Part shown: piece after piece, positions 1 to 64,000 of the stretch
Numbering within the stretch: the stretch's first letter is position 1
Layout of the letters: every line of letters starts with the position of its first letter
Origin: Branchinecta lynchi
Taxonomy: Eukaryota > Arthropoda > Branchiopoda > Anostraca > Branchinectidae
Length of the DNA: 64,000 nt
NCBI GenBank assembly: GCA_023053575.1
Contig: JAKZAP010000019.1
Coordinates: 3,410,001-3,474,000 of the forward strand
Reading direction: 5' to 3'
Translations under genes and position numbers: made by a program
The notes under the pieces: model-generated
What the model saw: only the letters and a program-made list of their open reading frames with translations
What the model was told of the DNA's origin: nothing
Databases searched by the model: none

Positions 1-1165
1 ACCAAGTAGCCAAAGTAGGTAATTAAGGATTGACAAGATTTTATAGAGCCAACTATTCCTTAAAGTAATCATCTTAACTACAAAGAACAGACAATACTTT
101 TGAGCAAAACATATATTTTCACGATCCCCATGAGCCCATGATCATTTATGAAACAAGGGTCTTGCTTCAAAATGAATTTCCAGCTCCCTTAAAGGACCCC
201 TCGCACTATTCACTCTTCAACTTACAGTATTTTAAAGTATTTGAATAATTTAACTATGCTGTGCTTTCCATAAATAACTAACGGTTTTGACTGTCTTAAG
301 CCTTTTCCAAGACCCGTTGACTTGTAGCGAAAACAGGGAAACCATTTTATTTAATCGGTTTTCCTGATGGAAAAACTTCTCGCAGACAACCGTCGACAGC
401 GTGATACACATCGAAGGTAGCAAAAGAAGGCAAGTGAGAGAATCAGCGAGGTTTGCTAGAGGTGTTAGAATGTACCGCACGAAACGTGCATCTCCGGGTT
501 TAGAAATATATGTAGTGATTACGGAAGTAGGTTGTATTAGTATTATAGGTAAGACAGGTCCTTTAAAGTGCACATCTTAACGAAAAAGTGAAAAAAATAC
601 TTTTGACCCAACGATAAGTGTTCATGATGCCCAGGGGCCATGATATTTTTGCTTCAAGGGTGTTGCTTACAAATGAATTCCTTAAAGTCCAAAAAATAGT
701 TTGAGCAAAATATACATTTTCATGATCCCCATGAGCCCATCATCATTTTTGCCTCACGGGTTTTGCTTTCAGATGAATTTTCTAGTGCCCTTAAAGGTCA
801 AAAATGAAATACTTTTTAGCAGATCATTCTCTTTATTTCCAAGGCAAGGGCCCATGATCATTCTTATTTCAAGGATATTGCTCATAAATAAACACAAGAA
901 ACCCAAGAATTTGCAAATTCCTAAATTTCATCCTCTGACCCAGCCTTGCAAGTACCATATCTGAGCTTCTAGCTCTTGTATTCAACCCAAGCTCATGAAC
1001 GTTGTAGACTTGCTTCATTCTTTGCCAATATCTGATGAAATTTGTTCACATGTGTTCACATTTTAATTAAAGAAAAAAAAAATGCGGCACAGGCTCGGCA
1101 CCGCGGCACGTGCCACTTGGTGTACATCGTTTCTGGGAGTGAGAAACCCCTCGGTGTACAGATAA
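1..1165 (+). repeat. Segmental duplication, copy 1 (partner 41280-42490)
   Basis: Starts GCCAAAGTAGGTAATTAAGG and aligns collinearly with 41282 onward through a shared TTAA MITE, the CATGATCCCCATGAGCCCAT blocks, CATCCTCTGACCCAGCCTTG and a GC-rich CGGCACC segment, to TTGGTGTACATCGTTT. The partner's GC-rich segment is expanded to about 190 bp. Confidence 0.75.
189..566 (-). mobile_element. TTAA MITE family A, copy 1
   Basis: TTAA-AAGGACC termini (inverted) flank about 370 non-coding bp; the TTAA target is typical of piggyBac-like elements. Other copies: 41480-41868, 43869-44367, 52914-53295, 58725-59106. ORFs through it (MCITLSTVVCEKFF...) are shared only because the copies are homologous. Confidence 0.7.
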
Positions 1166-1732
1166 TTTTTGGGCACTATATTTGTCGTAGCTGTTGTTCG
1201 ATGTCAAGTCAAGATTGTTATATTCTCTTCAGCCTTACAAATCGCAGGGTAAGAAAAACTCTCGTTTCGTTGTCGCTTTGCATTCTAATATTCAATCAGC
1301 ATGCTTGCTTGTCGTTGTTTGCAGCTTCAGAGCGTGTTCCACCCTACTTACCGTAGTTACTACGCATGAGGTCTGGCTGGAACACAAGTTTCTATTTTCG
1401 GCAAAATATCATGGCATGGGCTGATAGGGCCAATCACGTTACAGAGATTCGTAGTTACCACGCTTACTACGCTCCCGAGCATGGTAAGCCAATAGTTACT
1501 ATAAGTTACTATTTTACGGGATGGATTTGGAAACCTGTCGAGGAAAAACTATTTCCAAGCAACTAACCACTATTCCCAGGATTTCTCGAAATTCACTGGA
1601 CTCGTTTTTCTTCTCGAAAGTCACAAGCAGACCACAAACTATCTGACCAGATGAGTGGAGACAGAGCCATAGAGCTTCTGTGAATACAGACTGTAACGAA
1701 CATACTTTCTCTGTATTTGTCGCAACTTTAGT

Positions 1733-1975
1733 ACAAGGAGTACAAAAAATGTAGCGGGAGTACAAGATTACATTTGGGAGTACAAGAGAGTTCGTCAGGA
1801 GTAAAAGAGTAGTTTTCGGAGTACAAGAGTTTAGGACTGCAAGAGAGTTCTTGTGGGTGTACGTGAGTACATTAGGAGTACATTGGGAGTACAACAAGTA
1901 CTTCCAGAGTACAACCGGAGTACTACAAGTACATCAGGAGTACAGCCGGAGTACACAAGGAGTTCTTCCATTAGT
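1733..1975. repeat. Degenerate GGAGTACAA minisatellite
   Basis: About 15 irregular repeats of GGAGTACA(A/C) spaced 12-22 bp. Confidence 0.65.
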
Positions 1976-3237
1976 GTACGAGAGTAGAGTGGCTGCGAGG
2001 CCCTGATGCGCAGTAGCGAAGAGGGAAGTACACAGGCGTCAACTGAAAGCTCAACAAGTAGCTCTAGCTCTGGCTCAGTTTTTGTCGGGGCATCCATAGT
2101 CGGTGCATGAGACCAAAGACGGAGGTTCTATTGGCTTAATTATTGTTGTTGTAATTACCAATATAACACCTTCTAGTCACAATTGGTAGAAATAACTTCT
2201 GGTTTAGAACTGGATTCTAAAGTAGTCTAGTCCAGAACAGTGGGAAGGGAGTCATAGAGCTTTTCATAATCCCCCTCGTTTCCCCGGTTTCAGGTCCGAA
2301 ATAATGGAGAGCAACCGAGTGCCTAGTCGCACTCCATTTCTTTTGTCAAAATAAAATACTGCTGCAGTGAAGAGTAGTTCATGTCGTAAAAAAAAGGTCA
2401 AGGACAAAGCGTCGATTAAGAAATATCCAACGTCATTTTACGCTGGTCCCATGTGGGTAAACGATGGCAGGACATACTTCTATGCGGTATCCGGTCAAAA
2501 GGGTCCAAACTAAGTTGTATCGTAATTACATACAAGGGTACGTGACGTCACACCTATTATATCTTTTTTTACCTCAGAAAACAAAAAGTTGTAGTTTATT
2601 CCTATCGGTGAATATATAAGCCTAGTGCTATCAGGGTTGAAATAAAATTGATTGAATGATATATTTTAATACATATATATATAGAGCCGAGCGCGTTACA
2701 TTTACAAACGAGCTAGGGGCAATTAAATCCTCAATCACATCACGTCACTATATCGTCATGAATATATGGAATTCCGATACAGCTTAGTCGACACCGTCAA
2801 AAGAGAAAAACAGAAAAAGGACATGGCAAAAACCGTGACGATCAAAAACGGCGAAAGCAAAAGCAGCGACATGCAAAAACTGCGACAGGCCAAAAACCGC
2901 GAAAGCAAAAACCGAACCGTGCAAACTGCAATGGTCGAAACCCCGAAAGTCCGTACCGCGATAGAAGAATACCGCGACGGTCAAAACAACCACAATCATT
3001 ATCGGGCCAGACTAGAATAAGGGTAGCTAAAAAGCAGAGATTTCTGGAACATTTATCTCACCAAAGCCTTCTTCTCCAATTCGAAGCACTAAGAGTAGAA
3101 AATATCTAGGAATATGACAAAACTGCTTAAATACAAATGATACGGAAATATTTTCTGCGAACACCTCGCAACTGACGTAAAACCATTTAAAAATCGACCT
3201 ATACCATGCAGTGCAGTCAGCACGCCCTGAGAATAAA

Positions 3238-3411
3238 AACTAAAGATGCGTTTTTTTGGCTGTAGTTTCGGCGTAGTTTCGCTTAAAAGTCGTTTTATTT
3301 GTCAATTTCATTTGCTATAGTTTCGAACCTGAAACTACGGAGCTCAAACTACAAACTACCTCGTCGACGTAGTTTGGTGTAGTTTGACTTTTCGGAAACA
3401 AGAACTCAATA
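3238..3411 (-). mobile_element. MITE family L
   Basis: GCGTAGTTTCGCTTAAAAG...GTAGTTTGACTTTTCGG; the inverse of 61797-61962. Confidence 0.55.
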
Positions 3412-3449
3412 ATACGCAAGTAAGACAAAACAAGAGACAAACTAGACCT

Positions 3450-3528
3450 ACGTTGCCCGGGCAACGTGAAGTGTTGCGGCAACCTTTGTCCGGCTTCGCC
3501 GGCTAAAGTGTTGCGAGAGCAACACTTT
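3450..3528. other. Cluster of three perfect hairpins
   Basis: ACGTTGCCCGGGCAACGT (3450-3467), CCGGC-TTC-GCCGG (3490-3502), and AAAGTGTTGC-GAGA-GCAACACTTT (3505-3528). A partial inverse of the last is at about 7305-7323. Function unknown. Confidence 0.6.
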
Positions 3529-4504
3529 GGTTTTGTTTCTTCGCTGTCGGTCAAATGCTGAAATTGTCAACTTATCGAAGATTTTAAAACGGTATGTTCT
3601 AAAAAGAATAATCACATAATCAAAAGCTGTTCTTTAGCGTTGTAAAACCAACAACAAAACAATATCGGAAGAAGGCTATCCGTAACGTTTCAGGATTAAA
3701 ATACCATAGATGACACTATTGATTATTACAAAACTACCTTATTGTTTTACATTACCGTATCGTTTGTACCCGTTGCGTAAACAGTTAATCCTAGGTTATA
3801 GCGATAGACCATCGATACAAACTTTCTTACTGTCATATTTACAGAAATCGAATACAATGTGCACCAATTTTCAAAAATGTCTAGCCCCTCGTGAACCGAT
3901 CTTACTTACAAGTCCGTCTCCCGTGATTGACATCAAATTCACCGGAAACAAATAATGGATACACCAGCTATCAAAAGTTACAAACCCCTCATCGCTGAAG
4001 ATGATTATAGCATAAAAGCCGACTATTGCTTACAAGTCCCATGCATGTCTTACAATTGGGAACAAAATTGTTCTTACCATCGAATACACCTGAGACAAAT
4101 AACAGGTATACCAACTAGCAAAAGCTGCAAACTCCTCGTTGCCGAAGATGATTATGAGCTAACAGTCGACTGTTGCTTACAGTCGACTGTTGCTTACAAG
4201 TCCCTTACATGTCTCACAACTGGTATCGCCTATTTTTGGTTTCAGTGTGTACCTTACTCCTGAAGTTGTCAACCCCTTGCAACTTTCAAACTGGTTTATC
4301 TCATGAAGGATTTTTGTTCAAAAAAATGGATGGCATATATTTTGATCAGCTCTTCAAGGGCTATCGATTGCCCTAACCACAACAAAAGCATATCGGAAAA
4401 AGGGACTAAATTGACTTTGCAGTCAGTTGAACTTTATCCTTTTCAATCGTAGACATCGTGACGGATGAAAACTTGGAATAATATCCTATATAATCTAGTT
4501 GGTA

Positions 4505-4579
4505 TTATAATAATAATAATAATAATAATACAAAGCAAGAGAAAAGGCTTTCGCCTCTAAATAGAAAAGGCTTTCGCCT
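4505..4579 (-). mobile_element. LINE tail remnant: ATA microsatellite and two GAAA hairpins
   Basis: On the minus strand, AGGCGAAAGCCT occurs twice (4568-4579 and 4545-4556), followed by TCTTGCTTTGTATT and then TTA repeats. This matches the 3' end of the LINE fragment at 12691-12735. It interrupts the tandem array between its first and second units. Confidence 0.55.
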
Positions 4580-6154
4580 CTGCTATCCGTAACTTTTTAG
4601 GATTAAAATACCATAGATGACACTATTAATTATTACGGAACTACCTTGTTTTACATTACAGTATCGTTTGTACCCGTTGCGTTAACAGTAAATCCTAGGT
4701 TACAGCGATAGACCAACGATACAAACTTTCTTACCGTCAGATTTATATAAATCGAATACAACGTGCAACAATTTGCACAAATTTCTAGCCCCTCGTGCAC
4801 CGATTCTACTGATAAGTCCCTTTCCCGTGATAGACATCAAGTTCACCGGATAAAAATAATGGGTACACCGACTAGCAAAAGTTGCAAACCCCTCATCGCT
4901 GAAGACTTGTGTAGCATAACAGCCGATTATTACTTACAAGTCCCTTGTATGTTTTACATTTGGGAACCAAATTGTTCATCAAATGACAGGTACGCCAACT
5001 AGCGAGAGCTGCAAACCCCTCATTGCCGAAGATGATTATGAGCTAACAGTCGCCTGTCGCGTACAAGTCCCCTAAATGTCTCACAACTGGTATCGCCTAT
5101 TTTTGGTTTCAGTGTGTACCTTACTACTGAAGTTGTCAACCCCTTGAAACTTTCAAACTGGTGTATCTCATAAAGGAATTTTTTTACCAAAAAATGGATG
5201 TCATATACTTTGATCAGCTCATCAGCGGCTATCGATTGCCGTCGAAGTTGAGCTTTATCATTTTCAATCGTAGATATCGTGACGGATGAAAACTTGGAAC
5301 AATATCTTATATAATCTAGTTGATATTATAAAGCTATCCGTAACTTTTCAGGATTAAAATACCATAGATGACACTATTAATTATTACAAAATTACCTTAT
5401 TGTTTTACATTACCGTATCGTTTGTACCCGTTGCGTAAACAGTCAATCCTAGGTTATAGCGATAGACCATCGATACAAACTTTCTTACTGTCATATTTAC
5501 AGAAATCGAATACAATGTGCACCAATTTTCAAAAATTTGTAGCCCCTCGTGAACCGATTCTTACTTACAAGTCCCTCTCCCGTGATTGATATCAAATTCA
5601 CCGGAAACAAATAATGAATATACCAGCTATCAAAAGTTGCAAGCCCCTCATCGCTGAAGATGATTATAGCATAAGCTTTTTAAACGGGATGTTCTAAAAA
5701 AATTAATCATATGATCAAAAGGTAATCTTCAGCGTTGTAAAAACAACAACAAAATAATATAGGAAGAAGGGACTAAATTAACTTTGCAGTCAGTTGTACT
5801 TTATCCTTTTCAATCGTAGACATCGTGACGGATGAAAACTTGGAACAATATCTTATATAATCTAGTTGGTAATAGAAAGCTATCCGTAACTTTTCAGGAT
5901 TAAAATACCATAGATGACACTATTAATTATTATGAAACTACCTCATTGCTTTACATTTTCGTTTGTATCCGTTGTGTAAACAGTTAATCCTCGGTTACAT
6001 TGATAGACCATCGACACAAACTTTCTTACCGTCAGATTTATAGAAATCGAATACAATGTGCACCCATTTGCAAAAATTCCTAGCCCCTCGTGAACCGATT
6101 CCTACTTACAAGTCCCTCTCCCGTGATATACATTAAGTTAACCGGAAACAAATA

Positions 6155-6487
6155 ATGGGTACACCAGCTAGCAAAAGCTGCAAACCCATCATCGCAGAAG
6201 ATGATTGTAGCATAACAGCCGATTATTACTTACAAGTCCCTTGCATATCTTACCATTGGGAACCAAATTGTTCTTACCACCGAATACACCGGAAACAAAT
6301 AACAGGTATACCAACTAGCAAAAGCTGCAAACCCCTCATTACCGACGATGATTATGGGCTAAGAGTCGACTGTTGCTTAAAAGTCCCCTATATGTATCAT
6401 AACTGGTATCGCCCATTTTTGGTTTCAATGTACCTTACTATGAAGTTGTCAACCCCTTTGAAATTTTCAAACTGGTGTATCTCATGA
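6155..6487 (+). CDS. Repeated hypothetical ORF of the tandem array, longest copy
   Basis: 110 codons: a roughly 50-residue unit (KSCKPIIAEDD..ITADYYLQVP..) repeated twice. Related frames are 102 codons (3955-4263) and 79 codons (4763-5002, frameshifted by a deletion). The stop of the preceding shared frame overlaps the ATG in unit 1 (AAATAATGG). I do not recognise it. It may be chance openness of a non-coding repeat; substitution pattern would decide. Confidence 0.25.
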   Translation: MGTPASKSCKPIIAEDDCSITADYYLQVPCISYHWEPNCSYHRIHRKQITGIPTSKSCKPLITDDDYGLRVDCCLKVPYMYHNWYRPFLVSMYLTMKLSTPLKFSNWCIS

Positions 6488-6570
6488 AGGAATTTTTGTA
6501 CCAAAAAATGGATGACATATACTTTGATCAGCTCATCAATGGCTATCGATTGCCGTCAAAAAAAAAATTC

Positions 6571-8187
6571 TACCTGTCTTAGTTCAAAAGGACTTTTTTG
6601 CCGTAGGCCAACTTTCTAACGTCACGACTTAGAAAGGAGCAAAGGATAAGCTCTAGTTTCTTTAGCAATGAGAGAACTTTTAAAGTTTAAGAGGCACATC
6701 TGATACCGTTACTCTACCACAAACCAAAGTGCAAAAAAAAAAAATTATAAACTCAGCTGAAATCGTCGCAGACATGGACAGAAACAATAGATGGCAGCAC
6801 TTTCGGACCCGTGGGAAAAAGCCACTTTTTTGTCTCTGTAGATTTTTCTATTTATCACTCAAAGAAGATATGTTGGCTGTGGGGCCGGGTAACTGCCGTA
6901 TATATTTAACACTTATAGATTTTAGTCCATCTTCAATTTGAAACTGGTGCCTGCCTGCTTGCGTGCTAGAACGGAGCTTTCCACTCGAAAGCAGAAACAT
7001 CTTTTGATGAAACGAAAGGTTCGCTACACAACTTCAGATAGTCCTCTCTGACATAGGCTATACAACTCCACTTCACTTCGCAAACCGTAGGCTCTGGCTC
7101 GAGGACAAGCAAAAACCATCCTTATTGGCCCCAGGCAAGAGTTCTACGGAGCTTTCCAAAATGTAATGTCATATTCATCAATCCGGCCTAAGGTCCACAC
7201 TTTCCGTAAAAACCGCACAGGTTAGACCCTTCTCAGTTACCAGGAATAAAATGAAATCGGAGTCATAGGAAAAAAAAAAAAAAAAAAAAAACGAGGACAA
7301 AACCAAAGTGTTGCTCTCGCAACACAACTACAAACTTTGATGAAACTAAAGTGAATCCAATAAAACACAACTTAAAATTCGAACCTACGTCATTTTCTTC
7401 AGTTGTCGTTTTGGTATCCGTTTCACCCATTCAAATGAGCTGTCACACAAAAACGCGCCGGACCAGTGGCCTTGTCGGGAGACTACCGAAAAAAGACAAA
7501 GTCTACTATTTCTCCCGACGTTTGCCTATCCGTGTTTTTCCCATGTCTACATTTCTTATCAATAACTAAAGAATAGACTGAAGGAAAGATTAAATCTCTC
7601 AATGAGACTTACGAGCCAAAAATTCTAAATTATCCTGGCAACAAATCCAAGCACGAGGTCCATTCCGAATGCGAAAAGCGTAGCCTAGAGTTCCCGGAAG
7701 GTGGTCTGAAAGATTCATACGCATTTGGATTCTTACGCCCTCTTAACTATGACCGGGGCAGGTCAAAGAAAGAGATGACAGATGGCAGAGCGACACGCGC
7801 CAGAAAAGAACTGTACACCAGTGTTGCCAGATGTCGCACGATAGTGTGAATTGTCACTGTATTTTGTTTTTGCCACTCTTGTCCTACGTAGGACATAGAA
7901 ATCACTCTATTTCAGAAAATGACCAAATGTGTCATTTTTGCAGCAGGGATTCCGAACAGAAGTGACTATTTCAAGTTTTTTCATGAAAGTAAAATTAAGA
8001 TGTGTCATTTTTACAGAGGGGATGCCGACCAAAAGTGAACATTTCATGAAAATAAACTTCACTCCCAATTCACTCTCTGTTTTGGGCCAAAAGTCACTCT
8101 CTAAATATTTTTGATGTGGCAACTCAACCCTGCTGGGCTCTAGAAAATGGAATGAGTCCTCGTGTGCAGGCAATTATCTTGCCGTTA
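6571..8187. other. Stretch with no recognised gene
   Basis: Holds poly-A at about 7270-7290 and an inverse of the GAGA hairpin near 7305-7323. ORFs of 60-90 codons have no recognisable family. Nothing else supported. Confidence 0.4.
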
Positions 8188-8627
8188 CTTAGAGGACACC
8201 TGAATGAAGAGTACCACCTATCAGTGTGGCTTCCGTTAACATTGCCTGCAGAAAACCCAATCCAAATACGAAATAGTGTTTCCAAGCTATGATTTTTGCT
8301 CCAATTTGCATCTGTCCTTATTTCAGTACCGAACAATTTTAGAAATAAACAAATGTCTCCAATCAACCCTTCTTATGGAATATGTTTTAACCAGTTAAGC
8401 CCAAACGTATATCTAGAAGAAATTCCAATACGATCCGGCCAGTGCTGTACAAGATTTGAATGAATTGCGCTTTTTGTCTTGGAGTCTGCATGTGCAAACC
8501 CCCAGAAACGAACATCCTTATTTTGAAAACGTCACGCTCAGGAGAAGAATACTCTTCGTGGCCATGTCTGTAAATGCATTCTCCATGGTGTGTTCAAGTA
8601 TGGTTTCATTGTTCAGGTGTCCTTTAA
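8188..8627 (+). mobile_element. TTAA MITE family B, copy 1
   Basis: Inverted ends AGGACACCTGAA / TTCAGGTGTCCT, about 440 bp, no coding capacity. Left TTAA has decayed to TTAG. Shares its right TTAA with the next copy. Confidence 0.7.
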
Positions 8628-9070
8628 AGGACACCTGAATGAAGAGTACCAAGTATCTTCCCTTTCTGTATGACTTCCGTTAACATTGTCTGTAGAAAAC
8701 TGAATCCAAATACGAAATAGTGTTTCCAAGCTATGATTTTTGCTACATTTTGCATCTGTCCTTATTTCAGTACCAAACAGTTTTAGAAATGAACAAATGT
8801 CTCCAATCAACCGTTCTTCTGGAATATTTTTTAACCAGTTAAGCCCAAACATATACCTAGAAGAAATTGCAATACTACCCGGCCAGCGCTGTACAAGATT
8901 TGAATGAATTGCACTTTTTGTCTTGGAGTCTGCATGTGCAAACCTCCAGATAGGAACATCTCTATTTTGTAAACGTCACGCTCAGGAGAAGAATGCTCTT
9001 CGTGGCCATGTCTGTAAGTGCATTCTCCATGGTGTGTTCAAGTATGGTTTCATTGTTCAGTGTCCTTTAA
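8624..9070 (+). mobile_element. TTAA MITE family B, copy 2
   Basis: TTAAAGGACACCTGAATGAA at the left, GTGTCCTTTAA at the right. Directly head-to-tail with copy 1. Confidence 0.7.
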
Positions 9071-10059
9071 ATGTACCCTGTTTAGGTGGTACTGGGACGG
9101 GTCATATATAAACAAATAAATACATGTTCTTTAAAGGTGAGGGGAGGGCCTCAGTTATTTTTGAAAGATGATGCGGATGAATTGCAATAGGAGATTTTGT
9201 GTGCACCTTCCATATCCACCAAACAACCATACAAACATTCGATTTTAAACTATAAGCCATACTGGCAGCAAGAGCAAGACCAAGAACACATAATCAGATA
9301 GAACCCGTCTCCCTATCTCTATACTATGGCTATGCAAAGTCCAGTATTTCCCCGTGCCTTTTCCGCTGTGAACGAGCGGAGGTTAGTAGCTTCGCGCCAC
9401 ACTCGTTACCTCTACAATTAGCTATATCGCTGTTAAACCACCTTGAGCAAAAGTAGAAGACAAAGCTGATTGGTTCTTTGGACGCACTCAAGAGCGGGTC
9501 AGCGCTTGGAGTAAGCCCCCTGCATTTTCTTTCTCTGCGATGAGCAACGGCGAAGACGGAAGTAGAGTAGACGGGTAAAAAGCTACAGTAAATAACTCTA
9601 GGTCCGCTCAATTTTGTCGGGGTATTCATAGTCGCTGCATGGTGTCAAAGACAGAGGTTCTATCTGATTATTTGTTCTTGAGAAGACGGACCAAGAGTGA
9701 CAATGAGCGACAGGAAACGCCATCTACACAACTTAAGCCTCAATGCGAAATAATAGAGAACAGCGTGTCCGCCAGAGTGTAAAAGGCGGAAAAAGCAGAA
9801 GCGACTCTTCTCTCTTTTTTTCGGTCACCATCAAAACTATTCAGACATGTAGCATTCCCGCCCTACGTAGTTGGTACATAGTATCAAACTTCAACCAAGG
9901 ACAGAAATATAAATGAAAGAGACACTGAAAGTACTGTTGCATGCTGATATTGTAACTCAAATAGGCTATTACATCGCTAATCCAGTGCTGGTTCATTGTG
10001 CTCATGGAATAAAATTAAGAATCCTGACATAGCCTACCACAAACCCCTGATTTTGGGAA

Positions 10060-10325
10060 AGTCTATGCCAAACGCTGGGTATGTCTAGCGTTTGGTATAC
10101 CTTACGACTAGCGCTGGAGACACCGTGTCAAATGCTGGATACTGGGACCCAATAAAATATTGATGATTTGAGTGAAGCTCAGAAATCAACCAATCAGTAG
10201 TGAGGTAGGTCAGGGTTAGGGTGCCAACAGCTCTCCAAGGCCTGGCATACAAATCCAGCCTTAGGCATAGGCTATGCCAAACATTAGATACACCCACCGT
10301 TTGGCATAGGGTATCCAAAAATCAG
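10060..10325. mobile_element. Palindromic repeat Q, copy 1
   Basis: TATGCCAAACGCTGG...CCACCGTTTGGCATAG. The inner part (CAAATGCTGGATACTGGGAC, AATCATCAATATTTTATTGG complement) recurs inverted at 26880-27025. Confidence 0.55.
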
Positions 10326-10538
10326 GGATTTCTGGTTGACTGTCCCGGCATCACTGACTCCGTTTTTTTTCTTCAGTCTTTATGGCACTTTCTTGGAAGA
10401 GAAAGATTGCTGGTTTTCACGACTGAGGCAGTGTACTCAAGTTTGAAATCCTTCAGTTCCAGCTAGGAATTCGATGACGGATGACAGGCTATAACCCGAA
10501 TCGGGTCGGGATGTACAAGGCTTCAGATAATATCAATA

Positions 10539-10895
10539 ATGTGTTGTTTTGAAATCAAGTTTACGACGCCCAAACTAGACTATTCTCACATCATCCACGT
10601 CCTTGAATCCTTATCACACACAGGCGATAACAGATATGCGTGGCACAATCCGGGAAAGTTCAGGATTGTTTTTAAATATGTTGAGAAAAACAACCCTCCA
10701 AACCTTTTTTCACGTCAGCCCACACATAGCACGTCACTTGTTATCACTAGCGGAACTTACAGTAGGTTAATTACGGTTTCAAACACCTTTCGCGGTCCAA
10801 GGTCCGACTATATCAGACAACAAAATCAATGGATTCAGCGGGATCACGAAAGGGGGGATAATTTGGACGACAGATATTCCTACAGCCCTAGCTGA
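10539..10895 (+). CDS. Hypothetical ORF, 118 codons
   Basis: MCCFEIKFTTPKLDYSHII... with GDNRYAWHNPGKFRIVFKYV and IRQQNQWIQRDHERGDNLDD. Composition looks protein-like, but no family is recognised and the last residues run into the ribozyme element at 10894. Could be a transposon-derived piece. Confidence 0.2.
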   Translation: MCCFEIKFTTPKLDYSHIIHVLESLSHTGDNRYAWHNPGKFRIVFKYVEKNNPPNLFSRQPTHSTSLVITSGTYSRLITVSNTFRGPRSDYIRQQNQWIQRDHERGDNLDDRYSYSPS

Positions 10896-10947
10896 CTGCG
10901 AATCATATTTGACGATGCAAAACGAATAAGTAAGCTACATTTTATTA

Positions 10948-10991
10948 GAGCTATATTTCGGCCCATCTTGGCAAGGGTCCTCTTCAGGCTC
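10948..10991 (-). ncRNA. Hammerhead ribozyme motif, second subfamily, intact
   Basis: Minus strand: GAGC, core CUGAAGA (complement of 10981-10987), stem II GG(A)CCCUU/..GGGCC, GAAA, UAUA with cleavage after A, then GCUC pairing perfectly with GAGC. Sequence differs from the 21.6, 44.7 and 45.3 kb set but the fold is the same. Confidence 0.6.
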
Positions 10992-11153
10992 AAGCTGGAA
11001 ATGAAATTCGTTTTCATCGTCAAATATGATTCGCAGTCAGCTTGGGCTGAAGGAATATCTATCACCGAAGTACGAAACTTTCAAATCGCCCATACATGCC
11101 GCAAAAGAAGAAGAAGCGACAGGTGTTTTGTTTTTAAGTTCATTTTCCAGCTT

Positions 11154-11197
11154 GAACCTGAAGAGGACCCTTGCCAAGAAGGGACGAAATATAGCTC
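11154..11197 (+). ncRNA. Hammerhead ribozyme motif, decayed partner
   Basis: Core CTGAAGA 11158-11164 and GAAA 11186-11189 remain, but stem I is GAAC against GCTC and stem II ends GGGAC, so two pairs are lost. Inverted partner of 10948-10991. Confidence 0.45.
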
Positions 11198-11245
11198 TAA
11201 TGAAATGTAGCTGACTTATTCGTTTTGCATCGGCAAATATAATTT

Positions 11246-12252
11246 GGACGATACTGTGCCCAGATGTTCGTCGAACTTCTGATCCATTAAATAGATTTAT
11301 TACGTATATAGATTTGACTTGTTTCCGCATCCCCAAGCTTCCCTATATTAACTCTAAATTCGACTTTAGTCCCCCCCCCCCCTAACACTTAGTTCCCCCA
11401 ATTTCTGGCTTTCGCCGGATTCCGGTGAGCATCTCGAACCTCATCTGTACGAAGACACAAGGGTCCTTACGCAGAGTACGACCCAAGTATCTCATCTCAT
11501 TGCTAGCGTGATCGTGCTTACAGAAATACGGACGGTCAACTGAACGATGCCATGTCGAGCCAACGCACGACAGGATTACCTTTCGCTTTGAAGTGCGATT
11601 TAAGGTAATTTAAGGTAATAGTTATCCCCTCACTGACGTATGGGATGGCCAATAATACACTTCTTGACGTGTTGTTTCCTATCACATCTGATAACCATAG
11701 CATCATAACCCTAATATCTCCTAGTCCATGGATAACTCCCGTGACCCAAACATCCTAACATAACGTTTCCACAGCTAGTCGAAAGATAAAACAAGAGTAA
11801 CAACCTCTAAAGTCAATGGTTGTGCACCGACTAAGATGTTGCAGATATGCTGTTTACACAAATTTACTTGTTCGATATGTTTACCACCCGGTAATTTAAG
11901 AGGTTGGAGCTTCGCCCCCTCATTCGTCACCTTGCGAGTGTGTAAAAACCTACCACCACTATTTACGAAAAAGGTACATATGCAAGGAATACCCATTCTC
12001 ATGAATCGTTTCGTCCCTTGGCATGAGTTAACTTGAATTCCTCGCGCATTGTTGCCAGATTGCGATCCAAGAAATACTTACATATAACATATAATGGCTT
12101 TCAAAAATACGCCAGACAGTTTTAATACGCCGGAAAGTGCAATGGTCGTAACGAGAATTTTTCTTACTCTCAATATCGACTCAGGGTACATTCTTGATAT
12201 GTCAGCTAGCTCCCCGAGTCAAGTTTGAGTCAAGTTTTCTGTTCCTTTAAGT
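11246..12252. other. Stretch with no recognised gene
   Basis: Poly-C at about 11371. The words ATTTAAGGTAATTTAAGGTAA (two units) at 11601-11621 resemble the end of the LINE copy near 25168, so part may be old LINE sequence. Confidence 0.35.
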
Positions 12253-12780
12253 GTGAATGAGTTGTCAGCGGACACTGAATATTTCGACAAACTTTGCGTT
12301 GTCAACGGAGAGCTAAGCAAGTTCGTACCAGATCTGCGCGATCTTCCCTACCAAGTGAGATTAGCCAAGTTGTGCCTTCCCTCCAGTGCATACAGAATTT
12401 TTAGAGGAGACCTGATTGAAACATTTAAATTAATCAGTGGAAGTTACGACAATTTTGAAGTGACTGATTTAGTAAGATTCAGCATTAACCGTCATTCATC
12501 GGGGGCACGCGTACAAGCTTGCAAAATCAAGATTCCACAAGGACGTTTTAAGTGGGGTTTTGGCAACAGAATTGTTGATCCTTGGAACAGCCTTACCGAA
12601 GATGCGGTTAATGCTGAATCAATCAATAGTTTCAAGTGCATTGTTGATGGGATTTTTAACTCTGATCAGTTCGACTACTCAAAATTTCTTAGAGGCGAAA
12701 GCCTTTTCTCTTGCTTTGTATTATGTTATGTGACGGCCAAAAGGCGGCAAGACTGAAAAAGCGGTAAAAACTCGTAGGCA
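12253..12780 (+). pseudogene. LINE C-terminal fragment with 3' hairpin
   Basis: A 167-codon frame with FRGDLIETFKLISG and FGNRIVDPWNSLTEDAVNAE then SINSFK, the usual end of CR1/L2-type reverse transcriptases. It is 5' truncated. Just before its stop and tail lies AGGCGAAAGCCT (12693-12704), a 4-bp stem with a GAAA tetraloop that recurs at the end of related fragments. Confidence 0.75.
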
Positions 12781-13106
12781 GAAAACGAAACAATGGAAAA
12801 AGGTGGGGATTTTAGACACTTTTAATTCAAGAAGGGAGCTAGGTATATTCTAAAAGGCAGAATACGCAAGAGGGGTCCCTTAAAATTAAATTTCATATAT
12901 TTAATAATACTGGATTCTAGAACCACAATGATGTGAATTATTGAATATTATATTGTCGCAGGGTCTGATTCTGACCTTTTTTCTTCAATCCGAAAATAAA
13001 TCGGAAAAAATTCAATCAGAACACGACTTCGGAAGAATCACAGTAAAGCTAGGGAAATTCCCAACACCACCTCTAAGTTGAAATGTCGATCTGTCATTCC
13101 ATACGG

Positions 13107-13215
13107 GGAAGTAAGTAAGTAAGTAATTTATTTATAACCCGCCGTTTTCAGAAAGCGGAGTAAATGAAGAAAGTAAATTAAACACATAAACATACACAAA
13201 AAGACACTTAATTTC
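13107..13215 (-). mobile_element. LINE-type 3' end with TTAC tail
   Basis: The minus strand ends ...GGCGGGTTATAAATAAATTA then (CTTA)n. A close copy is at 47519-47625. Confidence 0.5.
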
Positions 13216-13319
13216 AATCGTCGGCCAGGAAGCAGTGTAGAAGGTCGTGCGCTGGTTGGGTTCTGTTGTCAATGATTTTTTATAGCGACGAAGAAGTGCC
13301 ATATGAGATTGTGGGGATC

Positions 13320-13975
13320 GCCAAAGGAAATTTCCAGATTCTAAGGGTAATTTTGCTAGTTGAGCGGCGGGAGAGTCTATCGCCAAGGGATCTTTTCCTT
13401 ATTAAAAAGGTAATATTGCTAGTTGAGCGGGGGGGGGGGGGGGGGAGTCTATCACCAAGGGAGTTTTTTTTCATATTAAAAAGGTAATTTTTCTAGTTGA
13501 GCGGAGGGGGGAGTCTATCGCCAAGGGATCTTTTCCATATTAAAATGGTAATAGAGCGGAGGGGGGAGTCTATCGCCAAGGGATCTTTTCCATACTGAAA
13601 AGGTAATGTTGCTAGTTGAGCGGGGGGGGGGAGTCTATCACCAAGGGAGTCTTTTTCATATTAAAAAGGTCATATTGCTAGTTGAGCGGGGGGGGGGGGG
13701 GGAGTCTATCACCAAGGGAGTCTTTTTCATATTAAAAAGGTAATTTTGCTAGTTGAGCGGAGGGGGAGTCTATCGCCAAGGGATCTTTTCCATATTAAAA
13801 AGGTAATATTGCTAGTTGAGCGGAGGGGGGGGGGGAGTCTATCACCAAGGGAGTCTTTTTCATATGAAAAAGGTAATTTTGCTAGTTGAGCGGAGGGGGG
13901 AGTATATTTCCAAGGGAGTCTTTCCAGATTCAAAAGGTAATTTTGCTAGTTGAGCGGAGGGGAAACAACGACAGA
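13320..13975. repeat. Poly-G minisatellite (about 60-65 bp unit, about 10 copies)
   Basis: Unit: GGTAATTTTGCTAGTTGAGC, a G run of 5-18, GAGTCTATC(A/G)CCAAGGGA, then CTTTTTCATATTAAAAA. It ends before a G18 run at about 13980-13996. The transcribed SCaMC strand would carry the C-rich version. Confidence 0.85.
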
Positions 13976-14043
13976 AGGTCGGGGGGGGGGGGGGGGCTAA
14001 TCATTCCCGCAGAAAATAAATCAGAAATAATAAGAGTACTCAC

Positions 14044-14155
14044 CGTGGCATGTCGCCAAAACTTCAAAATATCACTAATGTTTGCACTGGTATGAAACTG
14101 GAAAAAATCTCGCCATTCTGAAAACGTGACCTCCAATGCACCATCTTGGTCAATC
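14044..14155 (-). CDS. SCaMC: SCaMC exon 4 (EF-hand 4 and linker)
   Basis: 112 bp, acceptor TCTTCAG, donor GTGAGT. It reads IDQDGALEVTFSEWRDFFQF and then HTSANISDILKFWRHAT, close to the SCaMC consensus before the first carrier repeat. It ends in phase 0. The next exon should carry the WWRxxxAGG...PLDRxK region; I could not find it to the left in this window. Confidence 0.9.
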
Positions 14156-17100
14156 CTGAAGAGAAAAAAAATAACTTGCTTATTCGACTTAAATCACTAG
14201 CGCCGTCTTTTGGCTGATTTTTTTAGCTTTAGCTTATCTTCACATGAGCTCTCTCTAGTCACCGTGTCACAGGATACGTTTCCAAGAGCGTGTTCCACCC
14301 TACTTACCACAGTTACTAAGTAAGACATCACGAATTCGCTTTTGCCGCCAAGGCTGGAACGATTTTTCTATTTTCCAGCCAAATATCATTTCACGGGCGA
14401 ATCCGATTGATTACACTGTAAAAAGTTTCTCAGAGTAAGGATTAAAGTTAACTGCAGTATTTGCTACTGGAATTAATTTTACCTCTACTGGGATAAGATT
14501 AATCCGAATTAGAGATAATCTTACCTCAGTACAGAAAAGATTAATCCCAGTAGCAAATACTTTACAGTGTAGTCACGTTACAGAGATGCGTAGTTACCAT
14601 GCTTACTACGCTCCCGAGCATGGTCAGCAAATAGTACTATTAGTTACTATTTCGAGAACGGTCAGCCTAGTAACTTTTCGTGAGGATGGGACGGAAATAG
14701 TAACTAACAGTTACTACTGTTAGAAGGGTGGAACACGCTCCAAATACACCAAGTGAAGGCTTACCGGTCGGCCTCATAACCTTTACGGGACACATTGGCG
14801 GGGAAATTCAAATATGTGTAAACAACAATTTTCGAAACTACTTATACTGCACAACAAGTGCTGATGAGAAATTTTCCGTTTATGTTTGTCGGGCTACAAA
14901 ATTTGTGGGTCAATTCTGTATGATGGCGTGTGTTCTAGGATTGGCGACTCGAACTGTAGTGATTATTTTCTACATCTCTCCGCTTCGTTGTTTTTTGTGT
15001 CCACAAAGCAATACAATTAAATTGTCAATTTACGTGTATGGATTTTATAAAAAAAGTTCTCCTATTTCCGACGTCACTGCTGACGTCACTAGCTTCAAAA
15101 TTCTCTAACCTCGTCGTTCGATCCTGACTCCTCCTGAGGACAAAAACGTTTTGCTCAAAAATATGCACAGTAATGGGAGAGACTGATGCGACCCCGGGTA
15201 GGAAACAATTTAAAGTTTAACTGAAAAGGGCTTAGATAAGACAATCAAAATTACCCATCACTGATTCCCTTAAAGAAGCTTGAAAACCCGGCGAAAATGC
15301 GTTACTTCGTTGCTCTGCTATTAACGAATAATCGATTTTAAAATAGTTTAAAGTCCTTGTCTGATTAGTCGTTCTATGCGCTTGTATTCGTGTTGCATGC
15401 TCGATAAAAAGAATATACGAAAAATACGTGTTCACGCAGTGAGCTACGTTCCGGAAGTTGATCACTGTCCACTGACACGCCTCGTATGTATTGAGATTCA
15501 AATTTTCTGCGTTATGGTAGAAATTTGCGTTGTGAGGACGACCGTCGATATTCTGAACGTCATTCTAGAGAAATAGTGAAAAATAAAAAAAATCCGTACC
15601 ACAATCCAGAAAATGCAGTGTATTTAGTTAAATGATACAAAAATAAGTTGGCTTTTCAGTTAAACTTTAAGTGAAAGTTCAACGACTGAAAATACACAGT
15701 CGGGGAAGAAAAGAACGAATGGGCATAGTAAATGGCATGACTGCTTTAAAGCACATAAGGAGACCTGAGCGACTTCTTTGCGATCTTTTGCAATCTGATT
15801 TCTAAAAACATATACCCGTAGAAAGTCTCCATCGTTTCTATTCGCATGTTTACAGGAATGTCGACGTAACGCCCAGGTTTTTTTATTTATTTGTTCTTAT
15901 ATCGCTAAAAAGTACAGGACGAGTTAGCGGCGTAAATAAGGGTGGGGTGTTTCCTTCTCCCAACATGAGAAGGAAATGCGGAAATTTTGTCAAAATAAAG
16001 GATATATTGTCGAAAAAAAATGTTCGTCAGTCAAAGAAACCTTTTGTCGACACAGAAATCAGCTCCTGAGTGTCTATGGGACTATCATGAAGCGAAAAGC
16101 TGGTATCCCGATATAACTTTATTGATATATTTATATATACACGATATTTTGATTCACTATATACAAATAAAAAAGAAAAGGGTTGGTTTTCAGCAAAAAC
16201 GGCGTATTTGGAGGCCGTCTTTAGTAAACGCAGTGTTGTGTTCCATAGTGTTGTGTATTATGTAGCGTTTCCTTATTTTTCCTACTCCATTTTTTGTGTA
16301 TTTTTACATTACGATGGGTAATAGAATTATTTATAAATTAAACCTTCCGCACTCGATACCTTGAGAGAGCAATGAGAGGAAAGGATCTACTTTGGTTGTC
16401 TCAGACGGATGTATTCTGGCATTCAGCTTGTATTTCCGTCTCAACGCGAAAGAAAACCATACAAATCACATTTATAAGTAGTAAAACTGAACAAAAGTGC
16501 TCCTCAGCCGGGATTTGAACCCACCATGAGGCTCCGCCATGAATATCCTGCAGAATAATACTTAGCCACAATTACACATCCTTCAAATCCTCGACATCGA
16601 AAAACTGTCTGAAAGAAGGCATAATCTTCTCATGCGTTTTGGCCACGAAACTTTGAATTGTCAACACCGCAGGACCATCCTTCCGGACTTCCTTACCCCC
16701 TCTCATGGACCTAACACGCGAAAGCAAGAACGACCCGAAAGTGTTTAGGGGTGGATTTAAAGTTTTTATGTTTGTATTGAATTTGTTAGTATAGATTAAA
16801 GTAAATACTATAGTTCGTAATAACGGATTTGGAATGTGTTTGTAGCTCTTAGGGGCTCCTGTTTGGGGGTGTTTGTTTGTCTTTCGTAGCGGTCGTTTTG
16901 GTTGGGGTGAGTTCTTGATGTGTAGAGGTGAGGAATCGTAGATAAAAAAAATAAAAATAAAAATGTTTATATTTGTATTGAAATAAGAGTAAATAAGTAT
17001 TAAGATTGGTAAAGTTAAATTCAAAAATAATTTGAACAGTTGAAATGGTAAATGTAGTTATATTTTTGAAGTTTAAAATTTTGTTTGTTTGTTTGGAAAG

Positions 17101-20100
17101 AGTAGGTGACGTTAAAGATTTAAAGGAAATGTTAACGTCACCGAGTGGAGGAGGAGTCGTAGCCTAAAAAGTAAAGTAACAAATTTTCGAAAGGCTACGC
17201 GGGTTTAAAAAAAAAAGAAAAAAGGAACGACCCGAAACACAAGCTTGTTCCCACGCCTACGAAATCTTCAGAAAGATACTTGAATTCATTCGTTCCGTAT
17301 TTCACTAAACATTTTAACTGCACTTGATTCATGTTCGTTTCGTATCTATTGTTTGATAGTTTGTGTTTTATTTGTATTGTTAGTGAGTGTTTGTTTTTCC
17401 AATTCCCGTCCGTGTTAGGCTAGTGCTATTAGGGTTGAATTAAAACTGATTGATTGATTGATGTGGGTCCTGGTTTGCCTAAAAGGCTCGGTCATGGGAG
17501 TATCCCAGACCTCTAAATTCAATTAAACAAATTTGCTTCTGGTTAATCTGTCACGGTACAAGTCCCTTGTATAAGACGCCATCTACGTTAAAAGCTGCGT
17601 TTTTGCATGCCATACAGCACGCCTGTGAGTAGCAGCTGTGCTTATTAGAGGCGTATTCTTGCCGTTCCCCGAGGACTCCACTTGAGGAGTCCCCGCGTTT
17701 TTGTTTGTCCCGGGGACTCACTCCCTGTATTCTCGCGAGTCCCCATAGACGCGGAATGCTCCGATTATCATCACCATCATCAAAAAGGACCCCCTTTCAG
17801 ATCCAGAGGGGAATAAATTTTTGCTGGTGTTGGTGCAATGTAAAATTAATTATAAAGAATCAGAATAAACAAAACCAAAAATAAAGTGGATCCAGACTAA
17901 TTTCATGAACTGCATTTTTTTTTCGAACACAATCCATTTTAGAAGCATTCCCCGTGTTCTCGCTGTTTTCTGTACGCGGAGTCCCCGTGGAGTGACTCCC
18001 TCTATTCTCGCCGTTCCTTTCGATTCCCCGAGGAGTCCTCGGACTCCTCGAACGGCGAGAATACGCCTTAGGTGTTTTGGCAAACCTTTCTCTGTAGCCT
18101 GTCTGCTTTTAAGGCGTTTTTACTCCTCAGTCCAACGGCCAAAGAACAAAATCCACAGGCTACGGCCAAAGGCCTTCTTGATGCCGTTGTTTTTTAGCCT
18201 TAGCCTGTGGTTCCTTTCAAAAACGGAGGATTCTGAGTATCCGGAAATTCTGGAATACAAAAATGAATTTTTCAAAGTTAAATATCAGTATTGTGAATGA
18301 CTGCTGTTAGCTTGTCAACTCTCAATATTCGGGGATTTTTTTGTGTATAGTGGGTCCAGAACTTTTTGTAGCCGTAGGTTGTGGTGTGTCCAGAAGAGCA
18401 CACTGGGTCAGTTAGCACACTAGTTTAAAACCAGGAAGTAAGCTGTTTATTAGATTGCCAAAGTAGTCCCCAGACCGTTCACCAAACTAGTATTAATTAA
18501 AAAGTACAAAGTACACTGTCCGTTTGAGCAGCTTATAAGGCGTTTTTGCTGTTCAAACCCAGAGGCCAAAGACTACGGCAAAAAGCGTGCAAAAACGCCT
18601 TATTAGCACACAGGCCATCTGCTACGGCTACAGTCCACAGGAATGCAAAAACGCAGCTAAAGACAGACCCTACGTGGTTGGTCCAGTAAAAAAAAATACA
18701 AACCTACGCAGTAGTTTCTATGCCTACTTTTTATCGATACGTATGCCAAAGGCTGAAAAGTCTCGGACCTCTAAATTCAATTAAAAAATTTGCTTCTGGT
18801 TAATTTTTCACGGTACAAGTCCATTGTATGAAGGTAAAAAAACATTAAAAAAAATACAAACCTACGCAGTAGTTTCTCGGCCTCCTTTTTATCGATACGT
18901 ATACCAAACGTTGAAAAGGCCTCCGTCAGTTCACGTATATCCACAATTCCTGAAAATAAACGAAATCAATACCTTGCTTTTTCTATTTGTTTTCGGTTCG
19001 CCAATGTCGCAATCACATTGATTGGAGAGTAATTAGAGCTTGGTCACACTGGGCTCATTTCCTGGCTTTTTGGGTTGCAAAAGTAGAAAAAAGAAAAAGA
19101 ACAACATACAACTAATTCTGAATGTTGACGTTTTAAATTCAGGAGATCAATTAGAGCAAAACAGCGTGTATAATTATTTTACAGGAACCCTAATTGGCCC
19201 CTAATTGCAGTCTGCTCATTATCCCAAGCTGCCACAAAGCCCATCAAATCTCACGTGCCCTAGTATGCTTTTTAGCCCAGTGTGACCAAGCTCTTGGCTT
19301 GTACCAATTACCTGACTTTCCTCTTACAGGTGATTCCAGGTCCCCTTTCCGGTGTCTTCTCGGCCTTCTAGTGCTCTGCAGGATTTGTGCAAATTTTTGT
19401 TCTGTAGAAGTAGTTATGAACGTGTCCGAAAGCTTTTTGGTGCTGTAAATGCTGCATTTTCTTTTCTTTTTTTGTCCGAAAGCTGTTACCTTTCTTTCTT
19501 CTCTGACACTTATAGAATACCAAACTTTAAGTCAGGAAGAAGAAGAAGAAAAAAGAATTAGCTGTATAAAGCTGACAAAATGGATGAGCTACTGATATCC
19601 AACCTTCTTATCTTTCCTTTCTTCGTTGGCCATGATCGCCAGTTGTCTTAAATTTGGTATGTTTGCCGAATTGTCAGTTGTCTTTTTGAATTTATTACAT
19701 TTGACGCCGAAAACATTGAGAGAATCGCCGTACTCCTCAGTTTCTTCATGAAAATTTAGCATTCTTGCTGAATTTGCCGATGAATTTTATGTTGAATTAA
19801 TGCTGCATTAATTCAGCGAAAATTTAAGTCCGAAAGCGAAATGCTGCATAAAATGCTGAATTAATTCAGCATTTTCGTTCGTTTCGGAGCTTTCGGACAC
19901 GTTCTATATCAATAAATGAATCTAAGCTGAACCTGTTACAAAGAAATCACGATTCCCCAAGGACATGTTTAAGTGGACTTTGGAAACAAAATAGATTTTC
20001 CTTGTAGGAGCCTTACCGAAGATGCCCTTAATACTGAATCGATCAATAGTTTGAAGTGTATTATGAATAAGATTTCTAACTCTACTCGCGGCATTTGAAG

Positions 20101-23100
20101 CGAGACAAACATTGTGGGTTTAGAAATTGTTAGTAAAGCTAAGGTGTGGTCTGCGCACACCAAGGAAACAATGGAGGCTGCATGATTTTTTTCCTATGTT
20201 CAGGATATTAAGTTATGAAAGCCAGCGGTGGTGAACGGCTGAAGGAGTTTAAGTAGGGACGTTCTCTATCGCTAGTGCTGCTAGTATCGCTGCTATTCTA
20301 GTTTGTGTCGTTTTTTTCAAGTTTTGGCACTACTTCTTAAGGCCTTTTTAAGCGACACAAATGTGGGCCACACACTTTTGAGTGTTTGTCGCGGAAACAC
20401 GATTGTTTGCGCCACAGTCGAGCCACTAGTTGAAACTCGCGGAAACGCTGCTTTGTCTATTTTTTTTGGCAGTAATTTCAAATCGCTGAAAACAAAAAGA
20501 AAATTCATGTAAAATCTCTGTAAAGACAACTCCAGACTTATTTCCTTACCATTCTGTACATCAAACATTCCCAGTTTTAAGTCTATTTGTTGCTTAATTT
20601 GAATTTCCCGCAAGAATCGAGCCACAAAATCGACAATCACCCCGCCAGTTGTTTATCGAATTTGAGCCACAAAGCGAGCCAGGAAAATCTTGTTGGTTGC
20701 GGAAACACACCTGTGGGCCGCACGAAAGACCACGGAAACACTCTTTTCGAGCCACAGTCGACCCACAAACTGTTTGTGGGAGCACCGGAAAACGCCTCTA
20801 GTCTTATTTTGCTCTGGCCTTAACATTAATATTTTCTGCTTCAAACGCTAGATGTCGCCTTTCAGCAATTCAAGTCTTATTTCTTATAGCAAGCGGACTA
20901 CCGTCACCCGTGGCGGGGGCAACCCCCTGAGGTATATACTCGCATTTAGACCTTTGTCAGACCTAAACCTGACTACGGCAATGGTAGTTGCGGTAAAAAA
21001 AAAAATCCGAAACAACAAAAAAAGTTTCCCGCGTCAGGATTTCGCGGCTGGCCACGAATTCTTATTTGGATTTGAATATGCCGCCAAATTTCGAACTTCA
21101 AAACAAAAAATCTGCTCGAGCGTGCTCCACCCTACTTACCGTAGTTACTCAAGTTCTAGATCGTGTTCTTTTTATTAACAAACTTAAATATACACAACTA
21201 AAATAATACTAACATAGACAAACAACAAAATCTATTTACTAAGCAAAATCCCAAGGGTTGGGAAACAACGCATGACATCACGAATTTTGGATTCTTGCAG
21301 TCAAGGCTGGAACTCATTTCTATATTTAGGTACAATATCACTCCACGATGTAATCCAGCCAATCACGTCACAAAGAACCGTAGTTACCACGCTTACTACG
21401 CTCCCGAGCATGGTAGGCAAATCGTCACTATTTCGATAAGGTTGGAACGGTCAGCGGTCACCTTTCGTTACGGAACGGAAATAGTAACTAATAGTTACTA
21501 TTGTTAGAAGGGTGGAACACGCTCCTCGAGAGTTGTTTTTCAAATCTGAGGTAAATATTCTTTGAGCCCAAGCTGACTTTGAAACATTTATTCAAACAAT
21601 GTTTACAACGGATACGTCAGCTATGATTCTTCTTCAGCGATATTTCGGCCCTTCTTGGCAAGGGTCCTCGTCAGGCTGTCAATCCTCTGGTTCGTTTGTT
21701 TCCTTCCCCGAAGTTGAACCAGAGGATTGACATCCTGACGAGGACCCTTGCCAAGAAGGGCCGAAATATCGCTGACGAAGAATCATAGCTGACGTATCCG
21801 TTGTAAACATTGTTTGAATAAATCTGAGGTAAAGTGCGAGCTCGGTAATTGGTTACAGAAACATAATTGTGGGCTGCAAAACGATCGCCAAAACATTGTT
21901 TTCGAGCCACAAAACAGGAAAAAACGCCCTATTTGAGGGATTCCAAGCAGAGAAAAGAAAATGAAAGAATAACCATAATTACTAGTATGTATCCCCACGG
22001 TCTGATCCTCTAGACGCCTTAACCAAAGGTGTTCAGTTGGCATGGCCTCTAACAACCTTTAACTTACCATCATTATTCTGATCTATTGAGGAAAAGACTA
22101 GCTTCAAATTCTTCTCATGTTCCTTCAAGTAGACTACGAATTCAGCCATTGTCAAGTCCCCACTTTTGTCCTTGTCCGATTTCTGCATGAATCTCTGAAG
22201 AAAAAAAAATTACTCCTAAGGACACAATAAATTTATATACAAAGACATATAATTATTCCACTAGGGGCGATTCGAGGGGGGACTGACTCACCCTCTCTAT
22301 GCCTCATAGGGTAGTACCCTCAGCCGCATGTTTTGAGGTTGACAAAATGAATTTCGTATGTTCTGGGGTCATCAGTATGTCAGTCGTGTGCTTCGAGCTT
22401 GTCAAAATAATGTAATATAGGTTGCGTTCCTCAAGTTAACAAATTGTTAACAGTTGTTACCTTTTTGCGTTTCCCGTTTCTGATTTCGAAATTTAAGCTC
22501 CGCCCACCTATAATTTCCGTTCCAGAGCTCAAAGATTGTTAACGATTTTGTAACGATGGTCGGTGAGCATCGTTACAACTGGGAAAAGTTAACGATCGTA
22601 AAACTGCAGTTAGCTCAGACCGGAAGAAAAGTTGTTACGTTTGGGGAACGCAACCATAATCTTTAGTTTCCTTAATAGCTCGTACAAATCACTCGCTAGA
22701 ATGTAATAATAAATAAATAAATAATAAATAAACGTTCCCCCCAAAAAAATTGCAACCGGCACCTTTCGTATTCTGCTCTATTCAGTGGACGGGCGCGTTA
22801 TTTAGTTAGGGCGGTAGGCGTGGGACTGTGGGGTTTGAGCCGCCTCAAAACCCAGAATATTATGGAAAGTGTCGGTAGTCGATTTTTGCCAGAAAAAAGG
22901 CTAACTAAAAAATGTTTGCATTCAGCACTAAATACAACTACGTCTTGGGCACGGTCGTTAGGAGCTGCTGGGGCTTGGCTGTCTCCAGCGAAGGCTGAAC
23001 CGACGGTTCGATTTGTTTTGCGTGCCTTATAGCCTAAAAAACAGTGTTAATTTTTCTTTAAATTCGTAAAAATTTGGGCCTTGCCGGCCATAAGCCAGTT

Positions 23101-25555
23101 ATATATTTTGAGTTAGCCCCCCAGCTCGCAGAGCCTGGAGCCGCTCCTGAATGAGCCATCCCACATTCCAGTTTCTTTCGAAACAAACTTGAGAACTGCA
23201 GAAAGCAGAGGTCTTCTGTACACATTGTTTCAGCACCACCTCCCAAAGCATTTACGAACTACTGGAATAAGTGTGAACTGGGAAAACTTTTAGGACGGCC
23301 CACATATATAGTTCCTGTCACCTACCCTAATACCCCTAGGCCTGAACATAGAGATCAAGGGTCTCCAGGGTCTCTATTTTTGGTAATTTAGTACTTCCAA
23401 CCTGGAAGTAGTTCTAACCTACCTTGTTACTTCTACCCTGGATGGCTTCAAAAAAAGCGTGGATGAAGACTGGAAACATGTTGTATGTTGGCTATACCTA
23501 TCTATATAGCATGTACAGTAGAGGTATGCTTATGTGAACAGTTACTTTAACATGAACCGTGCAATGTTGTGCTAAACAGTAAAATCAAGATCCAAAATGC
23601 CTAGGGGACCAGATGGGATACACCCAAGGACAGTGAAAGAGGCCAGCTCTGTTCTAGCTCCAGTACTGACAAGGATATTTCAACTATCACTTGATCAAGG
23701 ATCCATACTGGAAAACTGCCACCATCACTCCCATCTACAAGAAGGGAAATAAAAACTCCCCAGAAAACTACCGTCCAATCAGCCTGACATCGGTCATATC
23801 CAAAGTCATTGAAGGCATCGTTAATAAAGAAATTACCCAGCACCTGGCAGCAAACAATATCATCCACCAAAGCCAACATGGATTCGTCCGAGGAAAGTCT
23901 GTGGACACTAACCTAATAGAATCCTAAGAGGTCGTCACCAATCTTCTGGATCAAGCCACACCAGTTGACGTAGCACTCCTTGACCAGGCCAAAGCATTCG
24001 ACAAAGTCAGTCACCGAAGATTACACATCAAGGTCGACGCATGCTTTATTCATCCTCAAGTTGCAGATTGGGTACAGAACTTCCTGACTGGACGCAAGCA
24101 AAGAGTCCGAGTTATCGCGATAGCAGGTGCGGAGGTCTTGTCATCGGAAGCCGCGGTACTTAGTGGAGTCCCGCAAGGGACAGTACTAGGACCAACCCTC
24201 TTCAACATATACATTAACGACGCCCATCAGCTTCTGAAGAACCCCATGCCACAATACGCAGATGACTCAAAGCTGATTGCCAATGCCTTTACGAACACGC
24301 TTCAAGAAGATCTCAACATTTTAACTGACTGGTCAAGTGAATGGAAACTAGAGTTCAACCCAGACAAATTTGTGTACTTCACTTTGGACACAATAACCCA
24401 AAGCGACAGTACCAGATGAGAAGACATGGATCAAGCACCCAAGTCCCGCCCGATCCCTTCCACCTCAGAAGAAAGGGACCGCGGAGTTATTGTGGACGAT
24501 AAACTGAAATTCCACTCCCACACCAAAAAGGTAGTGGCTAGCGCCAATGAGACCCTAGGGATGATCAAACGATCAGTCGTATCCCGCAAACCAACTGTGA
24601 TGCTGAAGCTCTACAAAGCTTTGGACAGGCCTAAGCTGGAGAGCGGCAACGCCCTCGCCTCACCCTATTACAAAAAAGACGAGAAACTAATCGAAGGTGT
24701 CCAGAGGCGAGCAACAAAACCCATCCTAGGCCTTAGAGCACTACCCTACGAACAACGACTGCAGAAACTGAAGATCCCGACACTTACTTACCGGCGGAAG
24801 AGAGGGGACATACTAGTCTTCAGAATCCTCAACTCTAATTGTCTCCCCTCCCTCTTCGTCCCCGACAACCACTCACGGACTAGGGGCCACTCCCGGAAAC
24901 TGTCCAGAAGGTCCTACACCTCTCGTGTTCGCCAGCACTTCTTCAGTAACCGAGCTGTTGATCTATAGAACAGCTTGTCCGAACCAACTGTCACCAGCGA
25001 AACACCCGAAGGTTTCAAAAAGCGACTCGATGAGAACTGGCGCAGGCAGCCATGGAAAAAGGACTGGTGCGCCCCGGAAACAGCAACCAGAACATTGCAC
25101 CATCATCATCCGCAAGCTAGTCATCGGCATACAACATCCTTATTGCTTGCAAGTGCCACTGAAGGTCATTTAAGGTAATTCACATAAGCATACCTCTACT
25201 GTAGAAATAGAATACTAGCATGGTGGGAGGCAGGATGGTAGCATAATGCCAATGGTGGCAGGATGGTAGCATAAATATCTTGTGGTCTCTATCATAGTTT
25301 GGAATAACTCACTAGTAACTCGGTATAATTAACATGTAAGTCAAAATAACTGTGTCAACTTACTGCTGCATCTGACGGGGACATTCCATAGGATCTAAGG
25401 GCATCAGACAAGTCTGTGACACAGATCCTTCCATCTCCATTTTGGTCTAACTGCTTGAAAAGCTTCTTGTATCTAAGTTCATCCTCTGTAGGGAGCTCAT
25501 ACACATGATGAGGCTGTGGTGGAGGAGTGGTATCCCTCTTTCTAGTAGCTACCAT
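14044..25555 (-). CDS. SCaMC: SCaMC-type mitochondrial Ca2+-dependent solute carrier, N-terminal half (4 exons; 3' exons not found)
   Basis: Joining 25555-25364, 22194-22068, 18949-18862 and 14155-14044 gives 173 uninterrupted residues; all junctions are AG/GT and the phases (0, 1, 2) match. The product carries four EF-hand loops: DQNGDGRICVTD, DKDKSGDLTMAE, DQNNDGIVDIRE and DQDGALEVTFSE. After these comes EWRDFFQFHT...ISDILKFWRHAT, the linker that leads into the carrier domain of SLC25A23/24/25. Family members are inner-membrane ATP-Mg/phosphate carriers whose EF-hands face the intermembrane space and gate transport by Ca2+. The six transmembrane helices and the Px[DE]xx[KR] motifs were not seen in 1-14043, so the frame is open at its 3' end and those exons probably lie off the left edge. 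A 5' UTR intron is possible. Family assignment is strong; the exact paralogue is inferred. Confidence 0.9.
14286..14740. mobile_element. MITE family F with nested family G hairpin
   Basis: Ends GAGCGTGTTCCACCCT / AGGGTGGAACACGCTC. The hairpin element 14412-14571 (TACACTGTAAA...CAGTGTA) is inserted in it. Other F copies are 21118-21524 (full) and about 1331-1515 (partial). In SCaMC intron 4. Confidence 0.7.
14412..14571. mobile_element. MITE family G hairpin (nested)
   Basis: A near-complete palindrome of about 160 bp: GCAGTATTTGCTACTGG...CCAGTAGCAAATACTTTACAG with CGAATTAGAG at the centre. Inserted in family F. Confidence 0.65.
15209..15670. mobile_element. Foldback element
   Basis: TTTAAAGTTTAACTGAAAAG at 15209-15228 returns inverted at 15652-15670. 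The end also appears at about 30950-30978. Confidence 0.5.
16440..16575 (-). mobile_element. tRNA-derived SINE, copy 1
   Basis: The minus strand has a Pol III A-box-like TGGCTAAG and a B box in GGGTTCAAATCCCGGCTG, then GAGGAGCACTTTTGTTCAG. The segment after the B box is shared with the copy in PIN1 intron 2. No intact cloverleaf. Confidence 0.55.
16572..17332 (-). pseudogene. Small ORF (87 codons) split by a retroinsertion
   Basis: If the insertion 16741-17224 and one of its flanking 13-bp repeats are removed, the minus strand reads from ATG 17332 to 17225, then 16727 to TAA 16572, as 88 codons with no stop. It starts MNQVQLKCLVKYGTNEFKY and ends SFRQFFDVEDLKDV. I do not recognise the protein. 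The frame has mixed, non-repetitive composition, with Cys and aromatic residues scattered through it. The insert does not start GT or end AG on this strand, so it is not an intron. The piece could also be an exon of a larger gene or a former transposon ORF. It lies inside SCaMC intron 3, on the same strand. Confidence 0.4.
16741..17224 (+). mobile_element. Retroinserted SINE-like element with A-rich tail and 13-bp target duplication
   Basis: Bounded by GAACGACCCGAAA at 16728-16740 and again at 17225-17237. The right end is a run of A with one G, the mark of target-primed reverse transcription. Its 3' part (GAGTGGAG..GTCGTAGCC...GGCTACGCGGG hairpin) is shared with copies at about 32450-32670 and 39640-39745. 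Confidence 0.7.
17649..18068 (+). mobile_element. GC-ended MITE family C, copy 1
   Basis: Inverted ends AGGCGTATTCT.GCCGTTC / GAACGGCGAGAATACGCCT, with internal inverted GAGTCC-rich blocks. About 420 bp, non-coding. In SCaMC intron 3. Confidence 0.7.
18862..18949 (-). CDS. SCaMC: SCaMC exon 3 (rest of EF-hand 3)
   Basis: 88 bp, acceptor TTTTCAG, donor GTTTGT. It reads IVDIRELTEAFSTFGIRI then DKKEAEKLLR, and completes the loop DQNNDGIVDIRE across the intron. It ends in phase 2 (AG), and the next exon supplies the G of Arg. Confidence 0.9.
19035..19294. mobile_element. MITE family R (SCaMC intron 2)
   Basis: Ends AGAGCTTGGTCACACTGG / CCAGTGTGACCAAGCTCT. A copy in opposite orientation lies at 55575-55846. 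Begins only 86 bp upstream (in gene sense) of exon 3. Confidence 0.7.
19418..19904. mobile_element. MITE with 17-bp perfect inverted ends
   Basis: GAACGTGTCCGAAAGCT at 19418-19434 and its exact complement at 19888-19904; interior rich in TGAATTAATTCAGC palindromes. Confidence 0.65.
19950..20100 (+). pseudogene. Decayed LINE C-terminal scrap
   Basis: Nucleotides match the 12530-12665 fragment (segments for DPWNSLTEDAVNAESINSF) but with substitutions and stops. It lies in SCaMC intron 2. Confidence 0.45.
20341..20800 (-). mobile_element. MITE family T (SCaMC intron 2)
   Basis: Repeated words TGTGGC(T/C)CG and CGCGGAAAC; homologous in reverse to 54063-54559. It contains a donor-like AATG|GTAAGG at 20550, considered and rejected as an exon end. 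Confidence 0.55.
21118..21524. mobile_element. MITE family F, copy 3
   Basis: Ends GAGCGTGCTCCACCCT and AGGGTGGAACACGCTC. Located in SCaMC intron 2, just left of a ribozyme element. Confidence 0.65.
21625..21684 (-). ncRNA. Hammerhead ribozyme motif (type I), intact
   Basis: Complement of 21684-21625: GAUUGACAGC-CUGACGA, 7-bp stem II, GAAA-UAUC, GCUG...AAUC. Core and all stems complete. Partner of 21725-21784; lies in SCaMC intron 2. Confidence 0.6.
21725..21784 (+). ncRNA. Hammerhead ribozyme motif, one stem I mismatch
   Basis: Core CTGACGA 21735-21741 and GAAA 21763-21766 are intact. The inner stem I strand reads CATC instead of CAGC, so one of four pairs with GCTG is lost. Confidence 0.5.
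22068..22194 (-). CDS. SCaMC: SCaMC exon 2 (EF-hand 2, start of EF-hand 3)
   Basis: 127 bp between a polypyrimidine tract plus CTTCAG acceptor and a GTAAGT donor. It reads RFMQKSDKDKSGDLTMAEF..., with one canonical EF-hand loop, and ends inside the next loop (DQNND-G, phase 1). Too short and without ATG, so it is easily missed by ORF callers. Confidence 0.9.
22420..22655. mobile_element. MITE with GGTTGCGTTCC ends
   Basis: GGTTGCGTTCC at 22420-22430 and GGAACGCAACC at 22645-22655; interior has GTTAAC repeats. Lies in SCaMC intron 1. Confidence 0.6.
23420..25203 (+). pseudogene. Degenerate LINE reverse transcriptase
   Basis: Pieces of one RT frame with stops and frame changes: ATITPIYKKGNKNSPENYRP near 23720, LSGVPQGTVLGPTLFNIYIN near 24155, QYADDSKLIA near 24250, then thumb and C-terminal parts ending GFKKRLDENWRR near 25015-25060. 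In-frame stops follow NLIES (23925) and DSTR (24417). A second C-terminal scrap, DGFKKSVDEDW, sits at 23433-23470 before the body, so two copies may abut. A perfect 25-bp inverted repeat flanks the body (see findings). It lies inside the 5' part of SCaMC intron 1, antisense to that gene. Confidence 0.8.
25364..25555 (-). CDS. SCaMC: SCaMC exon 1 (start codon, EF-hand 1)
   Basis: 64 codons from ATG at 25555 to the donor GTAAGT at 25363. The start is chosen because the basic, proline-rich leader (MVATRKRDTTPPPQ) is followed at once by the ELPTEDELRYKKLFKQLD EF-hand entry helix. The loop DQNGDGRICVTD ends in Asp rather than the usual Glu. The exon ends in phase 0 after SPSDAA. Confidence 0.88.
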
Positions 25556-25618
25556 TCAATCAAGTGCAGCGATCAGCTAAGGCCAGCAATCTGCATGGTT
25601 TAGAGGCATTAGTATTCT

Positions 25619-26118
25619 GAAGTCCACTGAAAAGACGAAAAAACAACTCCTATACAGGGCGGGTTTGGATGCGAAAAGTTTAGAGGCACTAGTTTGTTTA
25701 AGGGGGAACGCACTAATACTTGGAGAAAAAAGGAAATATCTGGGGAAAAATAGGGTATGTGATGGTCCATACTTTTGCCCTATGTGTGGTGAAATTGATG
25801 AGAGTATGTTACATTTTATGTGCGAATGTGGGGAGTTGGGGGGATTAAGGGAGGAAATGTCTGGGAAGAGTGCTTTAGGAGAGGAAGGGTTAGTAGATCT
25901 GATTGGAGATAAGTGTTTCGTAATAACGAGAAATTTGGCAGTGTTCGTCTCGTTGGCAGCCAAGCATCGGGAGGATCTAATGTAAGTGTTATTAAGCTAT
26001 ATCTAGGATTTTCATTTTTTTTGTTTTTGTTGTTTTGTTTTTCTTGTACGTGATTTTTTGTGTGGTAGTTGCTATGGCCAGTTGGCTTTTTGTAATAAAT
26101 ATCATATCTTATCATATC
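25619..26118 (+). pseudogene. LINE 3' end with CCHC-like zinc knuckle
   Basis: The open frame 25665-25985 encodes ...GPYFCPMCGEIDESMLHFMCECGEL..., the CxxC...HxxxxC knuckle found at the C-terminus of several insect LINE clades. A T-rich 3' UTR and an ATCAT/ATCTT tail end near 26118. It begins about 64 bp upstream of the SCaMC start codon, in the opposite orientation, so it must sit in or next to that gene's 5' UTR or promoter. Confidence 0.7.
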
Positions 26119-26316
26119 ATACAGAGATACTCAAGAATACAAATTTCCATGAAACAACAAATGACAGATTTCACTGCCTGCCCTCACCCACGACTCCAGG
26201 AGTAAAAATATGCAATTAGGTTCAAACCATCTGAAGCTTCCAGTGCTTTACCCTAGATTTCTCCAGTTACACATTTTTCAAGCTGGCTTCTCTTGTAAAC
26301 TGCACCCCTGAGTTTC

Positions 26317-26495
26317 GTTTTATTTGAAGTTCATAGTACAGAGGGAGCGGACGGCGAACCTCACTCAGCGTACAAAATAGCGGATCCGCTGGCAAATAAA
26401 ACAAAGTTAGGCAGCCCGCGCCTTCCCAGCGTATGGCCCACTGGCGAATAAAATGACAAAGAACAGTCCTCTTTACTATGAACTTCAAATAAAAC
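26317..26495. mobile_element. Short element with perfect 22-bp inverted ends
   Basis: GTTTTATTTGAAGTTCATAG at 26317 reappears inverted at 26474-26495; 179 bp in total. Confidence 0.65.
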
Positions 26496-26679
26496 ACAAC
26501 TCTGGTTTCATCAACTACCTAGTGCCTTAACCACTTAACTTACTAACTGAATTTACTAAAATCATGCATCAGTCAGTAGAACTTTTGACTTAGGTCTAGC
26601 TATTGTGTTCTTGAAGAATTCTTCTATGATTAATTGTACCTGAAGTCTGTATCATAATTAACTTAAGCTGCATTCACAA

Positions 26680-26870
26680 GCATTCACTAGCCAAGCACAG
26701 ATGCCTAGGCACGTGCTCAGGCGTCGCCAGGCACCGAGTTCTAGAGCCTGGAACTCCATGCCTGGCACACAATCTGTGCCTAGGCATGGGTGTGAACGGT
26801 GATGCTAGGCACGTGTCTAGACATCTGCGCTTGGCTAGGCATGCTTATGAACGGTGCTTTACTAAAATCA
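26680..26870. mobile_element. Imperfect foldback with TGCCTAGGCA motifs
   Basis: CATTCACTAGCCAAGC..AGATG and CTAGGCACGTGC return inverted at about 26805-26866. Confidence 0.5.
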
Positions 26871-26879
26871 TCAATGATT

Positions 26880-27025
26880 TGTATACCCTATGCCAAATGC
26901 TGGAAAGCTTTTGGTACCCTAACCCTGACCTACCTCACTAGAGATGAATTTTAATTGGTTGATTTCTGAGCTTCACTCAAATCATCAATATTTTATTGGG
27001 TCCCAGTATCCAGCATTTGATAAAC
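26880..27025. mobile_element. Palindromic repeat Q, copy 2 (partial)
   Basis: Reverse-orientation match to 10110-10230, ending TCCAGCATTTG. Confidence 0.5.
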
Positions 27026-28187
27026 CAGTAAGAAAAAGAAGTCAGTAGCCCCTGTCAAGGTTATTACATTCTCGATCTGACTGCCTGCCTGGGATGCTCA
27101 TCGGAGTTCAGATGAAACATTGGTGCAATATTAGCCTGAGCTTTGCGTTCAGGAAGACATTACACAGCTGAATCAGGACTAGCTCCCCAAGTAGGGCACA
27201 GATTAGTGTTCTAGATCTAAGCTGGATTAGTTTTCTACCTTAGATGTGCCTTAGATGCACCACAACCTATCTAAACTAGTTAAACCAGTTGAAAGATGTG
27301 TGTTAAAATCATATTCAATAATAAATCTTTCTTAATTCAGAAATGTTGTCACTGTTGTGATGGAAATGAAGTCAGAGCATCCCATATTGTTGCCAAGTAC
27401 AAGAGAGTCAATTTTGATACCTGAAAGACAAAAAGACACAGATCTTCTCTGTTAAAACACTAAATGTTAGGCTAGTCTTACCAGAGTCTTACACAGTCTT
27501 ATAAGGAATTCATGTTTGTTTCTAACAATTCTTCACATTTTTCCAAGAACCTATAGTTAAACAGTGATAACGTAACAGAAACAAAATTCAGGTGAACGGC
27601 CATTATGGTAACAAAGCTGGCAAAAAATGTGTGGGTCCTGGCAGAATTTCATCTATTTGCAATGCAGCTCGTAAGCTAGTATTTCTGAAGAAAACCAACA
27701 ATGAAGAAGCAGAAGCTGGCTTTCTTTAGAGATACTGTTTAACTTTTTCCGAAGTTTGTGTGGTGAGATAAACATAGGCTCCAGTAGCTAGGCTACATTG
27801 TGCATGAAGAATTCAACTACAGATGGCCCTATTATCAGTAAAAACAGAGTAAACATTCACATCTGCCTGGCTTGCACCCCCACTTTCCCAGAAATTTAGT
27901 CATGCAATAAACTTGGAAAAATACAAACCTGTGCCAAAGTCCAAGAACTCGAAAGTTCAGGCTTGAAAATAATACACAACTCTAAAGCTTATAAATAAGT
28001 ATTTAGAGCAAGTAGCAGGTAGAGCAACATCAATAACAGTAGAATAGCCTAATAATACAGAAAAGGTTCAACTGGTTCTAGGTCTTAACAGCGGTCAAGG
28101 AAAAATGTGTGGTAAGCCGTGGTTCAGCAGCTGTAAACTTACTAAAGGCACTCATGACGTCGATAGTTGCTTCATGACATCCACCTA
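27026..28187. other. Upstream of SCaMC; no supported gene
   Basis: Mostly single-copy looking. Two exon-like spots on the minus strand (ATGAGTGCCTTTA before GTAAGT at about 28145-28160, and an AG acceptor near 27420) could be 5' exons of SCaMC or chance. Confidence 0.3.
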
Positions 28188-28964
28188 AGGCGTACTCTTG
28201 CCGTTCCGCGCGGACTCCACTTGAGGAGTCCCCGCGTTTTTGCTTGTCCCTGGGACTCACTCCCCGTATTCTCGCGAGTCCCCACGGACGGGGAATGCTC
28301 TGATTATCATCACGACCATCAAAAAGGACTCCCTTTCAGATTCGGAGGGGAATCCATTTTTGCTGGTGTTGGTACAATGTAAAATTAATTAAAAATAATC
28401 AGAATAAACAAAACCAAAAATAAATTGGCTCCAGACTAATTTCGTGGACGGCTTATTTATTTTTTCGAAAAAATCCATGTTGGAAGCATTCCCCGTGTTC
28501 TCGCTGTTTCTGTCGGCGGAGTCCGCGTGGAGTGACTCCCTCTATTCTCGCCGTTCCCTTTGATTCCCCGAGGACTCCACTTGAGGAGTCCCCGCGTTTT
28601 TGTTTGTCCCGGGGACTCACTCCCCTTATTCTCGCGAGTCCCCACGGACGGGGAATGCTCCGATTATCATCAAAATCATTAAAAAGGACTCCCTTTCATA
28701 TTCGGAGGGGAATCAATTTTTGCTGGTGTTGGTGCAATATAAAATTAATTAAAAACAGTCAGAATAGACAAAACCAAAAATAAAGTGGATCCAGACTAAT
28801 TTCCGTCTACTGCATATTTGTTTTTCGAACAAAATCTGTTTTGGAAGCATTCTCCGTGTTCTCGCTGTTTCCTGTACACGGAGTCCGCGTGGAGTGACTC
28901 CCTCTATTCTCGCCGTTCCCTTCGATTCCCGGAGGAGTCCTCGGAGAACGGCGAGAATACGCCT
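28188..28964 (+). mobile_element. MITE family C, fused dimer
   Basis: Two head-to-tail copies joined near 28560-28577, where the right end of one runs straight into the left internal block of the next; outer ends are intact. Confidence 0.65.
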
Positions 28965-29107
28965 ATAGTCTCGGTATTTAATCCACGGTAAATAGAATTT
29001 GTCAGAGAAGTAATTCAATTTTAGCCTACAGGAACAAAAAAGATTTCGAAGATTTTCGCATGCGTCGCTCTACTATTTTCTTTTTCTTGGATAGTCTATA
29101 ATAGATA

Positions 29108-29522
29108 AGGTGTATTCTCGCCGTTCCCCGAGGACTCCTCGGGGAATCGAAGGGAACGGCGAGAATAGAGGGAGTCACTCCACGCGGACTCCGCGTACAG
29201 AAACAGCGAGAACACGGGGAATGCTTCCAAAATCGATTTTGTTTGAATAAGAAATATGCAGTTGACGAAATTAGTCTGGATCCAGTTTATTTTTGGTTTT
29301 GTTTATTCTGATTATTTTTAATTAATTTTACATTGCACCAATACCAGCAAAAACTGATTCCCCTCCGAATCTGAAAGGGAGTCCTTTTTGATGACGGGGA
29401 TGATAATCGGAGCATTCCCCGTCCGTGGGGACTCGCGAGAATACGGGGAGTGAGTCCCCGGGACAAACAAAATCGCGGGGACTCCTCAAGTGGAGTCCTC
29501 GTGGAACGGCGAGAATACGCCT
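29108..29522 (-). mobile_element. MITE family C, inverted copy
   Basis: Opposite orientation to 28188-28964, about 140 bp away, so the two form a large inverted repeat. Confidence 0.7.
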
Positions 29523-30299
29523 ATAGAAGCTATTGCTGCAATCGATCCCGGCAACAGATTCTCCAAGTGGGCTTCGCCAAAACGCCGCCTAATAGTTGGC
29601 CTATCGTCTTTCATGCTGACCTTTAATGTTACTCTTCCTACCCTTTCTGTTCCATAATTAAAAGCTCGAATTATCTGTTTCTGGATTAGGTAATTTTTTT
29701 GAAAATTCGGTAAATTTGTCTCTGCATCTCCCCCCCCCCCCCCACCCAACGGAAATGCACTTGCGACGCCCCTACATCCGGGTCTATGACTTGTGTGCCG
29801 TCCCAGTTTCATACTCTCTTCTTTTGGTCCCTATACCTATCAAAAAGCGAAAAGTTTTCAGACCCCCCCCCCCCCCCCCCCCCGCCGTGTCCACATGCGA
29901 TTCAGACACATAAATATCAAAGTTAATATTCGCTCCTATTACCCACTGACTCATGGACCCGTTACCTTTCCACAGTCCAAGTTTCATCCCAATCCCTCCA
30001 TTCATCTGGTTCCTACGCATGTCACCTACCCCCCCCCCCCCTTCCATCCCACAATCTCATGCGGTTCGAACATATTATTGATTCGTCTAAGGCACTTACT
30101 ACCGAATAATTTTTCCTTGAATCGAATGGATTACCATTACGATCACTACCTGGCAATTGAACCAGAGACTGCGAGTACCTTAACGACACTAACGCTGACG
30201 ATCAAAACATTAAAAAGTTTTGGAAAAGAAAAAATGTTAAAAATAGAGCAAAACATAAATTATCGGCGATAAATCTCTGCCGCCGCCAATTTTCGACTC
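29523..30299. other. Poly-C rich stretch
   Basis: C runs of 12-19 at about 29731, 29865 and 30030. The 159-codon frame across them reads proline runs and is not taken as a gene. Confidence 0.4.
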
Positions 30300-30697
30300 G
30301 GCGCGGATTCGGGGACTATCCCCAGGGAATCAGGCGAGAATAGAGGGAGTCACTTCACACGGACTACACGTATGGAAAAAAACGAGAACACGGGGAATGC
30401 TTCGAAAATGAATTTTGTTCAGAAAACAATGCAGTTGACGAAATTAGTCTAGATCAACTTTATTCTTGGTTTTGTTTATTCTGGTCGTTTGAATTTTACA
30501 TTGAACTAACACCAGCAAAAGTTGATTCCCCTCCGAATTTGAAAGGGAGTCCTTTTTGATGATGGTGGTGATAATTTGAGCATTCCCCGTGCGTGGGGAG
30601 TGGGGACTCGCGAGAATACCGGGAGTGAGTCCCCAGGACAAACAAAAACGTGGGGACTGCTCAAAAGGAGTCCTAGGAGAACGGCAAGAATACGCCT
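30300..30697 (-). mobile_element. MITE family C, copy with decayed left end
   Basis: Right end AACGGCAAGAATACGCC; left end has lost the GGCGTATT terminus. Confidence 0.6.
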
Positions 30698-30855
30698 TTT
30701 GTCTGTGAAACCATATGGAAATGGCAAACAGGCCCAAACAATGTGTTATGACCATCTCCGAACCGAAGTGGAGTAGTTGGAGCAGAGTTGGAGACGGAAG
30801 AAGGGTCGCCCAGAAACACACCGCCGACAATAATCAATAGTAGAAGAAGAACCAT
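30698..30855 (-). CDS. Candidate secreted-protein exon cut by a MITE
   Basis: From ATG 30855: MVLLLLLIIVGGVFLGDPSS, a signal-peptide-like start, then NSAPTTPLRFGDGHN... for about 53 residues up to the right end of the family C MITE at 30697. Family unknown; may be chance. Confidence 0.2.
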
Positions 30856-31070
30856 CCTGATTCCTAGGGCTGGATGGGGGGGGGGGGCAAAATGTGCCGA
30901 CAAATTTCTAAGTGTGCCGACAGAATATCGGACTAAATAGAATTTGACTAAATAAGTTGGCTTTTCAGTAAAACTTTAACATATTTAACATTCCGGTAAA
31001 TTTTGGCGTGGTTTAGTACGAGTCCAGTCACAATCGGCGGCTTCAAACTTTATAATGCCACCGCCTTCAG

Positions 31071-31493
31071 CGTTGCCAAATTGACACTTTAGGTGCTTTT
31101 TGACACTTTCTGCATCTGGGTGACACACCGTGACACTTTTCTCTGAAAGTGACACTTTTTTTTTACGAATGACACTTCGTAGGTCAGAAAATCACTTTTT
31201 CATTTACTTTACTGAACTGACGGATTACCGCCCCCAAACACTGACAAAACAAGTACTTTCTTTTGATTTTGTACACAAAAACAGTGTGAAGCCCATTTCC
31301 GATTAAATTTTGGTATGAAACTGTGATGTCACAGTTAAGAAATGTTTCGAAAAATGTTGTTACAAATTTCAGTTATTACCAATTTTTCGCTTTGCGTATT
31401 TTGCAGCGAAATACACAACAAAAATTCGAGGTGTCAAAAAGCACCTTTTTGTCAGCAATTTTGACACTTTTATGAGTCGAGCTCTTGGCAACC
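31071..31493. mobile_element. MITE with GTTGCCAA ends
   Basis: CGTTGCCAAATTGACACTTT at the left; the complement of GGTTGCCAAGAGCTC at the right. TTTTTGACAC and GTGACAC words repeat inside. Confidence 0.5.
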
Positions 31494-31739
31494 CTGACTG
31501 CCTACGATCAGCTGAAAAAGACCAACAGCTGTTACCCGGGAAGATACTGATGAAGAATATACGTTACTTCTTTATCTCTAGGAAGTTCCCAGAGTGCATA
31601 GTCCGAGGAAGCTAGGCTACTTGGTTAGACGGGCAAATCCATCTCCGCATACAGGACTTCAATATCAAAGGTTGAATGGCCACAAGCATTCATCAGACGT
31701 TTTGTGCAAATCAAAGATTGAAATTGAACTGAGGTGAGA

Positions 31740-33010
31740 TCACCTACAACCACGAACATTTGGTCATAGGTATTATTGTAACTTTATTTGAAATCATAGG
31801 AATGCTGGGCGAGAATAAAATAAATGTCTGTGCCGAACAGAAACGCGTAACTTCGGCGATGAGTTCCAGCTTCCAGTAGTCCAGGCTAGGCTCGACAAAA
31901 GAATAATTAAGAAGTACCCAAGAAGTACCGAAATATCGCTCGGACAAAGTTCAGTTGACGTATCCGTTTGTCACTATCAACAGATGATTCACAGTCAGTT
32001 TGGGCTGAATGAATATTTAGGTGTAGACTGATCGGCCATTGAAGGAAAGAAAACCTACGGAGGAAGGGCTCCTCTAAAAAGATACAGCAAATTTAATATT
32101 AAAAAAGTATAATTACTCTGGAAACAATCCTCATGCAAATTCTAGTAAAAATAATCCGTGATTTTTTTACGATTTAATTAGAATTTATAGCATGGTTACA
32201 AAATAATTGTTTTATTTTGAAATATTTGATTATTAAATATTTTTCTAGTTTTCAGAGTTTCTAGTTTTCACTTGTGTCTGGTGAAATTATTTGTCATATG
32301 CAGTGATTTGGTTGGAGTTTGAATTCTTGTGAGTGGTTCTGATGATTTGCGGATCTGCGGACAGGAGAGAAAGTATTTACAAAGATTAACGAAAAGAAGA
32401 ATTATAAGTAGAAACGATTAAAGAATCTTTTGGAAGGTAACTGAAATTTACAGAATAGTTTAAAGTTTGTATGAGTATTTTGTTTTTGAAATATTTGGTG
32501 ATGTTCAAGACTTTAAGGAAATATTATGGTCGTCGAATGAAAATATTAAATCGAGTGGAGCCCATTGTCGTAGCCGAAAGAAAAAAAATGTATAAGAAAA
32601 GATGCTATGCGAGCTTCAAAAGAATAAAATAAAAAAATAATAAAAAAGGAAGAACCTAAACGTAGATAACCGTGTCAGAACATTCCTCGTGAAGTGATAC
32701 TTGACTTCCCCATTTGTATACGCCTATGAGATGCCGCCTCTAAACTATTATAAGCCCAGTCTGTTTGAGCCTATTCCCTCCCCCACAGAATCAGGAGTCA
32801 AGCGTAACTAGCGTAAGGTTGCTCATATGAAAAGTACAGGAGTAGTGGGTGAGAATAAAAAAAATCAGTGCCGAACCGAAACGCTTAACTTCGGTGACGA
32901 GTTCCAGCTTCCAGGCCAGGCCTCGGGCCAGGCTCGATGAAAGAATAATTAACAATACAACTATTCGGAAAAGGCAGGAGAAAATTAAGTAGAATAGCGA
33001 AATATCAGTA
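31740..33010 (+). repeat. Composite repeat block W, copy 1
   Basis: Segments ACTGATCGGCCATTGAA, CATATGCAGTGATTTGGTTG and CATTGTCGTAGCC occur in the same order at about 39237-39745. GAACCGAAACGCTTAACTTC..GATGAGTTCCAGC occurs at 31835, 32874 and 39853. No coding frame. Confidence 0.55.
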
Positions 33011-33628
33011 GAAAATCAGTAGTCCAGGAGACTCAAAAATAAATCAGAAGGATCCCTCAAAGAAGTGGAAGCACTGGATTTATCCTGCAATTCAGGAATT
33101 TTGGATCCTGGCACGGTTTTTCCAGGAATAGTTTTTGGTATCCCAAAATGTAAGTGAACGGATACCTATGACATCGCAAAAATATCCGTCTGTCCGTCTG
33201 TCTGTGAGCACGATAAATCTCGAAGGAAGTGAGATATGTTCATGAATCTTGGTGTGAGGATTCATTGGATCAAGGGTATGGTCAAATTCGTAGATGGGCT
33301 ATGTAGCTCTGCCTTTAGGGGTGGGGGAGGGGGTCCAAGTTAAGGGACAAAAAAATATTTTTTAACAACTAATGTGATAGTCAATTATAGGGTAAGAAGG
33401 CATGCTGGGTATGATAGTGGAACCATTTTCTCGCGGGACAAGTAGTTCGTCCGGAATCCGGCACAAACCGGAAAGTTGTTCCGGTTTGTGTTTTTCTAGT
33501 TCAGTTTTTAATTATTTTAGAATTTCAGATATAACACACCTTCGAGTTACTTTCTTTAAGTTTGGTAAGTGGCTCTGCAAATTTAACAGATTTGAGTCTA
33601 ATACAAGAATGATGCGAGATCTACTCGA

Positions 33629-36600
33629 GGACTACTGGAGGACTTGTCACTGTGGCTTGAAGGTAAGCTAGAGACCCTTTTTATTGAAATTGAAAATAAA
33701 AATGATAACAATGTTATTGTTGGGATTATATATTGTTGGGACTACTGGAGGACTTGTCACTGTGGCTTGAAGGTAAGCTAGAGACCCTTTTTATTGAAAT
33801 TGAAAATAAAAATGATAACAATGTTATTGTTGGGATTATATATAAAGTACCGTCATTTTGTGAAAATGAGTTTTTGGAAGAAATGGAGAAAATTATGGAA
33901 AAGCTTCAGAATGAAAAAAAGCATAAGATACTAATGGGAGACTTTAATATTGATCTTTTGAAGAATGAAAGCCGATTGAATTTTCTTAACTGTATGATTG
34001 GTTATTTTCAATATCCATTGGTAACAATACCAACTCGGATAACAGACCGGAGTGCGACATTAATCGACAATATTTTTGTTGATGGTGAGCTGGTTAACCG
34101 TGCGTCTGCTGACGTTGTTTTGACGGATGGATCTGATCACCTATTCCTTGTTTCTAAAATCATTTTAAAAGTAGGAAATAAAGGTAAAATAAAAAGATGT
34201 TTTCGAGATATGAATGAAAAAAATTTACAGAATTTTGCGAAAAAATTTGGTGAAGCTGACCTAAGAAATGTGTTCGATGAAGATAACCCGTCTCTTGCAT
34301 ATGATATTTTTGCAAAAACATTTTTAGAGATATTGGATAACACTTGCCCTATAAAAAGATTAAAAAATAAAAACCATAGTTTTCCTCGTAAACCGTGGAT
34401 CACAAAATGTATTTTAAATTCAATACGTCAAAAAAACAAATTGTATAAAATTTACCTTGCAGACCCTTCGGATTTTAATTTACGGCAATTTAAAGAATAT
34501 AGAAATGCTTTAAACAAAATAAAAAGAAACGCATTAAAACTTTTTTATTCTAGTGAATTTGAGAAAAATAAAGCTAATATGAAAAAAACTTGGAAAACAA
34601 TTAATTCTCTAATTGGACGTAAATCTAAGAGTGAAGTAGTGACTAAACTCAAAACACAGAATGGGGATCTGACAGACCCATTGGAAATTGCTAATCATTT
34701 GTGTGATTATTTTACGAATGAAGGTGCTAAGCTGTGTGAAAAGGCTCGTGAAAGACTAAGCGATCCCCCAAACCGTGTACAGCAGGAGGCAGATGTTACA
34801 ACGACATTTGAGTTTCATGAGTGTTGTGAAGTGGAGGTAGCAAAAATTGTGAGTGATATGAAATCTAATTCCAGTGGTTTGGATGGTATACCATTAAAGG
34901 CTGTAAAAGTAGTGAAGACAAATGTGGTCCCAGTATTGTGCCATCTGATTAATAAATCAATGAAAAAAGGTGTTTTTCCCGAGGCATTAAAAATAGCGAA
35001 GTTAATTCCATTGCATAAAAGCGGAAAAAAAGATGAACCGACTAATAAAAGACCAATTTCTATTCTTCCTTTTTTTTCAAAAGTATATGAGAAAGTTGTT
35101 TGCTCTAGGTTAAGTAAATATATAGAAAGTAACCAAATCCTAATTAATACCCAATTTGGATTCAGAAAAGGGTTATCCACAGAGCTTGCAACAATTAAGC
35201 TAGTTGATTGGATTAATTCAGCATTTGAGTCGGGTCTTATCCCTGCTGCATTATTTCTGGATCTGAAAAAAGCGTTTGATACGATTGACCACCAAAAGTT
35301 ACTTTTTGAATTACAAAGAATTGGTGTAACTGGTGTAAGCCTTAAGTGGTTTGAGTCTTATCTGTCTGAGCGTAAGCAAGTTGTGTCGAATGGCTCAGTG
35401 TTGTCTCATCCACTTCCGGTGAAGTGCGGCGTACCCCAGGGATCCATCCTAGGCCCATTGTTGTTTTTAATATTCATCGACCGAATAAAGCTGTATCTGT
35501 CACAGGCTGGAATTATTCTATTTGCAGATGATAGCTTATTGCTTGTGGCAGCCCCATCGACTGAACTTCTATTTTGTAAAATGGAAACAGCACTACTGGA
35601 GTTTGTCCAGTGGGCCGATTATAATCTTCTTACTTTAAATTATGATAAAACAAATTATATAATATTTTCGAGGATAGGTACCGTTGATACAAATCTGTCG
35701 CTGAATGTACATGGAAATAAAATCAATAGAGTTCGGGAAACGAAATATTTAGGGTTTATCATAGATGAGAATTTATCATGGAAGGAGCACGCTAATACCA
35801 TTTCACTTAAAATATCAAGATCCCTGGGCGTGCTTCGCCGCATTAAACATTTAGTGACCGAAAAAACTATGAAAACAATTTATTTCGCTATATTTTATCC
35901 ATACGTGTGCTATGGTTGCTCACTATGGGCAAGTAACTTTATTACGTGTTATAAAAGAATTCAGAAAATACAAAATAAAGCAATAAAACTTCTTTTTCAC
36001 AATGATGTTAATAATTCGACACCTTCTGAAATTTTCTTTAAAAATAAACTCTTTGATGTTTCAAAAACAAGGGATTATCAAATTAGCATTTTTGTTTACA
36101 AATACTTTAATAATTTACTGCCTTCCTCTTTTGCAAATTTTTTTTCTACGAATAGTGATTACCACAATTATGAAACAAGGGGGTGTGGGGATATAGTTCA
36201 TGAAATCCGGCAAACAACTCGTGCATCGTTCATTATTAGAAATTTTGCTACGAGTGTTTGGAATTCAATCCCAATTAAAGTCCGTGAGGCCCCGCACCTT
36301 GCTGCATTCAAAGCCACAGTGAAAAGGTTCTTCCTCACAAAAGAGTAAGCAAGAGTCAGTCGCTTTCTTTTTTTTTTTTTTTTTTCTTCTTTTTTTGTTT
36401 GTTTAGTATTTGGTTTAGTAATTAGTAATTAGAAATGTATTGTTAGTAGTAGTATTTATTTTTCAGTAGTAGTAGGATTTATTCTTCATTAGTAAATAGA
36501 TGTGAATTTTGTTTTTCGCCTGTTAATTAACAAGTCCCCCGGGACTTTCCCTGCAGGTGATGCAGACAAATGTTACGCGTTGGTTTTATATTAAACATAA

Positions 36601-36650
36601 TCTAATCTAATCTAATCTAAATCTAAATCTGAAAGACCCTATTGTTGTTG
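33629..36650 (+). mobile_element. 5'-truncated non-LTR retrotransposon (LINE, L2/CR1-like)
   Basis: Contains a single long open frame (33733-36348), then a T-rich 3' UTR and a short tandem tail (TAATC, then TAAATC) at about 36596-36630. The 5' edge lies within the endonuclease. A 110-bp direct tandem duplication begins at 33629 and repeats at 33739; 110 is not a multiple of 3, so the first copy is out of frame. The C-terminal HNYETRG...FATSVWNSIP pattern is what L2/Daphne/Crack-like elements carry. Clade placement is an inference. Confidence 0.85.
33733..36348 (+). CDS. LINE ORF2-type endonuclease (partial) and reverse transcriptase
   Basis: 871 codons without a stop. The endonuclease part keeps KILMGDFNIDLL (about residue 67) and SDH (about 134) but lacks the N-terminal catalytic motifs. 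The reverse transcriptase has ALFLDLKKAFDTID (about 509, catalytic Asp), GVPQGSILGP (about 565) and FADDSLL (about 596, the catalytic Asp pair). The connector and C-terminus run to the end with no accessory zinc knuckle. Such proteins nick target DNA and prime cDNA synthesis from the nick. The unbroken RT frame suggests a recent copy, but the missing endonuclease start makes it immobile on its own. The true N-terminus is absent, so the ATG at 33733 is only the first in the frame. Confidence 0.9.
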   Translation: MLGLLEDLSLWLEGKLETLFIEIENKNDNNVIVGIIYKVPSFCENEFLEEMEKIMEKLQNEKKHKILMGDFNIDLLKNESRLNFLNCMIGYFQYPLVTIPTRITDRSATLIDNIFVDGELVNRASADVVLTDGSDHLFLVSKIILKVGNKGKIKRCFRDMNEKNLQNFAKKFGEADLRNVFDEDNPSLAYDIFAKTFLEILDNTCPIKRLKNKNHSFPRKPWITKCILNSIRQKNKLYKIYLADPSDFNLRQFKEYRNALNKIKRNALKLFYSSEFEKNKANMKKTWKTINSLIGRKSKSEVVTKLKTQNGDLTDPLEIANHLCDYFTNEGAKLCEKARERLSDPPNRVQQEADVTTTFEFHECCEVEVAKIVSDMKSNSSGLDGIPLKAVKVVKTNVVPVLCHLINKSMKKGVFPEALKIAKLIPLHKSGKKDEPTNKRPISILPFFSKVYEKVVCSRLSKYIESNQILINTQFGFRKGLSTELATIKLVDWINSAFESGLIPAALFLDLKKAFDTIDHQKLLFELQRIGVTGVSLKWFESYLSERKQVVSNGSVLSHPLPVKCGVPQGSILGPLLFLIFIDRIKLYLSQAGIILFADDSLLLVAAPSTELLFCKMETALLEFVQWADYNLLTLNYDKTNYIIFSRIGTVDTNLSLNVHGNKINRVRETKYLGFIIDENLSWKEHANTISLKISRSLGVLRRIKHLVTEKTMKTIYFAIFYPYVCYGCSLWASNFITCYKRIQKIQNKAIKLLFHNDVNNSTPSEIFFKNKLFDVSKTRDYQISIFVYKYFNNLLPSSFANFFSTNSDYHNYETRGCGDIVHEIRQTTRASFIIRNFATSVWNSIPIKVREAPHLAAFKATVKRFFLTKE

Positions 36651-36944
36651 CGAGAAGTAAGGAAGATAAGCTGTCTGCCCGGTATCAGGAACTCAACCAC
36701 CATCTTGCTCAAGTATAGTTATTATTAAATATTTTAGTTTCTGTTAAAATTATACGCTGAAATTGAACTTTTAAAAGTTCAGTGAAAAGATTATTTACGT
36801 TAGTTGTTTTATTCGAGATAGATTTTGTTTATTAGTTACACAGTGGTTTGTTATGATTGTGTTTATGATGCGGATGTTTAGTTGCTGTCGATCTATTTTT
36901 TTAAACTCGTCTTTTTGGCGGAATAAAAGCTTATTATTATTATT

Positions 36945-37800
36945 AAAAATGGTTAAGAGTAAAAGATTTATTTGAAGTTGATTAAGTGGTCGATTTAGAG
37001 GGAAGAAAAAATTCTGAACACGGTGGTGAAAACCATTTTCTCGCCGAACAAGTAGTTCGTCCGGAATCCGGTGAAAACCGGAAAGCTGGTTAAAAGTAAA
37101 GGTTTCATTTGAAGTTGATTAAATGTTCGATTGAGGGCTTAAAAAACATGATGAAGACGATAGTGAAAACAATTTTCTCGCCGGACAACTAATTCGCCCG
37201 GAATCCGGCAAAAACCGGAAAATTTGTTAAAAGCAAAAGTTCGATTAGATGACAGATTAAGGGGTAAGAAAAGAGGCTGAGTCTGTATATGAGAATCATT
37301 TTTTACCCCGACATATAATTAGTCCGGAATCCGGTTGTAACCGGAATTTTTGTTTAAGTCAAACTTTTCTTCAAAGTTGATTAGATCCCGGATTAGATCT
37401 TTTTATAAGGGGATGCTGGATTTGTTTCTGAATTTTCTTTTTTTGCTGGACTTTCGGGGGAAACCAAGTAAAACAGGAAGTATCGGTCAGTATCGTCAAA
37501 ATAGATATGGCCTATAGAGGTATATCTGAACTTGGTTTTCTCTGATCATAGCCTGGCAAATACTGGATCTGGCGAAGACAAGACCCGATTGTCTGAATCA
37601 AATATTAGATTTTTGGGAAAATAGCAAGTGAAAGTTTTGTGTGAAGTTGATTAGAGGTTCGATACAGGGGTAAGGAAACGTGCTGAATTCGTTTTGAAAT
37701 TGATTTTCTTGTCGGACAAGTAGTTCACCTGGCCTCGCACCTGGCATCCAGCCAAAACCAGAAATTCGGCAAAAAAAAAATTTGAAGTCGATTAAAGACT
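36945..37800 (+). repeat. Tandem array of about 130-140 bp units with CCGGAATCCGG core
   Basis: Units hold TTTTCTCGCC(G)GACAAGTAG, TTCGTCCGGAATCCGG and AACCGGAAA, then TTTGAAGTTGATTAA. About four to five units, the last ones decayed. A single core is also found at 33419-33490, before the LINE frame. Confidence 0.65.
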
Positions 37801-38376
37801 CGACATTGGTGTAAAAGTAGGTGAGCCTCTTTCGAGATAAATCTATGACCGGTGCCGGGAAAGGGTATTTTCCTTCGGCTGCAGCTAAATTTTAGAGCAA
37901 AGGTTGTTCTGTATTGATGTTATGAGTATGGAGCCTGATTCGAAACTGACAGCCCAATTAGAGACAGAAAAATCAAAATGAATTCTTGTATTTAACAGCT
38001 GACCTCCCACCAACTGCTAAACCATAAACCTCCCGTACTCCCGTTCCGCGCCTCGTATGCCCTCGTACACTATTTACAGTATCGCGATCAGTATTCGACC
38101 CCTGCAGTCAGCCACTGCCTGTTAGTCTTTCCAAAAGAGGAGTCAAAACGTTAGCGCAGTTTTGTCAAATTAGTTTCGCTTTATAGTAGCTGCTATGAGT
38201 ATTTTGAAATTGTCATAAACGCGAAACAAACTTTGTATTATTTTTTCGACTTTTTCGTTCTGAGATTTGTAAGTAATTGAGTCAGAAAATCGTTGTTTTG
38301 GTGTAAAGGCAAAGTCGGTCTTTTCCAGGAAATTTTTATAAATATGTATAAACACTCTGGAAACCTCACTATTTTC

Positions 38377-38540
38377 ATACTTACCTGGCTGGGGAGCTGC
38401 CTTGATCAATAAGGAGGCGCTCCCAGGGCGAGGCCCTTCCATTGCACCTCGGTTGGGTTGACCCCTGCGATTGCCCCAAATGGGGGCAACTCGACAGTAT
38501 AATTTTTGGTAGTGTGGGACTGCGTTCGCGCGGTCCCTCG
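38377..38540 (+). ncRNA. RNU1: U1 spliceosomal snRNA
   Basis: 164 nt starting with ATACTTACCTGG, the 5' splice-site-pairing end of U1. Stem-loop I is closed by GGGAGC/GCTCCC. Stem-loop II keeps the U1A-type loop CCATTGCACCTCGG. Stem-loop III is a perfect TTGCCCC/GGGGCAA hairpin. The Sm site AATTTTTGG precedes a terminal GGGACTGCG-TTCG-CGCGGTCCC hairpin, as in arthropod U1. U1 pairs with 5' splice sites in the U1 snRNP. One oddity: loop I reads GATCAATAAGG where human and fly U1 have GATCACGAAGG, so U1-70K binding may be altered. The stems are intact, which argues against an old pseudogene. No upstream PSE was assigned. Confidence 0.9.
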
Positions 38541-38614
38541 TAATCAGTGCTTCAATTTAGAGTTGCGAAAAAATGCCAAGACAGCTCTGAACTGCCAAAA
38601 ATTACTACTCAAGA

Positions 38615-38948
38615 CTTCAGGGTAGTGTTGGGCGATATTCGGAATTTTCGATAGATCGATATTTTCACTATCGATATGTTGGGACCATGTTTCGCTATAG
38701 TACACGTCTCGTTTCACCAGAATTTAAGAGCAAAATCCTCTCAAAAAAGCATATTGCATCAACTCAAATTTCGAATAAATAAAAACGGAATTACGAAGAA
38801 CATATTGCTCTAGTTTTGGATGTATAAATGTAACTTATGGCGGATCGCTTACAGTAATTTTAAATGAACAAATATCGTTTTCGATATTTACGTATCGATA
38901 TTTGGTCCGGTATATCGATATCGAATATCGCCCAACACTACTTCAGGG
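38615..38948. mobile_element. hAT-like MITE with 8-bp target duplication
   Basis: CTTCAGGG at 38615-38622 and 38941-38948; inverted ends TAGTGTTGGGCGATATTCG (38623) / CGAATATCGCCCAACACTA (38940). Body rich in TATCGATA. 82 bp after the U1 gene. Confidence 0.85.
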
Positions 38949-39114
38949 ATTTTTATAAGGAGCTCTTCCAGAAATAATAAGTTTTAAATGGAGCTCTCCA
39001 AAAATAATAAGTTTCAAAGGAGTTTTCTTAGGTCGGGATTTGTATTTATAGTTTATTTATCTGTCCAAGAGGGGAATCTTTGAAGTATAGATGTAGAAGG
39101 TGGATGCAGATGTG

Positions 39115-40010
39115 ACAAACGGAAATTTCGCCCTTCTTGCCAAGGGTCCACTTCAGGCTCAAGCTCGGAAGTAAAGTTCAGTTCCCAGCTCTAGCGGTTA
39201 GAGCATGAAGAATGACCGAATAAAGTTCAGCTGGCGTATCCGTTTGTCACTTTCAAATATGATTCGCGGTCAGCTTGGGCTGAAAGGATGTTTAGGTAGA
39301 GACTGATCGGCCATTGAAAGAAAGGAAACCTACAGAGGAAGGGCCACTCTAAAAAGGAACAGTAAATTTAAATATTAAAATTTAAAGTACCCAGGAAGAA
39401 TCCTCTTAAAAATTATAGTACAAAAAATGCAGATTCTTTTAATTAGAATTTATAAGATATATTGTAAAATAAATACTGTAGTTTTAAATATTTGATTATT
39501 AAATATTTTTCTAGTTGTCTTGGTTTTATGCCTGGTGGAGTTATTTTTCATATGTAGTGATTTGGTTGGGGCTGGAATTCTTGTGAGTGGTTTTGGTTAT
39601 TTGGGGAATGCGTTTGACATTTTGCGTATGAATATTTTGTTTTTGAAAGAGTTGGTGGTGTTCAAGAGTTTAATGAAATATTACGCGCGGTCACCGAGTG
39701 GAAACATTATACCGAGCGGATCCCATTGTCGTAGCCCAATGAAAAACCCAGTTTCTTGAAAGCCATTCCCTCCTCGACAGAATCAAGAAGTCAAGCTTAA
39801 GGTTGTTCATTTGAAAAGTATAAGAATAGAGAATAAAATAAACTTCTTTGCCGAACACAAACGCATAACTTCGGTGATGAGTTCCAGCCTCCAGGCCAGG
39901 CTAGACAAAAGAATAATTAAGAATACAGCTATTCATTAAAATCAGGAGAAAATTAAGTAGAATAGCGAAATATCACGAGAAAATCGGTAGATCAGGAGAC
40001 TAAAAAAAAA
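39115..40010 (+). repeat. Composite repeat block W, copy 2
   Basis: Starts with a decayed subfamily E ribozyme region (39119-39172, core changed to CUGAAGU). It then runs parallel to 31985-33010. Confidence 0.55.
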
Positions 40011-40056
40011 ATCAGTAGGAGCCATCCTTGGGGTTGCTCTCTCTCCGCCACCGGTG

Positions 40057-40222
40057 TACACCTCGACACGGCACCGGCACGGCACCGCGGCACCGGCACG
40101 GCACCGCGGCAACGGCACGGCACCGCGGCACCGGCACGGCACCACGGCAACGGCGCAACACCGCGGCACCAGCTCGGCACCAGCTCGGCACCGGCACGGC
40201 ACCGCACGGCACCGGCGCGCCT
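40057..40222. repeat. CGGCAC(C)-type GC-rich tandem array
   Basis: Units of about 10-20 bp (GGCACCGCGGCACCGGCAC). Apparent Arg/Cys/Ala-rich frames are read-through of the array. Confidence 0.85.
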
Positions 40223-40404
40223 CTAGCACGATACGCCGGCCACGGACAAATTTTCTGCAGATTACTCTTCGCCATCTGGTATCTGGTATCTGGCGCCCAA
40301 TAACGAAGGTACTTGAATGAAAGAATTATTGAAAACATGCAACCGAAGAAGAAGCTGAACTAGATATGAGGAGATGCTGTTGACCAAATGCGCAAAGTGG
40401 TCAA

Positions 40405-41050
40405 CCATGGTTTGGTACTGGTGCTTGGCGATACTTGGATTTTTCGATATATCGATATTTTCACTTTCGATATTAGATAATCGATATATCGATATTTCCG
40501 CTTTCGATATTCAACAATCGATATATCGATATTTTCACTTTCGATATTCGATAATCGATATATCGATATTGATATTTGCTTACCATGCTTCGTTTCGCCA
40601 AAATCTAAGAACCAAATTTTCATTAAATAGCATCTTGGATCATTTCAAACTCAGAATAAATGAGAAATGAGTTAGGGAAAACATATTGTCCAATTTCGGA
40701 TATATAAGTGTAGGTTAGTTCGGATTATTTACAATAATTACGATGAACAAATATCGTTTTCGATAGCGATATTTACGTTTCGATATCGATATTTGGTGCG
40801 ATATATCGATCGATCGATATCCGATATATCGCATACTGGATCATCTCGAACTCCGGATAAATAAGAAAGGAATTGCGGAATACACATTGCTCCAATTTCG
40901 TATATATAAGTGTGGGTTATGTTGGATTAATTGCAATCTTTACGAATGAACAAATATCGTTATCGATATCGATATTTACTTTCGATATCGATATTTTGTC
41001 CGATACATGGATATATCGTTATCGGTATCGAATATCGCCCAAAACTTGAG
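40405..41050. repeat. TATCGATA-rich hAT-like MITE remnants
   Basis: Dense ATATCGAT motifs with ends like GGCGATACTTGG and GAATATCGCCCAA. Two overlapping decayed copies are likely; no clean target duplication. Confidence 0.5.
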
Positions 41051-41479
41051 TCAGCTTCAGTATATTTTGCTTCTGGTGAAGGTAATTCAGTGGCGACCAA
41101 TCTTTTTTCATATTTGTAGAGTGTGCTAAGAATGATACTTGGCAGGCATATTTAACTTGGAAAAAGTCAATTTCCCCATCAGACACTCTGGGAGTGCAAT
41201 AGAGTTATGCTTATTTGAACGTTCGTGCTTCGAACTTTGCCATTTTCATGCACTTGCTGTGGCTAAATATATGTACCAGTTAGCCTAAGTAGGTAGTCAA
41301 GGAAGGAAAAGATTGGTTCATAAATTCTTTTATAGAGCCAACCACATTCCTTAAAGTACTCATCATAACCACAAAGTACAGAAAATACTTTGGAGCAAAA
41401 CATATATTTTCATGATCCCCATGAGCCCATGATTATTTGTGAAACAAGGGTTTTGCTTCAAAATGAATTTCCAGCTCCC

Positions 41480-41868
41480 TTAAAGGACCCCTCGCACTAA
41501 TCACTCTTCAACTTACAGTATTTTAAAGTATTTGAATACTTTAACTATGCTGTGCTTTCAATAAATAACTAACTGTTTTGGCTGTTTTAAGCCTTTTCCG
41601 AGACCCGTTGACTTCTAGCGAAACAGGGAAACAATTTGCATAACCGATTTTCCTGATGGAAAAAATTCTCGCAGACAACCGTCGCGCAACCGTCTCGAAC
41701 CGTCGACAGCGTGATACACATCGAAGGTAGCAAAACACGGCAAGTGAGAAAATCAGCGAGGTTTTGTTAGAGGGGTTAGAATGTACCGCACGAAACGTGG
41801 GTCTCCGGGTTTAGAAATATATGTAATGATTACGGAAGTAGGTTGCATTAGTATTATAGGTTGCATTA
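41480..41868 (-). mobile_element. TTAA MITE family A, copy 2 (right end lost)
   Basis: Homologous to 189-566 inside the duplicated segment; the AGACAGGTCCTTTAA end is replaced by a short repeat of GGTTGCATTAG. Confidence 0.65.
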
Positions 41869-42252
41869 GTTTGAGCAAAATATACAACTACGTGATCCCC
41901 ATGAGCCCATAGTCACTTTTGCCTAAAGGGTTTTGCTTTCACATGAATTTCTAGTGCCCTTAAAGTGCAAAAATAAAATACTTTTCACCAGATCATTCTC
42001 TTGATTTCCAAGGGCCCACAATCATTCTTATTTCAAGGGTATGGCTTATAATTAAACACAAGAAACCCAAGAATTTACAAATTCCTAAATTTCATCCTCT
42101 GACCCAGCCTTGCAAGTACCATATGAGCTGCTAGCTCTTGTATTCAACACACATTGCCGACTTCATTCTCGGCCAATATCTGATGAAATTTGTTTACATG
42201 TACATCAGAAATCGTGCTTTATCACAATACTGTAATTTGAAGTAAAAAAAAC

Positions 42253-42440
42253 CGCGGCACCGGCTTGGCACCGGCACGGCACCGGCTCGGCACCGGCACG
42301 GCACCGCGGCACCGGCACGACACCGCGGCACCGGCACGGCACCGCGGCACCGGCTCGGCACCGGCACGGCACCGCGGCACCGGCTCGGCACCGCGGCACC
42401 GGCTCGGCACCGGCACGGCACCGGCTCGGCACCGCGGCAC
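42253..42440. repeat. CGGCAC(C)-type GC-rich tandem array, second copy
   Basis: Same unit, in the duplicated segment 41280-42490. The corresponding place in copy 1 (about 1082-1110) holds only a few units. Confidence 0.85.
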
Positions 42441-42652
42441 GCGCAACTTGGTGTACATCGTTTTTGGGAGTGAGCAACCCTTCGGAGCCATCAAAGAAAC
42501 GTAGATCTCCTGATAAATCAGGGGAAGTAGAAGCACTGCTCGTAATAATAGCCGTTTTTAAAATTCAGTTTTCCTAACGTCGTTCTCCGATACTGACTTT
42601 TCAAATATCTATATTTTCGATAGTTGCACTACGATATTCGAAAGCTCTATCA

Positions 42653-43079
42653 TTCGGGATTAGTGTTGGGCTATATTCGATACGATAATCGATAATACTG
42701 GAAAAATATCGATATTTCGATATTGACTTTTCAATTATCGATATTTTTTATAGTTGCATTACCATGTGCAATAGCTCCATCATTCTGGATTTTAAGAATA
42801 AAATAACGAATAGGGATTTCAAACCTGATTTCGGTTACGGAGGAAAAACGGACTGGAAGGAAAAGCGGGGAAATGCTACTGTTTCTTAATGGGAATTTTT
42901 TATTTTGTTTGTTTAGTTTACTTTTTGTCTTTTTTTGAATTTTTTTGTCCATGAAAATGTAGCAGTATAAACAGTTTCAAATATCGGTTTACGATAATCG
43001 AAATATCGATAATCGAATTTGAAAAATCGAAATATCGATATCTCAATATTCCTAAATATTGCCCAACACTATTCGGGAT
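42653..43079. mobile_element. hAT-like MITE inserted into an older copy of its own family
   Basis: TTCGGGAT at 42653-42660 and 43072-43079 flanks TAGTGTTGGGC...GCCCAACACTA. The flanks (about 42585-42652 and 43080-43319) join to the interior of a related element. Confidence 0.75.
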
Positions 43080-43868
43080 TTTCAGAATAAAAGAACAAGT
43101 AGGATATCAAACTTGATTTTGATTAGGGTGGAGAAACGGACTGGGAAGGAAAAGTTTGGATATGCCAGAATTTCTTAATGGGAATGTTTGATTTTGTTGT
43201 TTTAGCTCAGTTTTTGTCTTGTTAATTTTTTTGTCCATGAAAAATGTAGCAGTTTCAGATATCGGTTTACGATAATCGAATTTCAAAATATCGATATTCC
43301 TAAATATCGCCAAACACTACTAGAAACCCGTTTTTTGTTCAATGAATTTCAAACTCGTTCTCCGTTGAGGATGTTACAAAAACGCCTATTGCGCCAATTT
43401 CAAACTGAGGGGTTAATAACTAAAAATCTGCATTTGCGTACGATTTCCAGGTGTGGAGGGGAGGGGGGGGGGGGAAGCTGACCCCGGCTTTCCAAGGAAG
43501 CTCAGAGCTATCCAGAAAAAAAAAACAGTTTCTCATCAGAACTGTGACATTTGGTTGCGTCATATGAGTTGACCATCATGAAAACTGAACACTTTTTAAT
43601 CTGAGATAATTACCCGTTGTCGAGTAACGAATGTCTTCAAGGCGCGTGTTTGAGACTGTGTGACTGGGTCAGTCGTGTGTCGTAACTACTCTGAACATGG
43701 GGAGAGACATAATTTTTGTAACATGGCGTCGAGTATTTTTTTTTTCCTGGATAGCACAGGCTCAGGGCCCCCTTGGGGGCGTGAGGGTCAGCAAACATTC
43801 AGTGCCTTTTGCATTCACCCACAGTTTGTTTATCTTGTAAAACGGTAAGAATTTGTTTTAATCTATGG

Positions 43869-44367
43869 TTAAAGGACCTGTCTTACCTATAGCAATAACA
43901 CAATCTACTTCCGCATTTCGTAGATAAATATTCTTTGAGCCCAAGCTGACTTTGAAACATTGTTTGAATAAACAATCTACTTCCATAATCACTTCATATT
44001 TTCTACACCCAGAGACCCCCATTTCGTACGGTTCATTCAACCCCCTCCAACAGAACCACGCTAATTTTCTCACTTGCCGTGTCTTGCTACCTTCGATGTG
44101 TATCACGCTGTCGACAGTTGTCTGCGAGAAGTTTTTCCATGAGAAAAACCGGCTGTAAATTGATTCCGTGTTTTCGCTGTAAGTTAACGGGCCTCGGAGA
44201 TCTGTTAAAAGTAACGTTTTCGCTGTAAGTTAACGGGCCTCGGAGATCTGATAAAAGTAACAGCCAAAACCGTGGATTATTTGTTGAAAGCACAGCCTAG
44301 TTTTAAAGTATTCAAATATTTTAAACTGCTGTAAGTTGAACAGTAAATAGTGCGAGGGGTCCTTTAA
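43869..44367 (+). mobile_element. TTAA MITE family A, copy 3, with a nested insertion
   Basis: TTAAAGGACCTGTC at the left and GGGGTCCTTTAA at the right. Interrupted at 43913-43984 by a minimal subfamily D element plus its target duplication; it also contains a tandem repeat of about 55 bp near 44160-44265. Confidence 0.65.
43900..43984. mobile_element. Minimal subfamily D copy (59 bp) with 13-bp target duplication
   Basis: ACAATCTACTTCC at 43900-43912 and 43972-43984 flanks just the two element ends; both ribozyme arms are deleted. It sits inside the TTAA MITE 43869-44367, so it inserted later. Confidence 0.65.
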
Positions 44368-44544
44368 TGTGGGTTATATAGAAAACCGTGATTTTCGTTC
44401 GTAATGAATGGTCAGCTTGGCTTCAAACCTTATAATGTGGGTTGAACCAAAGGCTATTCTGGTTCGTAAACCTGTAGAAGAGGACTGATTTTTATTCTTA
44501 TTTGATTATTTTAATGTCTATTTCATCCTTCTCTCCTCTTCTGT

Positions 44545-44815
44545 TTCAACTTTAAATATTCTTTGAGCCCAAGCTGACTTTGAAACATTTATTCAATCAA
44601 TGCTTACAACGGATACGTCAGCTACGATTCTTCGTCAGCGATATCTCGGCCCTTCTTGGCAAGGGTCCTCGTCAGGCTGTCAATCCTCTGGTTCAACTTT
44701 GGGGAAGGAAATGATTACAGGTTTGTTTCCTTCCCCGAAGTTGAACCAGAGGATTGACAGCCTGACGAGAACCCTTGCCAAGAAGGGCCGAAATATCGCT
44801 GACGAAGAATCGTCG
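44545..44815. mobile_element. Palindromic ribozyme element (subfamily D), right end truncated
   Basis: Same left end and inverted arms as the 21.5 kb copy; stops inside the right arm after the ribozyme 3' strand, so no target duplication is visible. Confidence 0.65.
44752..44811 (+). ncRNA. Hammerhead ribozyme motif, stem II weakened
   Basis: Core CTGACGA 44762-44768 and GAAA 44790-44793 are intact. Stem II begins GA instead of GG, breaking its second pair. The inverted partner at 44626-44685 has GAGA in place of GAAA, a core change expected to abolish cleavage. Confidence 0.5.
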
Positions 44816-45207
44816 TTCTACTAAAAACCTCTTATAGGAGAATGGGATAGAGAACGGGTTGTTTACAAAAAACGCGGCTAATAATCATCATGTTGCCGTT
44901 GAGAAGAAGCTAAATATCTGCTACAATATTTTTCTGACAAGTTGCTAAATCTGCAAGCAGTTCTTCCAATCGGGAGCGGGACTCTCCCAAATTAAGTAGG
45001 TCCCTCTTAAAAATAAGTATTTAGTAGGTAGAAGCTAGTATGAAATGTGGAAGAAAAATAAGTAGGTTCATTCAAAAAGGTAGAAGGGCACATTCCAAAG
45101 GCAATCTTGTGACCTTGTTTAAAGTCTCTTATGAATAAATATTCTTTGAGCCCAAGCTGACTTTGAAACATTTATTCAAACAATGTTTACACGGATACGT
45201 CAGCTCT

Positions 45208-45267
45208 GATTTTTCATCAGCGATATTTCGGCCCTTCTTGGCAAGGGTCCTCGTCAGGCTGTCAATC
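45208..45267 (-). ncRNA. Hammerhead ribozyme motif (type I), intact
   Basis: Minus strand: stem I GAUU and CAGC, core CUGACGA (complement of 45251-45257), stem II of 7 pairs with a bulged A, GAAA, then UAUC whose A-U-A-U stem III is self-complementary. Cleavage would follow the C, before GCUG, which closes stem I with CAGC; AAUC pairs with GAUU. A stem III this short normally works as a dimer. Confidence 0.65.
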
Positions 45268-45302
45268 TTCTTGTTCAACTTCGGGGAAGGAAACAAACCG
45301 AA

Positions 45303-45362
45303 GATTGACAGCCTGACGAGGACCCTTGCCAAGAAGGGCCGAAATATCGCTGATGAAAAATC
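45303..45362 (+). ncRNA. Hammerhead ribozyme motif (type I), intact
   Basis: Stem I: GATT 45303-45306 with AATC 45359-45362, and CAGC 45309-45312 with GCTG 45349-45352. Core CTGACGA 45313-45319. Stem II 45320-45340: seven pairs, bulged A at 45322, loop GCCAAG. GAAA 45341-45344. Palindromic stem III then C at 45348 as cleavage base. It is the inverted partner of the motif at 45208-45267. Confidence 0.65.
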
Positions 45363-45479
45363 AGAGCTGACGTATCCGTGTAAACATTGTTTGAATAAAT
45401 CTCTTATGAAGTCCGCTGTGTCGAATATGCTTGTCCGGTTTGGCACTTTGCTCTTACCCAAGGTGAAACTGATACAATA

Positions 45480-45945
45480 GAGCGAGTTCAGAAGAGATCG
45501 CTGCAAATTATCTATGGTGGTTCCCCCCTACCATACTCTTTTTACCTCAAAGAATTTAAAATTGAACCCCTTTCTTCCCGCCGCGGAAAACTATGCCGCA
45601 ACTTTGGCTCCTCCCTTCTCCAGCACCCCATGTACCGTTCATTCCTTCCCCCACCCTTTGTTCCTGTAAGATCTCGTCCCCCCCGAGAAGTGGCTGAATA
45701 GGTTCCCAAACTGACCCCAATCTACTGTAACACTATGCGCTACAGTAGAAGCTTTGTGCCTAGCTTCGTAAAGCAGTACAATGATCTTTAGCATTATCTG
45801 CCTTGTTATTTTTATTTTCTTTTAATTATGTGTTGACAACTTATTTTATCTCTGTTTATGACTACAAAAACATCGTATTTGGGCTCTGCCCACGAGAGAT
45901 ATGTTTTCTTTTATAATTAAATAAATTGAATTGAATTGAATTGAA
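45480..45945 (+). pseudogene. LINE 3' end with ATTGA tail
   Basis: Reads ETDTIERVQKRSLQIIYGG, a decayed RT C-terminus, and RYSRSFVPSFVKQYN after a stop. The tail at about 45922-45944 is tandem ATTGA. A different family from the other LINE ends here. Confidence 0.6.
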
Positions 45946-46325
45946 AGCCGAAACTCGCTTTTGTTGTCACAAGCTTTCTGCTTGAACAAACGTTCAAGAT
46001 TCGCAAAGCGCTTTGCGCCTGAAGGAATTGGAATTCAGACACAACTTTCATCCTATGGTACACCTCGAAAAATTTTCTATGGGAAAAACCGTTTGTTATT
46101 AGATGGTCAAAATTGGGCAAAAACAGAACATAGCCATATAGCTAAAATAGAGCTTCCATTATGGTTGCGTTTTCTCAAAAATGCCTAACTCTTACTGCAA
46201 TCTGTTAAAAATATCAGCAAATTCCTGGTCGATTCTGAATAGGTCCGGAAATTCTGGAATGTCAAAAAACCTGCGGGGATCCAAAAATCCTGACTTCAGC
46301 AAATTCCTGTAAAGTGGAAGCAACG

Positions 46326-46512
46326 CATGAGATGTGAAAAAAAAAAAAAAAATTACAGGTTGTGATTATTACAGGTTTGTTTCCTTCCCCGAAGTTGAAC
46401 CAGAGGATTGACAGCCTGACGAGGACCCTTGCCAAGAAGGGCCGAAATATCGCTGATGAAGGATCATAGCTGACGTATCCGTTGTAAACATTGTTTGAAT
46501 ACATGAGATGTG
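46326..46512. mobile_element. Single-arm subfamily D element with 11-bp target duplication
   Basis: CATGAGATGTG at 46326-46336 and 46502-46512. The left end is a run of about 18 A, followed by one arm with an intact hammerhead motif. Seen from the minus strand it ends in poly-T. Confidence 0.65.
46406..46465 (+). ncRNA. Hammerhead ribozyme motif (type I), intact
   Basis: Same layout as 45303-45362: core CTGACGA 46416-46422, GAAA 46444-46447, cleavage C at 46451. The outer stem I is GATT with GATC (one G-U pair). It is the only copy here without an inverted partner; its element starts with a run of A. Confidence 0.6.
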
Positions 46513-47518
46513 TGCTAGAAAACCATGAGATTTTCGGAGAGGCATGCGCACAGTGCTTCCATTTCTACTTATCTTGGCAGTAAAATGCTTATTTTTGGTC
46601 ATTTCTGCTTACCGTATTTTGGATCTACTTACCTACTTATTTCCTACTTTTTTTCCAGTCTCCTACTTATTGTCTCAATATTAAACCCTTTCATACCAAC
46701 GGTAACCATATGGCTACCGTTAGTTAATGATTTTTTTCTGCAGTATTTGTTCGACGTCTGAGCCAGCGCGATCTACCACGAGAAATTCCATGTTCCGATC
46801 TGTATCACTGATTTTTTTTACACTCCCCTAGATGCCATAGGGTTCGTAAATCTCTCGTCCGATTTTGAAAATGTCAAAATACGAAAAACCCATGTTTTAG
46901 ACTTTAATTAAAATGGTGGTGCAGGACAGTGCGATGATTTTCTATAGCTGGCTTTATAGCTCAATTCAAGAGCTATCGATTGACATAACTTCTGTTCCAA
47001 ACTTCCCAACTTCCGATCGGAGCCAGAGGACTACGTGAGGAAAGAGCCAAACATTGTTGTAAAATCCAGCGAGACAATAATTCTTTGCGGCGAAGCATGA
47101 AACAAGACCAGAAGTTTCGGTGGGATCCCAAACGGGAAATATTATTCGATCTTTTTTTTAGATAGATCGTTGTCCACTGAACAACACCCACTAAGTCCTA
47201 CTTCCCAGCTGAAAGCATATCAAGCAATCAGGCTTATTCGAAAAAATTTGTTTTGACTAGATTCCGACACATTTGTCGACATCAGAGTTTAATTTTAACT
47301 CATCGAAATTTTCGGTCTGGGCCGGACTCCAGTCAAACTACATGTCCGGCCAGAATTGGACTCAACAGATGTTGTTGACCCTTTATCAATTACGTTTGAC
47401 TTCAATAATTTGTTTCCTTCTATCAAATTTCCGGTTTTTGTTGGATTCCGGATGAGCTAATTGTTCGCGAGAAAATTCAGGTTCACACATAGATTCAGCT
47501 TGTATTCTTGCTTCTAAA
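46513..47518. other. Stretch with no recognised gene
   Basis: No gene or clear repeat seen; TCCGGCC/GGCCGGAC words near 47320-47350 resemble the 37 kb array core. Confidence 0.3.
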
Positions 47519-47625
47519 AGTAAGTAAGTAAGTAATTTATTTATAACCTGCCGTTTTCAGAAAGCGGAGTAAATGAAGAAAATAAATAAAACACATAAAC
47601 ATAGACAAAAAGACACTTAGTTTCG
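47519..47625 (-). mobile_element. LINE-type 3' end with TTAC tail, copy 2
   Basis: About 90 percent like 13107-13215 by eye, including GCCGTTTTCAGAAAGCGGAG and AAAAAGACACTTA. Confidence 0.5.
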
Positions 47626-47851
47626 GATATTCTGATAGTTTAACTTCAAAATAAACATAGCTCTTCCCAAAATTCCGCTTATTATCGGGCAGGAACATAA
47701 CCTCTAAATCAACGACGTTCTGTTCGACCAGCGCTTAACCTCTAATAATAAGATTTTCACTCTTACATAGTTTCAGTTTTCACCGGATTCCGGGCAGACT
47801 ACTTGTCCTGTGAAAAAGGAAATTCAAAAACAGATGTCCCTCAACTTTACT

Positions 47852-48274
47852 TTAAAGGACACCTGAAGGAAGAGTACTAAGTATCATCCTTATCTGTATG
47901 ACTTCCGTTAACATTCCCTGCTGAAAACCCAATCCAAATACGAAATAGTGTTTCCAAGCTATGATTTTTGCTCCATTTTGCATCTGTCCTTATTTCAGTA
48001 CCGAACACTTTTAGAAATGAACAAATGTCTCCAATCAACCTGGAATATTTTTTAACCAGTTAAGCCCAGCGTATATCTAGAAGAAACTTCAAGATTTGAA
48101 TGAATTGCGCTTTTTGTCTTGGAGTCTGCATGTGCAAAGTGCAAACCTCCAGAAACGAACATCCCTATTTTGAAAAGGTCACGCTCAGGAGAAAAATGCT
48201 CTCCGTGGCCATGTCTGTAAATGCATTCTCCATGGTGTGTTCAAGTATGGTTTCATTGTTCACGTGTCCTTTAA
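47852..48274 (+). mobile_element. TTAA MITE family B, copy 3
   Basis: Same inverted ends with small internal deletions. Confidence 0.7.
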
Positions 48275-48469
48275 CGATTTTTTATTCTGAATTCTGGGTG
48301 AGCTCTTTGTCCAGTGAGAACTCGACGTTCAGTTCTCAATTTAAACTGTCTCCTTGCGCCTAAATCAAATCGTACATCAGCTTGAAATTTTGTTGTTGTT
48401 TCATTCGTAATTAATAGCCATAGCCGATTGAGTGTTCATTTATTAAATAAATAAATATAACACCGGAAC

Positions 48470-48793
48470 AGGAACCTTTCCCCGAGTACTTAATTTGAGG
48501 AGTCCCTGTGTCTTTTTTTGTCACAGGAACTCAATCCCCGTATTCTCGTCCCCACGGACGGGGAATGCTCCAATTAGCATCACCATCATCAAAAAGGACT
48601 CCCTTTAAGATTCGGAGGGGAATCAAGTTTTGCTGGTCTTGGTGCAATGTAAAATTAATTAAAAACAATCCGAATAAACAAAACCAAAAACAAAATGGAT
48701 CCAGACTTTCCGTACGCGTGGAGTGACTCCTTCTAATCTGGCCCTTCCCCTTGATTCCCCGAAGAGTCCTCGGGGAACGGCGAGAACACGCCT
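48470..48793 (+). mobile_element. MITE family C, truncated copy
   Basis: Left end lost, right GAACGGCGAGAACACGCCT kept. Confidence 0.6.
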
Positions 48794-49061
48794 CTAGCTT
48801 GTGCGGAAGTGTCTGAACTAGCAAAAGCAGGACAGAGTGACGAACGGACAGGCAGCACGAACGCTGTTTAGCACTTTGTTTACACGGTTTGGAGCCAACA
48901 TACAATTTTGTTAGAAATCGTCTTTCTTGTACTGCCGCCACATTTTCTGTTAGTGCACTTCCTGCTGAGCAAAAACCGAACAACAACCTTCAGCCCAGGG
49001 AAGATAAACTGAATGGAAGCCTAATCTGATACATATCACCTAAAAAGATACGGCGTCAGTA

Positions 49062-49197
49062 TCTTACCGACGGGCCGCCGGCGCCGACCCCAACGGCGGC
49101 GCGCCGGCGTGCCGAAATGTTTCTGGCCGCGGCCCACTGAGTTATTTTCGGAGGCGCGCCGCCGACTTTCGGCGCGGCTTCGGGGACTATTCAGACA
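49062..49197. repeat. GC-rich palindromic block before PIN1
   Basis: GGGCCGCCGGCGCCGACC...GGCGCGGCTTCGGGGACTAT. Its last part also occurs at about 30285-30320, so it is a repeat rather than a CpG-type promoter. Confidence 0.5.
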
Positions 49198-49540
49198 CGG
49201 CTATTTCTTTGTGTGGTGTTTCTGTGGAGGATTTCATAAATAAAGTAAATATAGTCTTAAATAATTTAAATGCGGTTACAACTATAAGTATAGTGTAAAA
49301 AAGACAAACTTTATGGTTTTTAGTCAAATTGGCACAACCGAAGATCTCGGTGGGCGAACATTATTATCTGGTAAGTCTTTTAAACAAGTTGATTTGGTGA
49401 GGTATTTAGGTTTTTACCAAATTGTAACATGTCTCTGAAACGTCACAGCGATGTTATGGCATCAAAAGTTGCAAGAGGCCTTGGAATCATACGTCGGCTA
49501 AAGCCCTTTGTACCAGCTCGGGCGTCTCCTCGATGAGGGT
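49198..49540 (+). pseudogene. LINE reverse-transcriptase fragment upstream of PIN1
   Basis: Frame-broken pieces such as VEDFINKVNIVLNNLN, TLLSGKSFKQVDLVRYLGFY and VMASKVARGLGIIRRLKPFV match the region after the RT palm in CR1/L2-like LINEs. It ends about 140 bp before the PIN1 start codon, so it probably borders the promoter. Confidence 0.65.
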
Positions 49541-49679
49541 AAGGTGAGTGCCGTTTTTTTTTTCAAATTTGTTCGTTTAGTATTAAGATTCATCCGAAAG
49601 ACGTTTTAATTGGTTGAAGGTTACAGCTTCTCGAATTTGTTTGGATTTCGAACTTGTCAACAAATCCAAAAATTGGAAG

Positions 49680-49734
49680 ATGTCCGAAGAAAGACTTCCT
49701 CATGGCTGGGAAAAAAGAATGAGTCGCTCCTCAG
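49680..49734 (+). CDS. PIN1: PIN1 exon 1 (first half of WW domain)
   Basis: 18 codons plus one base, [18 protein letters not shown], then donor GTATGT. It splits the WW domain after its first strand and contains the first signature Trp. Confidence 0.93.
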
Positions 49735-52700
49735 GTATGTTGTTAAATATTAGTTGCGTTTTTGATCCGAGTTCTCCTCGCAATTCTCCTATTTCATGTT
49801 TTTGGACTATTCAGATGAAGTGAGTTCTCCTTTTCTTGCGTTTTGGTCGGAATCGAGAATGGGGAAAGCCTTGCTATTCTACATAATTGAGAAGTTGTTC
49901 CAGTGGTGAATTCTCGATTTTCCTCTCTGAGTCCTGCTCCCTGATTGGTCCACCACAGAGTGCTGACAGAGTGCAGGTGTTCAATCTGTGTTCAATATGC
50001 ATAAACACATACCGGGTTTGGGACGAGCTACCAAATTAATGTTTTCATCAAAAGCAAGAATAGAGAAGCCCAGAGGAGCAAAAATGGTAATTTGTATGAT
50101 AATCGAGAATTCAGAAGTGAGACGGACAACTGAGAATTCAGATCAAAAATGCAACTAGGCAATGTAAAATGTGCCATACAGAGAGTACAGTTGAAACGGT
50201 AATACAGTACCATGATGGTCTTACCATAGTGGGTAGGCCAGATTGTATTTGGGCCTGAAAAGAACTACAAAAGGAAAATTGAAAGTAAGCTGGCTGGTGA
50301 TGGCTGTTGTGGGTTGTTCATGGGTGCAAACTTAACAGATGATGATGATACAAATTTATAATAAAAGGGAAATAGCACAGCACAGAGGAAGAAAAAAATC
50401 ACATTCAATAATGGAGTAAATGCAAAAGATAAAACAAGAAAATGGACTAATGTTCAAAAAAAGCTCTTCCTAGATGGAATGCGGTGGAATGGTCAAGATC
50501 AAGAATGTGGAGGTCCTAGGCAATGGAAGATAACTTTGAAAAAATGTGCAGTTATGCAGCAATTCTTATAATGTCAAGGTAGGTAAAAAAGAAATCTGCA
50601 TATTTGAATTAAAAAGTCCTGATATATTTTAAATCTTTTTGTCTCAGAATGCCAAAAATTCTTGAAAGGTTGCAAACAGAAGGAGAACAGAAGCTATTAT
50701 AAAAGTTACTAAGGGCTTTTCTTTTGTACCTACCTCTGGTTGGAACTATTTTGCCATATATGACACAAATGGAATCCTGAACAACTGAAATACCGTAGTG
50801 CAGTCTAGTACACTAGCCCCTTTTCAGGCACGGTGCTAGACGTTCAAGCACTGTACCATGGATTTCATGTATGGTGCATGGATTTCAGTATACAGTGCAG
50901 ACATCAAAAACACAGTTTCTGTCATAACAACTGAGCACCAGCTCGGACAGGGCTGAAATTACTACCATGAATTAGAGAAATCAAAGACAATCCTTTATAT
51001 ATTTTTCACAACAAAAACAAAAGGGCTCTGCTGATGACAGATGTGAAAAACCTCATTTCCTTTTCTACATAGTCAAGGGTTTTGCATGCATAGTTGAGGC
51101 ACACTCAGCTTTTTCTACCTAGCAGCCAACCAGAATATTGACTCTTGGGGAATAGATAGGGAAAATACATGGAAAATAGATAGGGTGCTGTTAGGTTTTT
51201 CATCTCCATCATCATTAGAGCCCTTTTGTTTTTGTTGTGAAAAATATATAAAGGATGTCTTTGATTTCTCTAATTCATAGTAGTAATTTCAGCCCTGTCC
51301 GAGCCAGTGCTCAGTTGTGATGACAGAAACTCTGTTTTTTCAGTATGCACTGTATACTGAAATGCATGCACCATACATGAAATCCAAGGTACAGTGATTG
51401 AACGTCTAGCACCCATGCATGGTGCTAGACGTTTGAGCACCATGCCTGAAATGGGGCTAGTGTACTAGACTGCCATAGTGTTATCCCACTTTTTTTTTAG
51501 AGACCAAGTTATGATCATGTCAAGCCATTTTACTGTAGGAGAATTTGGGAGTTTCTTGTTTTGAAAAGAAAACAGGAATTTAGAAGGGCATTTAATAGAC
51601 ATTTAGAAAGTACCAGAAAGGCCAATGTGAGATAGACTCTGACATAGCGTTAATCTAGCTTTAGTTCAGCTCATTAATAGAATGTCGTCTGCATAAGCTA
51701 TATAATTAATACTTAGTTCTCCAAGGGAAAAAGGTTGGCAATACACCTGAGAGGCATTAACAGATGGCACTTTTGAAAACCGAGGTAGATAGAACTCTAC
51801 CCTGTGCTAACCTTTTGCTCACAGGAATGGGTTCCAAAACCACCCCTGACCATTTTGCCTTAACAGTTGCAATGTGGTACAGAACCTTAACACAGAAACA
51901 ATGAAAGCAATAATACCCTGGTGTAAAATAGAAAGTAGAGCCTGTGAATGTGCTACATTGTCAAAAGCTCCAGAAATTTCGATTGTACAAAGATGAACAG
52001 CTAATTTTCCAAGACTCCTCTCCTTCAGAATTGTTGTCAGGACAGTATGGGCATGGCTACAACTTTATTTAAAACCAAACTGGTAGTTGCCGAACTGGCA
52101 CTTGGAAGTAATTTATGTCACTATGTAGTATTAAATTTTTTTTTACTAAAGATGCAAAAGGCTGTAATTGAATGAACAAAAAATAATTGGACAGACAAAA
52201 GAACGATTTACCGATAGAGCCTTTGTCACCAGAAATGGAATTAAGAAAATGTGTTTGCTGGTGCTTTGTACTGAGGAACACGTCCTGATTTGATGGACAA
52301 GACCCCCCCCCCCCCCCCAATGCCTGCATAGTTTCGCCACTGGATGGCATGATACTATGAATGAATGAATAGTTTAATACCGAACTAGCCATATGAAATA
52401 CATGAACATTATAAAACCATACACTTTACATCATTCAATGTGTTCCTTTGTTGAGTTATTGCACATTTTCAAAATTGGCAAATCTTACTTATTTTAGCTT
52501 TATTTCTCATGTCAAGAACATCGTGAAACTTAAAATTATACCCATTAAGAAAAGAGTATGAAGCGTGGAGAACAGCAACATACTGGTTTCTTATGTGATG
52601 GATCAAAAGGATTCATAAGAATATGTTCTAGGTCAATCGTACTACCTCAACACCTACACTAAGGAATCACAGTGGGATACCCCAACCAAAGCAGCAAGCC

Positions 52701-55700
52701 CCCCTCCACCAGGTGGTCCTGCTCAGGTACAGTGCTCACACTTGCTTGTAAAGCACAGAGATTCAAGACGAGCATCTTCTTGGAGAGAAGAGAGGATCAC
52801 AAGGACAAAGGAGGAAGCTTATGATCAGCTTATCAGTAAGTACTAAACTTCCTTCAGCTTTTGAAAAAACGCAAAGCACTTTACCTCAAAATTTACTAGT
52901 GCCCACCATACTCTTAAAGGACCTGTCTTACCTATAATACTAAGACAACCTACTTCCATAAACACTCCACATATTTCTAAACCCAGAGACACCAATTTCG
53001 TACGGTACATTCTAACCCCTCTAACAAAACCACGCTGATTTTCTCACTTGCCGTGTTTTGCTACCTTCGATGTGTATCAAGCTGTCGAAGGCTGTCGAAG
53101 GATGTAAGTTTCTCCATCAGAAAAACCGGTTATGTAAACTGCTTCCCTGTTTCCGCTACAAGTCAACGGGTCTCGGAAAAGGCTTAAAACAGAGAAAACT
53201 GTGGGTTATTTCTTGAAAGCACAGCCTAGTTTTAAAGTATTCAAAATTTTAAAATACTGTAACTTGAAGAGTAAATAGTGCGAGGGATCCTTTAAGAAAA
53301 TCACATAGTAGTTTATTAAGCATAGAGACCTGGGTTAAGAGAATTGCATTAGGAGGCCAATGTAGTTCATTGTTGATTTTTTATCCATTTCCCTCAGGAA
53401 TGAGGAGCATAAGTAAATAAATGAACCTCAGTAATTGTATGCATTTATCAAAACTACATGTACGGTATAGTTTTTCCTGTTCATCGAAAAACCCATGCGT
53501 TCTCTTGTATATCACACACTTGTATGTTTGCAAGGAGTGTGGAGTGTTTGATTCAGTAAAAAAAAGAAAATGGACTAACCTTCATTCGTCAAGAGGATTC
53601 TTAAAGAGAAACCAAAACCCAATCGGTTTTCCACTGAATCATCTAGCTGTGAACTAAATCGGTTGGTTGATCAGGACTTTTTGCACTTCGTCAAGTCATG
53701 TTGGTGCTAACACCAAGAACAAATAGGAAATAAAACTTCCGTCTCCCGATCTCTGCACTACAACCATGCTCAGTCGAATGTATGTGGTCGATCCCCGATG
53801 CAAACGAGCGGAAGTAGGAGCTATGCTGAAAGTTACAGTTTGTGACCTCTACAAACAGCGCATCGCAGTGGATCCCTTGAGAAGAAAAGTCTGGGGTAAA
53901 TGACAGTACAGAGACTGTTGGGTATATACCGCTGTGGCGTCACATACGTGCTACGTTCTTTTCCTCTCAAATGCGCAGCGGCTAAGAGGAAAGTAGACGG
54001 GTGTCAACTCAAAGCTGAACAAGTAGCTCTACCTCTGCTCAGTTTTTGTCGGGGTATCCATAAGGCATTTTTCCGTGCTCCCACAAACAGTTTGTGGACC
54101 GATTGTGTCTCGAAAAGAATCTGCGGTCTTTCGGGCGGCCGACAAGTTTGTTTCCGCGACCAACAACGTTTTTGTGGCTCGCTTCGTGTCTCAAATTCGA
54201 CAAACGACTTCCGAGCTGATTCTCAATTTTGTGGCTCGAATTCTGGCGGCAAATTCGAATTTAGCAGCAAAATAATGTCAAAACAATAAAATCAGAAACT
54301 TTCTGAAGCATGAAGACATAAGACTAAGGATCCTTTTTGCACGGAATGGCAAGGCCGAAAGCCTGGAGTTCTATTTATTGAGATTTTACATGAACATTAT
54401 TTTTATTTTCAGACATTTGAAATTACCGCCCCCCAAAATAGACAAAACAGCGTTTCCGCGAGTTTCAACTTGTGGCTATTTTGTGTGGCACACAATCCTG
54501 TTTCCGCGACAAACACTCAGAAGTGTGTGACCCACAATTGTGTCGCGGAAAAACCCCTATAGTCGGTGCACGGGACCAGAGACGGAGGTTTTACTAGGCT
54601 TATTTGTTCTTGGTAACACTTGAGACATCCCCGCGGTAGGTGTTAAATCGGAAGCATTTAGCATTTGCAATGTCTAGATCACCCGCCTCCAATTCGCCAG
54701 TTGAAACCGGGACTCGGAACGACCATGAGATCGTGTAATGGCGTGATCCGGAAGCACCACATGGGCAAGCTCAAAACATATCTTAACGAACATCAGACAA
54801 AATGAAAACCATTTAACTGGTAAACCATTTAACTGGTTACTCAAAAGTAAAATATAGGTAAATATTTGGTATTATTTATATCTTTCAATGATTTGTTTTG
54901 TGGTTTTAACAGCCAAATTTTCAAGAAGGAGAGATGTATGTGCTAAAGTATTGTGACTGTTTGACCCAATAGTTCATGAGCGGGTCGAATTGACGGAAAC
55001 ATTGTTATTAAGGGTTGATGATTTTTCTGTTAGTTAGGAATAATGTTGGCTGATATTGTAGAAAAAATAGTTACAGTGATGTTTACAGTATTCCTGTAGG
55101 CTGGTAGTGGGTTCTCCTATATATTACGAAAGATTCTTGTAAAGGAATATGTAAAATAGTTAGCATTTATTTGGTTTGTGTTTTTTATTTTTGTATGTGT
55201 TTATTTTTTTCCCATGGCCTCTGTGCTTTTAGTGGAATAAATCTTATCTTATCTTATCTTATCAGTTCACCCTTTTAAGAGAATGGTATGCTATGCTAGG
55301 GAGAGCTCCTGGTCTGCAGAAGTTTTGCAGTGAATTTTCTAGTTGAAAACTGTCCGGGTACCCGATAACCATGATCGCGGCGATATACTTATTGGTAGGT
55401 TGGGAGTTTGTGTTGGATGTCCTCAAGAACAAATAAGCAAAAGAACCTTGGTCTCCCGATCTCTGTAATACCACCATGCGGAGTCGAATATATTCCAGAT
55501 GCCCCCTGATGCAAAAGAGCAGAGGCTAGGAGCTACGCGGAACTTACATAATTCATTACCTCTATAAACAGCTCAGAACTTGGTCACAATGGCCTCAAAA
55601 AGCCGCCTATTCGACAAACAAACGTCACTAGGGGACATGAGATTTGATGGGCTTTGTGGCAGCTCGGTAATAATGAGCAGACTGCAATTAGGGTTCCTGT

Positions 55701-57250
55701 AACATAATTACACAAGCTGTTTTGCTCTAGTTGCTCTCCTGAATTTAAAACAACAACATTCAGAATTAGTTGTATCTTGTTCTTTTTCTTTTTTCTACTT
55801 TTGCAACCCAAAAAGCCTGGAAATGAGCCCAGTGTGACCAAGCTCTCATCGCATTAGCCCGGAGAAGAAAAGTTGACAGTAAGCGACTATTGGTTGGTTA
55901 ACGTTATGACGTCACTGCAGAGGCGTGTCTTACAGGCCTGCTACGGTCTTTTTCTCTCAATGCGCATAGGATCAGAGGGTAGTAGACGGGCGTCAACTGA
56001 AAGCTCAGCAAGCAGCTCTAGCTCTGCTCAGTTTTGTTGGGGTATCGAGATTCGGTATATTATACCAAAGATGGAACTTCTGTTGGCTTCAGTATTAAAA
56101 CATAGATGGCACTTTACACAAGGGACTAGTACCGTGACCGATAAAGCAGAAACAGTTTTTCGAATTTAATTTAGAAGTCTTGAGTTGCGTTTTTAACAAA
56201 TACCATCGTATCTGTTACCACGGTAACTGATCTGCAATTAGTCGTTTGTGCAGTTACCGTGGTATCTGATACACGGTTGCTCTGCAAAAACGACTATTGC
56301 CAAAATTTCACTTTTCGAATATCTAGTTACATCACTATAAGTGCTAAACTTCCTTCTAGCCAATATGACAAAAGTTGATGAAAGTGAGATGACTTTCCAG
56401 ATACCACGATCAGTTACCACGGTCGGACCGTAATATCTGGATATCCGCTACCACGATAACTAGCCGGATACCATGATTAACAACAAAAACACCTTTTGAT
56501 CGTGGTATCAGATACCAGATAACTACAAAAACGACTTTAGACCGTGGTATCAGATACGATGGTATCTGCAAAAACGCAACTTAGGACTCTATTGTCGGAG
56601 CCACATATCTGGTATGTTTACGTGGCTCCTTCTAAATTAAATTCGAAAAACTGTTTCTGGTTTATTGGTCACGGTACAAGTCCCTTGTGTAAAGTGTCAT
56701 TGTGTTTTATTATTAATTTCCGTGATATGGGGATGTGAATTGGTTAGATGAAATTGCCTTCGGGTGGGATCACTGTTCCTATGGCCGGCTTCTACTACAC
56801 TATTGTAGTGTTTTGCGAACTCTGTTCAGAAGCCCCGCTAAAATGGTAAGAGCGCCTGCCTTTTTAGCAGAGGGTCTTGGGTTCAAATCCCGGCTGAGGA
56901 ACATTTTTGTCTTTCAGTTCACTACTTATTAAATGTTCTATTAGCTTATTCGTTCTTGATGTTCTATAGTTTCTTGCCAGTGTTTCTTTCTTCTTGTTTG
57001 TCCAAATCCTTGTATCTTCTTGTTTTTAGGCTACCGGGACAGGATTGTCAAAGGCCAAAACTCGTTTGCTGAATTGGCCGCTAAGTACTCCGATTGCAGT
57101 TCTGCAAAGCGAGGTGGCGACCTAGGTCCCTTCACGCGTGGGGCCATGCAGAAGCCCTTTGAGGATGCTGGGTTTTCCCTGAAAGTTGGGGAAATGTCCG
57201 AACCGGTCTGGACGGACTCGGGTGTCCATCTCATTCTTCGCACTGCCTAG
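49680..57250 (+). CDS. PIN1: PIN1/dodo phospho-Ser/Thr-Pro peptidyl-prolyl isomerase (3 exons)
   Basis: Exons 49680-49734, 52632-52835 and 57030-57250 join to 480 nt, 159 residues plus stop (human PIN1 has 163). Residues about 5-38 form the WW domain: W at [12 protein letters not shown] and the second W at SQWDTP, with the Arg/Ser/Arg of the phosphopeptide pocket. A Pro/Gly-rich linker (SPPPPGGP) leads to the parvulin domain. Its basic phosphate loop ([16 protein letters not shown]), catalytic Cys in [15 protein letters not shown] and terminal [11 protein letters not shown] are all present. PIN1 isomerises pSer/pThr-Pro bonds in mitotic and signalling proteins, in nucleus and cytoplasm. Splice phases agree (1 and 1). 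The start at 49680 is preferred over the in-frame ATG at 49614 because [13 protein letters not shown] matches the family start. No poly(A) site or promoter was assigned. Confidence 0.95.
49751..50157. mobile_element. MITE family K (PIN1 intron 1)
   Basis: TAGTTGCGTTTTTGATCCGA...TCAAAAATGCAACTA. Begins only 16 bp after the exon 1 donor. Confidence 0.7.
50793..51480. mobile_element. Long foldback element in PIN1 intron 1
   Basis: CAGTCTAGTACACTAGCCCC at 50801 and its exact complement ending 51472; arms of about 280 bp pair almost throughout. Flanks CCGTAGTG (50793-50800) and CCATAGTG (51473-51480) look like an 8-bp target duplication with one change. Confidence 0.75.
52632..52835 (+). CDS. PIN1: PIN1 exon 2 (WW end, linker, start of parvulin domain)
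   Basis: Acceptor TTCTAG, donor GTAAGT. It reads [18 protein letters not shown], a proline-rich linker, then [17 protein letters not shown] and [17 protein letters not shown]. The Lys and Arg pair that bind phosphate in PIN1 are present. No ATG-started frame covers this exon. Confidence 0.93.
52914..53295 (+). mobile_element. TTAA MITE family A, copy 4 (PIN1 intron 2)
   Basis: Complete between TTAA at 52914 and 53292, only about 80 bp after PIN1 exon 2. Confidence 0.7.
53713..54613. mobile_element. Element N interrupted by MITE T (PIN1 intron 2)
   Basis: Inverted ends CCAAGAACAAATA / TATTTGTTCTTGG flanked by TAACA on both sides. Family T (54063-54559) is inserted after GGGGTATCCATA. Other N pieces: 1980-2150, 9340-9700, 55420-56090. 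Confidence 0.65.
54063..54559 (+). mobile_element. MITE family T nested in element N
   Basis: GGCATTTTTCCGTGC...CGCGGAAAAACCCCT; matches 20341-20800 in reverse. Confidence 0.6.
54840..55262 (+). mobile_element. LINE 3' UTR with TTATC tail
   Basis: T-rich, ends GTGGAATAAATC then four TTATC repeats (to 55262). No coding part is left. Confidence 0.45.
55420..56090. mobile_element. Element N interrupted by MITE R
   Basis: CTCAAGAACAAATAAG...TTGTTGGGGTATCGAGA, split at 55575-55846 by family R. Confidence 0.6.
56103..56700. mobile_element. Foldback with nested MITE (PIN1 intron 2)
   Basis: Outer arms GATGGCACTTTACACAAGGG at 56106 and the inverse ending about 56700. Inner MITE 56170-56585 has ends GAGTTGCGTTTTT / AAAAACGCAACTTA and repeated ATACCA(C/T)GAT. 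Single outer arms also occur at about 17505-17585 and 18768-18838. Confidence 0.6.
56800..56960 (+). mobile_element. tRNA-Lys-like SINE, copy 2 (PIN1 intron 2)
   Basis: A box TGGTAAGAGCGCCTG, an anticodon-like hairpin CTGC-CTTTTTA-GCAG with TTT in the anticodon position, and B box GGGTTCAAATCCC. The acceptor 3' strand CTGAGGA has only a poor 5' partner (TGTTCAG), and the body continues into non-tRNA sequence shared with copy 1. So it is a SINE head, not a tRNA gene. Confidence 0.6.
57030..57250 (+). CDS. PIN1: PIN1 exon 3 (catalytic Cys to stop)
   Basis: Acceptor TTTTTAG; enters in phase 1 and ends at TAG 57248-57250. It carries [20 protein letters not shown] with the catalytic Cys, then [20 protein letters not shown] and [14 protein letters not shown]. 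The helix start reads SYRDRIVKG where human PIN1 has NGYIQKIKSG. Confidence 0.94.
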
Positions 57251-57700
57251 TTCTGTGACCCGTGATTGGTTCCTTTTCCGAAGTGTTTTTCCGAAGGACT
57301 TCTCTCTGTATTTTAAGTTGTTTTTTTTTTACGCTAGATTATTTGTGAGATGTGCAGGAAAGAGATAAAACTATGCTGGAATGAACAAATATCATTGACA
57401 AAGTTCTGTCACGGTGTCAACATTCGGTATCCTAAATCGGATGAGAGTCCATGTGAAATATCCCCTTACATGGAGAGGTATGCAACCTACCCCATGAAAA
57501 CGGATAGTTCTACACTGTCGTCGAAAATAGTATCAACGAACAATTCAGCATTCTGACTTAGACGACTTTAAGACTGAATTATCGGCATTCGGGATCTCTT
57601 GTGAACCTGTAAGTTGTTGGAAACGTTTTTCCAACCCTTTCTTCATTCTTCAGTCACATTCTTGGAGTTATGGGGAGGTTTGAAATTACTAAAATAACAT
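57251..57700 (+). other. Downstream of PIN1: probable 3' UTR and flank
   Basis: Unique-looking, with no canonical AATAAA close to the stop. A 68-codon frame at 57350-57556 is unrecognised. Confidence 0.35.
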
Positions 57701-57868
57701 CACTGTAAAAAAAATCTTGCAGTATTTGCCGCTGGGGTTAATCTTGTCTCTACTGAGATAAGATCATCTCTAATTCGGATTAATCTTGTCGTAGCAGAGA
57801 CATGATTAATCCCAGTAGTAAATACTGCATTTAACTTGAATCCTTACTCGGAGAAACTTTTTACAGTG
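57701..57868. mobile_element. MITE family G hairpin downstream of PIN1
   Basis: CACTGTAAAAA...TTTTTACAGTG, 168 bp, palindromic, with the same GCAGTATTTGC and ATTAATC blocks. Confidence 0.65.
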
Positions 57869-58280
57869 ATTCTATTGGTCGGTCTTTGCAGTTAGGAGCC
57901 AAAGCCTGGCTTCCTAATGGTCAGTACTGCCAATATTGACTCAGACCCGTTTCCGTTCGGTAGGGTGCAATCCATCTATTGTGTTTTACTGTGTTTTCAG
58001 TATTTAGCGTAATAGTTTGATATAGGATACAAGCTTCTGGGAACAGCTGGTGTAGGAACAGGAAAGAATCGAAGGACTTCAATTCAAATAGTAGAGGCAT
58101 GCTTCTTGGGACCTTATTTAACTTTGAGTGCTGCCATTCCCAGTTCCTTTGGCCCTTGAGTGGAACAACGCTCAAACTTAGTGCGTGAAAGTATGAATCA
58201 AATTAAGGTAGTGAAGGTAAACTAAATAATTTAATGGCTCAACTGTCACTTCATTTGTTTATCCTCGACTTCCAAAATGA

Positions 58281-58728
58281 TTAAAGGACACCTGAACGAA
58301 GAGTACCAAGTATCATCCCTATCTGTATGACGTCCGTTAACATTGCCTGCAGAAAACCCAATCCAAATACGTAATACCGTTTCCAAGCTATGATTTTTGC
58401 TCCATTTTGCATCTGTCCTTATTTCATTACCGAGCAATTTTAGAAATGAACAAATGTCTCCAAACAACCCTTATTCTGGAATATTTTTTAACCAGATAAG
58501 CCCAAACGTATATCTAGAAGAAATTCGAATACGATCCGGCCAGCGCTGTACAAGATTTGAATGAATTGCGCTTTTTGTCTTGGAGTCTGCATGTGCAAAC
58601 CTCCGGAAACAATCATCCCTATTTTGAAAACGTCACGCTCAGGAGAAGAATGCTCTCCGTGTCCATGTCCGTAAATGCATTCTCCATGGTGTGTTCAAGT
58701 ACGGTTTCATTGTTCAGGTGTCCTTTAA
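58281..58728 (+). mobile_element. TTAA MITE family B, copy 4
   Basis: Full length, next to family A copy 5 with a shared TTAA. Confidence 0.7.
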
Positions 58729-59106
58729 AGGACCTGTCTTACCTATAATACTAACGCAACCTACTTCCATAATCACTCCATATGTTTCTAAATCCGGAGA
58801 CCCCAATTTCTTACGATACATTGTAACCCCTCTAACAAAACCGAGCTGATTTTCTTTACTTGCCGTGTTTTGCTATCTTCGATGTGTATCACACTGTCGA
58901 CGGTAGTCTGCGACAAGTTTTTTCATCAGAAAAACCGTTTATGTCAAGTTTTTTCCCTGTTTTCGCTGAAAGTCAACGAGTCTCAGAAAAGGCTTAAAAC
59001 AACCAAAACCGTGGGTTATTTGTTGAAAGTACAGCCTAGTTTTAAAGTATTGAAATATTTTGAAATACTGAAAGTTGAATAATAAATAGTGCGAGGGGTC
59101 GTTTAA
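58725..59106 (+). mobile_element. TTAA MITE family A, copy 5
   Basis: Left TTAA is shared with the right end of the family B element 58281-58728. Confidence 0.7.
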
Positions 59107-59459
59107 CAACCTATAAGTAAAGCCATAAAAGTGTCGACTATCGCGATAAATTCGAACCTCGTTCCTACGATGGAGAACACACGTCAGGCTAATTAAGACA
59201 ACCCACAAATGCCTGATTTTCTATTGCCTACGCCAGTCGGTGGCGTCTACCAAATGCCGATGCACCGTGATCCCGCCGTCGCCACTATGAAATAAATTTA
59301 ACTGGGTATTTAGTTAGTTTCCCAGACATCTTGGAATATTTGTGCGGTGAAGATGCCCATCATTTGACATACGGTAGCCGTCGTTCAGCACATTCTTCTA
59401 TGCCAAAATGCCGACATCTTGCATAGTCTATAAACAAAACAAAAAATATGTCAGTTATC

Positions 59460-59660
59460 TTTGACGGTGCAAAACGGATAAGTCAGCTACATTTTATTAG
59501 AGCTATATTTCGGCCCTTCTTGGCAAGGATCCTTTTCACGCTCAAGAGTGCTTTTTAAGAAGGCTTTGAGCCTGAAGAGGACCCTTGCCAAGAAGGGCCG
59601 AAATGTAATGTAGCTGACTTGTCCGTTTTGCACCGTCAAATATGATTCGCAGTAGGCTTC
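59460..59660. mobile_element. Subfamily E palindromic element, copy 2, ribozymes decayed
   Basis: Inverted arms begin GGTGCAAAACGGATAAGTCA. The minus-strand motif has GUGAAAA for CUGAAGA. The plus-strand motif keeps CTGAAGA and GAAA but has lost the bases after the cleavage site. Confidence 0.55.
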
Positions 59661-59663
59661 CCG

Positions 59664-60060
59664 ATGAAAAATTTATCTCAAAAAGTAGTATGAAAAAGTA
59701 GCATGCAGTACCAACGATGCTACTGCATCATGCCCGTATCCAGGAATTTGTTTCGGGGGGGGGGGGTATTGCCTGCTGGTTGGACAAAAAAGACATGGAT
59801 CAGAGGGAAAAGCCTATAAAAATGATTATTTTGTATGTTTGGGGGGGGTCTACTTCAAGGCTACCGTGTTACTGCATACTACTATATGCTACTATTAGCA
59901 AGACTGGATGCTACTATGGGAAGACAGGATGTTACTGGATACTAGTACATATGATTAGACTAGTCTGAGGCACATTCAATTATAGTATTATTTGCTATTA
60001 CATAGTATTACATGCAACTTTTTCGTACTACTACGCAGGCTACACATTTTTCATCGGCTT
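59664..60060. mobile_element. MITE family M, copy 1
   Basis: Ends CGATGAAAAATTTATCT / ACACATTTTTCATCGG, with TACTACTA and GCTACT words; a G-rich insert at about 59733-59850. Confidence 0.55.
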
Positions 60061-60224
60061 GGGCTCAGTTATCGTAGGATGGAAGCTTTCATGTCCTCGT
60101 TAGGCTCTAACCGTTTTTAGTGCATAGGCAGTCGATCAGTTTGATTAGTACTAGCTACTCAGAAAGTCGTTACATTACAGTCTCATTTCCCTTGTTTTAC
60201 TACCGAATCAAAAATCTTTGACTG

Positions 60225-60609
60225 CACTGTCAGAAGTTTCATAACAGATAAGCGTATAACACTTTCAAGAATAACACCTTTTCACTTAGAAATAAAGTGT
60301 TATGACCAATTAAGTTTACACTATTTCGTGCCTAGATCTCCAGCAACACCTTCAATTGGTAAAAATACTAACGGGAACGAAAGAAACTTAACAGATAACA
60401 TCCCAAAGTGTTATCTGTTGAAACCGCGCATCCTTCTGTTGTCGTTATGTAACTTGTGACAGTGTAGTATTTTTACTTATTGAAGGTGTTGTTGGAGATC
60501 TAGGCATTAAAGAGTATAAACCTATTTGGTCATAACACTTTATTTCTAAGTGAAAAGGTGTTATTCTTGAAAGTGTTATTCGCAATCTGTTATGAAACTT
60601 CTGACAGTG
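60225..60609. mobile_element. Long foldback with CACTGTCAG ends
   Basis: CACTGTCAGAAGTTTCATAA at 60225 and the inverse at 60590-60609; arms of about 150 bp containing ATAACACTTTATTTCTAAGT. Confidence 0.7.
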
Positions 60610-60636
60610 TGTGTAGTTGTAACGAAAACTTTGCAT

Positions 60637-60637
<1 letters not shown>

Positions 60638-60675
<38 letters not shown>

Positions 60676-60676
60676 T
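60638..60676. repeat. TAG microsatellite
   Basis: About 12 TAG units. Confidence 0.9.
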
Positions 60677-60956
60677 TTAATTACAACAAACATAGATCAA
60701 AATCACGGACCAGTGCACATGCCTGGTGGCATACTTTAGCACTGACAATGTTGCACAACGAAAATAAAATAAAAAGCCGTCTTCTAACTACATTTTGACA
60801 TCAACACTTGTGACCATACTACATATATATGTATTGATATGTAGTATGGAATACTTTGATTTAACATGCATGCGACTGGGTTAATCCTAATCCTAATAAT
60901 ATAATATAATAATAATATAATTGCAATAATAAAGCTTTCCCATCTATAATTTATCA

Positions 60957-61400
60957 GGACACTTATACACTAAATTGAATTTCAGCCAGGTGGTAGTCGA
61001 CACCTGCTTTGAATTGGTTGGTATTTTCGGCATTTACAACACTTTCTGGGAGATTATTCCAATGTTCTACTATTCGGTTTCTAAAGCTCCATTTTCCGAT
61101 GTCTTTTCGGAATTTCTTACCACTCAGTTTCAAGTTGTGTCCTCTGAGACCGTTGTGATTGAAAAGACATCATCAGGCCTAATGTTATCACAATAAATAT
61201 GGCAAATTTTAAAAGTTTCGATTAAATCACCTCGAAGAAATTTGTAAGATAAACTGGGTAATCGTAGTTTTTGAAGCCGGTTTTCATCAGGCAGATGACG
61301 AATGGCTGGCACTGTTTTTGTTGCTCTTCTTTGAACTTGCTCATTGGCGATAACGTCCTTGATATAGACGGGCCTTGTTTTGCGTGGCCATATTCAATTA
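60957..61400 (-). pseudogene. LINE C-terminal fragment
   Basis: The minus strand reads LPDENRLQKLRLPSLSYKFL then RGDLIETFKI, followed after a stop by a segment matching VDYWNNLPESVVNAENINQF. The last part is an inverted near-copy of 62386-62560. The 3' end has a decayed version of the GAAA hairpin followed by TTATTA repeats. Confidence 0.7.
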
Positions 61401-61613
61401 GTTGTCTAAGTAGTAGTATCTGATCGCATCCGGTCTTGCTGTAGTAGCATCCAGTTTGCTACTAGTAGCATGCAGTGGCAACCGTTACTGCATGCTACTT
61501 TTTCGTACAACTCCATACGACTGACTCTCGAAAGTTTTTCGTCGGGTAGGCATATCTACTTATGATGCGATCAGGTTTTGCCGTCCAGATTTTCTGCATT
61601 TCTGTCCTCAAAT

Positions 61614-62385
61614 TAGTTGCGTTTTTGATCCGAATTATCCTCGCGATTCTCCTCCGAATTTTCCTACTTCGCGTTTTTTGACTATTCAGATGAAGTGAAT
61701 TCTCCATTTCTTGCGTTTTTGTCAGAATCGAGAACGGGGAAAGCCTCGCGATTCTGCAGAATCGAGAATTTGCTCAGATGGTGAAAGAAAAAAAGAGTTC
61801 TTGTTTCCGAAAAGTCAAACTACACAAAACTACGTCGGTGAGGTAGTTTGTAGTTTGAGCTCCGTAGTTTCAGGTTCGAAACTACAGCAAATGGAATGGA
61901 CAAATAAAACGGCTTTTAAGCGAAACTACGCCGAAACTACATACAAAAAACGCAACTTTAGTCCCGATGAAAAATTTATCTGAAAATAGTACTATGAAGT
62001 AGTACGAAAAAGTTGCATGTTTTACTAACGATGTTACTACATGCTTCTACTTCAAGGCTACCATGTTACTGCATACTACTATATGGTACTATCAGCAAGA
62101 CTGGATGTTACTATGTCAAGACAGTATGCTACTAGATACTACTACATAAGATTGGACCAGTTTGAAGCACATTAAATGATAGTATTCTTTGATATTACAC
62201 AGTATTACATGCAACGTTTTCGTACTACTACCATACTACTACGCAGGCTACACATTTTTCATCGGGGTGTTTTTGTCAAAAGCGAGAATGGAGAAGTCAG
62301 AGGAGCAAAAACGGTAATTTGTACGAGAATCGAGAATTCAGAAGCGAGAATTCGGAACGGAGAATTCGGATCAAAAACGCAACTA
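61614..62385. mobile_element. MITE family K with two nested MITEs
   Basis: TAGTTGCGTTTTTGATCCGA at the left and TCAAAAACGCAACTA at the right. Between the halves lie family L (61797-61962) and family M (61964-62266). Confidence 0.65.
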
Positions 62386-62620
62386 TTGAAACTGAGTGGC
62401 AAGAAATTACGAAAAGACATGAGAAAATGGAGCTTTAGAAACCGAAGAGTAGACTATTGGAATAATCTCCCAGAAAGTGTTGTAAATGCCGAAAATATCA
62501 ACCAATTCAAAGCAGGTGTCGACTACAACTTGGCTGAAATTCAATTTAGTGTGTAAAATGTCCAGAGAAAGTTAGAGAGGCGAAAGCCTTATTATTACAA
62601 TTTATATTATTATTAACAAA
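62386..62620 (+). pseudogene. LINE C-terminal fragment with 3' hairpin and TTA tail
   Basis: Encodes LRKDMRKWSFRNRRVDYWNN and LPESVVNAENINQFKAGVDY then a stop at about 62556. The 3' end has AGGCGAAAGCCT at 62578-62589 and a TTATTA tail. It directly abuts the right end of the MITE 61614-62385. Confidence 0.7.
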
Positions 62621-62973
62621 TTCCAACTTTTTTATACGGTACGATGCTTTTTTGTACGAAATGAAGACGATGCCGAAAAGTTTTGCCCTGGACCCAGTCA
62701 GGACCACCCGACCCTGAGGGTCATGGTATAGATACGAATGTGCGTTTTGGTGTATGAATGAATGAATGAATTTATTCCCAATAAAGCCCAAGGGCCATGG
62801 CGGGAAACAAAACAAAATATCATACACTCCAACAACAAACCAAAAAATCAACTTCTATAAAAATAGTTCACGGTGGGCCGTAGCTAGCTTCAAGAATCTA
62901 CCCAGCCTTCGGATCTCACCAACAATATTTGGGTTTTTAAAAAAGTTTTTATTGCAAGCGGCAGTCCGATGAC

Positions 62974-63563
62974 GCCCGTAAGAAGCGCAATACGATTTTT
63001 TAACTACACTCTACAAACTTTCTCCGAGTAAGTATTAAAGTTAACTGCAGTATTTACTACTAGGATTCATTTTATCTCTACTGGGATAAAATTAATCCGA
63101 ATTAGAGATAGTCTTATCTCACTAGAGACAAGATTCATCGAAGTAGGAAATACTGCAAGATTTTGTAAGAAAGCGCCCGTAAGAAGCGCAATACGTTTTT
63201 TTTTGTTTTAACTACAAAAAACTTTCTCCGAGTAAGGATTAAACTGCAGTATTTACTACTGGGATTCATTTTATCTCTACTGGGATAAAGTTAATCCGAA
63301 TTAGAGATAATCTTATCTCATTAGAGACAAGATTCATCCCAGTAGCATATACTGCAAGATTTTGTAAGAAAGCGCCCGTAAGAAGCGCAATACATTTTTT
63401 TTTCACTACACTAAAAACTTTCTCCAAGTAAGGATTAGACTGCAGTATTTACTACTGGGATTCATTTTATCTCTACTGGGATAAAATTAATCCGAATCAG
63501 AGATAATCTTATCTCATTAGAGACAAGATTCATCCCAGTAGCAAATACTGCAAGATTTCGTTT
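62974..63563. repeat. Three tandem family G hairpin units (about 200 bp period)
   Basis: The linker GCCCGTAAGAAGCGCAATAC recurs at 62974, 63176 and 63375, each time followed by a family G palindrome. Confidence 0.65.
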
Positions 63564-63814
63564 TTACAGTATAGCGGAATGATAGGCAGAAAGTATGACG
63601 GCTCAAACTGAAGACTTAGACCGATAAGTGATTTTTGTATTTTTGTTCTTTAGCTGTTTGTGATTTCTCATGCATAAATATACTTTTTGCTGTTCTCGTA
63701 TTTTTTAAACGGGGCCCACGGAAGAATTGTGTTGGTTCCTTTGATGAAGGAATAGATCTGGGAATCAGAGGCGTTACTAGTCAAATTTTTTTTTGGGGGG
63801 ACAAGGTATTTACC

Positions 63815-63898
63815 ATTTATTCAAACAATGTTTACAACGGAGACGTCAGCTACGATTCTTCATCAGCGATATTTCGGCCCTTCTTGGCAAGGGTCCCA
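63815..63898 (-). mobile_element. Subfamily D fragment
   Basis: Right-arm sequence from TATTCAAACAATG to AAGGGTCC; cut before the CUGA core, so no complete ribozyme. Confidence 0.5.
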
Positions 63899-64000
63899 AT
63901 CGTGCAGCAAAAACAGCGTCTGTGTAAAAAATTAAATCTCAGGACTAGTTTTTTCATTATAGTGGTATTTGAAGATAATTTACTTTAATAAGATATTTAA

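Follow-up and report, generated by a model that had tools for sequence, protein, structure and literature searches.

A Penelope insert typically consists of an open reading frame (ORF) between two pLTRs, together with an adjacent inverted pLTR (PMC3846280). In the cases quoted from Adineta vaga, target site duplications (TSDs) measure 8 to 10 bp, a 31-bp tail is optional on one inverted pLTR, and the pLTR reaches 12 codons into the ORF, or 22 with the tail; the 2013 paper that describes these inserts proposed self-priming (PMC3846280). Work on an anole Penelope-like element (PLE) found that its protein cuts both strands of the target and extends them, that reverse transcription begins within the RNA at two neighboring sites that bound the tail, and that these start sites are alike on both strands in vitro; the same 2024 paper describes further integration steps as yet to be validated (PMC11167929). 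Minimal type I hammerheads, with almost no helix III and a suggested cleavage as dimers, occur in the pLTRs of PLEs and Terminons (PMC7761336), as opposed to the canonical hammerheads of retrozymes (PMC7761336, PMC7229834). An inverted-pLTR layout with tail, TSD, and hammerhead is thus already known for PLEs; in the insertions described here, the ORF is missing.

Hammerhead-bearing insertions in Branchinecta lynchi

We analyzed a stretch of 64,000 nucleotides from Branchinecta lynchi (contig JAKZAP010000019.1, positions 3,410,001 to 3,474,000; here called the window), in which we describe 10 insertions (Table 1). The flanking repeats of 14, 11, 11, and 13 bp that a first-pass annotation of this DNA had claimed for copies I to IV are all present and exact. 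An edge repeat of at least 11 nt (11 to 14 bp) was found in five of the eight insertions tested (I, II, III, IV, and VII), compared with 51 of 3,000 random flank pairs; the test left aside C1 and C2, and its edges were chosen after viewing the sequence. Copies V, VI, and VIII gave no TSD in this test. The annotation had also described two inverted hammerhead motifs in each full copy, which holds for copies I and II; copy III has one arm with one hammerhead, and copy IV has both ends, almost no arms, and no hammerhead. Copy V is a two-armed insertion absent from the earlier list. TSD-flanked copies with a single arm are represented by copy III and by two loci elsewhere in the assembly, L122:8688 (12 bp) and L141:1972 (7 bp). 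In copy III, a run of about 16 A residues (46337-46352) separates the TSD from the element's 5′ end; this single case could reflect a template jump to a poly(A) tail.

Table 1. Insertions of the hammerhead-arm families and their parts (positions in the window unless a locus is named)
Feature	Position	Strand	Description
Copy I	21542-21833	.	TSD AAATCTGAGGTAAA, exact 14-bp repeat (21542-21555/21820-21833); inverted arms 108 nt, 98% identity (21586-21693/21716-21823)
Copy I left arm	21552-21693	-	Outer tail; hammerhead 21634-21674 (-)
Copy I right arm	21694-21823	+	Inner end; hammerhead 21735-21775 (+)
Copy II	45125-45410	.	TSD TCTCTTATGAA, exact 11-bp repeat (45125-45135/45400-45410); inverted arms 101 nt, 100% identity (45170-45270/45300-45400)
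Copy II left arm	45136-45299	-	Outer tail
Copy II right arm	45300-45400	+	Inner end
Copy II left-arm hammerhead core	45217-45257	-	Intact
Copy II right-arm hammerhead core	45313-45353	+	Intact
Copy II tail	45136-45171	-	ATG + 11 codons, MFQSQLGLKEYL
Copy III	46326-46512	+	Single sense arm; hammerhead 46416-46456; inner end; TSD CATGAGATGTG, exact 11-bp repeat (46326-46336/46502-46512)
Copy IV	43900-43984	.	Tail joined to ~15-nt sense arm; TSD ACAATCTACTTCC, exact 13-bp repeat (43900-43912/43972-43984)
Copy V	44553-44813	.	TSD not found; inverted arms 88 nt, 97% identity (44624-44711/44726-44813)
Copy V left arm	44553-44711	-	Outer tail; hammerhead 44635-44675 (-)
Copy V right arm	44712-44811	+	Cut short; hammerhead 44762-44802 (+)
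Copy VI	63814-63896	-	Single antisense arm; inner end; cut in stem II; TSD not found
Copy VII (subfamily E)	10858-11251	.	TSD ATAATTTGGACGA
Copy VII antisense arm	10868-11003	-	Outer tail
Copy VII sense piece	from 11006	+	Passes through tail into open frame (MIRSQLGLKEYLSPKYETFKSPIHAAKEEEATGVLF...)
Copy VII second sense hammerhead arm	11144-11244	+	Inner end
Copy VIII (subfamily E)	59457-59659	.	Antisense arm 59457-59546; sense arm 59566-59658; TSD not found
Copy C1	31798-33058	+	Tail at 31984; direct repeat 31798-31913/32838-32955
Copy C2	39122-40026	+	Inverted hammerhead arm 39130-39170 (-); long body in common with C1
Copy C2 sense pLTR part and tail	39218-39289	+	Sense pLTR part with tail
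5′-end palindromes	L123:6570-6625, L149:4355-4380		13 bp and 10 bp

The motif of subfamily D combines the core CUGACGA and GAAA with a palindromic AUAU before the cleavage C, a stem I of CAGC/GCUG, and a stem II of GG-A-CCCUU/AAGGG-CC; the bulged A of stem II, the AUAU, and stem I are as the first-pass annotation described them. The conserved core (CUGANGA, GAAA, and NUH) and the three stems of a type I hammerhead open at stem I are present, stem III only as a dimer. We read the D motif as a minimal type I hammerhead and a candidate ribozyme, probably active. In the related subfamily E, stem I is GAGC/GCUC and positions N7 and H17 are both A; the stem I change is compensatory, and the two in the core are allowed. 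Defects in stem I occur in other E copies. The 41-nt core occurs seven times in the window at up to three mismatches, a general hammerhead pattern matches six times, and neither was found in 100 shuffles. By reading, 4 of the 11 motifs in the window are free of defects in the core, inner stem I, and stem II (21674 and 45257 on the minus strand; 45313 and 46416 on the plus strand). The Rfam hammerhead families, named earlier as a check, gave no match at the gathering threshold, none at E values up to 5 over the window, and none at E values up to 10 over positions 45270 to 45410. Rfam type I hammerhead models expect a longer stem III, and no model in Rfam is known to us that covers motifs this small. 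Exact scans of viral and prokaryote contigs produced no match. A loose hammerhead scan of viral contigs was set aside, as the hits among the matches listed were chance-like.

The first-pass annotation had placed the paired ribozymes tail to tail and called such pairing unusual for ribozymes that act as dimers. They are instead head to head, with their 5′ sides facing, which is the known inverted-pLTR layout, and each ribozyme would be buried in a hairpin formed in cis. The palindromic AUAU of stem III would need a dimer, as expected if two inverted ribozymes formed a functional unit whose pairing is under selection. Each strand of an inverted copy, however, carries one sense ribozyme, and the minimum-energy fold of a copy II transcript with both arms is a hairpin of about 100 bp at −200.4 kcal/mol (one arm alone folds at −19.4 kcal/mol), so the inverted pair should not act as a catalytic dimer in cis. 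Since the junction and the arm length also vary, we consider selection for the pairing extremely unlikely. Transcripts across 44624-44813 and 45170-45400 would form near-perfect hairpins of 88 to 101 bp and are possible Dicer substrates. Matches to miRNA families at 44666-44771, with scores under gathering, are attributable to the hairpin.

Copies C1 and C2 make up family C, which has the same tail as the other copies and, behind it, a long body, 76 to 82% alike between the two, with gaps that break the reading frame. C1 is an older and longer relative with a noncoding look, and family C is a second, older family, probably a longer non-autonomous Penelope relative. The window also holds a full-length U1 spliceosomal RNA gene (38377-38540; 158 bits) and an 879-amino-acid open frame (33709-36348) that belongs to a non-LTR retrotransposon, as its relatives have PF00078 and endonuclease domains (best identity, 55%). 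At the start of this frame, 105 bp are exactly duplicated (33629-33733/33739-33843). Short-unit repeats of the CGTGCC/GGCACG type at 40012-40325 and 42205-42577 are open in several frames on both strands. An inverted repeat with arms of about 34 nt and a long loop (60337-60498) has a mir-559 score under gathering, and blast showed no kinship between it and the hammerhead-arm family.

Relationship to Penelope-like elements and retrozymes

Three features of Penelope insertions were found: inverted and direct pLTRs (the inverted arms and the direct repeats of C1), a tail of 30 to 40 bp at the 3′ end of one arm, and TSDs of variable length (in the five window insertions noted above). Inverted pLTRs, a one-sided tail, TSDs, two end positions, and a hammerhead within the pLTR together support a Penelope-like identity, at the level of sequence. 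The coding trace of a Penelope-like ORF is limited to a short conserved N-terminal stub. A rough motif scan of 354 kb, the window plus 290 kb of the same assembly (ORFs of at least 60 amino acids), found no Penelope reverse transcriptase (RT) or GIY-YIG frame with these ends, and a padded N-terminal search of public protein clusters returned one candidate, with none at an E value of 10 or below.

With the endonuclease-containing Penelope elements of A. vaga, the copies share head-to-head inverted pLTRs, a one-sided tail (31 bp in A. vaga), TSDs, and 5′-truncated copies, but here the inner end lies at the likely ATG and the tail consists of the first 12 codons (PMC3846280). In the A. vaga inserts described in that paper, the junctions are palindromic and an ORF or captured DNA is present (PMC3846280), whereas the D copies consist of pLTR only, the four junctions tested are nonpalindromic, and no RT ORF was seen. 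With Poseidon PAc of Anolis carolinensis, the copies share a hammerhead at the pLTR-ORF junction, and their two end positions resemble the two RT start sites of PAc (PMC11167929). The PAc ORF begins at stem II and RT starts 111 to 118 bp into it (PMC11167929), whereas here the likely ATG lies about 50 nt past the cleavage site and the ends fall at the ATG and about 34 nt beyond it. For PLEs and Terminons, the motifs are described as tandem (Cervera and de la Peña 2014; Lünse 2017; both as reviewed in PMC7761336), in contrast to the inverted pairs in short copies seen here.

The first-pass annotation had left the choice between a Penelope-like and a retrozyme-type parasite; structure supports the former. 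Metazoan non-LTR retrozymes, self-cleaved and circularized RNAs that are retrotransposed, likewise combine a type I hammerhead with a short, mostly noncoding repeat; coral retrozymes coexist with minimal PLE-like hammerheads, and retrozyme TSDs, if any, are longer than 4 bp (PMC7229834). Published retrozymes, however, are tandem repeats of 150 to 450 bp with mostly canonical hammerheads and circular RNA (PMC7229834). The D copies have no tandem unit, being inverted or single, and they run through the cleavage site into the likely ORF start. For these reasons, the retrozyme reading is unsupported, and we hold a retrozyme origin to be highly unlikely.

Two end positions and the likely start of the ORF

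Arms were mapped in 32 regions, comprising the 10 window insertions and 22 of 23 loci from 290 kb of the same assembly (the omitted locus, L122:703, is a 29-nt match), and end positions were numbered from the A of the tail ATG. The 42 readable 3′ ends fall into an inner group at −3 to +6 (n = 20, including L149:4158 right and one L139:7374 arm) and an outer group at +28 to +47 (n = 18), about 34 nt apart, with four ends between them at +11 to +20. Four of the 42 were placed by eye (both ends of copy IV, L141:1337 left, and L149:4158 right), the aligner having overrun, the arm having been missed, or the query having ended. The +35 position of D copies coincides with the end of the D query, yet eight D-type tails diverge directly after it. 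The count excludes ends truncated inside the pLTR (V right, L136:1212 right, C2 left, and L122:5212), inner pieces (L130:8240, L131, L139:7374, L142, and copy VII), the C1 and C2 bodies, and weak pieces next to L147 and C1.

The tail between the inner and outer ends consists of an ATG and 11 codons, and the peptide M[FIV]xSQLGLKEYL is encoded exactly in 9 of 16 tails found by pattern. Across the 11 codons of these 16 tails, two, two, and five sites vary at codon positions 1, 2, and 3, respectively, a weak coding signal; one tail contains a stop codon. The tail of copy IV is 12 nt longer than the others (MFQSQLGLKEYLSTKC, beside MIRSQLGLKEYLSPKY in E). The ATG at the inner end is likely the start of the ORF. 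An alternative frame that passes through the hammerhead (TRTLAKKGRNIADE...), modeled on PAc as a Penelope start, was dropped because by reading it contains stops in copies I and III, whereas the frame opened by the inner-end ATG is partly conserved. At their other end, the D arms examined by eye stop by about −150 (copy III reaches furthest; L123 and V reach about −135), which suggests that the template had its 5′ end there and would not have been a tandem transcript.

Both ends could be read in 12 two-armed copies, and 9 of these have exactly one outer end, while none has two. An outer end is paired with an inner end in seven copies (I, II, IV, VII, L130:8240, L131, and L141:1337) and with a partner at +11 or +20 in two (L130:2123 and L142); the remaining three (VIII, L138, and L149:4158) have no outer end. 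Extra or broken arms make L130:8240, L131, and L142 irregular members of this set, and V, L136:1212, C2, and the complex L139:7374 were unscored. When the same ends were paired at random, no outer-outer pair arose in 8.6% of draws; for D copies alone, all five pairs are mixed, as in 12.7% of random pairings. A rule of one tail per insertion is suggestive only.

Junctions, paired arms, and the origin of the inverted layout

No two of the six two-armed D copies (I, II, IV, V, L130:8240, and L141:1337) have the arm-arm junction at the same position; the junction of IV and the far side of V were read by eye. Spread of the inverted unit as a hairpin, in the manner of a foldback or MITE-like non-autonomous element, would be compatible with the several similar copies of about 280 bp with TSDs, but such spread does not predict a different junction in every copy, TSD-bearing copies with a single arm, or TSD lengths that vary from 11 to 14 bp. 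Neither the fixed TSD length nor the shared internal structure of DNA transposons and MITEs was found.

Comparisons between arms bear on the same question. In copy II, the two arms match at all 101 nt and have in common four changes, one of them a deletion, that occur in no other aligned arm, which speaks against hairpin spread. Elsewhere, the kinship is looser: four of the eight arms tested have their sister as the closest arm, and the differences within copies I (2/108), V (3/86), and L141:1337 (4/60) lie within the range of between-copy divergence (0.8 to 10%; median, 5.8%; 85 comparisons). The arms of these three copies are not clearly closer to each other than to arms of other copies, as expected if the two arms were inherited separately within a hairpin unit. 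At L141:1337-1524, neither arm is nearest to the other, so either the insertion is old or two distinct source RNAs were copied; more generally, unlike paired arms could reflect age or templates from two source loci or RNAs. On rechecking, the statement that paired arms are always closest to each other proved clear in copy II alone, and the argument for one template is weakened accordingly. On balance, we judge hairpin spread very unlikely, since the junctions differ and TSD-flanked single-arm copies exist, and we prefer priming from both target strands.

Self-priming, the published reading of the palindromes at A. vaga inverted junctions (PMC3846280), would have one strand prime the cDNA, or an antisense RNA fold back, so that the first arm is copied into the inverted arm. 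The four D junctions tested among the six two-armed copies (I, II, V, and L141:1337) hold palindromes of just 2 to 3 bp, which is the chance level (null mode, 3). Nor would copying the first arm by itself be expected to pair an outer with an inner end, as seen in 7 of the 12 two-armed copies. The single-arm copies L149:4369 and L123:6604 do have palindromes of 10 and 13 bp at their 5′ ends, compared with 10 of 4,000 random places with a palindrome of at least 10 bp, and fold-back thus seems to occur in this family. We regard self-priming as a possible but rather unlikely origin of the two-armed copies and favor priming from both strands because the tested junction palindromes are at chance level.

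The arms, their two end positions, the duplications, and the differing junctions can be read from the DNA itself, and we think it probable, if far from certain, that the elements are Penelope-like RNA insertions and that the two-armed ones were primed from both target strands. Each short insertion would be a copy of the RNA of a Penelope-like retroelement, and a D-type RNA would start about 130 to 150 nt upstream of the start codon and contain the minimal hammerhead followed by the ORF. We infer that a Penelope-type protein cuts the two target strands about 11 to 14 bp apart and that, in two-armed copies, both target 3′ ends then prime reverse transcription on one or two such RNAs. One end would prime at the inner site, at the ATG, and the other would usually prime at the outer site, about 34 nt deeper in, which accounts for the tail. 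The growing cDNAs would converge, halt at different points, and be joined end to end, and gap filling would yield the target duplication. Priming from one target end only would give a single-arm copy. A more specific version, in which each target strand has its own RT start site and a pair of RNAs joined by the palindromic stem III supplies both templates, we consider quite unlikely; if it were true, the main role of the ribozyme would be less to cleave than to act as an RNA dimer linkage in two-ended integration. We did not meet a two-ended origin of inverted pLTRs in the literature searched, which covered few subscription papers, and we make no claim of priority.

Overall, the elements are largely explained as Penelope-like insertions of ordinary layout, useful for one unsettled mechanistic step. 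How Penelope integration is finished, with its frequent inverted terminal repeats, is the debated step on which these copies bear, as ORF-free copies with an intact TSD display the starts of both arms and the join between them within a single short stretch. Collected across the genome, such copies would make two-ended priming and self-priming directly testable against each other.
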